A program made the translations under genes and the position numbers. A stretch of 64,000 bases of DNA, from the NCBI GenBank assembly GCA_031291675.1, contig JARLIO010000006.1:1-64000 (forward strand), read 5' to 3'. A model generated the notes under the pieces. The model worked only from the letters and a program-made list of their open reading frames with translations. It searched no databases and had not been told where the DNA came from. Positions 1 through 64,000 of the stretch are shown piece after piece (within the stretch, counting starts at the first letter, position 1; every line of letters begins with the position of its first letter). This stretch comes from Azospirillaceae bacterium (lineage in GTDB: Bacteria > Pseudomonadota > Alphaproteobacteria > Azospirillales > Azospirillaceae).

Positions 1-48
1 CACGTCTTCCGTGCTGAATTTGGCAACAAAATCGAGAAGTCCGGCCAT
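1..48 (-). CDS. 5' end of a leftward gene cut by the window edge
   Basis: An ATG on the minus strand opens a frame of 16 codons (MAGLLDFVAKFSTEDV) that runs off the window. A purine-rich GGGGTGAAG stretch sits just before the ATG and could be the ribosome binding site. It follows the sugar transferase gene by 29 bases in the same direction, so it may be the next gene of the same unit. Too little is visible to name a function. Confidence 0.45.
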   Translation of the reverse strand, partial: MAGLLDFVAKFSTEDV

Positions 49-77
49 CGCTTCACCCCATCAGCAACAGACAGATT

Positions 78-1634
78 CTACTCCAAGGCGAGCCTAGCGC
101 CTAGAACATTTCGCGAACCTGCGCTACCCAGATAGGGAGAATTATCCAAATGTTGCTGACCGTCGAGGCCGGTATCGCTACGACCGGAGACCTGCCAAAT
201 CCCGGTGATACCCGGCCGTACCTTGCGACGAATCCTTTCAGTCGAAGGGCTCAGCTGTGCAACGTGGTACAATGGCAGCGGCCGTGGCCCGACCAGACTC
301 ATGTCGCCACGCACCACGTTCCAGAACTGCGGCAACTCATCGATGCTGAAGCGCCGCAATATCGCGCCCACGCCGGGGATGACCCGCGGATCGTGACGCA
401 GCTTCATCGTCAGGTTCCATTCCGCATGCATTTCGGCGGAACGCGCCAGCATTTCAGCGAGCTTGGTGTCCGCATTACGCACCATGGTGCGCAATTTCCA
501 GATCCGGAAACGCCGGCCATCCAGGCCGATCCGCGTCTGGGCGAACAACACCGGCCCCGGCGATACAACCACCACCAGCGCGGCAGCCACAAGGATCAGC
601 GGCACTGCCGCGACCAGAGCCAAACTCCCCAGCATCAGATCCATGGCGCGCTTGATGATCTTGTTACGCCGGACCAACAGATTGCGCTGCATTTCCAGCC
701 CAAGATGTGTCCCGAGATCGCGAACCGATACCCAAAGGCTTTGCAGCTCCCGGGTCTCCGGAATCAGCACGACCCTGGGATAAGGCAAATCATCCGCGGC
801 ATCGGCGTTTTCGATGCGGTCGCTGAAATCGCTGCCGTGCAGGATCACCAGAGCCAGCGCTGCAGGCGGCAACGAAGCGCTGGCAAGATCCGAAAAATCG
901 GCCCCGGCAACCGGGATCCAGCCCAACTCAGGATGACTGAGCAACGTGTCCATGACCGCCTGTCGCCGCGATTCCGGCCCCAAAACGACGGCGGCTTCCC
1001 CCCACCAGCCGCGTCGGATCAAGAACATCCGCGCGACACCGTCCCACGCCGGAAGTATAAGGACCGCAATTGCCGCGGCAATCAGCAGGATCCCGCGTGA
1101 CCACTGGCCATTCTGCGCCAAATAATCAAACAGGATCATCGCCCCGAACCACAGGAGCGTCAGATTGACCCGGTGGCGCAAACGTTCCACTCCGGTCTGT
1201 CCGTAACCCGGATAAAATTGGCACAACGCAAAGACCAGTGGCAACAATGCGACGGCGGTCAGAACACCCAGGAACATGCGCGCGCCGATCAGGATCGGAA
1301 ACCATTCATTCAGTTCCAGACGGACCAGGACCGCAGCCAGAACGGCCCCGATCAGCACCGCCAGATCACCGGCAGCCAGAACCATGGCGGCGACACCGGC
1401 CGGCGGCACCGGTCCGCTTCGCGTCTCTGGCGCCACGATCTTTGGCAATACCGCGGCGCTTGCGACATCACGGGGCGTCACGGCGGGTTCACATCTGACA
1501 TTGGCCACATACCAAAACCAAAACCCTGCCCAAAACCAAAACCCTGCCCAAAACCGAAACCCTGCCGAAACCAAACAGCCTGATCGTGCCCGGAAACAAC
1601 CATCAAGCACCCTGCGCACCGGCCGGACCGCCAT
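78..1634 (-). CDS. Polyprenyl-phosphate sugar-1-phosphate transferase (WbaP/EpsE type), C-terminus abnormal
   Basis: Initiating enzyme of polysaccharide synthesis: the family moves a sugar phosphate from a nucleotide sugar to undecaprenyl phosphate at the inner membrane. The ATG at 1634 lies just after the stop of the upstream ligase gene and gives about 518 residues. Several hydrophobic helices precede the catalytic domain, which shows KRAMDLMLGSLALV, the W-K-L-R-T-M motif, DELPQFWNV, LVGPRPLP and RPGITGIWQVSGRSD. The usual C-terminal Y-x-R-N-W-S-x-W-x-D segment and its closing helix are missing: after LDNSPY the sequence becomes unlike the family and stops about 20 residues later. No other frame restores the motif. 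The N-terminus contains an 18-bp tandem repeat coding for an FW-rich stretch. The family call is firm; activity is doubtful. Confidence 0.85.
   Translation of the reverse strand: MAVRPVRRVLDGCFRARSGCLVSAGFRFWAGFWFWAGFWFWYVANVRCEPAVTPRDVASAAVLPKIVAPETRSGPVPPAGVAAMVLAAGDLAVLIGAVLAAVLVRLELNEWFPILIGARMFLGVLTAVALLPLVFALCQFYPGYGQTGVERLRHRVNLTLLWFGAMILFDYLAQNGQWSRGILLIAAAIAVLILPAWDGVARMFLIRRGWWGEAAVVLGPESRRQAVMDTLLSHPELGWIPVAGADFSDLASASLPPAALALVILHGSDFSDRIENADAADDLPYPRVVLIPETRELQSLWVSVRDLGTHLGLEMQRNLLVRRNKIIKRAMDLMLGSLALVAAVPLILVAAALVVVVSPGPVLFAQTRIGLDGRRFRIWKLRTMVRNADTKLAEMLARSAEMHAEWNLTMKLRHDPRVIPGVGAILRRFSIDELPQFWNVVRGDMSLVGPRPLPLYHVAQLSPSTERIRRKVRPGITGIWQVSGRSDTGLDGQQHLDNSPYLGSAGSRNVLGARLALE
1508..1568. 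repeat. 18-bp tandem repeat inside a coding region
   Basis: The plus strand shows about three and a half copies of an 18-bp unit (CCAAAACCAAAACCCTGC), the last ones with point changes. On the minus strand it encodes the Phe/Trp/Ala/Gly-rich N-terminal stretch of the sugar transferase. Because 18 is a multiple of three, gain or loss of a unit would keep the reading frame. Confidence 0.9.
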
Positions 1635-1648
1635 CGCCTCGTCATCGG

Positions 1649-3061
1649 CTACTCCCGGCCGGTCGGCCAGGACTGCGCGTAACCCATTCCCAAAAGGAGC
1701 GCCAATGTCACGGCGACCGCCGGAATCTGCGCGCTGAAATCGACGAGCCCGTCCGCCCCCACCAAGACCGCTGCGGCAATCGCCACCACCGGGTAGACCC
1801 GGTCCCGACGGCGCTGCCGCAGCCCCCACACGCATCGTCCCACAACGATCGCCAGCGACAGGAACCACAGACCGGCGGCGGGCAGTCCCAGATCCATCGC
1901 CGTCTCCAGAAAGACGTCGTGGGCAAACTCCCAGGTCGTCGGCGCCGGCAGGGAAACATCACGATAGATCCGGAACGCTGGAAGAAAGGCGCCGAAACCA
2001 TGCCCGAGCCACGGGGCATCCTCGATCGCCTGTTCCGTCAGACGATACAGATTCGAACGATCATCGGTACCGATCTGGTCCGGGGTCTCGGCCAGGCGCT
2101 GCAGGGTCAGATCGCCGCTGTGCGCCAACACCGCGACGACGACACAAGCCAGGGCAAAGCACAGCAGCACCGCAACACGGGCCCTGATCAGCCGCGCCTC
2201 AAGCGCGGCACCGAGCAAAGCCAGCGTTGCCACGGCAGTTGCGACAAACGCCCCCCGCGAATGACACAGCACCAGCGCCAGCCCGATCACCGCCCCGCCC
2301 AGCGCCGCCGGAAGGGTTTCCAAAAGCAGGGACTCGGCTACTTCACGCAGTTCCCGTGGTTCGGACCGGTGCCGGCGTCGCACCGAATGCACAACCACCG
2401 CGAGACAACACAAAATCCCCAGCCCGGCATAAGTGCCATAGGCATCACGATTGACAAAAGTCGCAGTCAGATCGCCATGATAGGCCCATTTGCGCAACCA
2501 CAGGATTGAATCGGCGTCGGAAAAGAACACGACCAGACCATAGACCGCGTAGAGGATCCCGGCCGCCGCCAGCGTCGTCAACGCCATCCGCGCCCGCGCC
2601 CGTTCCCGGCATAGCTGCACCGCCAACCAGAACACCGCCGCATAGCAGACGACGCGCAGCAGGGCGGTACGGGTCATCGTCGGATCGAGCGAGATGCTGC
2701 CCGAAACCGGTGCGCCCAACCCCGTGGCCGCTTCACTCCACAGCGGATGCCACCAGGAAACCGGCATGACATCCAGGGTCTGGACGAAAGCCCACAACAG
2801 CATCAGCGCGAAGGGAATCGCCGGCGCCGACAGCCAGCGCATCGGCACGACCACGCGGATGTGCCCCCGGGCGACCGCCGCAGCCCACAAAAGCACCACG
2901 ACACCGATCCACACCGCCATCACACTCCAGGCCCAGGGTCGCTGACCGCCCAAGGCCAGCGGCGTCAGAACCACCGCCGCCAGGAGCAGGCGGAACACCA
3001 TCTGGCCCCAGGTCAGGGATGCCGGCGCCTGGGTCACAATCCCCGGCTCTGCCATCACCAT
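1649..3061 (-). CDS. O-antigen ligase / Wzy-type polymerase family membrane protein
   Basis: Integral membrane protein of about 470 residues with roughly a dozen hydrophobic segments. A large loop between helices holds the kind of residues seen in Wzy_C/WaaL proteins: SRGAFVATAVATLALLG, then DDRSNLYRLTEQAIEDAPWLGHGFGAF and EFAHDVFLETAMDLGLPAAGLWF. Such proteins join or polymerise lipid-linked glycan units on the periplasmic face. The chosen ATG lies four bases after the stop of the alanine-rich gene, which fits coupled translation; an ATG at 3103 would overlap that gene by 38 bases. Ligase and polymerase cannot be told apart from sequence alone. Confidence 0.8.
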   Translation of the reverse strand: MVMAEPGIVTQAPASLTWGQMVFRLLLAAVVLTPLALGGQRPWAWSVMAVWIGVVVLLWAAAVARGHIRVVVPMRWLSAPAIPFALMLLWAFVQTLDVMPVSWWHPLWSEAATGLGAPVSGSISLDPTMTRTALLRVVCYAAVFWLAVQLCRERARARMALTTLAAAGILYAVYGLVVFFSDADSILWLRKWAYHGDLTATFVNRDAYGTYAGLGILCCLAVVVHSVRRRHRSEPRELREVAESLLLETLPAALGGAVIGLALVLCHSRGAFVATAVATLALLGAALEARLIRARVAVLLCFALACVVVAVLAHSGDLTLQRLAETPDQIGTDDRSNLYRLTEQAIEDAPWLGHGFGAFLPAFRIYRDVSLPAPTTWEFAHDVFLETAMDLGLPAAGLWFLSLAIVVGRCVWGLRQRRRDRVYPVVAIAAAVLVGADGLVDFSAQIPAVAVTLALLLGMGYAQSWPTGRE

Positions 3062-3065
3062 CGGG

Positions 3066-4064
3066 TCACGTCGGACTGGCGGATTGGAGTTTGTTCTCCG
3101 CATTGGGCGTGGTCTGCGCCGTCCCTGATGACAGGGGTTGTCCCGTCTCCGGATTGGTGCCCGCCAGAATGGTGTTGATATTCGCCCCCGTCACGGCATT
3201 GATCTGGCTGAGGGTGCCGCTCGACTCCGCCTGGACCAGGACACTGCGCACCGAGGAGGCGGCGGTGGGCACAGCAGCGCTGACCGCGGCGCTGCCCGCA
3301 GCGGAATAGGAATTCGCCATCGCCGAAATTGCGCTGCTCGGTGACACCGCATAGACCGCGGGATTGGTGACAACCTGAACCACCGCCACGGCAATCGTCG
3401 CAACGACGCTGGGCGCCGCGGCCTCCGCGGCCGGATCGACGATGACGCGGGCCGCGGCCACAGCAACTTGCGACGCCTGCGCCGACGACGATTGCAGGAC
3501 CGAACTCTGGTTGACAGCCTGGACTGCCGCTCCCGCAAGCTGAACCGCCGCTCCCGGAACCGAGGGCAGAAGTTTTTCCGCGGCCGAAACCGCCTCAACC
3601 GCAACCGTGGCCACAAGGGTCGCATTGCTCGATGCCGACGCCGCCTGCAGCGTTGTCGTCGCCAACTGCGCCGCCTGTGCCGGCACCGCCTTTTCGGCTT
3701 CGGGTGAGATGAAGATGCGCGCAGCAATTGTGATCACGCTCTGCGACTGCTGCGGCGCCGATTGCTGAACCGAGGCACTATTGATGACGTTGACCGCGGT
3801 CGTGGCAATATTGACGGCACGCTGCGGGTCGATCTTCAGCAGCTTTTCGGCCGCGACGATAATCTCCTGTGCCAAGGCCGCCGATTTAGCGGGATCGCCC
3901 GCGCTCAGGCTGGCAATCGCGCTTTGCAGTGCCTGGCCATTGCCACTGTCGAAGGCCGCCTGAAGGGCCGGCGGCAACGCCGCGGTCTGTGCCAGGGACA
4001 CGGTCGGACCGCCAAGGGTCATGGCCACAAGGCCTGCAAGCGCCGCGATACGAAGTCTGTTCAT
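3066..4064 (-). CDS. Alanine-rich exported protein with an internal duplication, function unknown
   Basis: The 332-residue product starts with a clear Sec signal peptide (MNRLRIAALAGLVAMTLGG, cleavage near SLAQT). The mature part is mostly Ala, Val, Ser and Gln with no cysteine. Two segments of about 85-90 residues look like copies of each other: one has VAAEKLLKIDPQRAV, QQSQSVITIAARIFISPEAE; the other has SAAEKLLPSVPGAAV, AQASQVAVAAARVIVDPAAE. They are separated by a Ser/Ala linker and followed by a Ser/Thr-rich tail. It sits between the export lipoprotein and the ligase in one leftward unit, so a periplasmic or cell-surface role in polysaccharide export or attachment is plausible. No known domain was recognised. 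Confidence 0.75.
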   Translation of the reverse strand: MNRLRIAALAGLVAMTLGGPTVSLAQTAALPPALQAAFDSGNGQALQSAIASLSAGDPAKSAALAQEIIVAAEKLLKIDPQRAVNIATTAVNVINSASVQQSAPQQSQSVITIAARIFISPEAEKAVPAQAAQLATTTLQAASASSNATLVATVAVEAVSAAEKLLPSVPGAAVQLAGAAVQAVNQSSVLQSSSAQASQVAVAAARVIVDPAAEAAAPSVVATIAVAVVQVVTNPAVYAVSPSSAISAMANSYSAAGSAAVSAAVPTAASSVRSVLVQAESSGTLSQINAVTGANINTILAGTNPETGQPLSSGTAQTTPNAENKLQSASPT

Positions 4065-4218
4065 CGTCTCCCCTCAATGGCAGGCCACCCCATGGCCACA
4101 TCTCCCCAACCGCAAAACCAACCAAACATCCGTGGAAGAGCTCCCAAATCAGGAGCGGGCACCGCCACCATCGCCACCGGTTCAACCGGCCGACAGCGAA
4201 TAGACACATCAAGACCGT

Positions 4219-4255
4219 TCTAGAACATCCTCTCCCTCTCTAGAACATCCTCTCC
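4219..4255. repeat. 17-bp direct repeat duplicating the 3' end of the export lipoprotein gene
   Basis: The sequence TCTAGAACATCCTCTCC occurs at 4219-4235 and again at 4239-4255. The second copy contains the last codons and the TAG stop of the Wza-like gene, and the first lies just beyond it. The first copy also overlaps a 10-bp palindrome, GTTCTAGAAC, at 4217-4226. Confidence 0.9.
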
Positions 4256-4857
4256 ATCACCTTGATGATATCGCCGGGCAGGATGGGCGTCCGCTCCAAA
4301 GCATGGTATTGAACCTGTTCGCCATTGACATCGCGAACCAGCACCGCCTCGCCCTGACGCGCCCGGTAGTCGTAGCCGCCGGCGCGGGCAATCGCGCTCA
4401 ACACCGTCATGCCGCTGAGATAGGGAAACTCACCAGGGCTGCGGACCTCGCCCAACACATAGAACGGCCGGAATGTCAGCACCTCGACCGCAACCTTCGG
4501 CTCCTGCAAATAACCATTCTTGCGCAACATTTCTTCGATCCGTCCGGCGACCACCGGAGCCGTCAGCCCGGCGGCGCGGATATTCCCCACCAGAGGTAGA
4601 GCGAGCGTTCCTGAAGGGTCGAGCGTAAAGTCACCAGAAAGATTACTTTCGCCAAAAACGGTCAATCGAACAAGATTCCCTGGCTCCAGTAAATAGCCTT
4701 CGCTCGGTCCCTTAATCTTCATCGGCGCTTCCTGATCCGGAAAACTGTCGAGACCAACGCACCCGCTGAGAGCCAGCGTCGCGACCAGGACCATTCCGGT
4801 CAGGCGGCGAAACAGCCCAAGACAACAAAGCGCTGGCATTGATCTGAAACCATGCAT
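4240..4857 (-). CDS. Polysaccharide export outer-membrane lipoprotein (Wza-like)
   Basis: A 205-residue protein of the Poly_export/SLBB family that forms or gates the outer-membrane channel for capsule and exopolysaccharide. A hydrophobic leader ends in a lipobox, LALSGC, so the mature protein is probably lipid-anchored. The Poly_export domain follows (YLLEPGNLVRLTVFGESNLSGDFTLDPSG, LPLVGNI), then one SLBB segment (FYVLGEVRSPGEFPYLSGMTVLSAIARAGG). It is shorter than E. coli Wza and has a single SLBB unit, as in many alphaproteobacterial homologues. It is the first gene of the leftward unit and is divergent from the beta-barrel gene. Confidence 0.9.
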   Translation of the reverse strand: MHGFRSMPALCCLGLFRRLTGMVLVATLALSGCVGLDSFPDQEAPMKIKGPSEGYLLEPGNLVRLTVFGESNLSGDFTLDPSGTLALPLVGNIRAAGLTAPVVAGRIEEMLRKNGYLQEPKVAVEVLTFRPFYVLGEVRSPGEFPYLSGMTVLSAIARAGGYDYRARQGEAVLVRDVNGEQVQYHALERTPILPGDIIKVMERMF

Positions 4858-5040
4858 TTGGCTGATACCTGCTATGATCGAGGAACCGCGCCGAGAGATA
4901 TATCAACTTTCGGCAGATTTCAACCTTATGCTTTAGAATACCTGGAGAAACACAAATCCCGTCTCCCCCCGTTTGCGCAGCGATCACCACGGCGAAAACA
5001 CATTGTATCTGCAACAACGTTCTGGTGCCAAGGCCGGAGA

Positions 5041-5056
5041 TATGCTAGCCAGCATA
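5041..5056. promoter_or_regulatory. Inverted repeat in the divergent promoter region
   Basis: TATGCT-AGCC-AGCATA is a perfect 6-bp inverted repeat in the 220-bp region between the export lipoprotein gene (left) and the beta-barrel gene (right), about 20 bases before the latter's first ATG. A TATAGC/TACTAT-like -10 sequence overlaps its right end. It could be an operator; this is inference. Confidence 0.4.
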
Positions 5057-5077
5057 CTATAGCGCGCACCATACGAA

Positions 5078-6496
5078 ATGGGTAAACAAACCATGTCGTG
5101 GCCGGCACAGTCTCAACACCACACGGGTACCATCCGCTTGCAACCAACAACGATGCCGACTCGGCGACTGCACCGGATCGCCGCAGCCGGGCTGTCAATC
5201 GCAACCCTCGTCGGCGGACTTGCGGCACCGGCACGGGCTCAGCTTCTCAGCCCCTCGGCCCCCACCGAGGATGCGAACGGCCACCAATCGAGCGCTAAAG
5301 TGACCCAGGACCTCAGCACCAGCGGTGCCGATCCCGGTAACGGCGCCAATGACGTCGCTGACAGCTATCAGCCCAAAGGCATCGAGTATGGCGAGTTCCT
5401 GATTTTCCCCAAGGTCGAGCTTAACGAAACCTACAATTCGAACGTCTATGCGACGCCATCGGATGTCAAGGGCGACTTCATCACGACCATTCAGCCGCAG
5501 ATCGACCTCCGCTCCCGATTTGCGGAACACGAGCTGGATTTCTCTTTCCTCGCTAAAGAGCAGGTTTTTGCAACCTACACCCTGAATAACACGCTCGACT
5601 TATCGGCGACAGTCAACGGGCGCTACGACATCACACGCGAGGCACAGGCCACCTATTACGGCCAGGTGTTCTCCGGCCATGAGGATCGCGGCAGTCCTGA
5701 CGACGCCCACGGTCGCGAACCGACGCCGACAACCGGATCGATCAACCAGTTCGAGGTCAAAGACCAGTTGGGCCGCGTGACCATCGGCGGTGGCGTTGCC
5801 CTGAACCGCTACGAGTTTGGCAACGTCGACACCACCGTCGGGACCACTGTCGATAATTCTGATCGCAACCGGTGGGAATTGTCTAGTCACCAACGTGTCA
5901 GTTACGAGCTGTTTCCCGGCTACGCCGCCGTCGCCGACATCTCGGAAAACACCCATGTCTTCGATGTCTCCAGCGACCGCAACGGCTTCAATCGCAACAG
6001 CAGCGGCTATGCGGCGCAAACCGGTGTCGCCGTCGATGTCAGCCAGTTGGTGCGCGGTGACTTCCTGGTCGGCTATTTTGCCCAGGATTACCGCGATTCA
6101 CGGCTGCGGTCACCGTCCGGCGTCTCCGCAAGCGCGGTGTTCAACTGGACCCCGAGCAAGCTGACCCTGATCGTTCCCGCCCTTCAACGATCCTCGTCCG
6201 ATACCACGATTGATGGCGCCGGCGCACTGGTGGAGACTTTGGGCAGTCTCACGGTGCGCCATGAATTGCAACGCAATATCATCCTGACCGGTTACACCAG
6301 CGTCGCCTACGATCAGTACAGCGGCTACTCGGCGCAGAATGCGACGACCTATACGGCACGGGCGCGGCTGATCTATGCCTTCACGCCGGAACTCTATGCC
6401 GGCGGTGAGTTGAGCTATGTCGACAAGGTATCGCGGACGCTGAGCGTCGGCTATCAACAAACGACGGCCATGCTGAAGCTGGGCCTGCAATATTAG
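5078..6496 (+). CDS. Outer-membrane beta-barrel protein of an exopolysaccharide locus
   Basis: A product of up to 472 residues with a signal peptide (RRLHRIAAAGLSIATLVGGL, cleavage near ARAQ). After a disordered linker the mature part is rich in alternating aromatic/polar strands (FLIFPKVELNETYNSNVYATP, YSGYSAQNATTYTARARLIYAF) and ends in ...MLKLGLQY, with the aromatic last residue typical of barrels. It resembles the BBP2_2 type of putative porins found in exopolysaccharide clusters and may form the exit pore or a partner of the export lipoprotein. ATGs at 5078, 5093 and 5153 are all possible, and none has a strong ribosome binding site. Confidence 0.8.
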   Translation: MGKQTMSWPAQSQHHTGTIRLQPTTMPTRRLHRIAAAGLSIATLVGGLAAPARAQLLSPSAPTEDANGHQSSAKVTQDLSTSGADPGNGANDVADSYQPKGIEYGEFLIFPKVELNETYNSNVYATPSDVKGDFITTIQPQIDLRSRFAEHELDFSFLAKEQVFATYTLNNTLDLSATVNGRYDITREAQATYYGQVFSGHEDRGSPDDAHGREPTPTTGSINQFEVKDQLGRVTIGGGVALNRYEFGNVDTTVGTTVDNSDRNRWELSSHQRVSYELFPGYAAVADISENTHVFDVSSDRNGFNRNSSGYAAQTGVAVDVSQLVRGDFLVGYFAQDYRDSRLRSPSGVSASAVFNWTPSKLTLIVPALQRSSSDTTIDGAGALVETLGSLTVRHELQRNIILTGYTSVAYDQYSGYSAQNATTYTARARLIYAFTPELYAGGELSYVDKVSRTLSVGYQQTTAMLKLGLQY

Positions 6497-6510
6497 AGCG
6501 GAGCCGCCCC

Positions 6511-7281
6511 TTGCCTCGCGTTTCCAGCCCGCAGAGCCGCACCGCCGAGCCCGGACCGGACCGGACCGCCCCGAACCGGACTGCCCCGGACTGGACTGCC
6601 CCGGACTGGACTGCCGTCGTCATTGCTGCGGCTTTCTGCGTCCTGCTGCTCGGCCTGGGTGTGCCGCGCCTGGTTTCCGCGATCCTGGCACAGCCGGCCA
6701 ACGCGGTCCTGTGGCAAGCCTATCACGGCGAAACGGTGTCGCCCGCCGCTCTGCGCCGTGCCGCGACCGCCCTTGACGCGGCAAACCGCTGGTTAGCCAA
6801 TGGCGAAGCCCTTGATGATGAAAGCTTTCTGCTGAGCCAGGCGGCCATCGGCACCCCGCCGGGCGATGATCGCGCCGCGCTCGACGCCCGTGCCGAGCGG
6901 ACCGCGATCACGGCGCTGACCCGGGCCCCGGGTCAACCCAATGCCTGGGCCCGGCTGGCCGGGCTGCGCGAACAGCGGCAGGACACCGGGGGCGCCGTCG
7001 CGGCGTTGCGCCTGTCGATGCTGTCGGGCGCCCTGGTGCCTGCCCTGATGCCATCGCGGATCGCACAAGCGATTCGCCTGCGCGCTGTCCTGGACGCGGA
7101 TACCTTGTCGCTGGTCAAACGCCAGATCCGCCTGACGGCCGCCGTCGCGCCCGGTTTCATCGCGGCACTTCGCGCCGATCCGAACAGCGCGCCGCTGGTC
7201 GACGACGCCCTGACCGGGGCGACGGGCGCCGGGACAACAGACAGCCACCGTCTCGACGGAAGCGGCAACCCGGCCCCATAG
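6511..7281 (+). CDS. Single-pass membrane protein with repetitive N-terminus, unknown function
   Basis: This 256-residue frame uses a TTG start 14 bases after the beta-barrel gene, with an AGCGGAG sequence upstream. The first 35 residues are low complexity and repeated (TAPNRTAPDWTAPDWTA), followed by one hydrophobic helix (VVIAAAFCVLLLGLGVPRLV). The remaining 190 residues are Ala/Leu/Arg-rich, probably helical and periplasmic, with a weak TPR-like pattern (APGQPNAWARLAGLREQRQDTGGAVAALRLSM). The position between the barrel and a glycosyltransferase suggests a role in polysaccharide assembly. No family was recognised. Confidence 0.65.
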   Translation: MPRVSSPQSRTAEPGPDRTAPNRTAPDWTAPDWTAVVIAAAFCVLLLGLGVPRLVSAILAQPANAVLWQAYHGETVSPAALRRAATALDAANRWLANGEALDDESFLLSQAAIGTPPGDDRAALDARAERTAITALTRAPGQPNAWARLAGLREQRQDTGGAVAALRLSMLSGALVPALMPSRIAQAIRLRAVLDADTLSLVKRQIRLTAAVAPGFIAALRADPNSAPLVDDALTGATGAGTTDSHRLDGSGNPAP

Positions 7282-7317
7282 CCGGGGTACCACACCGGGT
7301 GCTTGGAGATCGCCGCA

Positions 7318-8610
7318 ATGAACATTCTGATGGCACACAACCGGTACCAGCAGAGCGGCGGCGAAGACGCGGTTTTCGAGCAGGAAAGTGCGATGCTGAT
7401 GGCCGCCGGCCACACCGTCCGGCGCTTTCGTGTCGACAACGATCATATCCACGGCTTCGCCGCCAAAGTCGCCGCGGGGCGCGCGATTCTGGTCAACAAG
7501 ACTGCGGTCAGGGCCTTGCTTGACGCCATCGGCGACAACCGCCCCGACATCGTGCATATTCATAACTTCTTCCCGACCCTTTCCCCCGGCGCGATCGACG
7601 CGGTCGCGCGACGCGGTGTTCCGGTTGTCGTGACACTGCACAATTATCGGCTGATCTGCCCCTCGGCCCAGTTGCTGCGCCAGGACAGGCCGTGCGAGGA
7701 ATGCCTCGGCGCCAGCCGGATGCCGGCGGTGTGGCACGGCTGTTACCACGGCTCGCGCATCGGCACTGCCCTGGTCGCAACCATGGGCTGGTATTGCAAG
7801 CGGCTGCTGCACCGCTATTCTTCTCGCGTGACGCTCATTGCTCTGACGGAATTTGCCAAATCGCGCTTCGTCGCCGACGGCTTCACCCCGGACAACATCG
7901 TGGTGCGGGGCAACAGCATCGCCGACCCGGGGCCCGGCGCGACGGTCCGGGAGCCGCGGATCGTCTATGCGGGGCGCCTGAGCCCCGAAAAAGGCGTCAA
8001 CACGCTGCTTCGCGCTACCCAGGACCTCGATATTGCCGTCGAAATCATTGGCGACGGCCCCGATGGTCCACGCCTTCGCGCGATGGCGGCAGCCAACGCT
8101 GTGTTCCGGGGACAATTGCCGCCGGCCCAGGTGATCGAACGGCTCAAATCCGCGACCGCCCTGGTGGTCCCGTCCCGATGGTATGAAGGCTTCCCGATGG
8201 TGGTCCTCGAAGCGATGGCAACCGGAACGCCGGTTCTTGCCTCGCGATTGGGATCGCTGGCGGAGATCATCCGCGACGGGGAAACCGGCCATCTGGTCGC
8301 CCCCGATGATCTCGCCGCCTGGCGCGCAGCGCTGAGCCAGCTTGTCGCGGAGCCGTGGGACGCCCGGCGCCTCGGCGACCAGGCGCGGGCGCGGTTTCTG
8401 GAACAGCATTCGACGGCGAGCGGAGCGGCAACCCTCACCGCGATCTATCAACAGGCCAGGGCAAAGCTCAATCCCGGCAACACGACGTGCCCTGATCCGC
8501 GATCACCAGGACCCGGTCCGGCCGCGAAAAGGCCCGATCATAAACCAACCTTGATCCCGGCGGATCGGCCGCATCGCGATTCGCCGGCACCCGGCACGGA
8601 AGATCCGTGA
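7318..8610 (+). CDS. GT4 family glycosyltransferase
   Basis: About 430 residues with the GT-B fold. The N-terminal half starts MNILMAHNRYQQSGGEDAVF and contains DIVHIHNFFPTLSP and TLHNYRLICPSA, followed by a small Cys cluster (CEECLG). The nucleotide-sugar half contains VYAGRLSPEKGVNTLLRA, IIGDGPDGPRL and the E-x7-E element PSRWYEGFPMVVLEAMATG. The ATG at 7318 has GGAG upstream; the frame stays open to a TTG at 7303. The last 45 residues are Pro/Arg-rich, unlike the family, and lie in DNA that is antisense to the end of the next gene, a 143-bp convergent overlap. It probably adds a sugar during repeat-unit assembly; the substrate is unknown. Confidence 0.9.
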   Translation: MNILMAHNRYQQSGGEDAVFEQESAMLMAAGHTVRRFRVDNDHIHGFAAKVAAGRAILVNKTAVRALLDAIGDNRPDIVHIHNFFPTLSPGAIDAVARRGVPVVVTLHNYRLICPSAQLLRQDRPCEECLGASRMPAVWHGCYHGSRIGTALVATMGWYCKRLLHRYSSRVTLIALTEFAKSRFVADGFTPDNIVVRGNSIADPGPGATVREPRIVYAGRLSPEKGVNTLLRATQDLDIAVEIIGDGPDGPRLRAMAAANAVFRGQLPPAQVIERLKSATALVVPSRWYEGFPMVVLEAMATGTPVLASRLGSLAEIIRDGETGHLVAPDDLAAWRAALSQLVAEPWDARRLGDQARARFLEQHSTASGAATLTAIYQQARAKLNPGNTTCPDPRSPGPGPAAKRPDHKPTLIPADRPHRDSPAPGTEDP

Positions 8611-10195
8611 TCGGGTGCAAAACGGCCTGACGCCGTTGCAACAACGACTGAACATGGTCATCGCGTAGATAGAAGCGGGCACAATCGATCAGCACGACCT
8701 GGAAATGCGCGTTGAACTCGGGAAGGTCATAGAGCCCTGACCCCGCCGCCCAGATGCCCCCGACCCGAACGACATCGGGATTTTCGCCGGCCAGAACCGC
8801 GGGCAATGCCCCATAGCCCTCATGGGCGAGCGTTCGATTGGTCAGCAGAGCGATGTCGACAACACGGATCCGGCGGCAACACAATCCCACGCCGCCGACG
8901 TCGGGCGTCGCGAAGGTGATGGTGTCAAGACCAAGACGTTGGCGTAACCGATCAACCGCTTCGCCGGTGATGCGGTAGCGCGCCGGTGTGACGCGGGAAC
9001 GCGACGAGATCACGGCCAGGGATTCGGTCACCCCGCGGCTTTCACCGCGCAGCACCCGCGCGATATTCACCAGCGGCTCCCCGGCACTTTGATACCAACT
9101 GACGGGAACCGTCATCAGCGAGGCCACGACCAGCAGCGCGCTGGCCCGAGGCGCGAACGCGGCGAAACGATCCCATGACAAGCCAAAGAGCAGCAGAACG
9201 AAAGGAAACGCCAGGAACTCCATCCGGCCGACATAGCCCCAGTTCTTTCCGGTCAGCACCGCAAAGGCCTCAACCGCGACGATCGGCGCCGCCAGGACGG
9301 CGCCATCCGCCAGCAACCCGGCGAGGCAGCGGCGACCCGCGGTCCCGCCCCGCCACGCCCACACCCCAAGGCCTGACGCCGCCAGCACCAACGGCAGAAC
9401 AACCAGCGGAATTTCGGCCGCAGCATACAGCCGTGACCTCACGGCGCCGATCCCGGACTTGAGATAAACCGGCTGCATCTTGGCGTAGATCGTATTGGGC
9501 ATCAGATCGCCAAAGATCAGCAGGCGCGCCCCTGTTTCCACCCCGACGACCAGCCCCGCCAAGGCCGCGAGCCGGAGGAACGTCCCGACCCGCCGACGCC
9601 ACAGCAGCGGCGCCAGCATCACCGGGACATAGACCATGGCCTCGAACCGGGTGCTCAGGAAGACAATCAGGGCGATCGCTTGCAGCGCGGGATCGTCCCG
9701 GTGATACAGCGCATAGATCAGCGCGAGCCCGGACGCCGCCAGCAGCGTCATTTCCATGCCATTGGCGACTTCGGTGATCGACGGGCCCAAGACCGAGAAC
9801 AGGATCAAAACCAGCCACAGCGTCCCGGGGCGCAGCCTGAGATCGCGACCGATCAGCCAGACAAAGACCGTCGCCAACGCCAGGAAAGCCGCGGCAGCGA
9901 GTTGTGACGCGCGGATCGCCCCGATAAAGCCCGGGTGAAACAGGCTGAAACAGGCGTTGATCAGGAACCAGGTTACCGACGAAAAACCCTCGACCTGTTC
10001 CGACGCCGCGGTCAGCGCGATGCGGCCGGTCTCAGCAAAGCTCTGGGAAAAAGCGAGCGTGATCGCACCGTCATCCCAGCCATGGCTGCCGACCAAAGCC
10101 ACAACACCGGCCATCACCACGACCTGAACGGCCAGGGCCGCACCGAGAGGACGAAGCGACAACGCATCGGGCTGGGGCACCATCAACCTCTTCAT
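8468..10195 (-). CDS. GT-C type membrane glycosyltransferase-like protein
   Basis: A protein of about 575 residues with around ten hydrophobic helices. The first periplasmic loop has the acidic pair typical of GT-C enzymes (HGWDDGAITLAFSQSFAETG) followed by QVEGFSS. A later loop has FGDLMPNTIYAKM, like the PNT-YAK signature of arabinofuranosyl- and mannosyl-transferase relatives. A soluble domain of about 170 residues closes the protein. GT-C enzymes use lipid-linked sugars on the periplasmic face. ATGs at 10195 and 10183 are both close; upstream in-frame starts lack family-like sequence. The 3' end overlaps the convergent GT4 gene. Confidence 0.7.
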   Translation of the reverse strand: MKRLMVPQPDALSLRPLGAALAVQVVVMAGVVALVGSHGWDDGAITLAFSQSFAETGRIALTAASEQVEGFSSVTWFLINACFSLFHPGFIGAIRASQLAAAAFLALATVFVWLIGRDLRLRPGTLWLVLILFSVLGPSITEVANGMEMTLLAASGLALIYALYHRDDPALQAIALIVFLSTRFEAMVYVPVMLAPLLWRRRVGTFLRLAALAGLVVGVETGARLLIFGDLMPNTIYAKMQPVYLKSGIGAVRSRLYAAAEIPLVVLPLVLAASGLGVWAWRGGTAGRRCLAGLLADGAVLAAPIVAVEAFAVLTGKNWGYVGRMEFLAFPFVLLLFGLSWDRFAAFAPRASALLVVASLMTVPVSWYQSAGEPLVNIARVLRGESRGVTESLAVISSRSRVTPARYRITGEAVDRLRQRLGLDTITFATPDVGGVGLCCRRIRVVDIALLTNRTLAHEGYGALPAVLAGENPDVVRVGGIWAAGSGLYDLPEFNAHFQVVLIDCARFYLRDDHVQSLLQRRQAVLHPITDLPCRVPANRDAADPPGSRLVYDRAFSRPDRVLVIADQGTSCCRD

Positions 10196-10355
10196 CCGGT
10201 TCGTCGTTGGCCGCGAATCGTCCCGGAGCCTGTACGCCGGCCGATCGTCGCGCCAGCAGGTCATCGAACGGGGCCTCATTCCGAGCACAATATGCGGGCA
10301 AGACAAACCGATGGTCAACATCCGGAGCGAGGACTGTCGCAAATATCAGCCCTGT

Positions 10356-12239
10356 CTATCGTGCCATGTAGTCAGGCAAAGTCTGAATGGCCCACCCAGC
10401 GAGAGTTCCGCGCGGGCAGGTCAATGTAAATACGTTGGAGTCCGCGCCTTTCGCTTCCGACCGCACCATCCACAGGTGCACCGGTTCATGCCAGCCGCCT
10501 GTCCCGCCCGCCAGATCGGACAGGTCCGGCGTGATCGAGCATCGCGACGCGTCCAAAGCGAACAACAGGCCACGACCGGCCGTGAGTCGCTTTTCCCCGA
10601 GCCTCACCGGAGCCGGCTCAATCGAAAAAGTGAACTCCCGGCCAGCAAACGCCGTCTGCAGAGCATCAAGCAATGCGCCAAACGCTGTCGGCGTCGTCCC
10701 CACGCGGACGATAGCCTGGCCGCTGCGCAGTGCGGCCAGCGAAGCGGCCAACCGATACGCCGGATCCACCGGGTCTGCATTGTCCGCTCGGACCAGCGAT
10801 CGGGCATCCGCATAGGCAAAACCACAGGCCGCGTCGCCGATTCCTTCGATCAAACGTGGCGAAAGGCCCTGCAGCGTCACGGCCAGTTCGAGATATTCGC
10901 GCATCGGCGTCGCCAGAACCGGGACCTCGCTTCCACAGCTCTGATATGAAACCGCCTGGGCGGCACGGAATAGGGCCTGGTTATGATCAATCATGAAATG
11001 ATCGGGCCGAAGCGAACGGACGTAATGGAGATAGCCGCCCATCGGAAAATGGCCCTTGGCCGTCGGAAAAGCTTGTCCCGTTCCCCAGGTCAGCGCCGGC
11101 TGTGCGAGGCGCGGCAGACGAAGGCCGATCCCCCAGGGAACGACTGTCACGACGACAATCGCCACCTCGATCACGCGCCGGGTCCGCGCGGTGAGCCAAC
11201 GGAATGCTAACGGAAAGCGCCGATCAGACACCAGGAACAGGCAGCAGGCCAAACTCAGTAAAGAATAAACCGGGGTCGAGAACTGCGCAATATAGTAAAG
11301 GAACGGAAGAAGCGGAGCCAACGCAAGCGCGATATAGGACCAGAGCCAACGCCGCTTGATCCAGGCGACTGTCGCAAAGTAACCACAACACCAGAAAAAC
11401 AGGAACATCGCGGCGGCGCCGACGCCAAACAAAATGAACAGCGCCATTGCCTCGGGGTGAAAAGGCATCGCATAGGCGTTGGGCGAAGGAACCGGGACCA
11501 GAAACCGACCTGCCACCAACGGAATCAAAGCCGCCGCACCCATCATCCACGGAAAGGGGGCCCGCAGCCATTGAACAAATCGCCGTCGGCTATGCTGCGT
11601 CAGCAACAATGTCGGCACCGCCAGCACCACATCGACGCGGCAGGATGCCGCCACCAGAACGAGCAGAACACAGGCAACCTGCCGCCACCGCTGGCCACGC
11701 CGGAATATCGCAAACCCCGCCACCAGAAAGATCAAGGAAATCATACCGTTGGCGAAGAACGGCGCCGAGATCGCGACCACCGGCGACAAGGCCAATGGCA
11801 AGAGCGGAAGCAGCATCCGGTTCTGCCGTCGCGCGCGCCACAGCACCGCGCCCTCGGCCAGGCAAAAGCCGATGGCTTGGCTCAGGTTGCTCCAGAGCGC
11901 AATTTTGGCAAATCCACAGATCCGGATCACCAGGGCGAGCAACCAATAACTCGCGAACTTCTTGTCATAGTCGTAGAAGTCCGCCATGAACGGCGAGGCT
12001 TGCGATTTGGCCAGCAGAAAGGCGCCTCTCAGGTAAGCGGCCTGGTCATTTTCCCGCAGCGCGTCGCCGACCATCCAGAAGATCATCGCGCACAAAATGG
12101 CGTAGATGGCACACGACAGCATGAACGGCCACCGCGGGCGCGCCCCCCACCCCACCGGCACCACCGGTGCCGCTTGCGGCATCATAGACTGCGATTCGGT
12201 CGACAGGACACTGATCACCGACGTCGGCGCAAAGCGCAT
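10356..12239 (-). CDS. Large polytopic membrane protein of the polysaccharide locus, possibly GT-C
   Basis: About 627 residues with roughly ten transmembrane helices between residues 40 and 400, then a soluble C-terminal domain of some 200 residues. An acidic segment after the first helix (LRENDQAAYLRGAFLLAKSQ) is positioned like the catalytic loop of GT-C glycosyltransferases, but no family signature was recognised. The ATG at 12239 lies 18 bases after the upstream GT4 stop, with a GGGGTGG stretch before it. It is the fifth gene of the leftward wzx-like unit. Confidence 0.6.
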   Translation of the reverse strand: MRFAPTSVISVLSTESQSMMPQAAPVVPVGWGARPRWPFMLSCAIYAILCAMIFWMVGDALRENDQAAYLRGAFLLAKSQASPFMADFYDYDKKFASYWLLALVIRICGFAKIALWSNLSQAIGFCLAEGAVLWRARRQNRMLLPLLPLALSPVVAISAPFFANGMISLIFLVAGFAIFRRGQRWRQVACVLLVLVAASCRVDVVLAVPTLLLTQHSRRRFVQWLRAPFPWMMGAAALIPLVAGRFLVPVPSPNAYAMPFHPEAMALFILFGVGAAAMFLFFWCCGYFATVAWIKRRWLWSYIALALAPLLPFLYYIAQFSTPVYSLLSLACCLFLVSDRRFPLAFRWLTARTRRVIEVAIVVVTVVPWGIGLRLPRLAQPALTWGTGQAFPTAKGHFPMGGYLHYVRSLRPDHFMIDHNQALFRAAQAVSYQSCGSEVPVLATPMREYLELAVTLQGLSPRLIEGIGDAACGFAYADARSLVRADNADPVDPAYRLAASLAALRSGQAIVRVGTTPTAFGALLDALQTAFAGREFTFSIEPAPVRLGEKRLTAGRGLLFALDASRCSITPDLSDLAGGTGGWHEPVHLWMVRSEAKGADSNVFTLTCPRGTLAGWAIQTLPDYMAR

Positions 12240-12257
12240 CGTAACCACCCCGGGGAA

Positions 12258-13382
12258 TTATCGTCGATAAGAAGACTGCGCCAGCACACTTTCGAACAAG
12301 GCTTCAATCTGCGGGACAACGCTCCGGCAATCATACCGTTCCGCAGCAGTTACGGCGCTCTGCTTCAGACTTCCATGCCACGCATCATCTGTCAAAAGCC
12401 TTTTCATTTCAGCGGCTAAGCCGTCGACGTCATCCACCGCAACGAGCGGCCCGTATCGCCCGCCGTCAAGAATTTCATCAGGACCGGCAACCCGGGTCGC
12501 GATCACGGGAACGCCCAGCGCCAAGGCCTCGGCAACGACAAGAGCAAAACCTTCGAACCGCGAACTCAGCACAAAGCCATCGGCACTGGCGATGACCGGA
12601 TAGGGATTCTTGAGGTGCCCCCGAAAATGAACACTGTCGCTGACCGCAAGATCCCGGGCCAGCGCCTGAAGCGCGCCCGCCGCCTCCCCCTCACCCAGGA
12701 TCACCAGATCATGCGCAATTCCGGCGGCACGGACCCGGGCATGGGCCGCAATCAGATTATCGAACCCCTTTTGAAAACAGAGCACCCCCATGGCCACAAG
12801 CAGCGGTCGCGGCAATCTGCCCGGACCCGGAGCGACGCTCGATTCCTTCGCCGCACCTCGGACAAAATCAAGATCGATGCTGTTTGGGATGTCCGTGACA
12901 TTGCCCAGGGCAAATTCCTGCTCCAGATCGCGACACACCGTCGCCGATACGCCGACAACACGGTCCAGGCGTGGATAGATCAGCTTCATGATCCGTCGAT
13001 GGGCCCATGCCGGCCGCAATCCGTAACCAAAGATCATCGACAAATGTATGTGGACCCAACCAATCACCGGCTTGCCCACGATCCGGCCCGCGATTGCCGT
13101 CAGATAGGTCGGTGTCAATTCGGCCCAGGCGATGATCAGGTCCTGATCCCGAGCCGCGCGAACCACGGCGCCGATCGTACACAATCGCGCCCCAATCCCT
13201 GCGCCACCAGCGGTGCCTTGGATGAGGATCTCATCAGGAAACTCATCTTTCAGGGTCAAATCCTGACCCAGCACCAGGAGTGTGGCGACAAATTGATCCC
13301 GGCGCAGGTGGCGCAGGATCGTCGCCAGGAGCCGCATCGAGCCGCTCAAATGCGGGACGACAAACAGCACGCGGACCGTCAA
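12258..13382 (-). CDS. GT4 family glycosyltransferase
   Basis: The 374-residue GT-B enzyme starts MTVRVLFVVPHLSGSMRLL. The acceptor half has GKPVIGWVHIHLSM and GVSATVCRDL; the donor half has VAMGVLCFQKGFDNLIAAHA, ILGEGEAAGAL and SSRFEGFALVVAEALALGVPVIAT with the E-x7-E pair. It starts with TTG in a TTGA overlap with the stop of the upstream polymerase-like gene, so the two are translationally coupled. It presumably builds the polysaccharide repeat unit; donor and acceptor are unknown. Confidence 0.9.
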   Translation of the reverse strand: MTVRVLFVVPHLSGSMRLLATILRHLRRDQFVATLLVLGQDLTLKDEFPDEILIQGTAGGAGIGARLCTIGAVVRAARDQDLIIAWAELTPTYLTAIAGRIVGKPVIGWVHIHLSMIFGYGLRPAWAHRRIMKLIYPRLDRVVGVSATVCRDLEQEFALGNVTDIPNSIDLDFVRGAAKESSVAPGPGRLPRPLLVAMGVLCFQKGFDNLIAAHARVRAAGIAHDLVILGEGEAAGALQALARDLAVSDSVHFRGHLKNPYPVIASADGFVLSSRFEGFALVVAEALALGVPVIATRVAGPDEILDGGRYGPLVAVDDVDGLAAEMKRLLTDDAWHGSLKQSAVTAAERYDCRSVVPQIEALFESVLAQSSYRR

Positions 13383-14653
13383 GCAAGCCTCCGCACCGGA
13401 CCGGCGGCGCCAACGGCCACGCCATAGATCACACCGCTCCCGAGATAGAAAGGAACCGCAACGAAGGGCGTTTCCAGCCCATTGCCGAACAGCGCCACGG
13501 CCCAGGTTGCCACGACCGCGGCCAACAGGAACGTGCGATAAATCGACGCCGGAAGACGATAGAACAACAGTACCAGTGAAATCGAAAATGCCAGATAAAG
13601 GCTGATTCCGATCAGCCCGGTATAGCCCAGCAAATAGATCACAAAATTGTGCGGAGACCTGAGCCCCTCGTCACCCAGGATTATGGAGGGCAACTCAAGG
13701 CCATAACCGTGACCGACAAGCCACATCGTCGGCGTTTCCAGCGAATCGATGACGCCCGACCACAGGTTGAACCGCCAATCGACCGTTCCCGCGCGCCCAA
13801 AGACGGCGTCAGCGTCGGTGTCCTCGTCCGCTGCATCCTGCTGCACAAGATCATAGGCTTCATTGGGCGAGAAGGTCGCGATGATTTGAGCCGCGATCCA
13901 GCCCGGTGACAGGGAGCCCCCGCGTCCCTTCGCCGCGGGGATCAAGGCACCGGCAGACACGGTGACAAGGGCGATCACGAGAATGATTGCACCGACCTTG
14001 AACAGCGCCCGCGAGCCGCGTTGCAGAAACAGCACGACACCACAGCCAAGAATGATCGACAGCCACATCGCCCGGCCCGGGTTTGCCAGCGCCGCCAGCA
14101 GATCAAGAATGATGGCGATGAAACCAGCCCCCCCCAGAACCTCGACGAAGGCCATCAAGCCGACAATCAAATAGGAAATCATGCCGGGCACATCAAAGAC
14201 CGGAACTTCGGGAGCCCAGGGCAGGACCCAGTCGATGTTCGACGTATAAACAGCAAACAGCAGGCCATTCAATCCAGCCGCGATCCCCGTGATCAGGAAA
14301 AATCTTGCCAGATACGATGCTTTATATGTCGTCCCCAGCGCCTCTCCAATAAAGAAAAATACCAGGTAATAATGACAGGCGGCCTCCTTCAGGGCGACAA
14401 TTCTATCATAATCAGCATTAATTCCCAAAAAGACCTCGGCGCCCCCCCAGATAGCAAATAGGACAAACCACCATACGATAGGACGAAAGGACAGCAGTTG
14501 TACAATCATCTTGCGCAGCCAATCGCCTGGCATCAGAAACAGCGCGAGAACACAGTAAACCTCTGATGGATAGAACGGAAGCACACCCAAATAGCTGAAG
14601 GGCCTACCGAAGGTCAGATAGGCGCCGATCATTAACAAAGCCAGAGTCGTCAT
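13379..14653 (-). CDS. Wzy/O-antigen ligase-like polytopic protein
   Basis: About 424 residues with ten or more helices. The long periplasmic loop between residues about 220 and 320 contains GRAGTVDWRFNLWSGVIDSL, LVGHGYGLELPS and RSPHNFVIYLLGYTGLIG, the H-N-x-x-x-x-L-x-x-x-G pattern of Wzy_C/WaaL proteins. The ATG overlaps the upstream GT4 stop in ATGA. This is the second ligase/polymerase-like gene of the locus (the other is at 1649-3061); one may polymerise and the other ligate or act on a different glycan. Confidence 0.75.
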   Translation of the reverse strand: MTTLALLMIGAYLTFGRPFSYLGVLPFYPSEVYCVLALFLMPGDWLRKMIVQLLSFRPIVWWFVLFAIWGGAEVFLGINADYDRIVALKEAACHYYLVFFFIGEALGTTYKASYLARFFLITGIAAGLNGLLFAVYTSNIDWVLPWAPEVPVFDVPGMISYLIVGLMAFVEVLGGAGFIAIILDLLAALANPGRAMWLSIILGCGVVLFLQRGSRALFKVGAIILVIALVTVSAGALIPAAKGRGGSLSPGWIAAQIIATFSPNEAYDLVQQDAADEDTDADAVFGRAGTVDWRFNLWSGVIDSLETPTMWLVGHGYGLELPSIILGDEGLRSPHNFVIYLLGYTGLIGISLYLAFSISLVLLFYRLPASIYRTFLLAAVVATWAVALFGNGLETPFVAVPFYLGSGVIYGVAVGAAGPVRRLA

Positions 14654-15801
14654 GCTGAGACCACCGCAACACTGTAAATTTCGCGCCATTTCGCGACAAA
14701 ATTTTCTTCATTAAACACAGAAACGGAGCAACCGGCGGCGACCCCCATCGCATCGCGCGCACCGGCACTCATCCCAAGAAATGCGCTCAACGCCGCCGCA
14801 ACGCTGTCCGCGGTCGCCTCAATGACAATGGCATTTTCACCGTCGCGGACAATATCGCTCAAGCCATGAACCGGTGTCACAATCAGGGGTCGGTTCGCCG
14901 CGGCCGCCTCCAGCCCGACCAGCGGAAAGATCTCATAGACCGAGGGTAGAATGAAGCCATCGGCCGCCTGAAGGAACGGCCTGACATCACGTTGCAGGCC
15001 GGCAAAGACGACGCGGTCACCCAGCCCGCGCTTGTTGATCTCGCGGCACCAGGCCGCAACGGTCGATTTCGTGCCACCGACAACCAGGAGCTTGAGCTGC
15101 GGCGCGGCGAGACGCGTCATCGCCGCAATCAGACAGGGCAAACCCTTGCGCTCGAAATGCCCCAGGGCGACAAAGCACAATACGACATCGTCGGTGTCAT
15201 ATCCCCGTTGCCGCCGGAAGGCGACACGGTCGAAATTCGGGTCCGGCCTGAAGTGATCGACAGCCACCGCATTGGCGATGACCTTAATCCTGGGAGCCGT
15301 TTGCGGATAATAGCGTCGCAGTTCGGCGGCCAGCCCGTGCGAGGGAACGACGATAACGCCACAACGGCGTAACACGACAGGTTCGATCAGCGCGTGAAGC
15401 CAATGGTCACCCCAGCGGGCCACGCCCCGCAGGCCGCGCGGTCGCGCCTGGTGCCAATGCTCGGCCAGAAAAGCCCGGTGACAGAAATGGACATAGGCAA
15501 CATCGTTCAACAGGCAATTGCTTTCGACACCCTGGACGCGGTCGAACCGTCGCGTCCCGCTCAGCCGGGCCCTCAGAAAGACGAGTGGCGCCATCAGGTG
15601 AAAGGCGACAAATAACACCGCCAATGGCAATCGCGGCAGGGGCACACGAACGAACGCGATTCGATCCGGCCGGGGATTGTCGAACGATGTCGCGAAGACC
15701 GTAAAATCATGCGTGTCGCAAAGCCCGCGCAGCAGGGTCAGATGGCAGCGCCCAACCGGGCTCATCTCGGTGATCTGGTAATCGAAGATCGCGATGCGCA
15801 T
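14650..15801 (-). CDS. GT4 family glycosyltransferase
   Basis: The 383-residue GT-B enzyme starts MRIAIFDYQITEMSPVGRCH. The acceptor half contains VESNCLLNDVAYVHFCHRAFL and VVPSHGLAAELRRYY; the donor half contains ALGHFERKGLPCLIAAM, LLVVGGTKS and LPSVYEIFPLVGLEAAAANRPL with the E-x7-E element. It lies 7 bases after the flippase gene and ends in an ATGA overlap with the polymerase-like gene. It most likely adds one sugar of the repeat unit. Confidence 0.9.
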   Translation of the reverse strand: MRIAIFDYQITEMSPVGRCHLTLLRGLCDTHDFTVFATSFDNPRPDRIAFVRVPLPRLPLAVLFVAFHLMAPLVFLRARLSGTRRFDRVQGVESNCLLNDVAYVHFCHRAFLAEHWHQARPRGLRGVARWGDHWLHALIEPVVLRRCGVIVVPSHGLAAELRRYYPQTAPRIKVIANAVAVDHFRPDPNFDRVAFRRQRGYDTDDVVLCFVALGHFERKGLPCLIAAMTRLAAPQLKLLVVGGTKSTVAAWCREINKRGLGDRVVFAGLQRDVRPFLQAADGFILPSVYEIFPLVGLEAAAANRPLIVTPVHGLSDIVRDGENAIVIEATADSVAAALSAFLGMSAGARDAMGVAAGCSVSVFNEENFVAKWREIYSVAVVSA

Positions 15802-15808
15802 GACACAG

Positions 15809-17074
15809 TCACCGAATGGAGAAAGGATCCAAGTGTCGGACCCTCAAGACCCCGTATAGCGCGGCCGTGACCATGAATTCGGTCGCCAGCAGGGCCGCCG
15901 CCATGCCGACATCCTCGAATGCCGAGGCGAAAACGAAGGCCAGGACCAGATAGACGACGCCAGAGGAAAATGCAATTGTCACGAAAGCCCGATCCAGCCC
16001 GAGCGGCACCATCCATTGAAACCCCAGCGCCTGGGACGCCGCCGTGACCACGGGCAGCAGCGACAGGATTTCCAGATCGACGATCGCCGGCCGGAACCGC
16101 TGCCCCAGCAGCACCGTGACAAGTGACGGTGCACACAGGGCAAGCCCCGCGCTGATCGCGAGCCCCGACGCGATGAAAACCAGCAGCGTTGAGCGCCCCG
16201 CCGCCGCCGCCTGGCTGCGCGCATGCTGGACCAGGTGGCTGATATGCGGGAATGCCGCCCCGCCCAGGGGGCCGATCAACCGGGTCGCGGCGCGGGCGAT
16301 GCGCTCGGCGCCCGCGAAATAACCGACCGCCAGCGGCGACGCCACCAGGCCCAGCAGGAACGGCGTGGCAATGGAATAGAGCCCCTCGGACACGCGAAAC
16401 AAGAACATCTGAAAGCCGCCGCGCAGAGTAGCCCCGATCGCCGCCAGGCTGGGGCGAACCGGCGGGATCAACCGCAGAGCGAGGCCGACACCGATGACAT
16501 CGGACACCGTCGCCGCGCCCCCCTGCAACGCCAGATAGCGCCAGGCATCCCCGGCCTGACCGACCACCAGTACGATCACGATGGCCGCCAGCAGGCGGCA
16601 CAGAATTTCGGCCAGCATGATCCAGCGTAGCCGCTCAATCGCCTGGAAGAACCAGACGGTGCCGAAGGCCTGCCCCAGCCCCCACAGGATGGCTGACCAG
16701 AACACCCGTTGATGGCTGCGGAATTCAGGCACCGCAGCCGCCGCCAGCGCCGCCAGCACCAATGTCGGGATCACCAGCACCAGCTTGGCCGCCACAACAT
16801 TCACCGCTATCCGGGCCAAGGCCGCGCCATCGTTGCGCTGGCGCGCCGCGTCGCGGGCCGCGGTAATGTCGAAGCCGAACTCCACCAGACGCGTGACGTA
16901 AAGTGCAAAAGACTGCGCGATCGCCACCAGCCCCCAGCCATCCGGTCCCAGGACGCGGGCCAGAAAAGGTACAAAGATCAGCGGAAGAATGTAGTTGACG
17001 CCCTGCCACAGCGAAAACGCCGTCACATTTTCGATAAAGGCATTGCCAAAAGTCGCACGCAACCAGCCAACCAT
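15809..17074 (-). CDS. Wzx-type polysaccharide flippase
   Basis: About 421 residues with twelve or so hydrophobic helices, of the MOP superfamily that flips lipid-linked repeat units across the inner membrane. The N-terminus (ENVTAFSLWQGVNYILPLIFVPFLARVLGPDGWGLVAI) is the family signature, and GYFAGAERIARAATRLIGPLGGAAFPHIS is also typical. The ATG at 17074 has a GGAAGGG ribosome binding site eight bases upstream; a TTG at 17095 is less likely. It is the first gene of a five- to six-gene leftward unit. Confidence 0.9.
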   Translation of the reverse strand: MVGWLRATFGNAFIENVTAFSLWQGVNYILPLIFVPFLARVLGPDGWGLVAIAQSFALYVTRLVEFGFDITAARDAARQRNDGAALARIAVNVVAAKLVLVIPTLVLAALAAAAVPEFRSHQRVFWSAILWGLGQAFGTVWFFQAIERLRWIMLAEILCRLLAAIVIVLVVGQAGDAWRYLALQGGAATVSDVIGVGLALRLIPPVRPSLAAIGATLRGGFQMFLFRVSEGLYSIATPFLLGLVASPLAVGYFAGAERIARAATRLIGPLGGAAFPHISHLVQHARSQAAAAGRSTLLVFIASGLAISAGLALCAPSLVTVLLGQRFRPAIVDLEILSLLPVVTAASQALGFQWMVPLGLDRAFVTIAFSSGVVYLVLAFVFASAFEDVGMAAALLATEFMVTAALYGVLRVRHLDPFSIR

Positions 17075-17252
17075 CGCAATCGCCCTTCCCAACAACCGGC
17101 AATGAGCAGGAGGACAGGCACCCTGTCAACGCAGGAATCGGTAACGAACCCGATGGAACGCCAACGGATGCGATCACTTTCACCGGTCGTCACCGCAAAG
17201 CGCTGTCAGAGCGGCCGCCTGTCTTTCCAGCCATTACGTTCAGATCCGGTTT

Positions 17253-17351
17253 CTAGAGCTGTTTCCGATCACGTTGGATCGGTAACATCTCTAGGTCTTT
17301 GTTTTGTCGCATTTTCTACGCCCAACCGGAACCCACTTGGTCGGAAAATGC
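17253..17351. repeat. Intergenic two-hairpin (REP-like) element
   Basis: Two imperfect inverted repeats lie 14 bases apart in the gap upstream of the flippase gene. The first, 17253-17294, pairs CTAGAGCTGTTTCCGATC with GATCGGTAACATCTCTAG. The second, 17309-17351, pairs GCATTTTC with GAAAATGC and has an inner CCAA/TTGG pair. From memory, closely similar intergenic repeats occur in many alphaproteobacterial chromosomes. No open frame is present here. Confidence 0.7.
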
Positions 17352-17363
17352 TCGAGGGCGTCC

Positions 17364-19346
17364 TCACGGGCTCGTCGTCCCGTCGATGAAATCGGCCCGG
17401 CGGCGCGCCCAGTCTGGATTGAAATGCGATGCGTCCTTGAAAATCGGAAGGCCATTTTCGGTCGTTACCCGACATCTTACGCCGTCACAAATGAGGGGGA
17501 ACGGGTCGATGACCACCGCCCCGGCTCGCGCGGCCAGGGTCAGGAGTTCGTTCCTGAGCGACAATTGCCTTTCGTCAATGTCAACGACCCGATCCGGGTT
17601 AAATCGGGTCGCATTCGAAAATCGTATATTCGCCCGGGTGGGGTCGAATTCCTTGCTGATCGGATTGCCCAGAAGCAAATACACATGCTTTCCTGACGCG
17701 GCCAGCGCCCGGATCTCCGTTTCCAACGCGCTTAGGGCGGCTTCTCGGCCCTCAAGCGAAAGCAAGGAAAGGGGACCACGGTCGCCGCGCCATTGGTAGC
17801 TCGGGTCGAAGAAATACCAATTCCAGCTTCCACCGATGACGACGGTTCTGACCCGATCTTCACGTGCGATCTGAAGACCGCGGGCACGAAGTTCCCAGCA
17901 ATCTTTGCGCTGTGGATCATCGGTAAAGACATTGTCGATCGGAACGCATCCGCCGCCAATCGCAAGGACGAGGCCCAACCGGTCCGGGTTGGCGTCTGCC
18001 GCCGCGAGGCGTTCGGCGTATTGAGCGATTTCTGAATCACCGATAAAGACAGCAATATGCGGACGATCCGTATGAAATGCGTACTCGCCAATCCCATTGA
18101 TGTCAAAACTGTGTGAGTATTTTTGAAGGAAACTCCACTCATTCCCTGTCGGTGTCTCAACACGATAAAGTCGTGGCACAATCGTATGCGCAACGACCGC
18201 AGAGCCAATGCTGAAGGCTGCCGTCATCATGACAGCGGGGTAAACCACTTTCTTCCAGCCAACGGAGATCGCGCGGAATGGACATTCGATAAACAGCAAT
18301 GTGAGTGTTGAAATAACGATAGCGACAAAAATAAGACCTATTTTGAGAATCGCCATATTCAGCACGTCGGAATGGGGGAAGATGATGGAGGCGAACGAAA
18401 GCAACGGCCAATGCCAGAGATAAAGGGGATAGCTGATCAAGCCCCCCCAAACCAGGATTCGCGATCCGAGGAGGGATCGGTTGACGATCGCATCCTGTCC
18501 ACCGCAAATTACCAGAGCAGCGCCGCTTGTTGGCATCACCGCCCAGAGTCCGGGAAATTCGCTGTCCGTTTTTATCAAAACAAGAGACAAGATAATCAAC
18601 AGCATGCCAAATACCGATTTAACATTTCCTGAATTTTCACCGAACAGAGACCTTTTCGATTTGACGCATGCCAACCCCGATCCGACCATCAGTTCCCAGA
18701 ATCGGCCGATCGGAGAATAATATGCAACGCCTTCATGATAATAAACATAGAACAAATTTATTGAAAATGACAGAATTCCAAGAACCATTACTACTTTCAA
18801 TGCACCAACACGGCTTCGGTGACTAAGATATAATATCACAGGCCAGAACAGATAATACTGCTCTTCAATCGCCAGACTCCACAAATGAAGCACAGGCTTC
18901 GTATCCGCACTCACGTCAAAATATCCAATTTCCTGCATCAACCGGAAATTTTCGGCGAAAATGGTCGAGGCAATAATGTGCTTTCCGAGAGATAGAAACT
19001 CATCCCGGAAGAGAAGAGCCCAGCCCAGGCACAGTACGACCAGGAGAACACTGCCCAACGCCGGAAATATCCGGCATATCCGCCGCTGATAAAACCGGGA
19101 AAACGAAAACTCTTGACGGTCAAGATCGTCAAAAATAATTGAGGTTATGAGGTAACCCGATATGACAAAGAAAATATCAACGCCGACAAAACCACCGGGG
19201 AGAACCTCATGAAACGCATGATAAATAACAACTATTGCGATGGCGATGGCTCGAAGTCCATCGATGTCGGGCCGATATGGCATAAACCTATGTTGCATGA
19301 CCGGAACGGTCTTGCGAAGCCAATCGCTGCCGGGGAAGTCAGACAT
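17364..19346 (-). CDS. OafA/YrhL-type membrane acyltransferase with SGNH-like domain
   Basis: About 660 residues. The N-terminal acyltransferase-3 domain has YRPDIDGLRAIAIAIVVIYH (catalytic His), FFVISGYLI and about ten helices with LHLWSLAIEEQYYLFWP and LISYPLYLWHWP. The C-terminal part resembles the SGNH hydrolase-like domain of O-antigen O-acetylases: block I is FIGDSEIAQYA and the last block is KDASHFN with the D-x-x-H pair. Block I has GDSE where GDSH or GDSR is commoner. The gene is visibly richer in A/T than its neighbours, which suggests recent acquisition. It probably adds acetyl or similar groups to the polysaccharide. Confidence 0.88.
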   Translation of the reverse strand: MSDFPGSDWLRKTVPVMQHRFMPYRPDIDGLRAIAIAIVVIYHAFHEVLPGGFVGVDIFFVISGYLITSIIFDDLDRQEFSFSRFYQRRICRIFPALGSVLLVVLCLGWALLFRDEFLSLGKHIIASTIFAENFRLMQEIGYFDVSADTKPVLHLWSLAIEEQYYLFWPVILYLSHRSRVGALKVVMVLGILSFSINLFYVYYHEGVAYYSPIGRFWELMVGSGLACVKSKRSLFGENSGNVKSVFGMLLIILSLVLIKTDSEFPGLWAVMPTSGAALVICGGQDAIVNRSLLGSRILVWGGLISYPLYLWHWPLLSFASIIFPHSDVLNMAILKIGLIFVAIVISTLTLLFIECPFRAISVGWKKVVYPAVMMTAAFSIGSAVVAHTIVPRLYRVETPTGNEWSFLQKYSHSFDINGIGEYAFHTDRPHIAVFIGDSEIAQYAERLAAADANPDRLGLVLAIGGGCVPIDNVFTDDPQRKDCWELRARGLQIAREDRVRTVVIGGSWNWYFFDPSYQWRGDRGPLSLLSLEGREAALSALETEIRALAASGKHVYLLLGNPISKEFDPTRANIRFSNATRFNPDRVVDIDERQLSLRNELLTLAARAGAVVIDPFPLICDGVRCRVTTENGLPIFKDASHFNPDWARRRADFIDGTTSP

Positions 19347-19522
19347 ATGATGCAAACCTGATCGTCTGGAATCCTACTCAGGATCACGATGGCCAAGCGG
19401 CCGCACAAGGCGGGGGCGGAGGGAAACCTCGGCCGAAATAAATTTCATCACTGAAAATTCGATCAACATACCCCCGCAGACTGGATCATTGTTTGGCGAT
19501 TTCGCAGAACTTCCTGGCGATA

Positions 19523-20170
19523 CTATTCCCCCGCAATGCGCCGATTTTCCAGCGGATCATCGGTTTCAGCGGCTTGAGATCGCAGACCGACCACTGTCGA
19601 CAGGCGGGTGCCCAGGTCTTCGACGACGGTCTCCGGCCGAATTTCGAGCATCAGCAACCCAACGCGGGAGACGACAACGACGATCAGCGCCGCCAGGATC
19701 CAAGATTCGCGGGGACGCGGACGGAACACCCGACGCTCAAGCACGACACAGCCGAGACCAACCGCCGCCCCCGTCACGACCTCCGGCACGGTATGTTGTT
19801 CGAGCAGAACCCGGCTCGTCGCGACCGCGGCAACGATCAGAGCCCCGGCCAGATAAACGGCCCAGCGTCCCGGCCACGCAAGGCGCGACGCGATCGCGGC
19901 CGATAGCGATAGAAAGCAGTAGCCGGCCAGCGCGACGTGACCGCTCGGACTGACCAGCACGCTACCGCTCTCGCGGGTGAACAGACTATAGGTCATGACT
20001 TTCAGCACGGCGATCGCCGCGATACAGACCAGCAGGCCGCGGACCCAGCGCCCATCCTCGGCCAGCGAATTGCGACGCCGACAGGCGACGACGAAAAGCG
20101 CCGAGAGCGGAAGCAGGATCCGGCTGTCGCCCCCGAGTGCGATTCCCACCAGAATGGGTTCGATTTGCAT
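19523..20170 (-). CDS. PAP2-family membrane phosphatase
   Basis: A 215-residue protein with five or six helices. It shows the second and third phosphatase motifs of the PAP2 family, SPSGHV and SRVLLEQHTVPEVV, where the usual final Asp is Glu. The first motif (K-x6-R-P) is weak; KVMTYSLFTRES is the nearest match. Such enzymes remove phosphate from lipid phosphates, for example in recycling undecaprenyl diphosphate, which suits the end of a polysaccharide locus. The substrate is inferred only from family and position. Confidence 0.75.
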   Translation of the reverse strand: MQIEPILVGIALGGDSRILLPLSALFVVACRRRNSLAEDGRWVRGLLVCIAAIAVLKVMTYSLFTRESGSVLVSPSGHVALAGYCFLSLSAAIASRLAWPGRWAVYLAGALIVAAVATSRVLLEQHTVPEVVTGAAVGLGCVVLERRVFRPRPRESWILAALIVVVVSRVGLLMLEIRPETVVEDLGTRLSTVVGLRSQAAETDDPLENRRIAGE

Positions 20171-20437
20171 GCGCCGACACCGAGCCTCTTGCCTTGATCA
20201 CGATCCCGCCCGCCCCAAAGCCGCGGCACCGCAGCAGGAACCGGATACAGAGTGCCAGCGAAACCATGGTCGGTGAACCACAACACGATGACATCATCAC
20301 CGCCAGCCTTGTAGCACCGCCCGCCTCGTCTTTCGGCTGCGGATTCCGCAACCGGCTTTCGGGAAACTCGGCATAGACAGGCGAAAATATCAATGCTTTC
20401 CTGGACGCAGAAAAATTCCAGGGAGAGAGACGCGGCG

Positions 20438-21937
20438 ATGGTCCATGAACTGACCCATTTCATCGGCGGCCGCCATGTTCCGGGCAACTCCGGACGCTGT
20501 GGCGATGTGTTTGATCCGAATATCGGCGCGGTCCAGGCCCGGGTTCCCCTGGCCGCGCGCCGCGAGGTCGAGGCCGCGATTGCCAATGCCGCGGCGGCTC
20601 AGCCGGGCTGGGCCGCGACCAACCCGCAGCGCCGGGCGCGCATTATGATGAAATTCGTGGATCTGCTGAACCGCGAGATGGAGCCTCTGGCCCGACTGCT
20701 GTCCTCCGAACATGGCAAGACCATCCCCGATGCCAAGGGCGACATCCAACGCGGCCTCGAAGTCGCCGAATTCGCGATCGGCATCCCCCACCTGCTGAAG
20801 GGGGAATACAGCGAGAGTGCCGGCACCGGGATCGACGTCTATTCGCTGCGCCAACCGCTGGGCGTCGTTGCCGGCATCACCCCGTTCAATTTCCCGGCAA
20901 TGATTCCGCTGTGGCAGGCGGCACCGGCGATCGCCTGCGGCAATGCCTTCATCCTCAAGCCATCAGAGCGCGACCCCTCGGTTCCGCTGCGCCTGGCCGA
21001 GCTGTTGATCGAGGCCGGTCTGCCCGAAGGCATTTTCAATGTCGTCAATGGCGACAAAGAGGCGGTCGACACCCTGCTGACCGACCCCCGGATCATGGCC
21101 ATCGGCTTTGTCGGGTCCAGCGCGATCGCCAACTATATCTATGCCACGGCGGCAGAGCACGGCAAACGCGCCCAATGCTTCGGCGGCGCCAAAAACCACA
21201 TGATCATCATGCCCGATGCTGATCTCGACCAGGCGGTCGACGCACTGATCGGGGCCGGATTCGGTTCCGCGGGCGAGCGCTGCATGGCGATCTCGGTCGC
21301 AGTGCCCGTCGGTGCGGCGACAGCCGCGGCGCTGGTCGAACGGCTGGTGCCCCGGGTCGAGGCACTGCGAATCGGCATATCGAGCGATGATACCGCCGAT
21401 TACGGCCCGCTGGTCAGCCGCGAGGCTCTGGAACGCGTGCGCAATTACATCGATGTCGGCGTCCAGGAAGGGGCAAGCCTGCGGGTCGATGGCCGCGGTT
21501 TCACGCTGCAAGGCCACGAGCAGGGCTATTTCATTGGCGGCAGCCTGTTCGATCACGTCACGCCCGCGATGCGGATCTATCGGGAGGAGATTTTCGGCCC
21601 GGTGCTGTCGATCGTGCGCGCCGATAGCTATGGCGACGCCCTGCGCCTGCCCAGCGAGCACGCCTACGGCAACGGTGTCGCGATCTTCACCCGTGACGGC
21701 GACACGGCCCGCGATTTCGTCAGCAGGGTCAATGTCGGCATGGTCGGCGTCAATGTTCCGATCCCGGTGCCGATCGCCTATCACACATTCGGCGGCTGGA
21801 AGCGTTCCGGTTTCGGTGACCTGAACCAGCATGGACCGGATTCGATCCGCTTCTACACCAAAACCAAGACGGTGACCTCGCGCTGGCCCTCCGGCGCCCG
21901 GGACGGCGCCAGTTTCGTCATCCCGACAATGAGCTGA
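20438..21937 (+). CDS. mmsA: CoA-acylating methylmalonate-semialdehyde dehydrogenase
   Basis: About 499 residues of the aldehyde dehydrogenase superfamily. The enzyme oxidises methylmalonate semialdehyde to propionyl-CoA with NAD and CoA in valine breakdown. Diagnostic features are GVVAGITPFNFPAMIPLW, the nucleotide-binding GFVGSSAIANYIY, the catalytic cysteine in FGSAGERCMAIS, and the closing SIRFYTKTKTVTSRWP typical of MmsA. The ATG at 20438 has a GGGAGAGAG ribosome binding site. It is followed 21 bases later by a hydroxyisobutyryl-CoA hydrolase-like gene, so the two form a valine-degradation pair. Confidence 0.93.
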   Translation: MVHELTHFIGGRHVPGNSGRCGDVFDPNIGAVQARVPLAARREVEAAIANAAAAQPGWAATNPQRRARIMMKFVDLLNREMEPLARLLSSEHGKTIPDAKGDIQRGLEVAEFAIGIPHLLKGEYSESAGTGIDVYSLRQPLGVVAGITPFNFPAMIPLWQAAPAIACGNAFILKPSERDPSVPLRLAELLIEAGLPEGIFNVVNGDKEAVDTLLTDPRIMAIGFVGSSAIANYIYATAAEHGKRAQCFGGAKNHMIIMPDADLDQAVDALIGAGFGSAGERCMAISVAVPVGAATAAALVERLVPRVEALRIGISSDDTADYGPLVSREALERVRNYIDVGVQEGASLRVDGRGFTLQGHEQGYFIGGSLFDHVTPAMRIYREEIFGPVLSIVRADSYGDALRLPSEHAYGNGVAIFTRDGDTARDFVSRVNVGMVGVNVPIPVPIAYHTFGGWKRSGFGDLNQHGPDSIRFYTKTKTVTSRWPSGARDGASFVIPTMS

Positions 21938-21958
21938 CCCCCGGACAGGAGCCCCCCT

Positions 21959-23017
21959 TTGACCACTGTTCTGGTGCGGGTTGAAGGCCGGATCGGCCGC
22001 ATCACCCTCAACCGCCCCGCCGCGCTCAACGCCCTGACCTTGGACATGGTTCGTCACCTCGATCGCGCCCTGATCGCCTGGGCCCGCGACGATCGGGTTG
22101 CGATCGTGCTGATCGACGGCACCGGCGACCGCGCCTTTTGCGCCGGCGGCGACATCCGCGCCTTGTACGATGCCGCCGGAGCCCAGGACTGGGCGCCGCT
22201 GACAACGTTCTTCCGCGAGGAATACCATCTCAATGCCCGGATCGCCCGCTATCCAAAACCGGTTGTCGCCGTGATGGACGGCATCACCATGGGCGGCGGC
22301 ATCGGCATCGGCGGCCATGCCTCGCACCGCATCGTGACCGAACGCTCGAAGCTGGCAATGCCCGAGACCCGCATCGGCTTCTTCCCTGATGTCGGCGGCA
22401 CCCATCTGCTGGGGATGGCTCCCGGCGAGCTTGGAACCCATCTCGCGCTGACCAGCGGCCGGGTCGACGCCGCCGACGCGATTGCCGGCAATCTCGCGGA
22501 CTGGCTGGTGCCGGTCGAACGGCTCGGCGCGGTGCCGGCGCAGCTCGCCGCCTGCGAATCCGCGGCCGATGTCAGCGCGGCGCTGCAAGCGGTTGCGGTG
22601 ACGCCGCCGCGCGGCGCGCTGGCTGACGCCCGGACCTGGATCGACCGCTGCTATGCCGGAGACCGCGCCGAGGCGATTGTCGCCGCCCTGCGCGACGCGC
22701 CCGAACCCGACGCCCGACAGGCCGCCGGCGAGATCACGGCGAACTCCCCAACCTCGGTCAAGGTCACGCTGGCGGCGCTGCGCCGTGCGCGCCGCCTGGG
22801 AACGATCGAGCCCTGCCTGAACCAGGAATTCCGCCTGGCCCTGTCGCTGACCCGCGATCCGGATTTTCGCGAAGGTGTCCGCGCCGCCGTGGTCGACAAG
22901 GACCGGCAACCGCGGTGGTCGCCCGCGGATTTGCCCGGTGTCAGCGACGCGGCCGTCGAACGCCATTTCCTCGGGCTTGGCGCCGGGGAACTCGGGCTGG
23001 CGGCGATCGAACCATGA
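21959..23017 (+). CDS. 3-hydroxyisobutyryl-CoA hydrolase / enoyl-CoA hydratase family protein
   Basis: A 352-residue crotonase-fold protein. It has the oxyanion-hole segments DRAFCAGGDIRALYD and MDGITMGGGIGIG, then ERSKLAMPETRIGFFPDVGGTHLL with the Glu and Asp that mark the hydrolase branch (HIBYL-CoA hydrolase) rather than plain hydratases. The length of about 350 residues also matches the hydrolases. A TTG start with AGGAG upstream is used. With mmsA it would convert 3-hydroxyisobutyryl-CoA onward in valine catabolism; the intervening dehydrogenase (mmsB) is not in the window. Confidence 0.85.
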   Translation: MTTVLVRVEGRIGRITLNRPAALNALTLDMVRHLDRALIAWARDDRVAIVLIDGTGDRAFCAGGDIRALYDAAGAQDWAPLTTFFREEYHLNARIARYPKPVVAVMDGITMGGGIGIGGHASHRIVTERSKLAMPETRIGFFPDVGGTHLLGMAPGELGTHLALTSGRVDAADAIAGNLADWLVPVERLGAVPAQLAACESAADVSAALQAVAVTPPRGALADARTWIDRCYAGDRAEAIVAALRDAPEPDARQAAGEITANSPTSVKVTLAALRRARRLGTIEPCLNQEFRLALSLTRDPDFREGVRAAVVDKDRQPRWSPADLPGVSDAAVERHFLGLGAGELGLAAIEP

Positions 23018-23092
23018 CCCGGATCGGCCTGGTCGGGCCCGAAAAAAACGCGGTTCCCGGCTCGCGAATCGCCGGCGCCGAGCCCGGTGCGT

Positions 23093-23114
23093 CAAAATTA
23101 CACGGACAATTTTG
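23093..23114. promoter_or_regulatory. Inverted repeat upstream of hydG
   Basis: CAAAATT-ACACGGAC-AATTTTG is a perfect 7-bp inverted repeat in the 229-bp gap between the valine genes and hydG. The surroundings are AT-rich compared with the rest of the window. It could be a regulator site for the hydrogenase maturation genes or a weak terminator of the valine pair; neither is proven. Confidence 0.45.
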
Positions 23115-23204
23115 TCAATATAAACCGATACATCGCGGACATGCGACAGTATCGACGTCTTCTTTGAAGCGCGCATTGGTGATACATACGACGAATACAG
23201 GCGC

Positions 23205-23225
23205 AAGGGGTCCTCTGGGTCCCTT
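23205..23225 (+). promoter_or_regulatory. Small stem-loop just before the hydG ribosome binding site
   Basis: AAGGG and CCCTT pair around a 10-11 base loop in the leader of hydG, a few bases before its AAGGAG ribosome binding site. It might influence translation of hydG. This is a weak observation. Confidence 0.3.
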
Positions 23226-23246
23226 CAGTCAAGGAGTTTACAGGAC

Positions 23247-24677
23247 ATGATGGCATCCACCACGACGGACTGGCTCGACGAGGGCCGGATTGCGGACACT
23301 CTGGCCCGGTCCTCGACCGTCGATTCCGGGCAGATCCAGGCCATCCTGACCAAGGCGCGCGAACTCAAGGGCCTCGCCATTGACGAGGTTGCCGCACTGC
23401 TGGCGCTTGAGCAGCCCGACCTGCTGGCGGCCGTGTTTGAAACCGCCCGCTGGGTCAAGAATGAGATCTATGGCCGCCGGATCGTCATGTTCGCCCCGCT
23501 CTATTATTCCAACAGCTGCTGCAATGAATGCGTTTATTGCGCCTTTCGTCGCAGCAATCGGGAGTTGGCACGAAAAACCCTGAGCCAGGCGCAGATCGCG
23601 CGGGAAACCGCCGCTCTGATCGACCAGGGGCATAAGCGCCTGCTGTTGATCGCCGGAGAATCGGTTACCGACGCCGGTTTCCAGCATCTGCTCGATGCCA
23701 TCGCCACCGTCTATTCGGTCAAGCGCGGGTCGGGCGAAATCCGCCGGGTCAATGTCAATGTCGCGCCGCTCTCGGTCGAGGAATTCCGCGCCTTGAAGGC
23801 CGCCGGGATCGGCACCTATCAGCTGTTCCAGGAAACCTATCACCGCAAGACCTATGCCGAGGTCCATATCGCCGGGCGCAAGAGCGATTTCGACTGGCGT
23901 CTCAACGCCATCGACCGCGCCATGGAGGCCGGGATCGACGATGTCGGCATCGGCCCGCTGCTCGGTCTGGCCGATTGGCGCTTCGACCTGCTGGCGATGA
24001 TGCAGCACATTGCCCATCTTGAGGAGCGGTTTGGCGTCGGCTGCCACACCATCAGCGTGCCGCGCATGGAACCGGCGCTGGGCTCGACGATGTCGGAGGC
24101 TCCGCCGCATCACGTCACCGATGCCGATTTCAAGAAGATCGTCGCCGTGCTGCGCCTCGCCGTGCCCTATACCGGGATCATCATGAGCACCCGGGAAACG
24201 GCGGAAATGCGCCGTGACACCTTCTCGCTGGGCGTGTCCCAGGTTTCGGGCGGCAGCCGCACCGATCCCGGTGGCTATGCTGACGCCGCGGACGCCGCCG
24301 GCGCCGCCGCAGCCGCAGCCGCCGCGGATGATGCGGGACAGTTCCAGGTCGGGGATCACCGCTCACTCGACGACGTGGTCCGCGACATCGCCGAGGTCGG
24401 CTTCACCCCGTCCTTCTGCACCGCCTGCTACCGCATGGGCCGCACCGGCCGCGACTTCATGGACCTGGCCAAGCCCGGCCTGATCCGCGAAATGTGCGGC
24501 CCCAACGCGCTGTCGACCTTTGTTGAATATCTTGAGGATTATGCCTCCCCCGCGACGGTCGAAGCCGGGGAACGCGCGATCCGCCGGGAACTCGACGCGA
24601 TGGACCCCAAGATCCGGCATTATTCCGAAATCATGATCGCCAAGGTCCGCGACGGCAAACGCGATGTCTTCAGATAA
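23247..24677 (+). CDS. hydG: [FeFe]-hydrogenase maturation radical SAM tyrosine lyase HydG
   Basis: The 476-residue enzyme cleaves tyrosine to p-cresol and gives the CO and cyanide ligands of the hydrogenase H-cluster as an iron synthon. The radical SAM cysteine motif is CNECVYC in YYSNSCCNECVYCAFRRSNR near residue 95. The C-terminal second-cluster motif is C-x2-C-x22-C, from CTACYRMGRTG to REMC. A run of about 25 residues made almost only of Ala and Asp (around 24283-24345) is inserted between SRTDPGGY and GQFQVGDHRSLDDV, where other HydG proteins have a short acidic linker. AAGGAG precedes the ATG. The stop overlaps aspA by 14 bases. Confidence 0.95.
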   Translation: MMASTTTDWLDEGRIADTLARSSTVDSGQIQAILTKARELKGLAIDEVAALLALEQPDLLAAVFETARWVKNEIYGRRIVMFAPLYYSNSCCNECVYCAFRRSNRELARKTLSQAQIARETAALIDQGHKRLLLIAGESVTDAGFQHLLDAIATVYSVKRGSGEIRRVNVNVAPLSVEEFRALKAAGIGTYQLFQETYHRKTYAEVHIAGRKSDFDWRLNAIDRAMEAGIDDVGIGPLLGLADWRFDLLAMMQHIAHLEERFGVGCHTISVPRMEPALGSTMSEAPPHHVTDADFKKIVAVLRLAVPYTGIIMSTRETAEMRRDTFSLGVSQVSGGSRTDPGGYADAADAAGAAAAAAAADDAGQFQVGDHRSLDDVVRDIAEVGFTPSFCTACYRMGRTGRDFMDLAKPGLIREMCGPNALSTFVEYLEDYASPATVEAGERAIRRELDAMDPKIRHYSEIMIAKVRDGKRDVFR

Positions 24678-26076
24678 GCCGGACCTGTCCGGGCGCGTCG
24701 AAACCGATCTGCTGGGCGAGAAACGCATCCCAGCCGACGCGCTCTGGGGCATCCACACCGCCCGCGCGCTGGAAAATTTCACCGTCAGCGGCCGCCCGGT
24801 CCATACCGAGCTGATCCGGGCGATGCTCGACGTCAAGCGCGCCTGCGCCGCGACCAACCGCGACCTCGGCTATCTTGACCCGGCCGTCGCCGCGGCGATC
24901 CAGGCCGCGTGCGATGACCTCGGCGCCGGGACTCTGCCCGGGCCGATCGCGGTCGATTCACTGCAAGGCGGCGCCGGAACCTCGTTCAACATGAACATCA
25001 ACGAGGTCGTCGCCAACCTTGCCGAGGAGCGACTCGGCGGCCGGCGGGGCGACTATCGCCGGGTCGACCCCATCGGCCACGTCAATCTGCACCAGTCGAC
25101 CAACGACACCTTTCCCACGGCGCTCAAGATCGCCGCGATCCGGTTGCTGCGTCGCCTGGAACCGGCGATCGCCACCTTGCAGAGCGCGTTCCAGGACAAG
25201 GAGCGGGCCTTTGCCGACATCGTCAAGATCGGGCGGACCCAGTTGCAGGATGCCTGCCCGATCACCGTCGGCGCGGAATTCTCGGCCTGGGCCGAGGCGC
25301 TGTCACGCGACCGCTGGCGGGTCTTCAAATGCGAGGAACGGCTGCGGGTCGTCAATCTGGGCGGCACCGCGATCGGTACCGGCATGGCGGCGCCGCAGCG
25401 CTACATTTTCCAGGTCGTGGAAACCCTGCGGGCGATGACCGGCCTCGGCCTGGCCCGTGCCGAGAATCTGGTCGACGCGACCCAGAATGCCGACAGTTTC
25501 GTCGAGGTCTCGGGCATCCTGAAGGCCCATGCCGTCAATCTATTCAAGATCTCCTCGGATTTGCGGCTGCTGAGTTCGGGCCCCAAGACCGGGTTTGGCG
25601 AAATCCGCCTGCCGCCGGTGCAGGCCGGATCCAGCATCATGCCGGGCAAGATCAATCCGGTCATCTGCGAGGCGGTCGGCCAGGCGGCGCTGCAGGTGAT
25701 GGGCAATGACACCGTGGTTGGTCTCGCCGCCCAGTCGGGGCAGCTCGAGCTCAACGCTTTTCTGCCGCTGCTGGCCCAGGCCCTGCTCGACAGCCTGTCG
25801 CAGCTCGAAGCGGCCTGCACCATGTTCCGCTGCCGCTGCATCGAAGGCCTCAGCGTGGATAACGCGCAATGCCAACGCCACGTCGCCGAGTCCTGGGCGG
25901 TGGTCGTCGCGCTGGTGGGCCGGCTGGGCTATGACACGGCATCGGCGATCGGCCACGAGGCTCGCGAAACCGGGAAATCCGTCACCCAGATTGTCAGCGA
26001 ACGGGGCCTGCTCGATCCCACGACGCTGGAACAGCTGCTCTCGGCCGATGCGATGACCGCACTCGGCCATCGCTGA
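24664..26076 (+). CDS. aspA: Aspartate ammonia-lyase
   Basis: A 470-residue member of the fumarase/aspartase superfamily that splits aspartate into fumarate and ammonia. It shows the superfamily signature GSSIMPGKINP, plus DSLQGGAGTSFNMNINEV and HVNLHQSTNDTFPTALKIAA; the latter substrate-binding segments favour aspartase or class II fumarase. It overlaps hydG by 14 bases and is followed by hydF, so it belongs to the maturation unit. From memory, an aspartase-like gene also sits in hyd maturation operons of some other bacteria, perhaps to provide ammonia for the bridging amine of the H-cluster; that role is inference. Confidence 0.88.
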   Translation: MSSDKPDLSGRVETDLLGEKRIPADALWGIHTARALENFTVSGRPVHTELIRAMLDVKRACAATNRDLGYLDPAVAAAIQAACDDLGAGTLPGPIAVDSLQGGAGTSFNMNINEVVANLAEERLGGRRGDYRRVDPIGHVNLHQSTNDTFPTALKIAAIRLLRRLEPAIATLQSAFQDKERAFADIVKIGRTQLQDACPITVGAEFSAWAEALSRDRWRVFKCEERLRVVNLGGTAIGTGMAAPQRYIFQVVETLRAMTGLGLARAENLVDATQNADSFVEVSGILKAHAVNLFKISSDLRLLSSGPKTGFGEIRLPPVQAGSSIMPGKINPVICEAVGQAALQVMGNDTVVGLAAQSGQLELNAFLPLLAQALLDSLSQLEAACTMFRCRCIEGLSVDNAQCQRHVAESWAVVVALVGRLGYDTASAIGHEARETGKSVTQIVSERGLLDPTTLEQLLSADAMTALGHR

Positions 26077-26083
26077 CACGGTT

Positions 26084-26100
26084 GCCCGGGGCCCCCGGGC
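26084..26100. other. 17-bp GC palindrome between aspA and hydF
   Basis: GCCCGGGG-C-CCCCGGGC is a perfect inverted repeat eight bases after the aspA stop and 34 bases before the hydF start. It could form a strong hairpin that slows transcription, protects the upstream mRNA or separates expression of hydF. There is no T-run after it. Confidence 0.55.
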
Positions 26101-26133
26101 ACGATCTTGGACTTTGTTGATGAGGGTACCACG

Positions 26134-27405
26134 ATGCAGGAAACCCCCAAGGGGCTGCGCCTCCATATCGGTCTGTTCGGCCGGCGCAATGTCGGCAAAT
26201 CGAGCCTGATCAACGCGCTGGTCGGGCAATCGATCGCGATCGTCTCGGAGGTGCCGGGGACGACCACCGACCCGGTCGAGAAATCGATGGAAATGGCGCC
26301 GGTCGGACCGGTGGTGTTCATCGACACCGCCGGCATCGATGATACCGGGGCGCTGGGCGCGCTGCGCATGGAGAAGACGGCGCGCTGTCTGGAACGGACC
26401 GATGTCGCGGTGATCGTCGCCGGCCCCGAAGGGTTGGGCGACTTCGAACAGGGCCTGATCGACCTGCTGCGCGACAAGGCGACGCCGTTCTGCATCGCCT
26501 TCAACAAGTGCGATCTGTCCGACAGCAACGGCGCCGCCGCGCCGGACGCCGCCGATCGCGACCGGCTCGACCGCGATCAGGTCCCTCACATTGCGGTCTC
26601 CGCGATCCGCGGGACCCGGATCGACGCGCTCAAGACGATGATTGCCGGGCTGGTGCCCCAAGGCGCCGACCAGGGCGGCATGCAGGAGCCGCATCTGCTG
26701 GGTGATCTGCTGCGCCCGGGCGATCTGGTCATTCTGGTGGTCCCGATCGACCTGGGCGCGCCCAAGGGTCGGCTGATCCTGCCCCAGGTCATGGCGATCC
26801 GCGACTGTCTGGATAGCGATGCCACCTGCCTGATCGTCAAGGAGCGCGAACTGCGCGACGCCTTTGCCGGGCTGGCGCGCAAGCCACGACTGGTCGTCTG
26901 CGATTCCCAGGTGGTGCTGAAGGCGGCAGCGGACACGCCGCCCGATATCCCGCTGACGACCTTCTCGATCCTGATGGCCCGCCTCAAAGGGGACCTGATC
27001 CGGCTGGCCGAAGGCGCGGCCGCCATCCACCGCCTGCGCCCCGGGGACCGGGTGCTGATCGCCGAATCCTGCACCCACCATCCGCTGGCCGATGATATCG
27101 GCCGGGTCAAAATCCCGCGCTGGCTGCGCCAGTTCGCCGGCGGCCGGCTCGAGGTCGACAATATCGCCGGTGGCGATTTTCCCGCCGATTTGTCGCCCTA
27201 TGATCTGGTGGTCCAGTGTGGCGGCTGCATGGCCAACCGCAAGCAGATCCTGTGCCGGCTCAACCAGGCCACCGACCAGGGCATCCCGATGACCAATTAT
27301 GGCGTTGCGATCTCGGTCGTGCAGGGTGTGTTGCCCCGGGCGCTGGAATGCTTCCCGGCGGCGCGCGCCGCCTATGACCGGGCGCTGGCCGCTGAGCGGC
27401 CCTGA
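26134..27405 (+). CDS. hydF: [FeFe]-hydrogenase maturation GTPase HydF
   Basis: About 423 residues. HydF is the scaffold on which the two-iron subcluster is completed before transfer to the hydrogenase. The GTPase domain has the P-loop GRRNVGKSSL, VPGTTTDPV, DTAGIDD and the NKCD base-recognition motif. The C-terminal cluster-binding domain has SCTHHPL and, about 50 residues later, QCGGCMANRKQ, matching the C-x-H...C-x-x-C cluster site of the family. The ATG at 26134 has GAGGG upstream; a TTG at 26107 extends the frame but lacks a good site. Confidence 0.95.
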   Translation: MQETPKGLRLHIGLFGRRNVGKSSLINALVGQSIAIVSEVPGTTTDPVEKSMEMAPVGPVVFIDTAGIDDTGALGALRMEKTARCLERTDVAVIVAGPEGLGDFEQGLIDLLRDKATPFCIAFNKCDLSDSNGAAAPDAADRDRLDRDQVPHIAVSAIRGTRIDALKTMIAGLVPQGADQGGMQEPHLLGDLLRPGDLVILVVPIDLGAPKGRLILPQVMAIRDCLDSDATCLIVKERELRDAFAGLARKPRLVVCDSQVVLKAAADTPPDIPLTTFSILMARLKGDLIRLAEGAAAIHRLRPGDRVLIAESCTHHPLADDIGRVKIPRWLRQFAGGRLEVDNIAGGDFPADLSPYDLVVQCGGCMANRKQILCRLNQATDQGIPMTNYGVAISVVQGVLPRALECFPAARAAYDRALAAERP

Positions 27406-27714
27406 GTACCGGCTGTCCGTCTCCTGTGGCTTCGGCCGTCAAATCAGGCCGATTCCACGGTGTCACAACCAGACCCGGCACGCTGTCCCGGGAATAATCA
27501 TCTGATCCGCTGGCGCCACGGGCCTGCCGCGCGCGTGACCAGACCCGGCGGGGCCGCTCTTTAGCCGAACGGGGCACCGGCGGCGCCTGCTCGATTATAG
27601 GTTTAAATTGTAATGCTATTCTCCCCCCATTGTTGAGACAGCGCCCTTGCCGTCGCTGTAGGCTTCGCGCCCGGGAGACAGAATGTTTCTCGCGTCATGT
27701 CAGGGGAATGAAAC
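27406..27714. other. Gene-free stretch between hydF and the interrupted glycosyltransferase
   Basis: No convincing gene or hairpin terminator is visible in these 309 bases. From about 27592 the sequence becomes AT-rich (ATTATAGGTTTAAATTGTAATG) and could hold a promoter for the next gene. AGGGGA just before 27715 is a good ribosome binding site. Confidence 0.5.
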
Positions 27715-28875
27715 ATGTCGGTACTGATCTGCGATCCCGGGTTCACCTGGGCTGCCGGCCACCATCTCAGTCTCAACCGGGCCCTGCTGGGCGGCTTTCG
27801 TCGCAACGGCATTGAAACGCACCTGCTGACCCATCGTGGGCTTGATGCCAAGCTGGTCAGCGAGCTTGACGCGACGCCGGTGTTCGAAAACCACCCGGCG
27901 ACCAACCATTCCAATGATCCCTTGTGCAATTGGATGGAGAATTTGTTTTGGAACGCCGAAATGCTGGCGAAGACGCTCTCCCGAATCGTCACGGGACCTG
28001 GCGACGTCATGCTCTGGCATTCGACCTGCCATAGCCAATTGCTGGCCGTTGCCAAATTCCTGGAAAGCCTCAAGCCGTAGGCCCGTCCGGTCTCGGTGCT
28101 GTTGTTCGGCTCCCACAGCGGTATCAATGCCAAGGGAGCGTCATTGATCGCCTCGATGCTGCGCTTTGCGTCGCGGCGGATGCCGCCCGATGCGCGCGTT
28201 CTGTTCGGGGCCCAGGATGACGCGCCGGCGCGGAGTGCGGGAATAGCGCTCGATCGCCCGGTAACCGTCCTGCCCTGTCCCTTTGACGGTGAGCCGCGGC
28301 TGCGCACGGAATGTCGTCGGATCGGCTTTCTCGGCCACCAACGCCCGGAGAAGGGCATTGATCATCTGGTGGCGTTGACCCAGGCCTTGCGCCAGCGCGA
28401 TGCCACATTGAGCGTGCTGGTGCACGATTCAGGATTTGACCTGGAACAGAGTGGTGCGGCCGAAACACTGCGCGGGCTGGGGGCCGAAGTCGAGATCGGT
28501 CCGGTGACGCCCGGACAGTGGCAGGCATTGCTGCAGTCCTGCGATATTCTGATGGCGCCCGACGACCCGCTCTCAGGGCCCGCCAATCATTCGGCCATTG
28601 TGACGGAGGCGGTCGCCGGGGCGATCCCCGTTATTGTTCCGGCGGCGACGGGGGCTGCCGATTTCGTCAGACGATGGAATGGCGGTCACGAGACTTTTGC
28701 CGATTGGACGGTCCCGGGGATCGCGGCGGCGGTCGAGCGGCTGCAGGGCAATTTCACCGCGCAGGCCCAACGATCTCTGGCTGCGGCGGACGCTTGGCAA
28801 AACACCCAGGGCGCCGACCGTTTCGCTCAGGTCCTGCTCGACCAGGCGGCGCAGATCGCTGCCGATCATCGATAG
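27715..28875 (+). pseudogene. GT-B glycosyltransferase gene interrupted by an in-frame amber codon
   Basis: An ATG with an AGGGGA ribosome binding site opens a frame of 121 codons that ends in TAG at 28078-28080. The same frame then continues without another stop to 28875. The two halves read as one GT-B protein of about 386 residues: the first has MSVLICDPGFTWAAGHHLSLN and MLWHSTCHSQLLAVAKFLESL, and the second continues VSVLLFGSHSG, RIGFLGHQRPEKGIDHLVAL and the donor-site segment MAPDDPLSGPANHSAIVTEAVAG. A CAG-to-TAG change would explain the break. It may be a recent pseudogene, a sequencing error or a true read-through codon. It stands alone between hydF and a stress protein. Confidence 0.8.
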
Positions 28876-28931
28876 CGCCCGTCCCGGGGCTCGATCCGCC
28901 GCCTCCCCTCAGCCTTCCGACCCACCCGATC

Positions 28932-29783
28932 TCAATGCGCCATCAGGATCGGAATGCTGACATTGGCCAGCATATTGCGGGTGACGCCGCCCAACAGCAT
29001 CTGGCGCATCCGGCCATGGGTGAAGGCGCCGAGCACCACCAGCCCGGCCCCAACCCCCGTGGCAAGCTGCAACAACTCATTGGCGACATTGCTGCCCTCG
29101 CTGTCGTGGTGGACACTCTCCGCCACGACGCCGTGCCGCTCCAGATAGGCCGCAACCCGATCGACCGGCGCACTGGCCGGCAGGCTGGGGCCGGCCGCGA
29201 ACACGATGACCCGTGGCGCCAGCCGCAACAGCGGCAGCGCCGCCGCCAGCGCCCGCGTCGCCTCGATACTGCCGTTCCAGGCGACGATCATCGGTTTGGC
29301 GAGATCGAGCACGGTGCCCGATGGCACCAGCAGGACACCGCGCGCCGTACCGAACAGGGCGGCCTCGGCCGCCGCGGGCACGCGTGACGTCTGATCCGCC
29401 TCCGCGCCACCGATCACGACCAGATCGGCGACCTGGCCAAAACGAACCAGCACCGCATCGGGATCCCCCTCGACCAGATGCCAGGCGACGACACCGGGAA
29501 AGCGCGGCTTCTCGGCGTCGATCAGCGCTTTCCAGTCGCGAAAGCTGTGCAGCGCGCGACGAATGCCCTCGCGCGCCATCTGCTCGACATTCTGGATGAT
29601 GTGGCCACCCAGCGACAGGAACATGCCATGGGTCAGGACCGCAGCGGCCGTGCCCGCTGCCGGCTGAACCGCCAGGACATCGATATGTGCCTCAAAACGG
29701 CGCGCCACGGCATAGGCCGCGTTCAACACCGCGACATCGCCGTCACCACCGTTCAGATGGGCCAGGATCGTTCTGATTGTCAT
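28932..29783 (-). CDS. Universal stress protein with two Usp domains
   Basis: About 283 residues with two UspA-like halves. The N-terminal half starts MTIRTILAHLNGGDGD and has ADLVVIGGAEAD. The C-terminal half has IVAWNGSIEATRALAAALPLL, AGLVVLGAFTHGRMRQMLLGGVTRNML and SIPILMAH; the G-x2-G-x9-G(S/T)-like nucleotide site is best kept there. Such proteins are cytoplasmic stress factors whose targets are often unknown. The ATG at 29783 has a GGGAGG ribosome binding site; the frame upstream of it is not family-like. It converges on the interrupted glycosyltransferase. Confidence 0.88.
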   Translation of the reverse strand: MTIRTILAHLNGGDGDVAVLNAAYAVARRFEAHIDVLAVQPAAGTAAAVLTHGMFLSLGGHIIQNVEQMAREGIRRALHSFRDWKALIDAEKPRFPGVVAWHLVEGDPDAVLVRFGQVADLVVIGGAEADQTSRVPAAAEAALFGTARGVLLVPSGTVLDLAKPMIVAWNGSIEATRALAAALPLLRLAPRVIVFAAGPSLPASAPVDRVAAYLERHGVVAESVHHDSEGSNVANELLQLATGVGAGLVVLGAFTHGRMRQMLLGGVTRNMLANVSIPILMAH

Positions 29784-30187
29784 TGCCCGCGCCTCCCTCG
29801 ACACCTGTTGCCACACCGGCTGCAGGATCGGCACCAGCCAGAACCGCGGCACCGGCAAGCGTCCATCGGATGACCACGCCGCCAGTCCCCACAATTTCCG
29901 TGATTATTCTGCGCCTTTTGCCGCATTTTGAAAAGCGATGACCCTCGCTTCGATACGGTATCGCACCCACAATTCAACAACGCCACCGCCGGATTCGCGT
30001 TTCTTTTTCGCGGATACTGGCGATCCATCACGCGGGAGACACGGGCCGATCGTTTTTATGTTGCGAACGCGAACCCGGAGATCCGCGGTAATGACACGGC
30101 ACCGCAGCGCCCATCCGGCGCGAATCGCGATCCGGCGCGGGTCGACGCCTCTCGCATCCCGGCGCGATTTCGGGTAAATGCTGAGCG
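29784..30187. other. Gene-free divergent region between the stress protein and ruvX
   Basis: These 404 bases contain only short overlapping frames without family resemblance. They must carry the promoters of the leftward stress gene and rightward ruvX. The stretch at about 29895-29960 is AT-richer than the rest. No strong palindrome was seen. Confidence 0.5.
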
Positions 30188-30694
30188 ATGGCAATTCACA
30201 CCCCCCAAGAGCTGCGCGCGCTGCTGCCGCGTGGCCGACGTCTGCTGGGCCTTGACCTCGGCAGCAAAACCATCGGGCTGGCGATTTCCGATCCCGGCCT
30301 GGTCGTCGCCTCGCCGATCACGACCATCCGCCGGACCAAATTCACCGAGGACGCCCGGCAGCTCGGCCGCATCATCGCCGAACGCGAGGTCGGTGGCCTA
30401 GTGTTGGGGCTGCCGATCAATATGGATGGCAGCGAAGGTCCGTCGGCGACATCGGCCCGGCAGTTTGCCACCAATCTGCTGGCGCGCGCCGACCTGCTCG
30501 GCGGCGAACCGGAAATCACGTTCTGGGATGAACGCCTGTCGACCAGCGCGGTCACCCGGATGATGATCGAAGCCGACATGACGCGCAAACGCCGCGCCGA
30601 AGTCGTCGACAAGATGGCCGCGGCCTATATCCTGCAGGGTTGTCTCGACCTGCTGAGCCGCCCGGCGCCGGACGACGACGACCGGGACCGCTAA
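30188..30694 (+). CDS. ruvX: RuvX/YqgF putative pre-16S rRNA nuclease / Holliday junction resolvase
   Basis: The 168-residue RNase H-fold protein has the first acidic site in LLGLDLGSKTIGLAISD, the second in LVLGLPINMDGSEGPSA and the third in TFWDERLSTSAVTRMM, with a final Asp in VVDKMAAAYILQGCLD. YqgF is thought to process the 5' end of 16S rRNA, with an older proposal of Holliday junction resolution. It is short and complete. It converges with the small DUF1127 gene. Confidence 0.92.
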   Translation: MAIHTPQELRALLPRGRRLLGLDLGSKTIGLAISDPGLVVASPITTIRRTKFTEDARQLGRIIAEREVGGLVLGLPINMDGSEGPSATSARQFATNLLARADLLGGEPEITFWDERLSTSAVTRMMIEADMTRKRRAEVVDKMAAAYILQGCLDLLSRPAPDDDDRDR

Positions 30695-30764
30695 CCCGCC
30701 TCTGACAGCGTGCGACGCGCGCCGTGCGCCGACGAGGGTGGCGCTCCACGCCCCGGAAGGTTGA

Positions 30765-30995
30765 TCACCGGCCGCGCGGATCACGAATCACGCGCTCGAC
30801 ATCGCCACGGCGAAGACCGATGTCACGGAGCAGCCAATCGTCGAGGCTGGCGAGATGCCGAAGTTGCCGCCGGTGCGCCTGCCACGCCAGCATCGTGTCG
30901 GTCCATTTGATCAATCCCCGCGACAACCGCCGAGACAACCGCGCAACAAGCCCGCCCGCCGACACCCGGAAATCCCGTTCCACAGTGGCCGTCAT
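30765..30995 (-). CDS. DUF1127 small arginine-rich protein
   Basis: A 76-residue protein whose C-terminal half (LRHLASLDDWLLRDIGLRRGDVERVI) is the DUF1127/YjiS pattern. The N-terminal part is basic and may be amphipathic. Small DUF1127 proteins in alphaproteobacteria have been linked to RNA turnover and phosphate or carbon metabolism, but nothing here tells which. The ATG has AAGGAA upstream. It is divergent from the GcvA-like regulator gene, 142 bases away, so the regulator could control it. Confidence 0.85.
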   Translation of the reverse strand: MTATVERDFRVSAGGLVARLSRRLSRGLIKWTDTMLAWQAHRRQLRHLASLDDWLLRDIGLRRGDVERVIRDPRGR

Positions 30996-31031
30996 GATGT
31001 GATTTCCTTATGTGATCGCTCTGGATCATGG

Positions 31032-31050
31032 CATCGGAAAATTCCCGATG
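31032..31050. promoter_or_regulatory. Short inverted repeat in the DUF1127/gcvA-like divergent region
   Basis: CATCGG and CCGATG are separated by seven AT-rich bases. The element would lie in the leader or promoter of the DUF1127 gene. Confidence 0.3.
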
Positions 31051-31109
31051 TCCCGCGGATCATCACTGATTCCGGGCTTGCTGACAAAAGACCCTTTCTC
31101 ATAGAATGA

Positions 31110-31124
31110 ATTAGTTTTCCTAAT
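31110..31124. promoter_or_regulatory. Putative GcvA-type operator (ATTAG-N5-CTAAT)
   Basis: A perfect 5-bp inverted repeat, ATTAG-TTTTC-CTAAT, ends 13 bases before the start of the GcvA-like gene. It contains the T-N11-A core expected for LysR regulators, and CTAAT is the recognition core described for E. coli GcvA. Autoregulation and control of the divergent DUF1127 gene are likely but not shown. Confidence 0.65.
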
Positions 31125-31137
31125 GTAAGATCTCTCG

Positions 31138-32070
31138 ATGGCCACCCGTCTGCCGCCGCTCAATGCCGTACGCGTCTTCGAAGCCGCGGCGCGCCATCTC
31201 AGCTTCACCCGGGCTGCGGACGAACTGCATGTGACCCAGGCCGCGGTCAGCCACCAGATCAAGGCGCTCGAGGATTGGCTCGGCATCGCCCTGTTCCGGC
31301 GGCTCAACCGCGCCCTGACCTTGACCGAGGCCGGCCGCCAGTTTCTGCCCGGCGTCCAGGGCGGCCTGCAGCAGATCGCCGACGCCACCCGGCTGGCAAC
31401 CGGGGGCGATCATGGCGGGCGCCTGACCGTCAGCACCTATTCCAGTTTTGCCGCGCGCTGGCTGGTGCCGCGCCTGCCCCGCTTCCAGGCCGCCCATCCC
31501 GAAATCGACGTGCTGTTGCAGACCTCGTCGCATCGGGTCGACTTCACCCGCGAGGATGTCGACGTGGCGATTCGCTTTGGCCGCGGCGGCTGGCCCGGTC
31601 TTTACGCCGAACGGATGTTTGGCAACGAGGTGTTCCCGGTGTGCAGTCCGGCCCTGCTGCAGGGACCGATCCCGCTGCGCGCGCCCGCCGATCTGCGCCA
31701 TTTCACCCTGCTGCACGACGATTTCGAAGTGGACTGGGCCGATTGGCTGCGCGTCGCCGGGGTCGCCGATGTCGATACCGGCCGGGGCCCGCAATTCACC
31801 GATTCGAGCCTGGTGATCCAGCTCGCGGTCGCGGGCCACGGCATCGCCCTGGCCCGAAGCGTGATCTGCGCCGACGATCTGGCTGCCGGACGCCTGGTCC
31901 GGCCTTTCGAACTGGCCCTCACGGTCGACATCACCCACTGGTTCGTCTGTCCGCCGCGGGCGCTGGAACGGCCCAAGGTTGCGGCCTTTCACCGCTGGCT
32001 GCGGGCCGAGGCCGCGGCAACCGGATCGCCGGACCCACCGGATCCCCGTTGGCCCGATCGCATCGCCTGA
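31138..32070 (+). CDS. LysR-family transcriptional regulator, GcvA-like
   Basis: The 310-residue protein has an N-terminal winged helix-turn-helix ([41 protein letters not shown]) that closely matches GcvA of the glycine cleavage system, followed by a substrate-binding domain ([30 protein letters not shown]). GcvA homologues are also common as regulators of unrelated neighbours such as beta-lactamases, so glycine control is not certain. No gcv genes lie nearby. A CTAAT inverted repeat sits right before the start. Confidence 0.9.
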
Positions 32071-32099
32071 TGAGAATTGCCGCGGCGCCCCGCGCCTGA

Positions 32100-32128
32100 T
32101 TGCCCGGCAGCGGACGTCCTTCTATACT
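32100..32128 (+). promoter_or_regulatory. Sigma70-type promoter of pyrB, very close to the start codon
   Basis: TTGCCC (32100-32105) and TATACT (32123-32128) are 17 bases apart. A start of transcription six to eight bases after the -10 would fall only a few bases before the pyrB ATG at 32138, giving a nearly leaderless mRNA. No ribosome binding site is visible there, which agrees. Confidence 0.55.
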
Positions 32129-32137
32129 CCCGGCCTT

Positions 32138-33118
32138 ATGAACGCCGAGATCCCCCTCCCCGGCAGCGACTCCAGGGCGCTGCCGGTGTTTCCGCACCGC
32201 GACCTTCTCGGTATCGAGGGGTTGCCGCGGCAAGCCATTACGTCGATCCTCGACCGCGCCGATACCTATGTCGCGCAGAACCGCAAGCCCGACAAAAAGA
32301 CCGCCGTGCTGCGTGGACGCACGGTGATCAACCTGTTCTTCGAGAACTCCACGCGCACCCGGACCTCGTTCGAGTTGGCCGGCAAACGTCTGGGCGGTGA
32401 CGTGATCAACATGTCGGTTTCCGCCAGCTCGGTGAAAAAGGGAGAAACCCTGATCGACACCGCGCTGACGCTCAGCGCGATGCATCCCGACGTCCTGGTG
32501 GTCCGCCATCCCGATTCGGGGGCGGTCAGCCTGCTGGCGCAAAAGGTCAACTGCGCCGTCATCAATGCCGGCGACGGCGCCCACGAACACCCGACCCAGG
32601 CCCTGCTGGATGCCCTGACCATCCGCCGCCGCCGCGGCCATCTGGAGGGACTGATCGTGGCCATCTGCGGCGATATCCTGCACAGCCGGGTGGCACGTTC
32701 CAACATCCATCTGCTCAACGCGATGGGGGCCCGGGTCCGGGTCGTCGCGCCCGCGACCCTGATGCCGGTCGAGATCGAGCGCCTCGGGGTCGAGGTTCAT
32801 GCCACGATGGCGGGCGGGCTCAAGGATGCCGACATCGTCATGATGTTGCGGCTTCAGACCGAACGGATGAGCGGGCGCTATATCCCCTCAATCCGGGAAT
32901 ATTTCCATTTCTTCGGCCTCGACTACGAAAAGCTGCGGGCCGCCAAGCCCGATGCCCTGATCATGCATCCCGGTCCGATGAATCGCGGCATCGAAATCGA
33001 TTCGCAACTGGCCGACGACATTCACCGCAGCATGATCCTGGAACAGGTCGAACTGGGCGTGGCGATCCGCATGGCCTGCCTCGAGCTTCTGACCCAACGT
33101 GCCCGTGCCACGATCTGA
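32138..33118 (+). CDS. pyrB: Aspartate carbamoyltransferase catalytic subunit
   Basis: About 326 residues. It condenses carbamoyl phosphate and aspartate in pyrimidine synthesis. The carbamoyl phosphate loop is [20 protein letters not shown], with [12 protein letters not shown], then [12 protein letters not shown], the aspartate-side MLRLQTERM and the closing [12 protein letters not shown]. The ATG at 32138 begins [11 protein letters not shown]; the frame is open further upstream into the LysR gene but without homology. A dihydroorotase-like gene follows after a short gap, the usual pyrB-pyrC/pyrX arrangement in which both proteins can form one complex. Confidence 0.95.
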
Positions 33119-33163
33119 CGATCCCGACATTCCGGTTTGTCCCCGTTTCCCGTGAGATTTCCT

Positions 33164-34462
33164 GTGCCCAACACCCGACGTACCGCCTATTTCAACGCCC
33201 GCCTGCTGGATCCCGCCACCGGGCTTGACGCTCCCGGCGCGTTGCTGACCGAGGGCTCCCGGATCCTCGACTGCGGCCCGACGCTGTTCAATGACGGTTT
33301 GCCCGACGGCGTCGACGCGATCGATCTGGGCGGTCTGTGCCTGGCCCCGGGCTTGGTCGACATGCGGGTCACGATCGGCGAGCCCGGCGAGGAGCACAAG
33401 GAAACCATCCTGTCGGCCAGCCGTGCCGCGGCCGCCGGCGGCATCACCGCGGTGGCGATGCTGCCTCACACCGAACCGGTGATCGATGACGAGGCCGGGG
33501 TCGAGTTCGTGGCCCGCCGCGCCCGTGAGGCCAAGCTGGTCAAGATCTTTTGCTATGCCGCGATCACCCGGAAACTGGCCGGCGTCGACCTGACCGAAAT
33601 GGGCCTGCTGGCCCGGGCCGGCGCGGTTGCCTTCACCGACGGCGGCCATGCCGTCGCCGACGCCCTGGTGATGCGCCGCGCCCTCAGCTATGCCTCGACC
33701 TTCGACCTTCTGATCGTGCAGCATCCCGAGGAACCGCGGCTGGCTGAAGGCGGCGTGATGAATGCCGGTGAGGTTGCCACCCGTCTGGGCCTGGCGGGAA
33801 TTCCGCGCGAAGCCGAGGTCATCATGATCGAGCGCGACCTGCGCCTGGTCGAACTGACCGGTGCCCGGTATCACGCCGCGCACATTTCGACCGGGGAAGC
33901 GGTCGAGGCGATCCGCCGCGCCAAACGTCGCGGCCTGCGGGTCAGTTGCGACACCGCGCCGTTCTATTTCGCCCTGACCGAGGTCGATGTCGGTGAATAC
34001 CGCACCTTCGCCCGGCTGTCGCCGCCGTTGCGCGGCGAGATGGACCGGCGCGCGATCGTCGAGGGGCTGCGCGACGGCACCATCGATGCGGTCGCCAGCG
34101 ACCACACCCCGCAGGACCAGGACAGCAAGCGTGTCCCGTTCGCACAGGCCCTGCCGGGGGCGATTGGCCTGGAAACCATGCTGCCGCTGGTGCTGGAGCA
34201 GGTGCATCGCGGCCATCTCAGCCTGCTGCAGGGCCTGGATCTGATGACCCGCCGCCCGGCCGATATCCTGGGTCTGCCGCTCGGTCGTCTGGCCGCGGGG
34301 GCCGCCGCCGACCTGGTCATCTTCGATCCCGATATCCCCTGGCGCGTCGATGTCGACCAGTTCCGCTCCAAGACGCGGAATTCCCCGTTCGATGAACGCC
34401 CGCTGATGGGCCGGGCGGTTCGCACCATTGTCGATGGCCGCATCGTCTTCGACGCCTCGTGA
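33164..34462 (+). CDS. Dihydroorotase-like protein lacking the HxH metal motif (PyrX type)
   Basis: About 432 residues of the amidohydrolase superfamily, following pyrB. Class I dihydroorotases have D-x-H-x-H at the first strand; here the sequence is GLVDMRVTIGEPGEEHKET, with Arg and Thr in place of the two His. Other ligand regions are partly kept: FTDGG, VQHPEEPRL, HAAHISTGEAV and VASDHTPQDQDSK. Such proteins in Pseudomonas and other proteobacteria are inactive partners needed for the aspartate carbamoyltransferase complex, and an active PyrC lies elsewhere; the same is inferred here. The GTG at 33164 fits family length; a TTG at 33137 is an alternative. Confidence 0.85.
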   Translation: MPNTRRTAYFNARLLDPATGLDAPGALLTEGSRILDCGPTLFNDGLPDGVDAIDLGGLCLAPGLVDMRVTIGEPGEEHKETILSASRAAAAGGITAVAMLPHTEPVIDDEAGVEFVARRAREAKLVKIFCYAAITRKLAGVDLTEMGLLARAGAVAFTDGGHAVADALVMRRALSYASTFDLLIVQHPEEPRLAEGGVMNAGEVATRLGLAGIPREAEVIMIERDLRLVELTGARYHAAHISTGEAVEAIRRAKRRGLRVSCDTAPFYFALTEVDVGEYRTFARLSPPLRGEMDRRAIVEGLRDGTIDAVASDHTPQDQDSKRVPFAQALPGAIGLETMLPLVLEQVHRGHLSLLQGLDLMTRRPADILGLPLGRLAAGAAADLVIFDPDIPWRVDVDQFRSKTRNSPFDERPLMGRAVRTIVDGRIVFDAS

Positions 34463-34510
34463 TGACCGGCATCGCCCGGCCCGTGCTTGTCGATCGTCAA
34501 GGCTGAACCG

Positions 34511-35173
34511 ATGTCGGATATCACGCTGTCCCTCTCCGCAACAATATTCGGATTGCCGCTGCCGGTCCTGTTGGCGTCCCTGGTCGGCGGTTATCTGCTG
34601 GGTTCGGTGCCCTTTGGCTTGGTGCTGTCCTATCTGGCCGGCTACGGCGATATCCGGCGAATCGGTTCCGGCAATATCGGCGCAACCAACGTGCTGCGCA
34701 CCGGCAACAAGCCGCTGGCCGCGGCGACGCTGGTGCTCGACAGTGGCAAGGGTGCCCTGGCCAGTCTGTTGGCCGGCTGGATAACCGGGTATGCCGACCT
34801 GGCCATGCTGGCCGGTGCCGGGGCCATGCTGGGCCATATGTTCCCAGTCTGGCTCCGCTTCCGCGGCGGCAAGGGCGTTGCCACCGCGATCGGCGTGCTG
34901 CTGGTGACACGGTGGCCGGTCGGCATCGCCGCCTGCGTCTTGTGGCTGGCGACCGCGGCGCTGGTGCGGATTTCTTCGCTGTCCGCCCTGGTCGCGATCG
35001 CCGCGGCGATCCCGCTCGCCTTCATCTTTGGCGATAGCGCCCAGGGCGCGCTGGCCAGTTTCATCGCGGTCCTGGTGTTCATCCGCCATGACGCCAATAT
35101 CCGCCGTCTGATCGCCGGCACCGAGCCCCGGATCAGCCGCGGCGCCCGGACGGTCGTTTCCCCACCCAAGTGA
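34511..35173 (+). CDS. plsY: Glycerol-3-phosphate acyltransferase PlsY
   Basis: About 220 residues with five helices. PlsY transfers an acyl group from acyl phosphate to glycerol 3-phosphate, the first step of phospholipid synthesis, in the inner membrane. The three conserved loops are present: GGYLLGSVPFGLVL, IRRIGSGNIGATNVLRTGNK and GHMFPVWLRFRGGKGVAT. The ATG at 34511 has AAGG upstream. Confidence 0.94.
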   Translation: MSDITLSLSATIFGLPLPVLLASLVGGYLLGSVPFGLVLSYLAGYGDIRRIGSGNIGATNVLRTGNKPLAAATLVLDSGKGALASLLAGWITGYADLAMLAGAGAMLGHMFPVWLRFRGGKGVATAIGVLLVTRWPVGIAACVLWLATAALVRISSLSALVAIAAAIPLAFIFGDSAQGALASFIAVLVFIRHDANIRRLIAGTEPRISRGARTVVSPPK

Positions 35174-35257
35174 TCCCCGGCCCCGCCAGGATGACGCATC
35201 GGCGCCGCTGATCATCGGCCTTGACGGACCACCCGGGTTGCTGGCAAGGCTGGTTGC

Positions 35258-36370
35258 ATGACGATTCGCTCCCTCAATGACGCTGAACGCACTGACTGGT
35301 TGCGTTTGATCCGAACCGAGAATGTCGGGCCGATCACTTTTTTCCGCCTGATCGAGCAATTCGGCAGCGCCGCCGCGGCGCTCGACGCGCTGCCGACCCT
35401 GGCGCGGCGCGGCGGTCGTGCCAAGCCCCTGGTGGTTCCCGCCAAGGCGGAGATCCGGCGCGAGTTGGAGGGCCATGCCAAGGCCGGTGCCCGCCTGATC
35501 GCGGCGTGCGAGCCTGACTATCCGGCCGCGCTGCGCCTGATCGATGACGCGCCGCCGATCCTGTCGGTCCTGGGGCACCCCGCCCTGCTGACGCGCCGGG
35601 CCATCGCCATCGTCGGCGCCCGCAATGCCTCGACCAATGGCGGCAAGATCGCCGAAAAACTGGCGCGCGAACTGGGCGATGCCGGCTTCCTGGTGGTTTC
35701 GGGACTGGCCCGCGGCATCGATACCCATGCCCATCGCGGCAGTCTGCGAACCGGCACCGCTGCCGTCCTCGCCGGCGGCGTCGACATCGTCTATCCCGAA
35801 GAGAATGCCGATTTGTACCGGCGCGTCGTCGAACAGGGCGTGGTCGTTGCCGAGACCGCGCTGGGAACCGCGCCACAGGCCCGTCATTTCCCGCGCCGCA
35901 ACCGAATTATCTCCGGCCTGGCGCTGGGCGTGGTCGTCATCGAGGCAGCGCTGAAGTCCGGCTCGCTGATCACCGCCCGGTTGGCGCTCGACCAGAACCG
36001 GGAACTGTTCGCCGTTCCCGGCTCCCCGCTTGATCCGCGCTGTCAGGGGACGAACAATCTGTTGCGCGAGGGTGCCGTCGTGACAGAAAACGCCGAGGAT
36101 GTCATCGCGGCACTCAGCCGCAGCGCACCGCTGCTCGAGGAGCCCGAAAACCGCGGATTTGTCCCCATTGTCCCGGCGCCCATCGACGACACGACCCTGG
36201 CCGCGGCCCGTGCCCTCATTGAGCAAGGATTAAGCCACAGCCCTGTGACGGTTGACGAACTGGTCCGGGGGTGCCAATTGTCTGCCCCGGTGGTCTTGAT
36301 GGTGTTACTGGAGCTGGAGCTTGCCGGGAAGCTGGAGCGGCAACCGGGCAATCTGGTCAACCTGATCTGA
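35258..36370 (+). CDS. dprA: DNA-processing protein DprA
   Basis: The 370-residue protein has a helical N-terminal part, the Rossmann-like DprA core (AIVGARNASTNGGKIAEKLAREL, VVSGLARGIDTHAHRGSL, TAAVLAGGVDIVYPEENADLY, PRRNRIISGLALGVVVIEA, AVPGSPLDPRCQGTNNLLREGA) and a C-terminal winged-helix-like domain. DprA loads RecA on incoming single-stranded DNA in transformation. It lies between plsY and topA, a frequent order in alphaproteobacteria. Confidence 0.95.
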   Translation: MTIRSLNDAERTDWLRLIRTENVGPITFFRLIEQFGSAAAALDALPTLARRGGRAKPLVVPAKAEIRRELEGHAKAGARLIAACEPDYPAALRLIDDAPPILSVLGHPALLTRRAIAIVGARNASTNGGKIAEKLARELGDAGFLVVSGLARGIDTHAHRGSLRTGTAAVLAGGVDIVYPEENADLYRRVVEQGVVVAETALGTAPQARHFPRRNRIISGLALGVVVIEAALKSGSLITARLALDQNRELFAVPGSPLDPRCQGTNNLLREGAVVTENAEDVIAALSRSAPLLEEPENRGFVPIVPAPIDDTTLAAARALIEQGLSHSPVTVDELVRGCQLSAPVVLMVLLELELAGKLERQPGNLVNLI

Positions 36371-36464
36371 TCCCCGTCCTGCAAGCCCCCATCGGGGGTT
36401 TGTGCAACTGTTCGTTTCAAGCAGGCTTGCGCAGCGTCCGCATTGTCGTCGCTTCGCAAGCGTC

Positions 36465-39416
36465 ATGCAGAAGGGCTACGCCCAGGTGTCTGGCAGCAAC
36501 GTCGTTATCGTCGAATCGCCGGCAAAGGCCAAGACCATCAACAAGTATCTCGGCGATGACTACACCGTCATCGCCAGCTACGGTCATGTCCGCGATCTTC
36601 CCGCCAAAGACGGTTCGGTTCGGCCGGATGAGGATTTCGCGATGTCGTGGGAGCTGGGCGATCGCTCCAAACGCCACATCGACGAGATCGCCCAGGCCAT
36701 TCGTGGCGCCAAGCATGTCTTTCTCGCAACCGATCCGGATCGCGAGGGCGAAGCGATCGCCTGGCACGTCCAGGAAGTTCTACGCGACCGCAAGCTGCTC
36801 AATGCCGTCGATGTCCGCCGGGTGACCTTTAATGAGATCACCAAGGGCGCCGTCCTGGACGCGATGCGCAACCCGCGGGAGCTGAACCGTGAGCTGATCG
36901 ACGCCTATCTGGCGCGCCGCGCGCTCGATTACCTGGTCGGGTTCACCCTGTCGCCGGTCCTGTGGCGCAAGCTGCCCGGGTCGCGCTCGGCCGGGCGGGT
37001 CCAGTCGGTGGCCCTCCGCCTGGTCTGCGAACGCGAATCCGAGATCGAGACCTTCAAGCCCCAGGAATATTGGAGCATTGAGGTCACCTTCGTGACCCCC
37101 GCCGGCGTCCCCTTCACCGCCCGCCTGATCGAGCTGGACGGCAAGAAACTGGGAAAGTTCGCTCTCGGCGAACAGGGTGCCGCCGAGGCCACCGCCGCCC
37201 GCGTCCGCGCGCAGTCCTTCGCCGTGGCCAGCGTCGACCGCCGTCAGGCGCGGCGCAATCCCTGGCCGCCCTTCACCACCTCGACCCTGCAGCAGGAAGC
37301 CTCGCGCAAGCTGGGATTCGGGGCGACCCGAACCATGCGGACCGCGCAGAAGCTGTACGAAGGTTGCGACATCGGCGGCGAGACGGTCGGCCTGATCACC
37401 TATATGCGAACCGACGGTGTGCAACTGTCCCAGGAAGCCATCGGTGCGGTCCGCTCGCTGATCGCGGGCACCTACGGCAATGCCTACCTGCCTGACAGTC
37501 AACGTCACTACAAGACCACGACCAAGAACGCCCAGGAGGCCCACGAGGCGATCCGGCCGACCGACCTGTTCCGCCGCCCCGAAGACGTCGCGCGTTACCT
37601 CGAATCCGATGAACTCCGGCTCTATGACCTGGTTTGGAAACGCACCGTCGCCTCACAGATGGCGTCGGCGGTGCTCGATCAGGTCGCCGTTGACATCGCC
37701 TCCCCGGGCCAGGAGATCATCCTGCGCGCCACGGGCTCTATCGTCACCTTCGAGGGCTTCCTGAAAGTCTATCAGGAAAGTCGCGACGATCAGCCCGACG
37801 CCCAGGGCCCCGACACCGACAGCGATGATGACAAGGAACGCCGCCTGCCGGCGCTCGCCGTCCATGACGCGCTGGGGACCAACGCCGTCAAACCCAACCA
37901 GCATTTCACCCAGCCCCAGCCGCGCTACACCGAGGCCAGTCTGGTCAAAAAGCTGGAGGAGCTGGGGATCGGCCGCCCCTCGACCTATGCCAGCACCCTC
38001 CAGGTGTTGCAGGATCGCAGCTATGTGCGCCTCGACAAGAAGCGCTTCGTCCCCGAAGACCGCGGCCGCCTCGTCACCAGCTTCCTCGCCAGCTTCTTCG
38101 AGCGCTATGTCGAATACGGCTTCACGGCGGCACTCGAGACCAAACTTGACGATGTCTCCGATGGTCGCCTCGACTGGAAGACCATGCTGCGCGACTTCTG
38201 GGGGGATTTCTCCACGGCCGTCGATGGCACCCGCGAACTGACCATCACCCAGGTCATCGATGCGCTTGATGCCGAACTGGGGCCCCACTTCTTTCCGTCG
38301 ACGGAAGGACGCGACCTTCGCGTCTGCCCGCAATGCGCCAAGGGGCGACTCGGCCTCAAGCTCAGCCGGACCGGCGCCTTCATTGGCTGCTCCAACTACC
38401 CGGAATGCCGCTACACCCGGCCGCTGGCGGTCCCGGGCGAGGATGGCGCCGATGGCGGTCTCGCCGACGGGCCGCGCGAATTGGGGCCGGATCCCGATAC
38501 CGGGCTCCCGGTTTCGGTCCGCCGCGGACCTTACGGCGCCTATATCCAGCTCGGTCCGCTGCCGGGCAGCGAGGAGCCCCCGGAAGCCAAGCCAGAGGCC
38601 AAGCCCGCCAAAGGCAAGAGCAAAGACAAGGACAACAAGCCGCCGAAGCCCAAGCGCGTCTCGGTACCCCGCGGCTTGGCCATCGTCGATCTGGACCTCG
38701 ATACCGCACTGCGCCTGCTGGCCCTGCCCCGTGATGTCGGGACCCACCCGGAAACGCAGGAGGCGATCACCGCCGGTATCGGCCGCTTCGGCCCCTATCT
38801 CAAGCACGGCACCGTATACAAGTCCCTGGCGGCCGACGACGACGTGCTGACAATCGGGCTTAATCGCGCCGTGGTGCTGCTGGCCGAGGCCAAGGGCAAG
38901 GCGGCCGCGGCCCCGGGCAAGGTCCTGGGCGATCACCCCAAGGATGGCAAACCGGTCAGCCTGCACAGTGGCCGCTATGGGCCCTATGTCCGTCACGGCA
39001 AGATCATGGCCTCACTGCCACGCGGGCAGGCGGCCGAGGAATTCACCCTGGCCCAGGCGGTCGAGCTGATCGCAGCCAAGGCGGCGAGCACCAAGGGCGC
39101 TAAAGGCACCAAGGCGGCCACCGCGGAAAAGCCGGCCAAGGCGCCGGCAGCCCGCCGCACCAAGGCCGCCGCGGCCGAGCCCGTGCCGGAAGCCGACACC
39201 CCGGATGCCCCGGCCAAGCCGGCACGCGCCCGCAAGGCGGCCAAACCGGCCGCGACCGCGACCGGGACCACAGCCGACGCCCCGGTGAAGCCCGCGCGCA
39301 AGCGCGCAGCCAGCGCCACGGCCGAACCGGAAGCGGTAAAGGCGGCGGCTATCGAAGAAGACGCGGCGCCCCGAAAGCGAGCCCCGGCCAAGCGGCGTAG
39401 CGTTACGCCATCGTGA
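36465..39416 (+). CDS. topA: DNA topoisomerase I
   Basis: About 983 residues. The TOPRIM domain has NVVIVESPAKAKTINKYLG and FLATDPDREGEAIAWH; the catalytic tyrosine is in GLITYMRTDGVQLS. A four-cysteine zinc element (CPQCAKGRLGLKL...CSNYPEC) and several topoisomerase C-terminal repeats follow. The last 120 residues are Lys/Ala/Pro-rich, similar to a histone H1-type tail, as in other alphaproteobacterial TopA. The start is uncertain: ATG at 36465 has no clear site, while a GTG at 36486 is preceded by AGAAGGG. The stop overlaps rnr in GTGA. Confidence 0.95.
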   Translation: MQKGYAQVSGSNVVIVESPAKAKTINKYLGDDYTVIASYGHVRDLPAKDGSVRPDEDFAMSWELGDRSKRHIDEIAQAIRGAKHVFLATDPDREGEAIAWHVQEVLRDRKLLNAVDVRRVTFNEITKGAVLDAMRNPRELNRELIDAYLARRALDYLVGFTLSPVLWRKLPGSRSAGRVQSVALRLVCERESEIETFKPQEYWSIEVTFVTPAGVPFTARLIELDGKKLGKFALGEQGAAEATAARVRAQSFAVASVDRRQARRNPWPPFTTSTLQQEASRKLGFGATRTMRTAQKLYEGCDIGGETVGLITYMRTDGVQLSQEAIGAVRSLIAGTYGNAYLPDSQRHYKTTTKNAQEAHEAIRPTDLFRRPEDVARYLESDELRLYDLVWKRTVASQMASAVLDQVAVDIASPGQEIILRATGSIVTFEGFLKVYQESRDDQPDAQGPDTDSDDDKERRLPALAVHDALGTNAVKPNQHFTQPQPRYTEASLVKKLEELGIGRPSTYASTLQVLQDRSYVRLDKKRFVPEDRGRLVTSFLASFFERYVEYGFTAALETKLDDVSDGRLDWKTMLRDFWGDFSTAVDGTRELTITQVIDALDAELGPHFFPSTEGRDLRVCPQCAKGRLGLKLSRTGAFIGCSNYPECRYTRPLAVPGEDGADGGLADGPRELGPDPDTGLPVSVRRGPYGAYIQLGPLPGSEEPPEAKPEAKPAKGKSKDKDNKPPKPKRVSVPRGLAIVDLDLDTALRLLALPRDVGTHPETQEAITAGIGRFGPYLKHGTVYKSLAADDDVLTIGLNRAVVLLAEAKGKAAAAPGKVLGDHPKDGKPVSLHSGRYGPYVRHGKIMASLPRGQAAEEFTLAQAVELIAAKAASTKGAKGTKAATAEKPAKAPAARRTKAAAAEPVPEADTPDAPAKPARARKAAKPAATATGTTADAPVKPARKRAASATAEPEAVKAAAIEEDAAPRKRAPAKRRSVTPS

Positions 39417-41620
39417 TTGGTCGGACACCGGCGCCTTTCCCAACCCGCGCCCAGGTCCTGGCCTTCATCCAGGCCAGCGCAACCGCGGTGGGAAAGCGCG
39501 AAATCGCCCGTCATTTCCAGATCAAGGGCGAAGACCGGGTCCTGCTGAAGACCTTGCTGCGCACGTTGCAGGATGATGGCAGCGTCGAGCGCGGTCGCGG
39601 CCGCCGGGTGCAGCCACCGGCCTCTCTGCCCGAGGTCACGGTCATCGAGATCCTCGGACCCGACAGCGACGGCGAATTGGTGGCCCGACCTCTGACCTGG
39701 CTGAGCGAAGAGGCGCCGCCGCGGATCACCCTGCAGCCGGAGCGTCGCGGCCACCCCGCCCTGGCGCCGGGGGATCGGGTGCTGGCGCGTTTGACCCGGG
39801 TCGCCGCGGGCAATTATCTCGGCCATACCCTGCGCCGACTCGACCCGGCCAGCGCCGCGACCATCGTCGGCGTGTTTCGCTTCGGCCCCGAAGGCGCGCG
39901 CCTGCAATCGATCGACAAACGGGCGCGCGCCGAGTTGGCGGTGCCCGCGGCCGAAACCGCGGGCGCGGAGCCGGGTGAGCTGGTCCTGGCTGAATTGCTG
40001 CCGTCGAGTCGGCTCGGGCTCAAACAGGCCCGGGTCATCGAACGCCTAGGCGACAGCCGGCAACCGCGCGCCTTCAGCCTGATCGCCATCCATAGCGCCG
40101 GCCTGCCGATCCGGTTTCCCGCCGCGGCGATCGAAGAGGCGGCGCAGGCGCCGGCACCGCGGCTCGACCATCGCGAGGATCTGCGCGCCATCCCGCTGGT
40201 GACGATCGATGGCGATGACGCCCGCGATTTCGACGACGCCGTCTGGGCCGAATCGGATCCCGACCCGGCCAATCCCGGCGGGTGGCATTTGCTGGTTGCG
40301 ATCGCCGATGTCGCCTTCTATGTCCGGCCCGGCTCGGCGCTCGACCGGGCCGCGCGGGAACGGGCCAATTCCGTCTATTTCCCCGACCGGGTGGTCCCGA
40401 TGCTGCCCGAAGCCCTGTCCAACGACCTGTGTTCGCTGCGTCCCGGCGAGGATCGTGCCTGCCTCGCCGCCGAGATGTGGATCGGCGATGACGGACAGCT
40501 GCGCCGTTTCGTGTTTCGCCGCGCCCTGATGCGCTCCGCGGCGCGTCTGACCTATGGCCAGGTCCAGAAAGCGCATGACGGGGCCCCCGATGATGTCACG
40601 GGCCCTCTGGCTGAACCCGTCATCGCACCGCTCTATCGCGCCTTCGCGACACTGGCGGCGGCGCGCCGGCGGCGTGGCACCCTGGACCTCGACCTCCCCG
40701 AGCGCCAGGTGCGGCTCACCCCGGACGGTTCGGTCGGCGCGATCGAGCCGCGGCCACGCTTCGACAGCCACCGCCTGGTCGAAGAATTCATGATCTGCGC
40801 CAATGTTGCCGCTGCGACCGCGCTGGAACAACGCCAACGCCCCTGCGTCTACCGGGTTCATGCCGAACCCGAGGCCGGCAAGCTCGAGACGCTGCGCGAC
40901 TTTCTGGGCTCACTGGGCTACAGCATGCCCAAAGGCCAGGTCCTGCGCGCCAGCAATCTCAACCAGATCCTCGACAAGGCGGCAAAGACTCCGGAAAGCC
41001 GGCTGGTCAGCGAGGTCATCCTGCGCAGTCAGGCCCAGGCGGTGTACCAGACCGACAATATCGGCCATTTCGGCCTGGCCCTGGCGCGCTACGCCCATTT
41101 CACCTCGCCGATCCGCCGCTATGCCGACCTTCTGGTCCACCGCGCCTTGATCCATGCCTTTGATCTCGGTCCCGGCGGCAGCGACAGTGCCGACGACGAC
41201 CGCCTGGGCGAAACCGCCGAACATATTTCGGTCATGGAACGACGCGCCGCTTCGGCCGAACGCGACGCCCTCGACCGGTTCACCGCGGCCTATCTGTCCG
41301 GTCGAGTCGGGGCGACCTTCACCGGCCGGATCAGTGGCGTCAGCCGGTTCGGCCTGTTCGTGACCCTCGACGAAACCGGCTCCGACGGCATCGTGCCCAT
41401 CAGCACGTTGCCCGATGATTTCTACGACCATGACGAACAGCGCCATGCCCTGGTCGGACGGCGCCACGGCCGCCTCTACCGTCTCGGCACCGGGGTCAAG
41501 GTGCGCTTGATCGAGGCCGAACCGCTGATCGCCAGCATGGTGTTCGCGTTGCTGGAAGGCGGGCAGAACGGCGAGCCCCGCGACCCTGCCCCGCGCGATC
41601 GGCGCTCCCGCCGGCCCTAG
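39413..41620 (+). CDS. rnr: Ribonuclease R
   Basis: The 735-residue 3'-5' exoribonuclease degrades structured RNA. It has an N-terminal helix-turn-helix (VGKREIARHFQIKGEDRVLLKTLLRTL), cold-shock domains, and the RNB catalytic domain with TIDGDDARDFDDAVWAE (active-site Asp cluster), LVAIADVAFYV and ARYAHFTSPIRRYADLLVHR. A C-terminal S1 domain follows (GATFTGRISGVSRFGLFV). The GTG start overlaps the topA stop, so the two are coupled. Confidence 0.95.
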   Translation: MIGRTPAPFPTRAQVLAFIQASATAVGKREIARHFQIKGEDRVLLKTLLRTLQDDGSVERGRGRRVQPPASLPEVTVIEILGPDSDGELVARPLTWLSEEAPPRITLQPERRGHPALAPGDRVLARLTRVAAGNYLGHTLRRLDPASAATIVGVFRFGPEGARLQSIDKRARAELAVPAAETAGAEPGELVLAELLPSSRLGLKQARVIERLGDSRQPRAFSLIAIHSAGLPIRFPAAAIEEAAQAPAPRLDHREDLRAIPLVTIDGDDARDFDDAVWAESDPDPANPGGWHLLVAIADVAFYVRPGSALDRAARERANSVYFPDRVVPMLPEALSNDLCSLRPGEDRACLAAEMWIGDDGQLRRFVFRRALMRSAARLTYGQVQKAHDGAPDDVTGPLAEPVIAPLYRAFATLAAARRRRGTLDLDLPERQVRLTPDGSVGAIEPRPRFDSHRLVEEFMICANVAAATALEQRQRPCVYRVHAEPEAGKLETLRDFLGSLGYSMPKGQVLRASNLNQILDKAAKTPESRLVSEVILRSQAQAVYQTDNIGHFGLALARYAHFTSPIRRYADLLVHRALIHAFDLGPGGSDSADDDRLGETAEHISVMERRAASAERDALDRFTAAYLSGRVGATFTGRISGVSRFGLFVTLDETGSDGIVPISTLPDDFYDHDEQRHALVGRRHGRLYRLGTGVKVRLIEAEPLIASMVFALLEGGQNGEPRDPAPRDRRSRRP

Positions 41621-41686
41621 AACTTCCGTATAGCTGTGTTTTCATGTTGCATCGCGACGGGTCCTGTCATGCTAGGACTATCGGCC

Positions 41687-42076
41687 ATGAGCCCGAACCC
41701 CCCATCCGCACTGCCCGCTGTCCCGCTCCGAGCCTCCACGGCGCGGGCGCTTTGGCGTGGCTGGCGCGGGCGCTGCCCGCGTTGCGGTGTCGGCCGGCTG
41801 CTGACGGGGTACCTTACGGTGGCGGAACAATGCAGCCAATGTCGGCTGGCGCTGGCGGAATACCGGTCGGACGATGCGCCGCCCTACTTCACGATCCTGT
41901 TGGTTGGCCACATCATCGTGCCGTGCATCCTGATCCTGGAACAGAACGCCCATCCGGCCGTGTGGGTTCACATGGCACTATGGCTGCCGCTGACCCTGCT
42001 CCTGACCTTTTTTCTGCTGCCGCGCGTCAAAGGCGCGGTCCTTGGGACATTATGGGCTCTGCGCATCAAACCATGA
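41687..42076 (+). CDS. DUF983 membrane protein with a zinc-ribbon-like motif
   Basis: About 129 residues. The N-terminal part has two CxxC pairs (RCPRCGVGRLL and EQCSQCRLAL) that could hold zinc, followed by two or three hydrophobic helices (YFTILLVGHIIVPCILILEQ, LPLTLLLTFFLLPRVKGAVLGTLWALR). This is the DUF983 pattern; the family's role is unknown although some members sit near respiratory genes. ATGs at 41669 and 41687 are possible. The stop overlaps the following protease gene in ATGA. Confidence 0.85.
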   Translation: MSPNPPSALPAVPLRASTARALWRGWRGRCPRCGVGRLLTGYLTVAEQCSQCRLALAEYRSDDAPPYFTILLVGHIIVPCILILEQNAHPAVWVHMALWLPLTLLLTFFLLPRVKGAVLGTLWALRIKP

Positions 42077-43731
42077 CTTCAGTCGCGAAGGGCCGAGCCT
42101 TCACCAAAGGCGACGCAACCCACGATCGGCCGCAGCCGCCTTACGGAACACGACGGGGCTCCGCCCGACGCCGGGCCTTCAGCGGGCTCGCCCTGCTGCT
42201 GCTGATCGCCGGGTGCGCCGCCGAACCGCCCTCTTCCGCCGCCCATGAGACCGCGACCTTCGGCGAGCAGGTCTTTGCCGTGGCCCTGGGTCGGATCGAC
42301 GAACTGGCGCTGCACAAGGTCGACCTCCCGATGCTGGCGGTGGATGGCTTGAATGCCCTGCACCACATTGACGACCGGATCGGTGCCGAAATGACCGGGC
42401 GCAACCTCCGGCTGACCCAGGATGGCCGGATCATTGGCGATTATCGGGTGCCGACGCCCAACGACGCGCCAAGCTGGGCCAGCCTGATCGCCCGCGCGAT
42501 CGATCGGGCCCGTGCCACGTCGCCTGCGCTACAAAAGGCCAACAGCGAAACGATCTATCAGACCGTGTTCGATGGCATCACCGCCGACCTGGACCCCTAT
42601 TCCCGATATACCGGGCCCACCAAAGCCAATGCGGACAGGGCTCTGCGCGAAGGCTATGGTGGGATCGGCCTCAGCGTCGACCGAATCGGCGCGGACCTGG
42701 TGATCCATACCGTTATCCCCAACACCCCGGCATCGCGCGCCGGGCTCGCCGAAGGCGATATTCTGACGGCGATCGACGGCGTTCCGACCGACACCCTGGC
42801 GATCGACGATGTTCACGACCGCTTGCGCGGGATCCCCGGCAGTACCACCGCCCTCACCCTGCAGTCTCCGGAGCAGCCTCCGGGGCAATCCCCGCGGCAG
42901 CCGCAGACCGGGGCGACACGAATCGTGGTGTTGCGGCGGGAGCGAATCATCACCCCCACGGTGACCGTGTCGGACGACGGCCCGGTCATCACGATCAAGA
43001 TCGACCGCTTCAATGCGGCCACGTCCGACCAGGTTCGCGATGCCGTGAAGGATGCGGGCGTCCACCGGGACACGGCCATCGCCGGCGCGATTCTCGATCT
43101 GCGCGGCAATCCCGGCGGCCTGCTGGATCAGGCGATTGCCGTTACCGATCTGTTCGTCAGCCATGGCCGCCTGGCGGCCTCCCGCGGTCGGCATCCCGAC
43201 AGCAACCAGAATTTCGATGCCACCGACGAGGATATGCTGAGCGGATTGCCCATGGTCGCGCTGATCGACAACAAGTCGGCGTCGGCCGCGGAGATCGTCG
43301 CGGCGGCCCTGGAGGATTCGGGGCGGGCGGTTCTGGTCGGTTCCACCAGCTTTGGCAAGGGCAGCGTCCAGACGGTGACACGCCTGCCCAATGACGGCGA
43401 GTTGTTCGTGACCTGGGCGCGGTTGCTGGCGCCCTCGGGCTACACGCTGAACCGGCAAGGGGTGGTGCCGGAGATTTGCACCAGCGGTGTCGACGCCGAC
43501 ACCGTCCTCGAGCGACTGCGCGACGGCGGCCTGATGCTTCCGGCCGCCCTGACGTCCTGGCGCATGGCGTCACCGGAGGATGAAGCGGCGTTGACCCGGC
43601 TGCGCGATGCCTGCCCGTGGCGGCCACATGACGTGATGCAGGATGTCCGGGTGGCCCGGCAGATCCTGTTGGACCCGGCCCTGTATCGCCAGGCAGTGAC
43701 CCTGATTCATCGCTCGGTCGCCGAGCGCTGA
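42073..43731 (+). CDS. S41-family carboxy-terminal processing protease, lipoprotein
   Basis: About 552 residues with a Lys/Arg-rich start and a hydrophobic leader ending in a likely lipobox (LALLLLIAGC). The mature part has a PDZ domain (GGIGLSVDRIGADLVIHTVIPNTPASRAGLAEGDILTAIDG) and an S41 protease domain with DLRGNPGGLLDQAI, the catalytic Ser in IDNKSASAAEIVAAAL and the catalytic Lys in SFGKGSVQT. A Pro/Gln-rich insertion (around 42868-42905) lies between PDZ and protease. Such enzymes trim or remove periplasmic proteins. Its ATG overlaps the DUF983 stop. Confidence 0.9.
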   Translation: MTSVAKGRAFTKGDATHDRPQPPYGTRRGSARRRAFSGLALLLLIAGCAAEPPSSAAHETATFGEQVFAVALGRIDELALHKVDLPMLAVDGLNALHHIDDRIGAEMTGRNLRLTQDGRIIGDYRVPTPNDAPSWASLIARAIDRARATSPALQKANSETIYQTVFDGITADLDPYSRYTGPTKANADRALREGYGGIGLSVDRIGADLVIHTVIPNTPASRAGLAEGDILTAIDGVPTDTLAIDDVHDRLRGIPGSTTALTLQSPEQPPGQSPRQPQTGATRIVVLRRERIITPTVTVSDDGPVITIKIDRFNAATSDQVRDAVKDAGVHRDTAIAGAILDLRGNPGGLLDQAIAVTDLFVSHGRLAASRGRHPDSNQNFDATDEDMLSGLPMVALIDNKSASAAEIVAAALEDSGRAVLVGSTSFGKGSVQTVTRLPNDGELFVTWARLLAPSGYTLNRQGVVPEICTSGVDADTVLERLRDGGLMLPAALTSWRMASPEDEAALTRLRDACPWRPHDVMQDVRVARQILLDPALYRQAVTLIHRSVAER

Positions 43732-43992
43732 CCCCGGGCGTGCGCCGGTCACCCGCAGCGGGAACCGCTATCGGCGAGCAATTGACGGACGCTTCCGGTT
43801 CGCTCACTCTGCCCGTGGTGACCGACAGAAGACTTCGATGCGCTGCGGCAAAATTGCCTGCGCCCGCTCGGCACTTGGCACCCGCCGTCGCGACGCGCGA
43901 AGATCGGCGCCATGTGCGAAGGTGCGTCGCGTCGCTGGCTGTTGCTGGTTGTGGGGCGCCACATTGCCGATCTGCCGCGGGAGAATGAAGCC

Positions 43993-44544
43993 ATGACAGC
44001 ACAGATTCTGCAACTTATCGACGAAGAGCATGCCGTTATTAGTCGGCTGTTGCGATTAATCGAACGTGAGGTTGAGCAATTCCGATCCGGCGGTGACGCG
44101 GATCTCGTGCTTCTGGAACTTGTTCTGGCCTACATGGCAGATTATCCGGATCGTTTCCATCATCCGAAGGAAGACTTGATTTTCGCGGCCCTGAAGCGCC
44201 GCCATGCCGATTCGGCCGCTTTCGTCGGCCGGTTGAGCCTGGAACATGAGCGGGTCGCCAAACTCACCCGGGACCTGGCGGCCCTGGTCGAGCGGCTGAT
44301 CGAGGACGCCTCGATGGCGCGGAACGTCTTCGTCGACGCCGCCAACAGCTATCTCACCTTCCAGCGCGTCCACATGGCTTTTGAGAACGAAATCCTGTTT
44401 CCGGCAGCGCTGGCGCATCTGGAACCACAGGATTGGGCCGAACTGGACGCCGAGCTGGAAACCCTTGCCGACCCGCTGTCGGGTGCGGGCCGGGACGCCG
44501 GTCGGTTTCAGCGCCTGCGCGAAGCGATCCTGCCGGCCGCGTGA
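43993..44544 (+). CDS. Hemerythrin HHE domain protein
   Basis: About 183 residues, all helical. The iron ligands of hemerythrin-like domains are visible: H in LIDEEHAVISRLL, HH and E in PDRFHHPKEDLIF, H in LSLEHERVAKL, and H plus E in VHMAFENEILFP. HHE proteins bind oxygen or nitric oxide, or act in redox or iron stress; which one cannot be told here. The ATG at 43993 has GGGAGA upstream. It stands alone and converges with rsmA. Confidence 0.88.
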   Translation: MTAQILQLIDEEHAVISRLLRLIEREVEQFRSGGDADLVLLELVLAYMADYPDRFHHPKEDLIFAALKRRHADSAAFVGRLSLEHERVAKLTRDLAALVERLIEDASMARNVFVDAANSYLTFQRVHMAFENEILFPAALAHLEPQDWAELDAELETLADPLSGAGRDAGRFQRLREAILPAA

Positions 44545-44584
44545 CACGCCGGCCGGCGACGATCGGCCAAGGTCGGTCGACCGA
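44532..44584. terminator. Inverted repeats between the convergent hemerythrin and rsmA genes
   Basis: GCCGGCC (44532-44538) and GGCCGGC (44551-44557) form a hairpin that covers the hemerythrin stop codon. A 12-bp palindrome, TCGGTCGACCGA, follows at 44573-44584. They may act together as a two-way terminator; neither has a T-run. Confidence 0.4.
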
Positions 44585-44616
44585 TCAGGTCGGCCGGCGC
44601 AAGGCGCCGATGCGGT

Positions 44617-45546
44617 TCAGGGGGCGCTTTCCGGCATGACCGGTCCGTCCCCGCCCGGGGCCGCAGGGTCGAGCCGTGCCGTCGTGACGGTCCTTGTTGC
44701 CGCGAAGTGGCGGGCCAACGCGGCAAAACCGGCAACCGGCACCTCTTCAGCGCGCATGGTCGGCACCAACCCGGCGGCGGCGATCAGACCTTCGGCGTCG
44801 CCCAGGCTGCGCAGCGACGCGCGGAGCATCTTTCGTCTTTGGCCAAAGGCCGCCGCGGTCACCGCCTCCATCGCCGCGAACAGTGCCGGCTCCGGCCGCG
44901 CCACCGGCACGAGATGAACCACGGTACTGTCAACCCGGGGCGGCGGCGTGAAGGCACGGGCCGGAAGGTTGAACAGGGGGCGGGCCACGGCCTGCCACTG
45001 CGTGATCACGGCCAGGCGGCCGTAGCTCTTGCTGCCCGGGGCGGCCACGATGCGGTCGGCGACCTCTTTCTGAAACATCAGGGTCAGGCTGACGAAAGCC
45101 GGCATCTGCTTCAACCAGCCGATCAGAAGGGGCGTCCCGACATTGTAGGGCAGATTGCTGACGATCGCCCGCGGCGCGGGAACCAATTGCACGGGATCGA
45201 TGGTCAGGGCATCGGCCTCGATCACGCGGAGCCGACCGGCCGAGGCGTCCACCAGATCGGTCAAGGCCGCAATGCAACGGCGATCGCGTTCGATCGCGAC
45301 CACGGCGCGCGCCCCGGTCCCCAGCAGTGCCCGGGTCAGACCGCCGGGCCCCGGACCAACCTCGATCACCGTAACCCCGGTGAAATCGCCGGCCACCCGG
45401 GCAATCCGCTGGGTCAGATTGAGATCCAGCAGAAAATGCTGCCCCAGCCCCTTGCGGGCCGCCAGATCATGGCGGGCAATGACCTCGCGCAACGGCGGCA
45501 GCGCCGCCAGCGGCGATGCCGGCCGATCACCGATATCATCGTTCAT
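44617..45546 (-). CDS. rsmA: 16S rRNA dimethyladenosine transferase
   Basis: About 309 residues. RsmA (KsgA) dimethylates two adenosines near the 3' end of 16S rRNA using SAM. The features are KGLGQHFLLDLNLTQRIA, the SAM loop VIEVGPGPGGLTRALL, the catalytic NLPY in SNLPYNVGTPLL and the C-terminal AAFGQRRKMLRASLRSL. A GTG two codons upstream (45552) overlaps the pdxA stop, so either start is coupled to pdxA. It is the last gene of the lptF-lptG-surA-pdxA-rsmA unit. Confidence 0.95.
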   Translation of the reverse strand: MNDDIGDRPASPLAALPPLREVIARHDLAARKGLGQHFLLDLNLTQRIARVAGDFTGVTVIEVGPGPGGLTRALLGTGARAVVAIERDRRCIAALTDLVDASAGRLRVIEADALTIDPVQLVPAPRAIVSNLPYNVGTPLLIGWLKQMPAFVSLTLMFQKEVADRIVAAPGSKSYGRLAVITQWQAVARPLFNLPARAFTPPPRVDSTVVHLVPVARPEPALFAAMEAVTAAAFGQRRKMLRASLRSLGDAEGLIAAAGLVPTMRAEEVPVAGFAALARHFAATRTVTTARLDPAAPGGDGPVMPESAP

Positions 45547-45548
45547 CG

Positions 45549-46562
45549 TCACGCCGCGGCACGGCGGCGCGCCGCCAGTTGCGCGGCGCTACGCAGGGCC
45601 TGGATCAGGCTGGCCGGGTTGGCCCGGCCGGTTCCGGCCAGAGACAAGGCGGTGCCGTGGTCCGGCGAGGTTCGCACGAACGGCAACCCCAGCGTGATAT
45701 TAACACCGGTATCGAAATCAAGGGTCTTCAAGGGAATCAGCGCCTGGTCGTGGTACATGCAGATCGCCGCGTCGAAACCGCTGCGCGCCTGCTGGTGGAA
45801 CAAGGTGTCGGCTGGTGCCGGCCCGACTGCATCGATGCCCTCGTCCTGCAGGGCCTTGACCGCCGGCGCAATGATATCGATTTCCTCCCGACCGAACGCC
45901 CCCTGCTCCCCGGCGTGGGGATTGAGGGCGGCGATCGTCAGGCGCGGCCGCGCGATCCCGAAATCGCGTCGCAGCGCCGCCGCGGCGACCCGGCTGCAAT
46001 GGATGATCGCGCTTTGGGTCAGGGCTCCGGCGACATCCTTGAGCGCGATGTGGATCGTCACCGGGACCACCCGGACCCCCCCGCCTTCCAGCATCATCAC
46101 CGGTTCGGTCGCGATGCCGGCAAGGTGCGCCAGATACTCGGTATGCCCCGGGAACCCGAAACCGGCATCGTAAAGCACGCTTTTCTGAATGGGATTGGTC
46201 ACAATCGCCGCCGCGCGCCCCTGACGGGTCAGGATCACGGCGCGATCGATGCTTTCCAGCACGGCGCGCCCCTGACCGGGATCGGGCTTGCCCGCGACGC
46301 CAGCGACCGCGTCGGTGGTCGGCAACACCGGCAGCGCGTGATCAAACACCCCCTGCGCCTGCTCGGGATCGGCGATGGCTTCAATCGGCAGATCCCAGCC
46401 CAGCCGCCGTGCCAGGGCCGCCAGGCGTTGCGGCCAATCGATCACGAAAAACACCGGGAGCCCGGCATCGACGCGCCGCCGCCATACCATCAGCGTCAAC
46501 TCGCCGCCGATGCCGGCGGGCTCACCCATGGTCAGCGCGACCGGCAAGGAATGCGTGTTCAT
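45549..46562 (-). CDS. pdxA: 4-hydroxythreonine-4-phosphate dehydrogenase
   Basis: About 337 residues. PdxA oxidises 4-phosphohydroxy-threonine in the DXP-dependent pyridoxal phosphate pathway. Signatures are ALTMGEPAGIGGEL, VTNPIQKSVLYDAGFGFPGHTEYLA, VTIHIALKDV, LNPHAGEQGAFGREE and YHDQALIPLKTLDF, with ligand His residues in the last four. The ATG at 46562 has an AGGAGG ribosome binding site. The repeat element lies between it and surA upstream. Confidence 0.95.
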   Translation of the reverse strand: MNTHSLPVALTMGEPAGIGGELTLMVWRRRVDAGLPVFFVIDWPQRLAALARRLGWDLPIEAIADPEQAQGVFDHALPVLPTTDAVAGVAGKPDPGQGRAVLESIDRAVILTRQGRAAAIVTNPIQKSVLYDAGFGFPGHTEYLAHLAGIATEPVMMLEGGGVRVVPVTIHIALKDVAGALTQSAIIHCSRVAAAALRRDFGIARPRLTIAALNPHAGEQGAFGREEIDIIAPAVKALQDEGIDAVGPAPADTLFHQQARSGFDAAICMYHDQALIPLKTLDFDTGVNITLGLPFVRTSPDHGTALSLAGTGRANPASLIQALRSAAQLAARRRAAA

Positions 46563-46623
46563 CGGACCTCCTGTGAGACCTCCCTCTTGCGGATCCGGGC
46601 GCACCCGCGGCACCGACCGGTTA

Positions 46624-46774
46624 TTATACCAATCCGCTTTGATCGTAACCGATCAAAGCGAAGCTCAGGCGCCGGCGCGCCCATCCGGGCGTTTGGCTCC
46701 GCGCCACGGGGGCGCGCGGTCGCCGTCGCGACCGGGACCAGCCCGCCATGAGTCAAGATCATGGCGGGCTGGTA
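46624..46774. repeat. Dispersed palindromic repeat, copy A, between surA and pdxA
   Basis: The element has two perfect hairpins. One is CGCTTTGATCG-TAAC-CGATCAAAGCG at 46635-46660. The other has 14-bp arms, CCAGCCCGCCATGA and TCATGGCGGGCTGG, at 46738-46772 with a 7-base loop. Between them is a GC-rich linker (GCTCAGGCGCCGGCGCGC, GGGGGCGCGCGGTCGCCG). The end with the long hairpin abuts the TAA stop of surA. A second, partly degraded copy lies at 61915-62027. The long hairpin may end or slow surA transcription. Confidence 0.85.
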
Positions 46775-48220
46775 TTACATACGCTGATCGATGTAGGCGG
46801 CCTGCCGCAGATCACGCATATAGCGCCGTTGCAGCATATCCATGCGCTCACCGCCCAGTTCCTCGGAGATGGCGGCACGGTCAGGCGCACCGTTGACCGG
46901 TAGAACCCGATCGCAAACCATCAGCACGACAACACCGGAGGGTTGAACCAGCGGCTCGCTCGGCTTGCCGATCGGCAGCGCGAGCCCCAGAGCGCCCAGG
47001 CGCTCCGGCAGGTCACCGGCGCGAACCACGCCCAGATCGCCGGATTGCGCGCTGCCCAGCGTCTTGGCCTGTGCCCGGAAGGCGTCACAGCCTTGGACGG
47101 TTCGCGAGATTTCCGCGGCCTTGGCGCGCTGCATCACTTCCGGGGTATCGGCCGTGACCGGCAGGACGATTTGTGCCAGCGTCAGCTTGGAATCGGCGGG
47201 ATTGCCGGCCATGATGGTCCGGCGGTCGCGGACATAGAGCAGCGTATAGCCGGTAAAGCCGTGAATCGGTCGCGACATCTGGCCCGGCTGGAGATTTTGC
47301 AGCGCGGTGTCCAGATCAGCCGGCAACTGACCGGCTTGAATCCAGCCCAGATCACCACCGTTATTGGCGCCCGCCGCCTGCGAGAATTGCCGTGCCACCG
47401 CGGCGAAATTGGCGCCTTTGCTGATCTGTTCCGCCAAACGGTCGGCGAGACGATGAACCTCTTCATCCTGATCGGGTTTGTCGACGCTCAGAAAGATCTC
47501 GGCAACCAGATATTCCGATTTTCCGGCGTTGGCCTGGATGCGCTTGACCACCGCATCGACCTCGTCGTCGCCGATTTCGATCGAGGGCCGCAATTTGCGA
47601 ATGACAACCTTGTTCCACAGCAGCGCGGCGCGGCCCTGGGCCTTCAGGGTCGACAGCGGGATCCGACGATCGGCAAAAAGCTGCTCGAGCTGCGCGCGAT
47701 TCATCTTGTTCTGGTCCGCGATCCGCCCGATCGCCTCGTCGACCTCGTGGTCGCTCACCTTGATGTCGAGCTTCTTGGCCTCCTGCATCTGAAGGCGCTC
47801 ATCGATCAGACCGCGAAGAACCTGCGCAACCAGCCGTCCGCGGCTGTCGGGGGTGTCGGGCAAACCGGATGACAACAAAGCCAGATCGACCCGGGCATCG
47901 ACGTCCGTCGTCGAAATGATCTCGTCATTGACCACCGCGGCGATCTTTTCGACGGCCGCGTCGGGCTGCCCCGCCGCGGGCGCCGATGACGGGGCCGCCG
48001 GGGCCTTCGCGGCCGGCCGCGCCACCATCGTCCGGGACGCTGCCCAGGCGCTGCCGCCCAGCGGCGACACGCAGGTTGACACCGCGGCAACGGCCAGGGC
48101 GAGGGTCGCCAGGGTCATCGGCGCTGCCAGGGCGCTAATCAGGGTTGCGGCGGTGCGACGATGGATCGCGCGAAGCGATGACGACGCAACAGGGGGAGCA
48201 ATTGACGCGGGGACAGACAT
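46775..48220 (-). CDS. surA: Periplasmic peptidyl-prolyl isomerase / chaperone SurA
   Basis: About 481 residues, longer than E. coli SurA because of an extended N-terminus. A signal-like hydrophobic stretch (LISALAAPMTLATLALAVAAV) and a Pro/Ala linker precede the SurA N-terminal domain (KIAAVVNDEIISTTDVDARVDL). One good parvulin domain follows (EIFLSVDKPDQDEEVHRLADRL, FSQAAGANNGGDLGWIQAGQLP); a second is degenerate (SAQSGDLGVVRAGDLPERL). SurA helps outer-membrane proteins fold and lies downstream of lptF-lptG. The ATG at 48220 has AGGATGA upstream. Confidence 0.92.
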   Translation of the reverse strand: MSVPASIAPPVASSSLRAIHRRTAATLISALAAPMTLATLALAVAAVSTCVSPLGGSAWAASRTMVARPAAKAPAAPSSAPAAGQPDAAVEKIAAVVNDEIISTTDVDARVDLALLSSGLPDTPDSRGRLVAQVLRGLIDERLQMQEAKKLDIKVSDHEVDEAIGRIADQNKMNRAQLEQLFADRRIPLSTLKAQGRAALLWNKVVIRKLRPSIEIGDDEVDAVVKRIQANAGKSEYLVAEIFLSVDKPDQDEEVHRLADRLAEQISKGANFAAVARQFSQAAGANNGGDLGWIQAGQLPADLDTALQNLQPGQMSRPIHGFTGYTLLYVRDRRTIMAGNPADSKLTLAQIVLPVTADTPEVMQRAKAAEISRTVQGCDAFRAQAKTLGSAQSGDLGVVRAGDLPERLGALGLALPIGKPSEPLVQPSGVVVLMVCDRVLPVNGAPDRAAISEELGGERMDMLQRRYMRDLRQAAYIDQRM

Positions 48221-48374
48221 CGAGACTTCATCCTGGATTCCGGGTGGCGGCTTATTCGGTAGGACCAGACAGTTATCCATTTCCATCCTCTATCACGGCG
48301 GGACCGGCCGCCACCGTGATGCGGGCCGGGCATGACATATCAAGATCCTGAAATCCGGAAGGTGCCGATTTTGA

Positions 48375-49469
48375 TCATCCATCCTCCAGATGCAGCAACA
48401 CCGCAACCCCGAATAACAGGCTACTGACGGCAGGTCCCCAGGCGGCCAGGACAATCGGGATTTCCTCGGTCGACCCGAAGGTCTTGATGACGTCGGTCAA
48501 CAAGAACACACAGAACCCTGTCAGAACGCCGCCGGCAATCATGGTCATGGTTCCACCGCGGCGCTGCTGACGCAGCGAGAACGCCGCGGCGAACATCACC
48601 ATGGCGCAGAACAGCAGGGGTTGTGCCAGCAGAGACTGGTAATAGATGCGATGGCGGACGGTCGGCAGACCGGTGAGCTCAAGGGTCCGGATAAAACTCG
48701 GCAGCTTCCAGAATGACAAGGTCTCGGGTGAAGCAAAACTTTCCTCGATCCGTTCCATGGTCAGGTCGGTGGGAATCCGGATGCGGTCGACCTTCTCCGG
48801 ACCCTTGTGGGGAAGGTTGCGCCAGACATTGCGGATCTCCCAGTATCCCGGCTGCAACACCGCCGAGGTGGCGTCGAGGCGCCCGGTATACTCATCATCA
48901 CCATGGTACAGAAACACCACGACCGGCCGCAGTTCCCGCGCCACCGGATCCAGGGTCTCGGCATGGATCAGGAACTGATCATCGCCATCAAACTGGCGCA
49001 CCCAGAACCCGGAATGGGAGATGCTGAAGGACCCCGACATGCCGCGCCAATAGCGGTTCTCCAACTGTTCGTAACGGCTGTAGAGGATCGCGCCGACCGG
49101 ATTGATGACGCCGATCAGCAGCAGGCCGATCATCCCGGCGCCGACGATGACCGGAAACATGAATTGCCACGCCGAGACCCCGACGGCCCGGGCAACGACC
49201 AGTTCGGCACTGCGGGTCAGCCGCCAGAAGGTGAACATTCCCGCAAACAGCAGCACAAACGGAAAGGCCTTCTGGCCGATGTTCAACAGCTTGAACAGGC
49301 TCATCTCGAACGCGATCGTGAAGGTCACGTCCGGGCGCGACGCGGCGCGGCGTAACATTTCGACCAGATCGATCAACATGATGATCGACAGAAAGGCAAA
49401 CAGCAGGAACAGAAACGAAAGGACGAATTGTCGCCCGATATAGCGGGACAGGATTCCGGTCAGTGCCAT
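48375..49469 (-). CDS. lptG: LPS export ABC transporter permease LptG
   Basis: About 364 residues with six helices and a periplasmic beta-jellyroll domain between helices three and four. With LptF and LptB it extracts lipopolysaccharide from the inner membrane. Typical sequence includes SRYIGRQFVLSFLFLLFAFLSIIMLIDLVEMLRRA, the coupling-helix region TFWRLTRSAELVVARAVGVS and the closing TDVIKTFGSTEEIPIVLAAWGPAVSSLLFGVAVLL. It starts 11 bases after lptF. Confidence 0.94.
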   Translation of the reverse strand: MALTGILSRYIGRQFVLSFLFLLFAFLSIIMLIDLVEMLRRAASRPDVTFTIAFEMSLFKLLNIGQKAFPFVLLFAGMFTFWRLTRSAELVVARAVGVSAWQFMFPVIVGAGMIGLLLIGVINPVGAILYSRYEQLENRYWRGMSGSFSISHSGFWVRQFDGDDQFLIHAETLDPVARELRPVVVFLYHGDDEYTGRLDATSAVLQPGYWEIRNVWRNLPHKGPEKVDRIRIPTDLTMERIEESFASPETLSFWKLPSFIRTLELTGLPTVRHRIYYQSLLAQPLLFCAMVMFAAAFSLRQQRRGGTMTMIAGGVLTGFCVFLLTDVIKTFGSTEEIPIVLAAWGPAVSSLLFGVAVLLHLEDG

Positions 49470-49480
49470 GGCGTATCCCT

Positions 49481-50599
49481 TTACCCCGCCGCCGCAGGAC
49501 GCCGGCGTCCCATACGTCCCCACGGCATCACCAGCCAGACCAGCCCGATCGCGGCAGGGCCGGCGCTGACGACATACATCAAGGGCACGATTTGCGGCTT
49601 TTTGGCCGCGGCATTGATGACGGTCAGGCCCAGGCTCTGGATCAGCACGACCATGACGATCGTCAGCGTGATCCGCCGGCTTTGCCCCCGGCGGTTAAAC
49701 TCACCCGACACCAGCGCGGCGACGCCGATCAGGGTGAAACTGATCGCGTAGAGCGGCGATGAGACGCGCTGATTGAACTCTGCCCAGAGTTGCGGCAGAT
49801 GGCTCTGATCATTGACGTCGTTGACGTTGGGATGCAGCAACTGTTCGAGCGTCCGCTCCCGCGGTTCGACCCATCGCGGCGCATATTGGGGTTCCAGCAC
49901 GCGCAGATCGATCGCATAGCGATCGAAGAACAATTGCGACAGCCGACCGGTGACGGGGTCGACCTCCTGGCGGGTGCCATTGAACACCACCAGACGGGTC
50001 CCGGCGTCGCCATTGACCAGCACACCATGTTCGGCCATCACCGTGATCGGGTCGGCGGGTTGTCGCGAATCGTGGATCAGGATCCCGCGCATCTCGCCAT
50101 TGGGTGTTCGCTCGCGTACGAAGATCGTCAAGCCGACATCCATATCATTGAACACGCCTTCGCGGATGAACACCGTCGAATATTCGCTGCGGGCCAGACG
50201 CTCCAGCGCGATCAGCTCGCGGTTCGCCGCCGGGGCGATGAACAACGTCAGGGAATAGGTGAGCCCCGTCACCACGACCGCCAGGATCAGCGCGGGCTTG
50301 GCCAGGGCCAGGGGCCCCAGGCCCGCCGCACGCATCACCACAAGTTCGCTGTCCGCCTGCAGGCGGTTATAGGTGAACACCACCGCAGCCAGCAGCCCCA
50401 GCGGCAGCACCGTCGCCAGAAAGGTCGGCAGCGCAACCACCATCAAGGTCAGAAAAAGGCTGAAGGGGGCACCACCATCGATAACGATTTCGATCAGGCG
50501 CAGCGACTGCGTCAACCAGATCACCGCGGTCATCGACGCGGTGACGAACAAGGTCGTTATCGCCAGGGAGCGCAGCAGGTAGAGGGTCAAACGTTTCAT
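49481..50599 (-). CDS. lptF: LPS export ABC transporter permease LptF
   Basis: About 372 residues with the same six-helix plus jellyroll layout as LptG. The N-terminus is MKRLTLYLLRSLAITTLFVTA, the coupling segment is FTYNRLQADSELVVMRAAGLGP, and the C-terminal helices carry SSPLYAISFTLIGVAALVSGEF. The ATG at 50599 was chosen because the longer upstream frame is Gly/Arg-rich without homology. It heads the lptF-lptG-surA-pdxA-rsmA unit and is divergent from pepA. Confidence 0.93.
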   Translation of the reverse strand: MKRLTLYLLRSLAITTLFVTASMTAVIWLTQSLRLIEIVIDGGAPFSLFLTLMVVALPTFLATVLPLGLLAAVVFTYNRLQADSELVVMRAAGLGPLALAKPALILAVVVTGLTYSLTLFIAPAANRELIALERLARSEYSTVFIREGVFNDMDVGLTIFVRERTPNGEMRGILIHDSRQPADPITVMAEHGVLVNGDAGTRLVVFNGTRQEVDPVTGRLSQLFFDRYAIDLRVLEPQYAPRWVEPRERTLEQLLHPNVNDVNDQSHLPQLWAEFNQRVSSPLYAISFTLIGVAALVSGEFNRRGQSRRITLTIVMVVLIQSLGLTVINAAAKKPQIVPLMYVVSAGPAAIGLVWLVMPWGRMGRRRPAAAG

Positions 50600-50929
50600 C
50601 AGCCAGCCCGTGGCACCCACTTTATTTTCAGATCGAAGCCCTGGCCGATCAAAATCCAAGCCGGGCAAATCCGGTTCGAGACCGCGGCGCCCGGCGATTG
50701 ACAGACCGCGGGTGCCGGCCGCCCCGATCGCGCCGGGGCTCATCCCGTGTCCCCGGGTGCGAACCCCATCGGTCTCGCGACCGGGTTATCGCAATGCCGC
50801 CCCAACCCTGCAAGTTAAATCCATCCGCGTCCCCCGGATAGCCGGCCTTGACAGCATCGACCGGCCGTCCTTTATCGATGATCGAAGACAGACGCCGGTG
50901 CGGCCGGCCGTCGTGGGAAAGGAAACAGG
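50600..50929. other. Divergent promoter region between lptF and pepA
   Basis: The 330 bases hold no gene. Apart from the pepA promoter noted separately, the lptF side shows no clear -35/-10 pair. Confidence 0.6.
50848..50876 (+). promoter_or_regulatory. Sigma70-type promoter of pepA-holC
   Basis: TTGACA (50848-50853) and TTTATC (50871-50876) are spaced by 17 bases, 54 bases before the pepA ATG. The -35 is a consensus match. GGAAAGGAAACAGG just before the ATG supplies the ribosome binding site. Confidence 0.65.
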
Positions 50930-52435
50930 ATGAAAATTACATTTGCCGAGGCAACGTTGCCAGCAACCGGAACGCTCGTCCTTGGTGTTGGCCAAAACCG
51001 CCAGCTCAGCGAAACCGGCCGCGTCCTGGATGAACGGACCGGCGGCGCCGTGACCAGGGCCATGGAGGCCGCGCGCTTCGCCGGCAAGACCGATGACGTC
51101 TTGACCCTGTTGGCCCCGGCAAACCTCGAACTTGAACGGCTGCTGCTGGTCGGCCTCGGCGAAGCGGAAAAAATCACCGACCTGAGCTGGCAGCGATTCG
51201 GGGCCGCGATCGTCGCCGCCCTGGCAACCAGCGGCGCCCAGGACGCTTTTGTCCCGGTCGAATTGCCCGCCACCAGCACCGACGTCTCAAGCGCCAATGT
51301 CGCCGCGCAGATCGCCCTGGGCGCCCAGTTGCGCGCCTATCGCTTCGATAAATACCGCACGACGCAGAAAAAGGACAAAAAGCCGACCCTCAAGAAACTG
51401 CACCTGCTGTCGGCTGACCATAACGCGGCACGCCACGCCTTTGAACGTTACGATCATGTCGCCGAGGGGGTGAGCCTGACCCGCGATCTGGTGTCGGAAC
51501 CGGCCAATGTGCTGACCCCGGTCACACTGGCAGAGCGCTGTGAGGCCCTGGCCGGCAAGGGGCTGACCGTCGAGGTTCTGGACGAAAAGCGCCTCAACAA
51601 ACTGGGCATGGGCGCGTTGCTGGGCGTTGCGCAGGGCAGCGCGCAGCCGGCACGGCTGGTGGTGCTGCGCTGGAACGGGGCTCCCGAGGCCGCGGAACAG
51701 GCCCCGCTCGCCTTCGTCGGCAAGGGCGTGACGTTCGATTCCGGCGGGATCTCGATCAAAGCCGCCGCCGGAATGGAAGACATGAAATGGGATATGGCCG
51801 GTGCGGCCGTCGTCGTCGGCCTGATGACCGTGCTGGCCAACCGCAAGGCCCGGGTCAACGCGATCGGCATCATCGCCCTGGTCGAGAACATGCCCTCGGC
51901 AAGCGCGCAGCGTCCCGGTGACGTTGTGACCTCGGCTTCCGGCCAGACGATCGAGGTCATCAATACCGATGCCGAGGGCCGGCTGGTGCTGGCCGACGCG
52001 CTGTGGTACGCGCAGGAACACGCCAAGCCGCGCCTGATCGTCGATCTGGCGACCTTGACAGGCGCCATCATTGTCGCCCTGGGCAGCGACCAGGCTGGCC
52101 TTTTCAGCAATGACGACGAACTCGCCGAACGCCTGACCCGGTCGGGAATCAAGACCGGTGAGCCGGTATGGCGCATGCCGTTGGGCGACAGCTATGACAA
52201 GGAGATCAACAGCGACATTGCCGACGTCAAGAATGTCGCGGCCAATCGCAATGCCGGCAGTATCATTGGCGCGCAGTTTCTGAAGCGTTTCATCCGCGAC
52301 GGCATGCCCTGGGCGCATCTCGACATTGCCGGTGTCACCTGGTCCAAGAAGGACGAGGGCGTGGTGCCCAAGGGTGGCACCGGCTTCGGCGTCCGCCTGC
52401 TGGACCGGCTCGTTCAGGATTATTACGAGGCGTGA
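50930..52435 (+). CDS. pepA: Leucyl (cytosol) aminopeptidase
   Basis: The 501-residue M17 metallopeptidase removes N-terminal residues from peptides using two metal ions. The catalytic domain has VGKGVTFDSGGISIKAAAGMEDMKWDMAGAAVV and the family signature NTDAEGRLVLADAL, plus LVENMPSASAQRPGDVVTS. In some bacteria PepA also binds DNA. It is coupled to holC by a GTGA overlap, the usual order in proteobacteria. Confidence 0.95.
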   Translation: MKITFAEATLPATGTLVLGVGQNRQLSETGRVLDERTGGAVTRAMEAARFAGKTDDVLTLLAPANLELERLLLVGLGEAEKITDLSWQRFGAAIVAALATSGAQDAFVPVELPATSTDVSSANVAAQIALGAQLRAYRFDKYRTTQKKDKKPTLKKLHLLSADHNAARHAFERYDHVAEGVSLTRDLVSEPANVLTPVTLAERCEALAGKGLTVEVLDEKRLNKLGMGALLGVAQGSAQPARLVVLRWNGAPEAAEQAPLAFVGKGVTFDSGGISIKAAAGMEDMKWDMAGAAVVVGLMTVLANRKARVNAIGIIALVENMPSASAQRPGDVVTSASGQTIEVINTDAEGRLVLADALWYAQEHAKPRLIVDLATLTGAIIVALGSDQAGLFSNDDELAERLTRSGIKTGEPVWRMPLGDSYDKEINSDIADVKNVAANRNAGSIIGAQFLKRFIRDGMPWAHLDIAGVTWSKKDEGVVPKGGTGFGVRLLDRLVQDYYEA

Positions 52436-52881
52436 GCGAATTCCGCTTCTACCATCTGCAACGCAAGAGCCTTGAGGCCGCGCTTCCGGAACTTTTGACC
52501 AAGATCCTGGAGCGCGGTCAGCGCGTCGTCGTGCTGGCGGGTTCGGCGGAGCGGGTCGAAGCGCTCAACAGCCACCTCTGGACCTTCGATCCGGCCAGTT
52601 TCCTGCCCCACGGCAGCGCCAGCGATGGCGCTGCCGCCGAGCAGCCGATCTGGCTGACCACGGTCGAGGAAAACCCCAACCAGGCCACCGTTCTGGTCGC
52701 CACCGATGGTGTCACCGTGGAACAGCCCGACGCGTTCCCGATCTGTTGCGACCTGTTCGACGGCAATGACGACGAAGCGGTGATGGCGGCGCGCGACCGC
52801 TGGAAACGATACAAGGCCCAGGGCCACGGGCTCAGCTATTGGCAACAGGGCGCGCGCGGCGGCTGGCAGAAAAAGCCCTGA
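52432..52881 (+). CDS. holC: DNA polymerase III chi subunit
   Basis: The 149-residue protein links the clamp loader to single-stranded-DNA-binding protein. It begins SEFRFYHLQRKSLEAALPELLTKILERGQRVVVL and ends with ARDRWKRYKAQGHGLSYWQQGARGGWQKKP, both typical of HolC. The GTG start overlaps the pepA stop. Confidence 0.93.
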   Translation: MSEFRFYHLQRKSLEAALPELLTKILERGQRVVVLAGSAERVEALNSHLWTFDPASFLPHGSASDGAAAEQPIWLTTVEENPNQATVLVATDGVTVEQPDAFPICCDLFDGNDDEAVMAARDRWKRYKAQGHGLSYWQQGARGGWQKKP

Positions 52882-52932
52882 TCCCCGGGCGACCGGACCG
52901 TCAGAGCGCAGCAACAGGGTGAAGGAAAGGTG

Positions 52933-55095
52933 ATGGGCACCGGGATCGCCTCCGGCGATGACATTTCCCCGCTGTTTGCCGCGGCTGTCGCCGATCATCA
53001 GGCCGGCAACCTGCGGGCTGCGGTCCAGGGTTATCTGGCCGTGCTGGCGCTCCGCGCGGATCTTCCCGAGGTCCTGGTCAATCTGGGCCTGGCCTCGCTC
53101 AGCCTCGGCGCCCCCGAGGCGGCGCTGGCCGCCTGCCGCAAGGCGCTTGGGCTCAAACCGGACTACCCGCTGGCACGGTATCTCAGCGGCGAAGTCCTTT
53201 CGGTAATGGAACGATTTGAGGAGGCCGCATCCGCCTTCCGCACGGTTATCGTTGCGCAACCGGATCATTCCGAGGCTTGGCATGACCTCGGTGTCGCGCT
53301 GCGCGGCCAGGGACGATCTGATCGGGCGGTTGCGCCGTTCCATCACGCCCTGATCCTGGCCGGCGATTTTCCCGAAGCGGCCGTCAATCTGGCGATCGCC
53401 CTTTTCGATGTCGGTGCCTGGGGCGCCGCCGCCACGGCCGGGCGCCGGGCGCTGGCGCGGAACCCGCAGGACGCCGCGCTCTACGATCTGCTGGGCCGGG
53501 CGCAGTTGGCCCAGGGCGACGATGACGGCGCCCTCACCCGGTTTCGCCATGCCCTGGTGATCCGGCCTGACGATCCGGCAACCCTCAACAACGCCGCCAA
53601 CCTGCTCAAGGCGCATGGCCGGATCGATCCGGCCGTTGCCGCCTACCGGCACGCCATCGCGATCGCCCCGGGTCTGGGCGACGCCTACACCCATCTGAGC
53701 ATGGCCCTGGTGACACAGGATGCGCCGGCAGCGGTCGCAGCGGGTCGTCGCGCCCTGCACCTCGCACCGCATCAGGCCGAAGCCTATTGCAGTCTGGGCA
53801 CGGCCCTGGCCGCCGACGACCAGTTCGACGCGGCGGTCGCCGCCCTGCACCGGTCGATCAGCCTGCGGCCTGACCTTGGGCCAACCTACAGCGATTTCGG
53901 CAATATCCTGCACGCGCGCGCGATGGTCGACGACGATGCGGCACGGCATCGTCACGCCCTGACCTGCTATCGGCGGGCCCTGAGCCTCGACCCCGCGGCC
54001 TTCCGCGCCTACGACAATCTTGGCACAGCCCTGCTGGAGAGCGGGCATGGCGATGCGGCGCTGGGCGCCTATCGCCATGCGATTGCCTTGCAGCCCGGAC
54101 TGGCCCGCCTTCACCTCCATCATGGCATCGCGCTGCTGCAACAAGGGCGTTTTGCCGAAGGCTGGGCCGATTATGAATGGCGGCGCTGGACCAGGCCGCC
54201 GCCATCCCAGCCGCAGCCGACGCTGCCCGACTGGCGCGGCGAACCCCTGGCGGGACGGACGATCCTGATCGAGGCGGAACAGGGCTTTGGCGATACCCTG
54301 ATGTTCGTCCGTTACGCGCCACTGCTGGCCGCCCGGGGCGGCCGGGTGATCCTGCGCGTTCCGGCCCCGCTGACCCGGCTGATCGGCATGGTCCCGGGCG
54401 TTGCCGGCACGGTCGGCCCCGGCGAGCCGGTGCCCGACGCCTGCTGCCGGTTGCCCTTGCTGAGCCTGCCACGACGGTTCGGCACCGATGCCGCCACGAT
54501 ACCGGCCACGGTTCCCTATCTCCGCGCCGATCCCGGCGCGGTTGCCGCCTGGCAGGCCCGGCTTGCTTCCGTTTCGGGGTTGCGTGTCGGCCTGGTCTGG
54601 GCCGGCGATCCCCGGCCAACCCATCATGCGGCCCACCGCATCGACGGGCGCCGCAGTTTGACGCTTGACCGCTTCGGGATCATGGCCGGGATCGCCGGGG
54701 TCCGTTGGATCAGCCTGCAGAAAGGCGCCGCCGCCGAACAGGCGAGAACGCCGCCGGCCGGCATGACCCTGATCGACCCGATGGCCGCGATCGCGGACTT
54801 CGCCGACACCGCCGCCCTGGTCGCGGCGCTGGACCTGATCATCACGGTCGACACCGCGGTGGCCCATCTTGCCGGCGGCCTGGGCAAGCCGGTCTGGATC
54901 CTGTCGCGCTTCGATGCCTGCTGGCGCTGGCTGTGCGATCGCGACGATTCGCCGTGGTATCCGACCGCGCGCTTGTTCCGTCAGCAACGACCAGGTGCCT
55001 GGACCCCCGTCCTGGAACGTGTAAGACAGGCGGTGGCCCTTGCCGCGACGAGCGTGACGGCCGCGAGCACGGCCGGCGAAACGGTCATGTCATGA
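52933..55095 (+). CDS. TPR-repeat glycosyltransferase, paralogue 1 of 4
   Basis: About 720 residues. Roughly twelve 34-residue TPR units fill residues 10 to 410 (for example RYLSGEVLSVMERFEEAASAFRTVIVAQPDHSEAWHDLGVAL). A C-terminal GT-B half with resemblance to GT9 heptosyltransferases starts near residue 440: RTILIEAEQGFGDTLMFVRYAPLL, LRVGLVWAGDPRPTHH, RRSLTLDRF, SLQKGAAAEQ and TVDTAVAHLAGGLGKPVWILS. Homologues are common in alphaproteobacteria; targets may be proteins such as flagellin or lipid-linked glycans, unknown here. AAGGAAAGG precedes the start. It is the longest and most diverged of the first three copies. Confidence 0.88.
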   Translation: MGTGIASGDDISPLFAAAVADHQAGNLRAAVQGYLAVLALRADLPEVLVNLGLASLSLGAPEAALAACRKALGLKPDYPLARYLSGEVLSVMERFEEAASAFRTVIVAQPDHSEAWHDLGVALRGQGRSDRAVAPFHHALILAGDFPEAAVNLAIALFDVGAWGAAATAGRRALARNPQDAALYDLLGRAQLAQGDDDGALTRFRHALVIRPDDPATLNNAANLLKAHGRIDPAVAAYRHAIAIAPGLGDAYTHLSMALVTQDAPAAVAAGRRALHLAPHQAEAYCSLGTALAADDQFDAAVAALHRSISLRPDLGPTYSDFGNILHARAMVDDDAARHRHALTCYRRALSLDPAAFRAYDNLGTALLESGHGDAALGAYRHAIALQPGLARLHLHHGIALLQQGRFAEGWADYEWRRWTRPPPSQPQPTLPDWRGEPLAGRTILIEAEQGFGDTLMFVRYAPLLAARGGRVILRVPAPLTRLIGMVPGVAGTVGPGEPVPDACCRLPLLSLPRRFGTDAATIPATVPYLRADPGAVAAWQARLASVSGLRVGLVWAGDPRPTHHAAHRIDGRRSLTLDRFGIMAGIAGVRWISLQKGAAAEQARTPPAGMTLIDPMAAIADFADTAALVAALDLIITVDTAVAHLAGGLGKPVWILSRFDACWRWLCDRDDSPWYPTARLFRQQRPGAWTPVLERVRQAVALAATSVTAASTAGETVMS

Positions 55096-55132
55096 CAGTC
55101 ACCTCGACCAGAGCCTATTTCTCGGAGATCGC

Positions 55133-57163
55133 ATGATCGGGATTGCACCCACCGCCACCGCGGTATCGGAGGCCGACATCGAGCACATGTTCGCCGATGC
55201 CCTCGCCGCCCATCGGGCCGGGGATCTCGGCAACGCCGCCCGGCGTTACCACGCGGTCATCGCGCTGCGGCCGCTGGCCCATGAAGCCTATAACAATCTG
55301 GGGATCTCGCTGATCGGGCTGAAAAAGCTGGATGCCGCGCGGGTCGCGTTCCGCAATGCGGCAACGCTGGCCCCGGACACCGCCCAGGATTTCTATAATC
55401 TCGCCAATGTCATCCAGGCCCGGGGCGATGCCCTGCCGGCCATCGCGCTCTACCGCCGCGCCCTGATCCTGAAGCCCGACGACGCGCGGACCCGCAACAA
55501 TCTGGCCCATGCCTTCCGCGCGGAGCAGCGCAGCGGCGACGCCCTGGCCGCATTCCGCCAGGCGATCGAACTCCAACCCGACTTTGCCGAGGCCTATGGC
55601 AGTTTCGGCGTGACCTGCTTCGAGGCCGGTGGCGCCGACCTCGCGATCGCGATCTACCGGCGCGCCATCGTGCTGCGGCCCACCGCGGCCCTCACCTTCG
55701 GCAATCTCGGCAACTCCCTGAAAACGCTGGGTCGAACCGCGGCCGCGACCGCGGCGTTCCGCTGCGCGATCATCCTGCAACCCGACCAGGCGATGTCGCA
55801 CAATAATCTCGGCAACATCCTGATGGATCAAGGCAGGCCGGATCCGGCGCGGCGTGTCTATCGACGGGCCGTGATCGTCGAGCCCGACTTCCCCGAGGCC
55901 CTCAGCAATCTGGGCGTCGCCTCGTGCGATCTCGGCGCCTACGCCACCGCCGCCGAGGCCTGCCGCCGCGCCATCGCCTACCGCCCCCCCTATGCCGAGG
56001 CGCACAACAATCTGGGCAACGCGCTGCAGGCGGTCGGGCGGTTGGCCGAGGCGACCGCCGTCTATGGCCATGCGTTGCGACTGAAACCCGACTATCCCGA
56101 TCCCTACAATAATCTGGGCACCGTGCTGCGCGCCCGCGGCTTGATCGATGAAGCCGTCGCCAGCTATGAGCGGGCGATCCCGCTGCGCGACGATCCCCAA
56201 TTCCATCTCAACTACGCGATGGCCCTGCTGCATCAAGGCCAACTCAAGCGGGGCTGGGCCGAATATGAGTGGCGCTGGAAAACCCGCAAGCTGGAAGCCC
56301 AACGCGGGGCATTCCCCCAGCCGGAATGGAATGGCGAAGCGCTGGAGGGCCGGACGATCCTGCTCTATGGCGAGCAGGGCTTCGGCGATTCTCTCCAATT
56401 CGTCCGCTATGCGCCACTGTTGGCGGCGCAGGGCGCGCGCGTTGTGATCCGGGTCCTGCCGCCACTGATCCGGCTGCTGCGCACGGTTCCCGGGGTCGCC
56501 GACGTCGTCAGCCTCAACGAGCCCCCGCCGCCGTTTGACTACCACCTGGCGCTGATGAGCGTGCCCCGGGTTTTCGGGACCGAGGTCGACACGATCCCGG
56601 CACCGATCCCCTATCTCCAGGCGGACCGGGAGGAAACCGCGACGTGGCGGGAGCGGCTGGCCGCACTGCCGGGCCGCAAAGTCGGCCTGGTCTGGGCGGG
56701 AGATCCTCGTCCCCATGACCGCGCCTCCAATCTCGTCGACAGCCGGCGCAGCCTCACGCTCGACCGGTTTGCCGCCCTGATCGGGATTCCGGACCTGACC
56801 CTGGTCAGCCTGCAGAAAGGCGGCCCCGCGACCCAGATCGAGGACGCGCCGGACGGACTGCCGATCGTCCATTGGATGGACGAGATCCAGGATTTCGCGG
56901 GGACCGCGGCCCTGGTCGCCGCGCTCGACCTTGTCATCACCGTCGACACCTCGATGGCCCATCTCGTCGGCGGGTTGGGCAAGCCGGTGTGGATTTTGTC
57001 GCGTTTCGACGGCTGCTGGCGCTGGCTGCGCGACCCGGACCGGACGCCGTGGTATCCGCAGGCCCGTTTGTACCGCCAGCCCGAGCCGGGGGACTGGGAT
57101 GCCGTGCTGGCGCGCGTCCGTAGCGATCTGGAGCGGTTTTACCCCATCGGGGCCGCGGTTTGA
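55133..57163 (+). CDS. TPR-repeat glycosyltransferase, paralogue 2 of 4
   Basis: The 676-residue protein has about ten TPR units up to residue 370 (YNNLGISLIGLKKLDAARVAFRNAA, NNLGNILMDQGRPDPARRVYRRAV) and a GT9-like GT-B domain from about residue 404 (RTILLYGEQGFGDSLQFVRYAPLL, KVGLVWAGDPRPHDRA, SLTLDRFAALIGI, TVDTSMAHLVGGLGKPVWIL). It shares long, nearly identical blocks with paralogue 3, including LGTVLRARGLIDEAVA and HLNYAMALLH, at both protein and DNA level. The gap to paralogue 1 is 37 bases and to paralogue 3 only 7. Confidence 0.88.
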   Translation: MIGIAPTATAVSEADIEHMFADALAAHRAGDLGNAARRYHAVIALRPLAHEAYNNLGISLIGLKKLDAARVAFRNAATLAPDTAQDFYNLANVIQARGDALPAIALYRRALILKPDDARTRNNLAHAFRAEQRSGDALAAFRQAIELQPDFAEAYGSFGVTCFEAGGADLAIAIYRRAIVLRPTAALTFGNLGNSLKTLGRTAAATAAFRCAIILQPDQAMSHNNLGNILMDQGRPDPARRVYRRAVIVEPDFPEALSNLGVASCDLGAYATAAEACRRAIAYRPPYAEAHNNLGNALQAVGRLAEATAVYGHALRLKPDYPDPYNNLGTVLRARGLIDEAVASYERAIPLRDDPQFHLNYAMALLHQGQLKRGWAEYEWRWKTRKLEAQRGAFPQPEWNGEALEGRTILLYGEQGFGDSLQFVRYAPLLAAQGARVVIRVLPPLIRLLRTVPGVADVVSLNEPPPPFDYHLALMSVPRVFGTEVDTIPAPIPYLQADREETATWRERLAALPGRKVGLVWAGDPRPHDRASNLVDSRRSLTLDRFAALIGIPDLTLVSLQKGGPATQIEDAPDGLPIVHWMDEIQDFAGTAALVAALDLVITVDTSMAHLVGGLGKPVWILSRFDGCWRWLRDPDRTPWYPQARLYRQPEPGDWDAVLARVRSDLERFYPIGAAV

Positions 57164-57170
57164 TGCCGTC

Positions 57171-59213
57171 ATGACGCGATCATCACCGCAACGCGCCGCC
57201 GTTTCGGACGCCGATATTGCCCGGATCTTCGGCGATGCGCTGGCGGTCCACCATGCCGGGGATCTTCCGGCCGCGGTGCGGCTCTACCACGGAATCATCG
57301 CGCTGCGCCCCGCGACACATGAAGCCCACAGCAATCTGGGCATCGCGCTGCTCGGCCTCGGACAGGCGGAGGCGGCGCGGATCGCATTCCGCAATGTCGC
57401 GGCCCTGATCCCCGATTCCGCCCCGACCTTCCAGGCGCTGGCCGCCGTCGCCCAGGCCCGGGGTGAGATCCGGGCGGCCATTGGCCTGTTGTGGCGCGCC
57501 CAGGTCCTGAGCCCCCAAGATGCCGTGGCCAGCTACCGCTTGGCCCACGCGCTGCGATCCGATCAACGCAGCCGCGATGCCCTGATCGCGTTTCGCCGGG
57601 CGATCGCACTCGCGCCCGATTTCGCCGAGGCCCATGGCGGTCTCGGTGTGGCCTATTGCGAGACCGGTGCGAGCGATCGTGCGATCGCGGCCTGCCGGCG
57701 CGCCATCGTGCTGCGGCCCGGCGTGGCCGAGAATTTCGGGAATCTCGGCAATGCGCTGAAATTACAGGGGCTAACGGCGCCGGCGACCGCGGCATTCCGA
57801 CGCGCGATTGTGCTGCGGCCCGATCAGGCGGTCAGCTACAACAATCTCGGCAGCCTGCTGCGGGAGCTGGGGGCGCTGGAGTCGGCGTGGGACACCTATC
57901 GACAGGCCGTCCTGATCGCCCCGGATTTTCCCGAAGCGCTCAGCAACCTGGGCGTCGTCGACTGCGATCGGGGCGACGATGCGGCCGCGATCGCGGCCTG
58001 CCGGCGTGCCATCGCCTGCCGCCCGGCTTATGCCGAGGCCCACAACAATCTTGGCAATGCTCTGGAGGCCAGCGGCCAATGGGCCGCGGCAACCACCGCC
58101 TATCGCCGGGCTTTGCGACTGGAACCCGCTTTCCCCGAGGCGTGCAACAATCTGGGCACCGTGCTGCGTGCCCGCGGCCTGATCGACGAAGCCGTCGCCT
58201 GCTATGAGCAGGCGATCGCCCGGCGCGATGCGCCCGACTTCCACCTCAACTACGCGATGGCCCTGTTGCATCGGGGCAAATTCGAGCGGGGCTGGACCGA
58301 ATATGAGTGGCGCTGGAAAATCCGCCAATACCAGAATCAGTATGGCGCCTTCGCCCAACCGGAATGGCGCGGTGAGCCGCTGGAAGGCCGGACCATCCTG
58401 TTCCATGGCGAACAGGGGTTCGGTGATTGCCTCCAGTTTGTCCGCTATGTGCCGCTGTTGGCGGCGCGAGGCGCCCGCGTCGTGCTCCGGGTTCGGCCCC
58501 CGCTGATCCGGTTGCTGCGCACCGTTCCGGGGGTCGCCACGGTTGTCAGCCTCGACGACGCCCCGCCGCCGTTCGATTGCCACCTGGCGCTGATGAGTGC
58601 CCCGCGGATTTTCGGCACCACGGTTGACACGATTCCGACGCCCATCCCCTATCTCCGGACGGACGCGGTGGCAACGGCCCGGTGGCGGGCCCGGCTGGCG
58701 GCATTGCCGGGCCGCAAGATCGGCCTGGTCTGGTCGGGGGACCCGCATCCCGATGACCGGGGTTTCAGTCGCGCCGACCGGCGTCGCAGTCTCGCCCTCG
58801 ATCGGTTTGTCCCCCTGGCCGCAATCCCTGACCTGACGCTGGTCAGCCTGCAAAAGGGAGCGGCAGCGGGCCAACGCCACAAGCTGGCGCACCGATTGCC
58901 GCTTGTCGACTGGATGGACGAAATCGAGGATTTCGCCGACACCGCGGCGTTGATCGCCGCCCTCGACCTGGTGATCACGGTCGACACGGCGGTGGCCCAT
59001 CTCGCCGGCGGACTGGGTCAACCGGTGTGGATCCTGTCGCGATTCGACGGCTGCTGGCGCTGGCTGCACGACACCGACCGCAGCCCATGGTATCCGCAGG
59101 CCCGTTTATACCGCCAGGCCACGCCCGGGGCCTGGGATGGGGTGATCGACGCCGTCCGCGGTGATCTGGCACGGTTTCCCGCCGCCGCCCCGGCGGCAAC
59201 CGGCGCGCGATGA
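57171..59213 (+). CDS. TPR-repeat glycosyltransferase, paralogue 3 of 4
   Basis: About 680 residues, starting at the ATG 7 bases after the stop of paralogue 2 (MTRSSPQRAAVSDADIARIF). About ten TPR units are followed from residue 404 by the GT9-like domain (RTILFHGEQGFGDCLQFVRYVPLL, KIGLVWSGDPHPDDRG, RRSLALDRFVPLAAIPDLT, TVDTAVAHLAGGLGQPVWIL). It is the closest relative of paralogue 2, with the same layout throughout, so the two probably arose by tandem duplication. Sugar donor and acceptor are unknown. Confidence 0.88.
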   Translation: MTRSSPQRAAVSDADIARIFGDALAVHHAGDLPAAVRLYHGIIALRPATHEAHSNLGIALLGLGQAEAARIAFRNVAALIPDSAPTFQALAAVAQARGEIRAAIGLLWRAQVLSPQDAVASYRLAHALRSDQRSRDALIAFRRAIALAPDFAEAHGGLGVAYCETGASDRAIAACRRAIVLRPGVAENFGNLGNALKLQGLTAPATAAFRRAIVLRPDQAVSYNNLGSLLRELGALESAWDTYRQAVLIAPDFPEALSNLGVVDCDRGDDAAAIAACRRAIACRPAYAEAHNNLGNALEASGQWAAATTAYRRALRLEPAFPEACNNLGTVLRARGLIDEAVACYEQAIARRDAPDFHLNYAMALLHRGKFERGWTEYEWRWKIRQYQNQYGAFAQPEWRGEPLEGRTILFHGEQGFGDCLQFVRYVPLLAARGARVVLRVRPPLIRLLRTVPGVATVVSLDDAPPPFDCHLALMSAPRIFGTTVDTIPTPIPYLRTDAVATARWRARLAALPGRKIGLVWSGDPHPDDRGFSRADRRRSLALDRFVPLAAIPDLTLVSLQKGAAAGQRHKLAHRLPLVDWMDEIEDFADTAALIAALDLVITVDTAVAHLAGGLGQPVWILSRFDGCWRWLHDTDRSPWYPQARLYRQATPGAWDGVIDAVRGDLARFPAAAPAATGAR

Positions 59214-59343
59214 CCGGCCGGGACGACACTTCCCCGCGGCCGGTCTTGTGGCAACGGCCTCGGGGTGGGATCATCGCCGACGGGCGCGGCGCGCAGCGAC
59301 CTGGCCGGGGGCTGGACCGAACCGGCCGGGGCAATGTGGAGCA

Positions 59344-61119
59344 ATGATGACAACACCTGAATCGCTGGTGATCATGGAAAACCTGCCATCCCCATCGCCC
59401 GCGATCCCGGGCGACGATGTCCTTCGGCTGCTGAAGGAAGCCGAGACCCGGCACATCGGCGGCGATCTGTCGGGTGCTGTCGTCTTTTATCAGCAGGCGA
59501 TCGCCCTGCTTCCCGTCATTCCCGAAGCCTATGATGTTCTGGGCATCGCATTGTTCGATCTCGGCCGATTCGGTGATGCCGTCACCTGCTGTCGCCAGGC
59601 GATCGTGCTGCGGCCGGATTATCCTCATGCCCATTTCAACCTGGCCAGTGCCTGGCGGGCGCAGGGCCAAACCGGGATCGCCATCCCGCTGTACCACCGC
59701 GCCATCATCCTGGGCCATAATCGGGCGGAGTGCCTGCTCGGGCTGGGCATCGCGCATTTCGTCCAGGAAGACCGGAGCCAGGCCGTCATCGCCTACCACC
59801 GGGCGATTGCGCAGCAGCCGGATTATGCCGAGGCCTACTGCAATCTCGGCATCGTCCTCTGCGACCTGTACGACATTGAGGACTCGGCGGTGGCGTGCCG
59901 TCGGGCCCTGGCGTTGCGGCCGAACTATCCCCGCGCCCTCAACAGCCTGGGGAATGCGCTGCAGGCCTTGGGGCGGATCGATCAGGCGGTCGCCGCCTAT
60001 CACGCGGCGATCGCGTTGCAACCCGACTATGCCGAGCCGATCAACAATCTCAGCAATGCCCTGGTCCGGCAGGGACATCTCACTGAAGCCATCGCCGGCT
60101 ATGAGCAGGCGCTGGTGCTGGCGCCCAACGACCCGCGGATTCATCTGGTCTATTCCATGGCGCTGTTGAAGCGCGGTCGGCTGCGCGAGGGCTGGGAAGA
60201 ATTCGAATGGCGCTGGCTGGAACAGGCGCCGGACCGCAAGACCCTGGTTTCCGGAAGGCCCCGGGTGCCACAGCCGGAATGGATCGGGCAACCGCTGGAG
60301 GGGCGGACGATCCTGCTCTACACCGAGCATGGCCTCGGCGATGCGCTGCAATTCGTCCGCTATGCGCCGATCCTGGCCGATCGCGGCGCCCGGGTGGTTC
60401 TGACGGTGTTTCCCGGGCTGGTCCGGCTGATGCGGCTGATGCCGGGCGTCGCGGACGCGGTATCCCTGACCGATCCGATGCCGCCTTTCGACTATCATCT
60501 GTCGATGATGAGCGTTCCCCGCGTGGTTGGCACGGAACTCGACAGCATCCCGGCGACCATTCCTTACATCCGCGCCGAACCCGCCGAGATCGCCGCCTGG
60601 CGGGATCGGGTCGCGGCGCTACCGGGACTGAAGGTCGGGTTGGCCTGGGCCGGCGATCCCCGACCGCACAACCGTGGCGCCTATCTGATGGACGCGCTGC
60701 GCAGCATGCGTCTCGATCAGTTTGCCGGCCTGGGCGGGATCGACGGCGTGACACTGGTCAGCCTGCAGAAAGGGGCCCCGGCCCAACAAACCCGGACGCT
60801 CCCCGCCGGTCTGAAGCTGGTCGACTGGACCGACGAGTTGAAGGATTTCGCCGATACCGCGGCCCTGGTCTCAACCCTCGATCTGGTGATCACCGTGGAC
60901 ACCTCGATCGTCCATGTCGCCGGCGCCCTGGGCATACCGGTGTGGATCCTATCGCGGTTCGCCGGCTGCTGGCGCTGGCTGGAGGACCGCACAGACACGC
61001 CCTGGTATCCGACGGCCCGGCTGTACCATCAGCGTGTGCCAAGGGAATGGGACGAGGTGCTGTCGCGGATCCGCAATGATCTGATCAGCCTGGTCGCGGC
61101 AGCGCACCGGGACGCCTGA
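59344..61119 (+). CDS. TPR-repeat glycosyltransferase, paralogue 4 of 4
   Basis: About 591 residues, shorter because only about seven or eight TPR units are present (residues 20 to 285; AEAYCNLGIVLCDLYDIEDSAVACRRALALRPNYPRALNSLGNAL). The GT9-like domain starts near residue 318 (RTILLYTEHGLGDALQFVRYAPIL, KVGLAWAGDPRPHNRG, TVDTSIVHVAGALGIPVWIL). It has H in place of Q in the EQGFGD loop of the other copies and is the most diverged member. A tandem ATGATG with GGAG upstream follows a 130-base gap. Confidence 0.87.
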   Translation: MMTTPESLVIMENLPSPSPAIPGDDVLRLLKEAETRHIGGDLSGAVVFYQQAIALLPVIPEAYDVLGIALFDLGRFGDAVTCCRQAIVLRPDYPHAHFNLASAWRAQGQTGIAIPLYHRAIILGHNRAECLLGLGIAHFVQEDRSQAVIAYHRAIAQQPDYAEAYCNLGIVLCDLYDIEDSAVACRRALALRPNYPRALNSLGNALQALGRIDQAVAAYHAAIALQPDYAEPINNLSNALVRQGHLTEAIAGYEQALVLAPNDPRIHLVYSMALLKRGRLREGWEEFEWRWLEQAPDRKTLVSGRPRVPQPEWIGQPLEGRTILLYTEHGLGDALQFVRYAPILADRGARVVLTVFPGLVRLMRLMPGVADAVSLTDPMPPFDYHLSMMSVPRVVGTELDSIPATIPYIRAEPAEIAAWRDRVAALPGLKVGLAWAGDPRPHNRGAYLMDALRSMRLDQFAGLGGIDGVTLVSLQKGAPAQQTRTLPAGLKLVDWTDELKDFADTAALVSTLDLVITVDTSIVHVAGALGIPVWILSRFAGCWRWLEDRTDTPWYPTARLYHQRVPREWDEVLSRIRNDLISLVAAAHRDA

Positions 61120-61166
61120 TCCCGACGCCCGATCCCGACGCGCTGTCCCGGCATCTGGCCGCGGGA

Positions 61167-61188
61167 GCCGTTGCCCCGGGGCAACGGC
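61167..61188. terminator. 22-bp perfect palindrome between convergent genes
   Basis: GCCGTTGCCCC is followed directly by GGGGCAACGGC. The 11-bp arms lie between the end of the fourth TPR-glycosyltransferase and the end of the ahpD-like gene, where a two-way terminator is expected. No T-run follows on either side. Confidence 0.6.
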
Positions 61189-61194
61189 CCTGGA

Positions 61195-61740
61195 TCAGCC
61201 CGCCGCCTGGGCGATGGCGGCCTCGCCGTCGAGCGTTGCCGCCACGGCATGGACGACCGCCGCGACACGGACGGCCTGAAGGATCACCTCAATGGGCACA
61301 CCGGCATGCTTCAGCACGGCATCGTGCGCCTCGATGCAGCGGCCGCAGCCATTGACCGCCGATACCGCGAGACTCCACAATTCGAAATCAGCTTTTTCCA
61401 CCCCGGGCTTGCCGATCACGTTCATGCGCAGCCGCGCCGGCATCGTCGCATATTCGGGATTACCGGCCAGGTGGGTGAAGCGGTAATAGATATTGTTCAT
61501 CGCCATGATCGATGCCGCGGCCTTGGCCGCCTCGAGCGCAGCTGGCGTCAATTGACCGGCCGCCTCGGCCAGAATCGCCGCCGACAGTTCGGTCTGCCGC
61601 GAGGCCAATGCCGTCGCCACCAGGGTGCCCCACAATTGCTGCGGGCTCAGCGTCTGGTCGTTGAGCAGACTGGACAGGTTGAGCTTGATATCCTTGGCGT
61701 AATCGGGCAGGCGATCGCGGAGAAGGGCAAGCGTCGTCAT
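61195..61740 (-). CDS. ahpD: AhpD-like alkyl hydroperoxidase (carboxymuconolactone decarboxylase family)
   Basis: About 181 residues, helical, with the catalytic C-x-x-C-x3-H motif in [19 protein letters not shown] and the upstream acidic helix of AhpD. AhpD reduces AhpC in organisms that lack AhpF, using a thiol or lipoyl donor. It lies downstream of an AhpC gene in the same direction, as in the actinobacterial ahpCD arrangement. AGGAG precedes two adjacent ATGs (61743 and 61740). The gap to ahpC contains repeat copy B. Confidence 0.9.
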
Positions 61741-61914
61741 CATAGTCTCCTGTGCGCCCGCGTCGCGGGGGCGCATTTCCAAAAAGCGCCGGGGAACAAA
61801 CCGACCCGGGCCTGAACCAACGGTGACAGCACATGACCGTGCGGTTCAGACACCAGGCCGGTATCGGCCCTTGCGGGCCGCGGCGGCGGTCGCCGCCGAT
61901 CCCTCATCTGCGAT

Positions 61915-62027
61915 GGGTCAATCTCATGGCGGGCTGGTCCCGGTCGCGCCGGCGACCGCGCGTCCCGGGGGCGCGCCAGCGCCTGAGGCTTCGCTTTGAT
62001 CGGTCACGATCAAAGTGGATGATATTA
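61915..62027. repeat. Dispersed palindromic repeat, copy B, between ahpC and ahpD
   Basis: This copy matches the element at 46624-46774. It contains TCATGGCGGGCTGG and CCCGGTCGCG near 61925-61950, GGGGGCGCGCCAGCGCCTGAG, and the hairpin CTTTGATCG-GTCA-CGATCAAAG at 61994-62015. The partner arm of the long hairpin is lost. The end with the TTTGATC hairpin abuts the TAA stop of ahpC, so relative to its upstream gene it is reversed compared with copy A. Confidence 0.8.
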
Positions 62028-62555
62028 CAGGGTCGATTCGCCCTTGTGCCAGTTGCAGGGGCACAACTCGTCGGTCTGCAAGGCGTCCAGAACCCGCAGA
62101 ACCTCCTGCGGATTGCGCCCCACCGAAAGATCATTGGCCGAGGCAAAGCGGATCACGCCCTCGGGGTCGACGATGAAGGTCGCCCGCAGCGTGACACCTT
62201 CCGCGGGGTGCAGAATGCCGAGCGCCGCGCTCAATTCGCGCTTGATGTCCGAGAGCCAGGGATAGGACACCTTTCCGAGGTCCTCGCGGCTCTGCCGCCA
62301 GGCCAAATGCACGAAATCACTGTCGATCGACAGGCCGAGCAACTGCGCGTCACGGTCCGCGAATTCACCGGCGACACCATCGAAACCAATGATCTCGGTC
62401 GGGCAGACGAAGGTGAAATCCTTGGGCCAGGCAAACACGACCAACCACTTGCCGGCATAGCTGGCATTGGTGACCGCCGAAAACGCGGTTTTGACGTCGG
62501 TACCTTGCACGGCGGTCAACGAAAATTCAGGAAAACGATCGCCAACAGTCAACAT
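62025..62555 (-). CDS. ahpC: Peroxiredoxin AhpC
   Basis: A 176-residue thioredoxin-fold peroxidase. The peroxidatic cysteine is in KDFTFVCPTEIIGF and additional cysteines lie in the C-terminal DELCPCNWHKGE, the arrangement of AhpD-dependent AhpC proteins such as the mycobacterial one. LGLSIDSDFVHLAW and IDPEGVIRF-like segments agree with the family. GAGGAA precedes the ATG. It forms a peroxide-defence pair with the ahpD-like gene downstream. Confidence 0.93.
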   Translation of the reverse strand: MLTVGDRFPEFSLTAVQGTDVKTAFSAVTNASYAGKWLVVFAWPKDFTFVCPTEIIGFDGVAGEFADRDAQLLGLSIDSDFVHLAWRQSREDLGKVSYPWLSDIKRELSAALGILHPAEGVTLRATFIVDPEGVIRFASANDLSVGRNPQEVLRVLDALQTDELCPCNWHKGESTL

Positions 62556-62901
62556 TGTTCAATTCCTCGATACGGTTTTGATGTCCTCGGCAACCCGGAA
62601 GCGCCGTCGGGGCACACCATGCCGCACGGCACAATATTGATCAAATTTGTTTTTCTAGATCTTTTGATCGGTTTTATCGATCAGCGATCGGCGGCTCGGG
62701 AACGCGGTTGGCCACGCCCGGCCACGCCGGCCGCGACCGGGGGCGTGATCAAAGCCGGCGGCGTCTAAAGACAAAAGGAACCATTCTTTGATATCAGAAC
62801 GCTGCCGAGGGCGGACGGTGTCGCGCCCTCTTTGTTTCCCCTGCGCCCCTCGTCCCTGCCGATTACCCCGATCAGTCCCCTCGATCTTGCCGGAGTTCAC
62901 C
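62556..62901. other. Divergent region between ahpC and the small glycosyltransferase
   Basis: No gene is seen in these 346 bases. An inverted repeat, GATCAAA and TTTGATC, lies at 62639-62669 with an AT-rich centre of 17 bases, about 85 to 115 bases before the ahpC start; it could bind a regulator of ahpC. The right half is GC-rich and should hold the promoter for the glycosyltransferase. Confidence 0.5.
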
Positions 62902-63684
62902 ATGCAGCTGACCGACCTTCACCTTTTTGTCGCGACACCGTGTTACGGCGGAGTCGTGACCCAGCGCTATATGCAAGGCGTCGTTGCGTTGCTGCAATAT
63001 GGCCGCGAGCTTGGCCTCCAGGTTTCGGTTGAGCTGCTGGGCTATGAATCGCTGATCACCCGCGGCCGCAACACGCTGGTCGCCAAATTCCTCGATACCC
63101 CGACGGCCACGCATCTGATGTTCATTGATGCCGACATCGGCTTCGAGCTGCGGCAGGTCCACGAGATGCTGAAGTTCGACGTCGACGTCGTCGCCGGGAT
63201 GTACCCCCTCAAGCTGGTCGACTGGGATCCGCCGGCGATGGCCCGGGCCCGCGAGGGCGAGGATCTGACCACCTCGGCGCTGCGCTATGTCGGCGCACCC
63301 TGCGAAGGCGACGCGCTGGAACGCCGCGGCCCCTACGTCACCGGCGAATATGCCGGGACCGGCTTCATGATGATCAAGCGCCAGGTCCTGACCCGATTGA
63401 TCACCGCCCATCCGGAAACGCATTATCAGGGAACCCATACTCGCGCCGATGATTGGAGCAGCTCCAACCAATACGCGCTGTTCGATTGCATCATTGACCC
63501 GAAATCCGGCTATTATCTCAGCGAGGACTATACGTTTTGCCATCGCTGGCGGGCGATCGGCGGCAAGATCTGGCTGGATACCGAAGGCCGGCTGTTTCAC
63601 ATCGGCCCGCACGAATTCCACGGCAAGCCGGGCGTCCGCTTCCGCAATCTGGCCGCAACACCGGCGTCGGGCGACGCCGGCTGA
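62902..63684 (+). CDS. Small GT-A-like glycosyltransferase
   Basis: About 260 residues. The start MQLTDLHLFVATPCYGGVVTQ, followed by ESLITRGRNTLVAKFL and the D-x-D motif THLMFIDADIGFELRQVHEM, resembles GT-A glycosyltransferases of the GT2/Anp1 kind. Later segments are DVVAGMYPLKLVDW, TGEYAGTGFMMIKRQVL, YYLSEDYTFCHRW and LFHIGPHEFHGKPG. GGAG precedes the ATG at 62902. Its nearness to the TPR-glycosyltransferase array suggests they may modify the same target, but that is inference. Confidence 0.75.
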   Translation: MQLTDLHLFVATPCYGGVVTQRYMQGVVALLQYGRELGLQVSVELLGYESLITRGRNTLVAKFLDTPTATHLMFIDADIGFELRQVHEMLKFDVDVVAGMYPLKLVDWDPPAMARAREGEDLTTSALRYVGAPCEGDALERRGPYVTGEYAGTGFMMIKRQVLTRLITAHPETHYQGTHTRADDWSSSNQYALFDCIIDPKSGYYLSEDYTFCHRWRAIGGKIWLDTEGRLFHIGPHEFHGKPGVRFRNLAATPASGDAG

Positions 63685-64000
63685 ACAACGACGTCGCCAT
63701 CGCCTGCGGCCGCGGCACCGCGCGATCGGCCGCCCCTGGTCCCGCTTCGAGCCCAACGCCGCGGCTCCAAGCGGGCGGAGCGTCCCCTGTCCCGGTCTCG
63801 CGGCCGGCCTCGCAACGCGGCAGCGGACAGGATCGGAGCCGCGGCACGAAGCCTCCGATTACCAACCAGTTACGAAAAAAACCCAAAACACGGCGAAGGA
63901 CTCTGTCGATCCGACCGTGTAAACCTCTCGAGACGCACAGATCGTGTGTCGTTCATCCTCAGCGATGACGCCACCGCGGTCTTAAGGCTTTGGATTAACC
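63685..64000. other. Gene-free right end of the window
   Basis: The last 316 bases show no convincing reading frame. The first part is GC-rich; from about 63870 (ACGAAAAAAACCCAAAACACGG) the base composition becomes more balanced and may be the promoter region of a gene beyond the edge. Confidence 0.5.

Follow-up and report, generated by a model that had tools for sequence, protein, structure and literature searches.

In the window, i.e. the whole stretch of 64,000 nucleotides that was analysed (part of contig C10 of a genome of 5.87 Mb in 99 contigs), three genes lie on the + strand in the order hydG-aspA-hydF, and the open reading frames together with the NCBIfam profile scores confirm this cluster, which had been proposed in an earlier, sequence-only reading. 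The features of the locus are the following.

23250-24677 (an ATG also at 23247), + strand: hydG, radical-SAM tyrosine lyase of H-cluster maturation (TIGR03955, 523 bits against a cut-off of 312)
24664-26076, + strand: aspA, of the hydF-linked subfamily described below (PRK12273; clade support 100/99; signature 12/12)
25312-25347, + strand: AspA residues 217-228, the core of the signature (R217, W218, F221, K222, R226, R228), identified by clade-specific columns and a held-out test
25456-25458, + strand: AspA R265, a signature residue found in 19 of 19 training members of the clade and in 1 of 20 other aspartases
26134-27405 (alternative TTG at 26107), + strand: hydF, GTPase scaffold of H-cluster maturation (TIGR03918, 536 bits against a cut-off of 326)
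26818-26850, + strand: HydF residues 229-239 (D229, R238, E239), covarying with the presence of an aspartase partner
26917-26937, + strand: HydF residues 262-268 (L262, K263, A266, D267), covarying in the same way
27118-27132, + strand: HydF residues 329-333 (R329, W330, R332, Q333) in the C-terminal domain, covarying in the same way

The end of hydG and the start of aspA overlap by 14 nt, in line with the earlier claim of an overlap, and aspA directly adjoins hydF, with 57 nt between the stop of the one and the start of the other. The translation of hydG contains both a CX3CX2C and a C-terminal CX2CX22C motif, which we take to be the hallmarks of HydG. The pair of genes upstream, some 230 bp from hydG, had been read as belonging to valine degradation and indeed scores with the NCBIfam models for methylmalonate-semialdehyde dehydrogenase and 3-hydroxyisobutyryl-CoA hydrolase. 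A scan of the locus for promoters of the sigma-70 type returned none on the + strand, a terminator scan of the locus gave fewer sites than were found in shuffled sequences, and a putative hairpin between aspA and hydF (26083-26101) was discarded, as its folding does not stand out from that of shuffled sequences (z -0.77).

The window AspA scores 632 bits with PRK12273, the aspartate ammonia-lyase subfamily model (cut-off 510), and 518 bits with the aspA equivalog TIGR00839, which is below the cut-off of 681. The latter score, and an identity of only 44-57% to the members of its own clade (see below), could be taken to mean that the linked protein has ceased to be an aspartase and feeds the same step as some other amino-acid lyase. 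We hold this to be very unlikely, as the window copy carries all four segments that we assume to make up the aspartase active site, namely GGAGTSxNMN, QSTND, GRTQLQDA and GSSIMPGKxN (at positions 102, 144, 190 and 322, respectively), and its best solved relative, 8rj1, is an aspartate ammonia-lyase. The housekeeping AspA of E. coli, presumably the protein of PDB entry 1jsw, belongs to the same family and has the same active-site segments.

Neither hydE nor hydA is found within the 64-kb window, just as the sequence-only reading had stated, and both are located on other contigs. A profile search of the contigs yielded a single PF02906 match for the genome (299 bits, over the cut-off), on contig C90, where it is part of an [FeFe]-hydrogenase of the catalytic type (L009, 12321-14168) that combines PF02906 with PF02256 and exceeds the cut-off of TIGR02512; its best-scoring group model is A6, at 725 and thereby under that model's cut-off of 765. 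The only HydE over the cut-off (294.9 bits versus 254.6) is encoded on contig C84, adjoining an acetate kinase gene, and the second match of the HydE model in the genome falls within hydG. HydE, HydF and HydG are thus all encoded in the genome, as is a client [FeFe]-hydrogenase with an H-cluster domain; the maturation set is complete, though dispersed, and the cluster forms one portion of it. A genome devoid of [FeFe]-hydrogenase had been named as the finding that would speak against the sequence-only reading, and the match on C90 answers that point. The oddity that the reading implied dissolves: the cluster without hydE and hydA was a puzzle that comes down to gene scattering, and, with hydE present on C84, its absence from the cluster does not indicate an incomplete or altered pathway.

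Separation of hydE from the cluster is in fact ordinary, and at 30 of the 51 held-out loci with a hydF-linked aspartase (the set is described below) the fetched stretch contains no hydG and no hydE. In a tree of HydE the protein of the window genome groups with a HydE of Margulisbacteria (100/100), apart from that of two genomes of the same family, whereas in a quick tree of HydG its HydG groups with that of those two (97), and hydE therefore has a history of its own. Two genomes of the same family (L084, L085) have the gene order hydG-aspA-hydF-hydE. A third genome, from the genus of L084 and L085 (G389), has no HydF over the cut-off and no aspartase over the limit. Complete maturase sets in several alphaproteobacteria have been described (Degli Esposti 2016, PMC4967309); according to the available part of that paper they comprise HydE, HydF and HydG in relatives within the Rhodospirillales, whereas in the window genome hydE resides on a separate contig. 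The genome furthermore encodes a glycine-cleavage H-protein and GcvT, adjacent to each other on C66. A second aspartase, the possible housekeeping enzyme for which a search had been suggested, is encoded on C23; it passes the aspA equivalog (708 versus a cut-off of 681) and has a type II asparaginase on one side and a DctA-type transporter on the other.

The linkage of aspA and hydF, and a role of ammonium in formation of the bridge, are already published (Pagnier 2024, PMC11736057). In the part of that study available to us, 701 hydF nodes are reported to have aspA, ilvA or sdaA within 20 ORFs, a share of 79% according to the authors, who count 887 authentic hydF genes. According to the same source, the bridge nitrogen becomes labelled in vitro when E. 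coli AspA is supplied with 15N-aspartate, either of two different lyases can provide usable ammonium in vitro, and ammonia stimulates the GTPase of HydF. The hyd operons with aspA described there resemble the window in that aspA lies beside hydF as the proposed ammonium source for the dithiomethylamine bridge. The differences are twofold: the AspA assays, as presented in that part, were done with the E. coli enzyme and not with a hydF-linked one, and the main text, in the same part, is without the terms "clade", "subfamily", "phylogen" and "channel", whereas a separate subfamily and a signature in HydF are shown here. The string "aspart" is absent from the main text of PMC4967309, the newer HydF papers PMC12752695 and PMC13360658 describe no such subfamily or complex in their accessible parts, and a literature search that covered few subscription journals returned neither a hydF-linked aspartase subfamily nor a complex of HydF with AspA. 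In the literature covered, the pairing of a dedicated aspartase subfamily with a HydF that co-evolves with it would thus seem to be without an earlier description.

HydF is rare in the class. Counting the genome itself in both sets, 15 of 385 class members and 4 of 39 relatives have a match over the cut-off, as do 66 of 119 genomes in the phylum of genome G408. Besides the window, 87 hydF neighbourhoods were examined, 16 from the class and the relatives, 11 from searches of contigs and 60 of the 66 from the phylum of G408. An aspartase lies within 2 kb of hydF in 17 of these (4, 1 and 12 in the respective sets), and hydG or hydE is present in the fetched stretch around hydF in 5, 3 and 42. As only 17 of the 87 have an aspartase beside hydF, the linked aspartase is dispensable. 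A search of 25 genomes for aspartase, 24 of them HydF-positive, gave 6 with a match over the limit, all of which have a copy beside hydF; in the phylum of G408, by contrast, HydF-positive genomes commonly have aspartases at sites distant from hydF.

The aspartases that are linked to hydF constitute a subfamily that is separate and, by sequence, distinct from the housekeeping aspartase. In a tree of 47 sequences all 18 hydF-linked aspartases, that of the window included, fall in one clade together with the unlinked L235 (support 100/99), and the second aspartase of the genome, on C23, falls outside. The same holds in a FastTree of 126 sequences (L287 and aspartase matches without a fetched locus are not part of it), where one clade (support 99) contains all 68 linked sequences, the only unlinked ones inside being L235, L310 and L320. 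A gene beside the aspartase of L310 that resembled hydG turned out to encode ThiH (TIGR02351, 508 bits against 380, and 192 against 312 for the HydG model), and L310 is accordingly counted as unlinked. A comparison of the 19 clade members with 20 other aspartases, from which L238, L107 and six fumarase-like sequences were left out, gave nineteen columns that tell the two groups apart. Twelve of these columns (Q173, Q177, R217, W218, Y/F221, K222, R226, R228, G234, A264, R265 and A321) were fixed as a signature before the held-out search. The window AspA has all twelve residues, the 20 other aspartases have 0-3 each, and the solved structures 8rj1, 3ocf, 3oce and 1jsw lack, according to the alignments, the R217-W218-F/Y221-K222-R226-R228-R265 part that is found in the linked copies.

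For the held-out set, 398 genomes of the phylum were searched with a profile of the 19 clade members, and 80 loci were taken, namely all 52 new matches listed at 695 bits or more and 28 new matches below 677. With a threshold of 9 of the 12 residues, chosen after the values had been seen, and with many of the loci being close relatives and not independent, all 49 loci that reach it have hydF at most 2.6 kb away, compared to 0 of the 27 loci with 0-2 residues in their fetched stretches; L346 came from the low-scoring group, yet is among the 49. Four loci remain: L321, with 7 residues and hydF at a distance of 19 bp; L310, with 6 residues, and L320, with 5, both with no hydF; and L287, with 12 residues and hydF at 147 bp. 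The association of aspA with hydF is thus not random across genomes, which is the outcome the sequence-only reading had counted on when it proposed a check of co-occurrence.

That reading had offered either product of the enzyme, ammonia or fumarate, for use in H-cluster assembly or its control, and of the two ammonia is upheld, by the published 15N labelling in vitro (PMC11736057, in the part noted), and fumarate finds no support. A soluble metabolite role on the fumarate side can be argued from the same source, in which fumarate respiration is raised as a reason for aspartate over serine. Against it, aspA is specifically located beside hydF, even at the many held-out loci where the fetched stretch lacks both hydG and hydE, and a soluble metabolite would predict neither the signature in AspA nor the covariation in HydF that is described next; we therefore think such a role quite unlikely.

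The HydF side was studied in an alignment of 139 sequences, of which 70 have an aspartase of the clade (69 by linkage, plus that of genome G514, where the HydF lies on another contig than the unlinked aspartase L235 with its 12 of 12 residues; 51 of the 70 entered the set on account of their aspartase) and 69 have no known one. D267 occurs in 69 of the 70 partnered HydFs versus 10 of the 69 without a known partner, D229 in 69 versus 16, K263 in 68 versus 16, L262 in 59 versus 1, R329 in 69 versus 30 and W330 in 69 versus 35; D229, K263, D267, R329 and W330 occur jointly in 68 of the 70 versus 1 of the 69. At each of the 11 positions compared, the window HydF agrees with the majority.

The linked copies all belong to one clade, which is what shared ancestry alone would give, and one could argue that aspA merely moves along with hydF by shared transfer and that the signature is the mark of a common ancestor. 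This was approached with a HydF tree of 135 sequences, built with 13 of the top columns left out; L090, L092, L093 and L094, whose genomes had no aspartase search, were dropped from the phylogeny-controlled tests. The partner label changes 19 times on this tree, at least 11 of them on starred branches. Averaged over the results for 11 independent contrasts, D229 goes with the partner in 9.4 of them and against it in 0.1 (the median p of the sign test is 0.004, without correction for the 253 columns), and the corresponding numbers are 8.1 and 0 for D267 and 7.2 and 0 for K263. The ten top columns of the 253 all lie in 229-239, 262-267 and 329-333 (the median column scores 0.34). Eleven columns are strongly associated with the partner, whereas none of 400 labels simulated on the same tree, with 15-23 changes each, gave more than 2 such columns; nine of the eleven are in or adjoin the three segments, and the remaining ones, 208 and 403, lie elsewhere. 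In addition, of the three clade members away from hydF, two have an eroded signature (L310, from genome G455, which has no HydF match within the 119-genome sample, and L320), and L235, whose genome has HydF, keeps it. Both the repeated changes of the label, with HydF residues following in independent contrasts, and this erosion argue against mere joint transfer, which we consider highly improbable. The earlier interpretation of the tight coupling of aspA is supported overall, with the covariation pointing to an enzyme dedicated to HydF.

In the window HydF, Pfam places the dimerization domain at 188-286 (HydF_dimer) and a C-terminal tetramerization domain at 291-405 (HydF_tetramer), and the covarying segments map to these two. 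The C-terminal domain of HydF is described as an Fe-S cluster domain in the available part of PMC7450098, and we provisionally equate it with the Pfam tetramerization domain, an equation of our own. Judged from the covariation alone, docking of the aspartase on HydF would be the most likely explanation. A competing one is that there is no docking site, and that HydF and AspA have both adapted to an ammonium-rich maturation, for instance by tuning of the GTPase or of regulation and kinetics. The stimulation of the HydF GTPase by ammonia (in the consulted part of PMC11736057) is in agreement with such adaptation, and the residues are placed by sequence; an AlphaFold model of the aspartase, made from a two-row alignment, was too poor to place the signature residues (pLDDT 48.8, pTM 0.41). 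In contrast, the ten HydF positions that best follow the partner are in the dimerization and C-terminal domains and not in the GTPase domain.

The exceptions weigh on both sides. L078, with 5 of 12 residues in AspA, has the only linked HydF without D229, D267, R329 and W330; it lost both sides together, and may be regarded as a telling exception in which the two would have eroded jointly. L321 contradicts part of the pattern: its AspA has lost R217, W218, Y221 and R265, and its HydF keeps D229, K263, D267, R329 and W330, with E239 and R332 as the sole changes among the positions compared, so that much of the AspA side is gone and most of the HydF side retained. Furthermore, four unlinked HydFs without a known partner (L159, L086, L167 and L183) keep D229, D267, R329 and W330, and because they keep so much of the signature the case for docking is slightly weaker and that for adaptation without docking slightly stronger. 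The solved HydF structures 3qq5, 5lad and 5kh0 align through the segments and keep K263, D267, R329 and W330, and their organisms may or may not have a partner aspartase. Taking these observations together, we consider adaptation without docking unlikely, though with an appreciable chance of being right.

The account that we favour, and judge to be fairly probable, is that of a dedicated aspartase that has co-evolved with HydF, is probably docked on it and feeds ammonium to the bridge, within a complete, scattered maturation set. Following the steps given in PMC11736057, as far as contained in the part used, HydG would make the Fe(CO)2(CN) synthon, HydE, encoded on another contig, would form the diiron precursor from it, and HydF would carry this precursor while the dithiomethylamine bridge is built. 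The linked aspartase, presumed to be catalytically active, would convert aspartate to fumarate and ammonium, and the ammonium would become the bridge nitrogen via the glycine-cleavage H- and T-proteins. The AspA helix 217-228 and R265 would dock on the dimerization and C-terminal cluster domains of HydF (229-239, 262-268 and 329-333), and docking would release the ammonium where the bridge is made; this local delivery, like the activity of the enzyme, is what we infer. E. coli AspA supplied the nitrogen without having the signature (PMC11736057, in the part cited), and docking is therefore not required in vitro. A more specific version, to which we assign slightly less than an even chance, is that the dedicated aspartase binds HydF in a physical complex and ammonium is set free directly at the bridge site, i.e. 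that the aspartase is an optional fourth maturase-like component that was lost many times, with the contact side on HydF being lost too.

A dedicated subfamily with named residues turns the route by which the bridge nitrogen reaches the H-cluster in the cell into a direct question. The hydF-linked aspartase may also be a better partner enzyme than others for making active [FeFe]-hydrogenase in vitro. Finally, the signature lets annotators tell an aspartase of hydrogenase assembly from a housekeeping one.

Two features flank or separate the genes of the hydG-aspA-hydF cluster in the window:
20393-23017, pair of genes for valine degradation, upstream of hydG
26083-26101, 8-bp hairpin rich in G+C, in the gap that separates aspA from hydF
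There is no sign that the valine-degradation pair is one of the maturation genes, and over its full length the hairpin stretch shows no better folding than its shuffles do.

The [FeFe]-hydrogenase and hydE of the same genome are found on two other contigs:
L009 (contig C90) 10306-12324, fusion protein of a NuoF-type Fe-S region and a GltD-like pyridine-nucleotide oxidoreductase
L009 12321-14168, hydrogenase
L010 (contig C84) 9079-10149, hydE
The fusion gene immediately precedes the hydrogenase gene, and an acetate kinase gene lies just upstream of hydE. In the HydE tree the closest protein is from Margulisbacteria, rather than from genomes of the same family.

The subfamily that holds all hydF-linked AspA copies of the trees also has a member near thiH in genome G455, where a genome search yielded no HydF match:
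L310 1591-6432, hydF-clade aspartase near thiH
In this copy the 12-residue AspA signature is eroded.

Genome G345 contains two adjoining HydF-like genes (L079 9054-11496), one scoring above and the other below the HydF threshold. Four of the HydF residues that covary with the presence of the partner aspartase (K263, D267, R329 and W330, window numbering) are kept, according to the alignment, in the solved HydF proteins 3qq5, 5lad and 5kh0 (PDB), and for that reason their source organisms might be expected to carry a partner aspartase as well.
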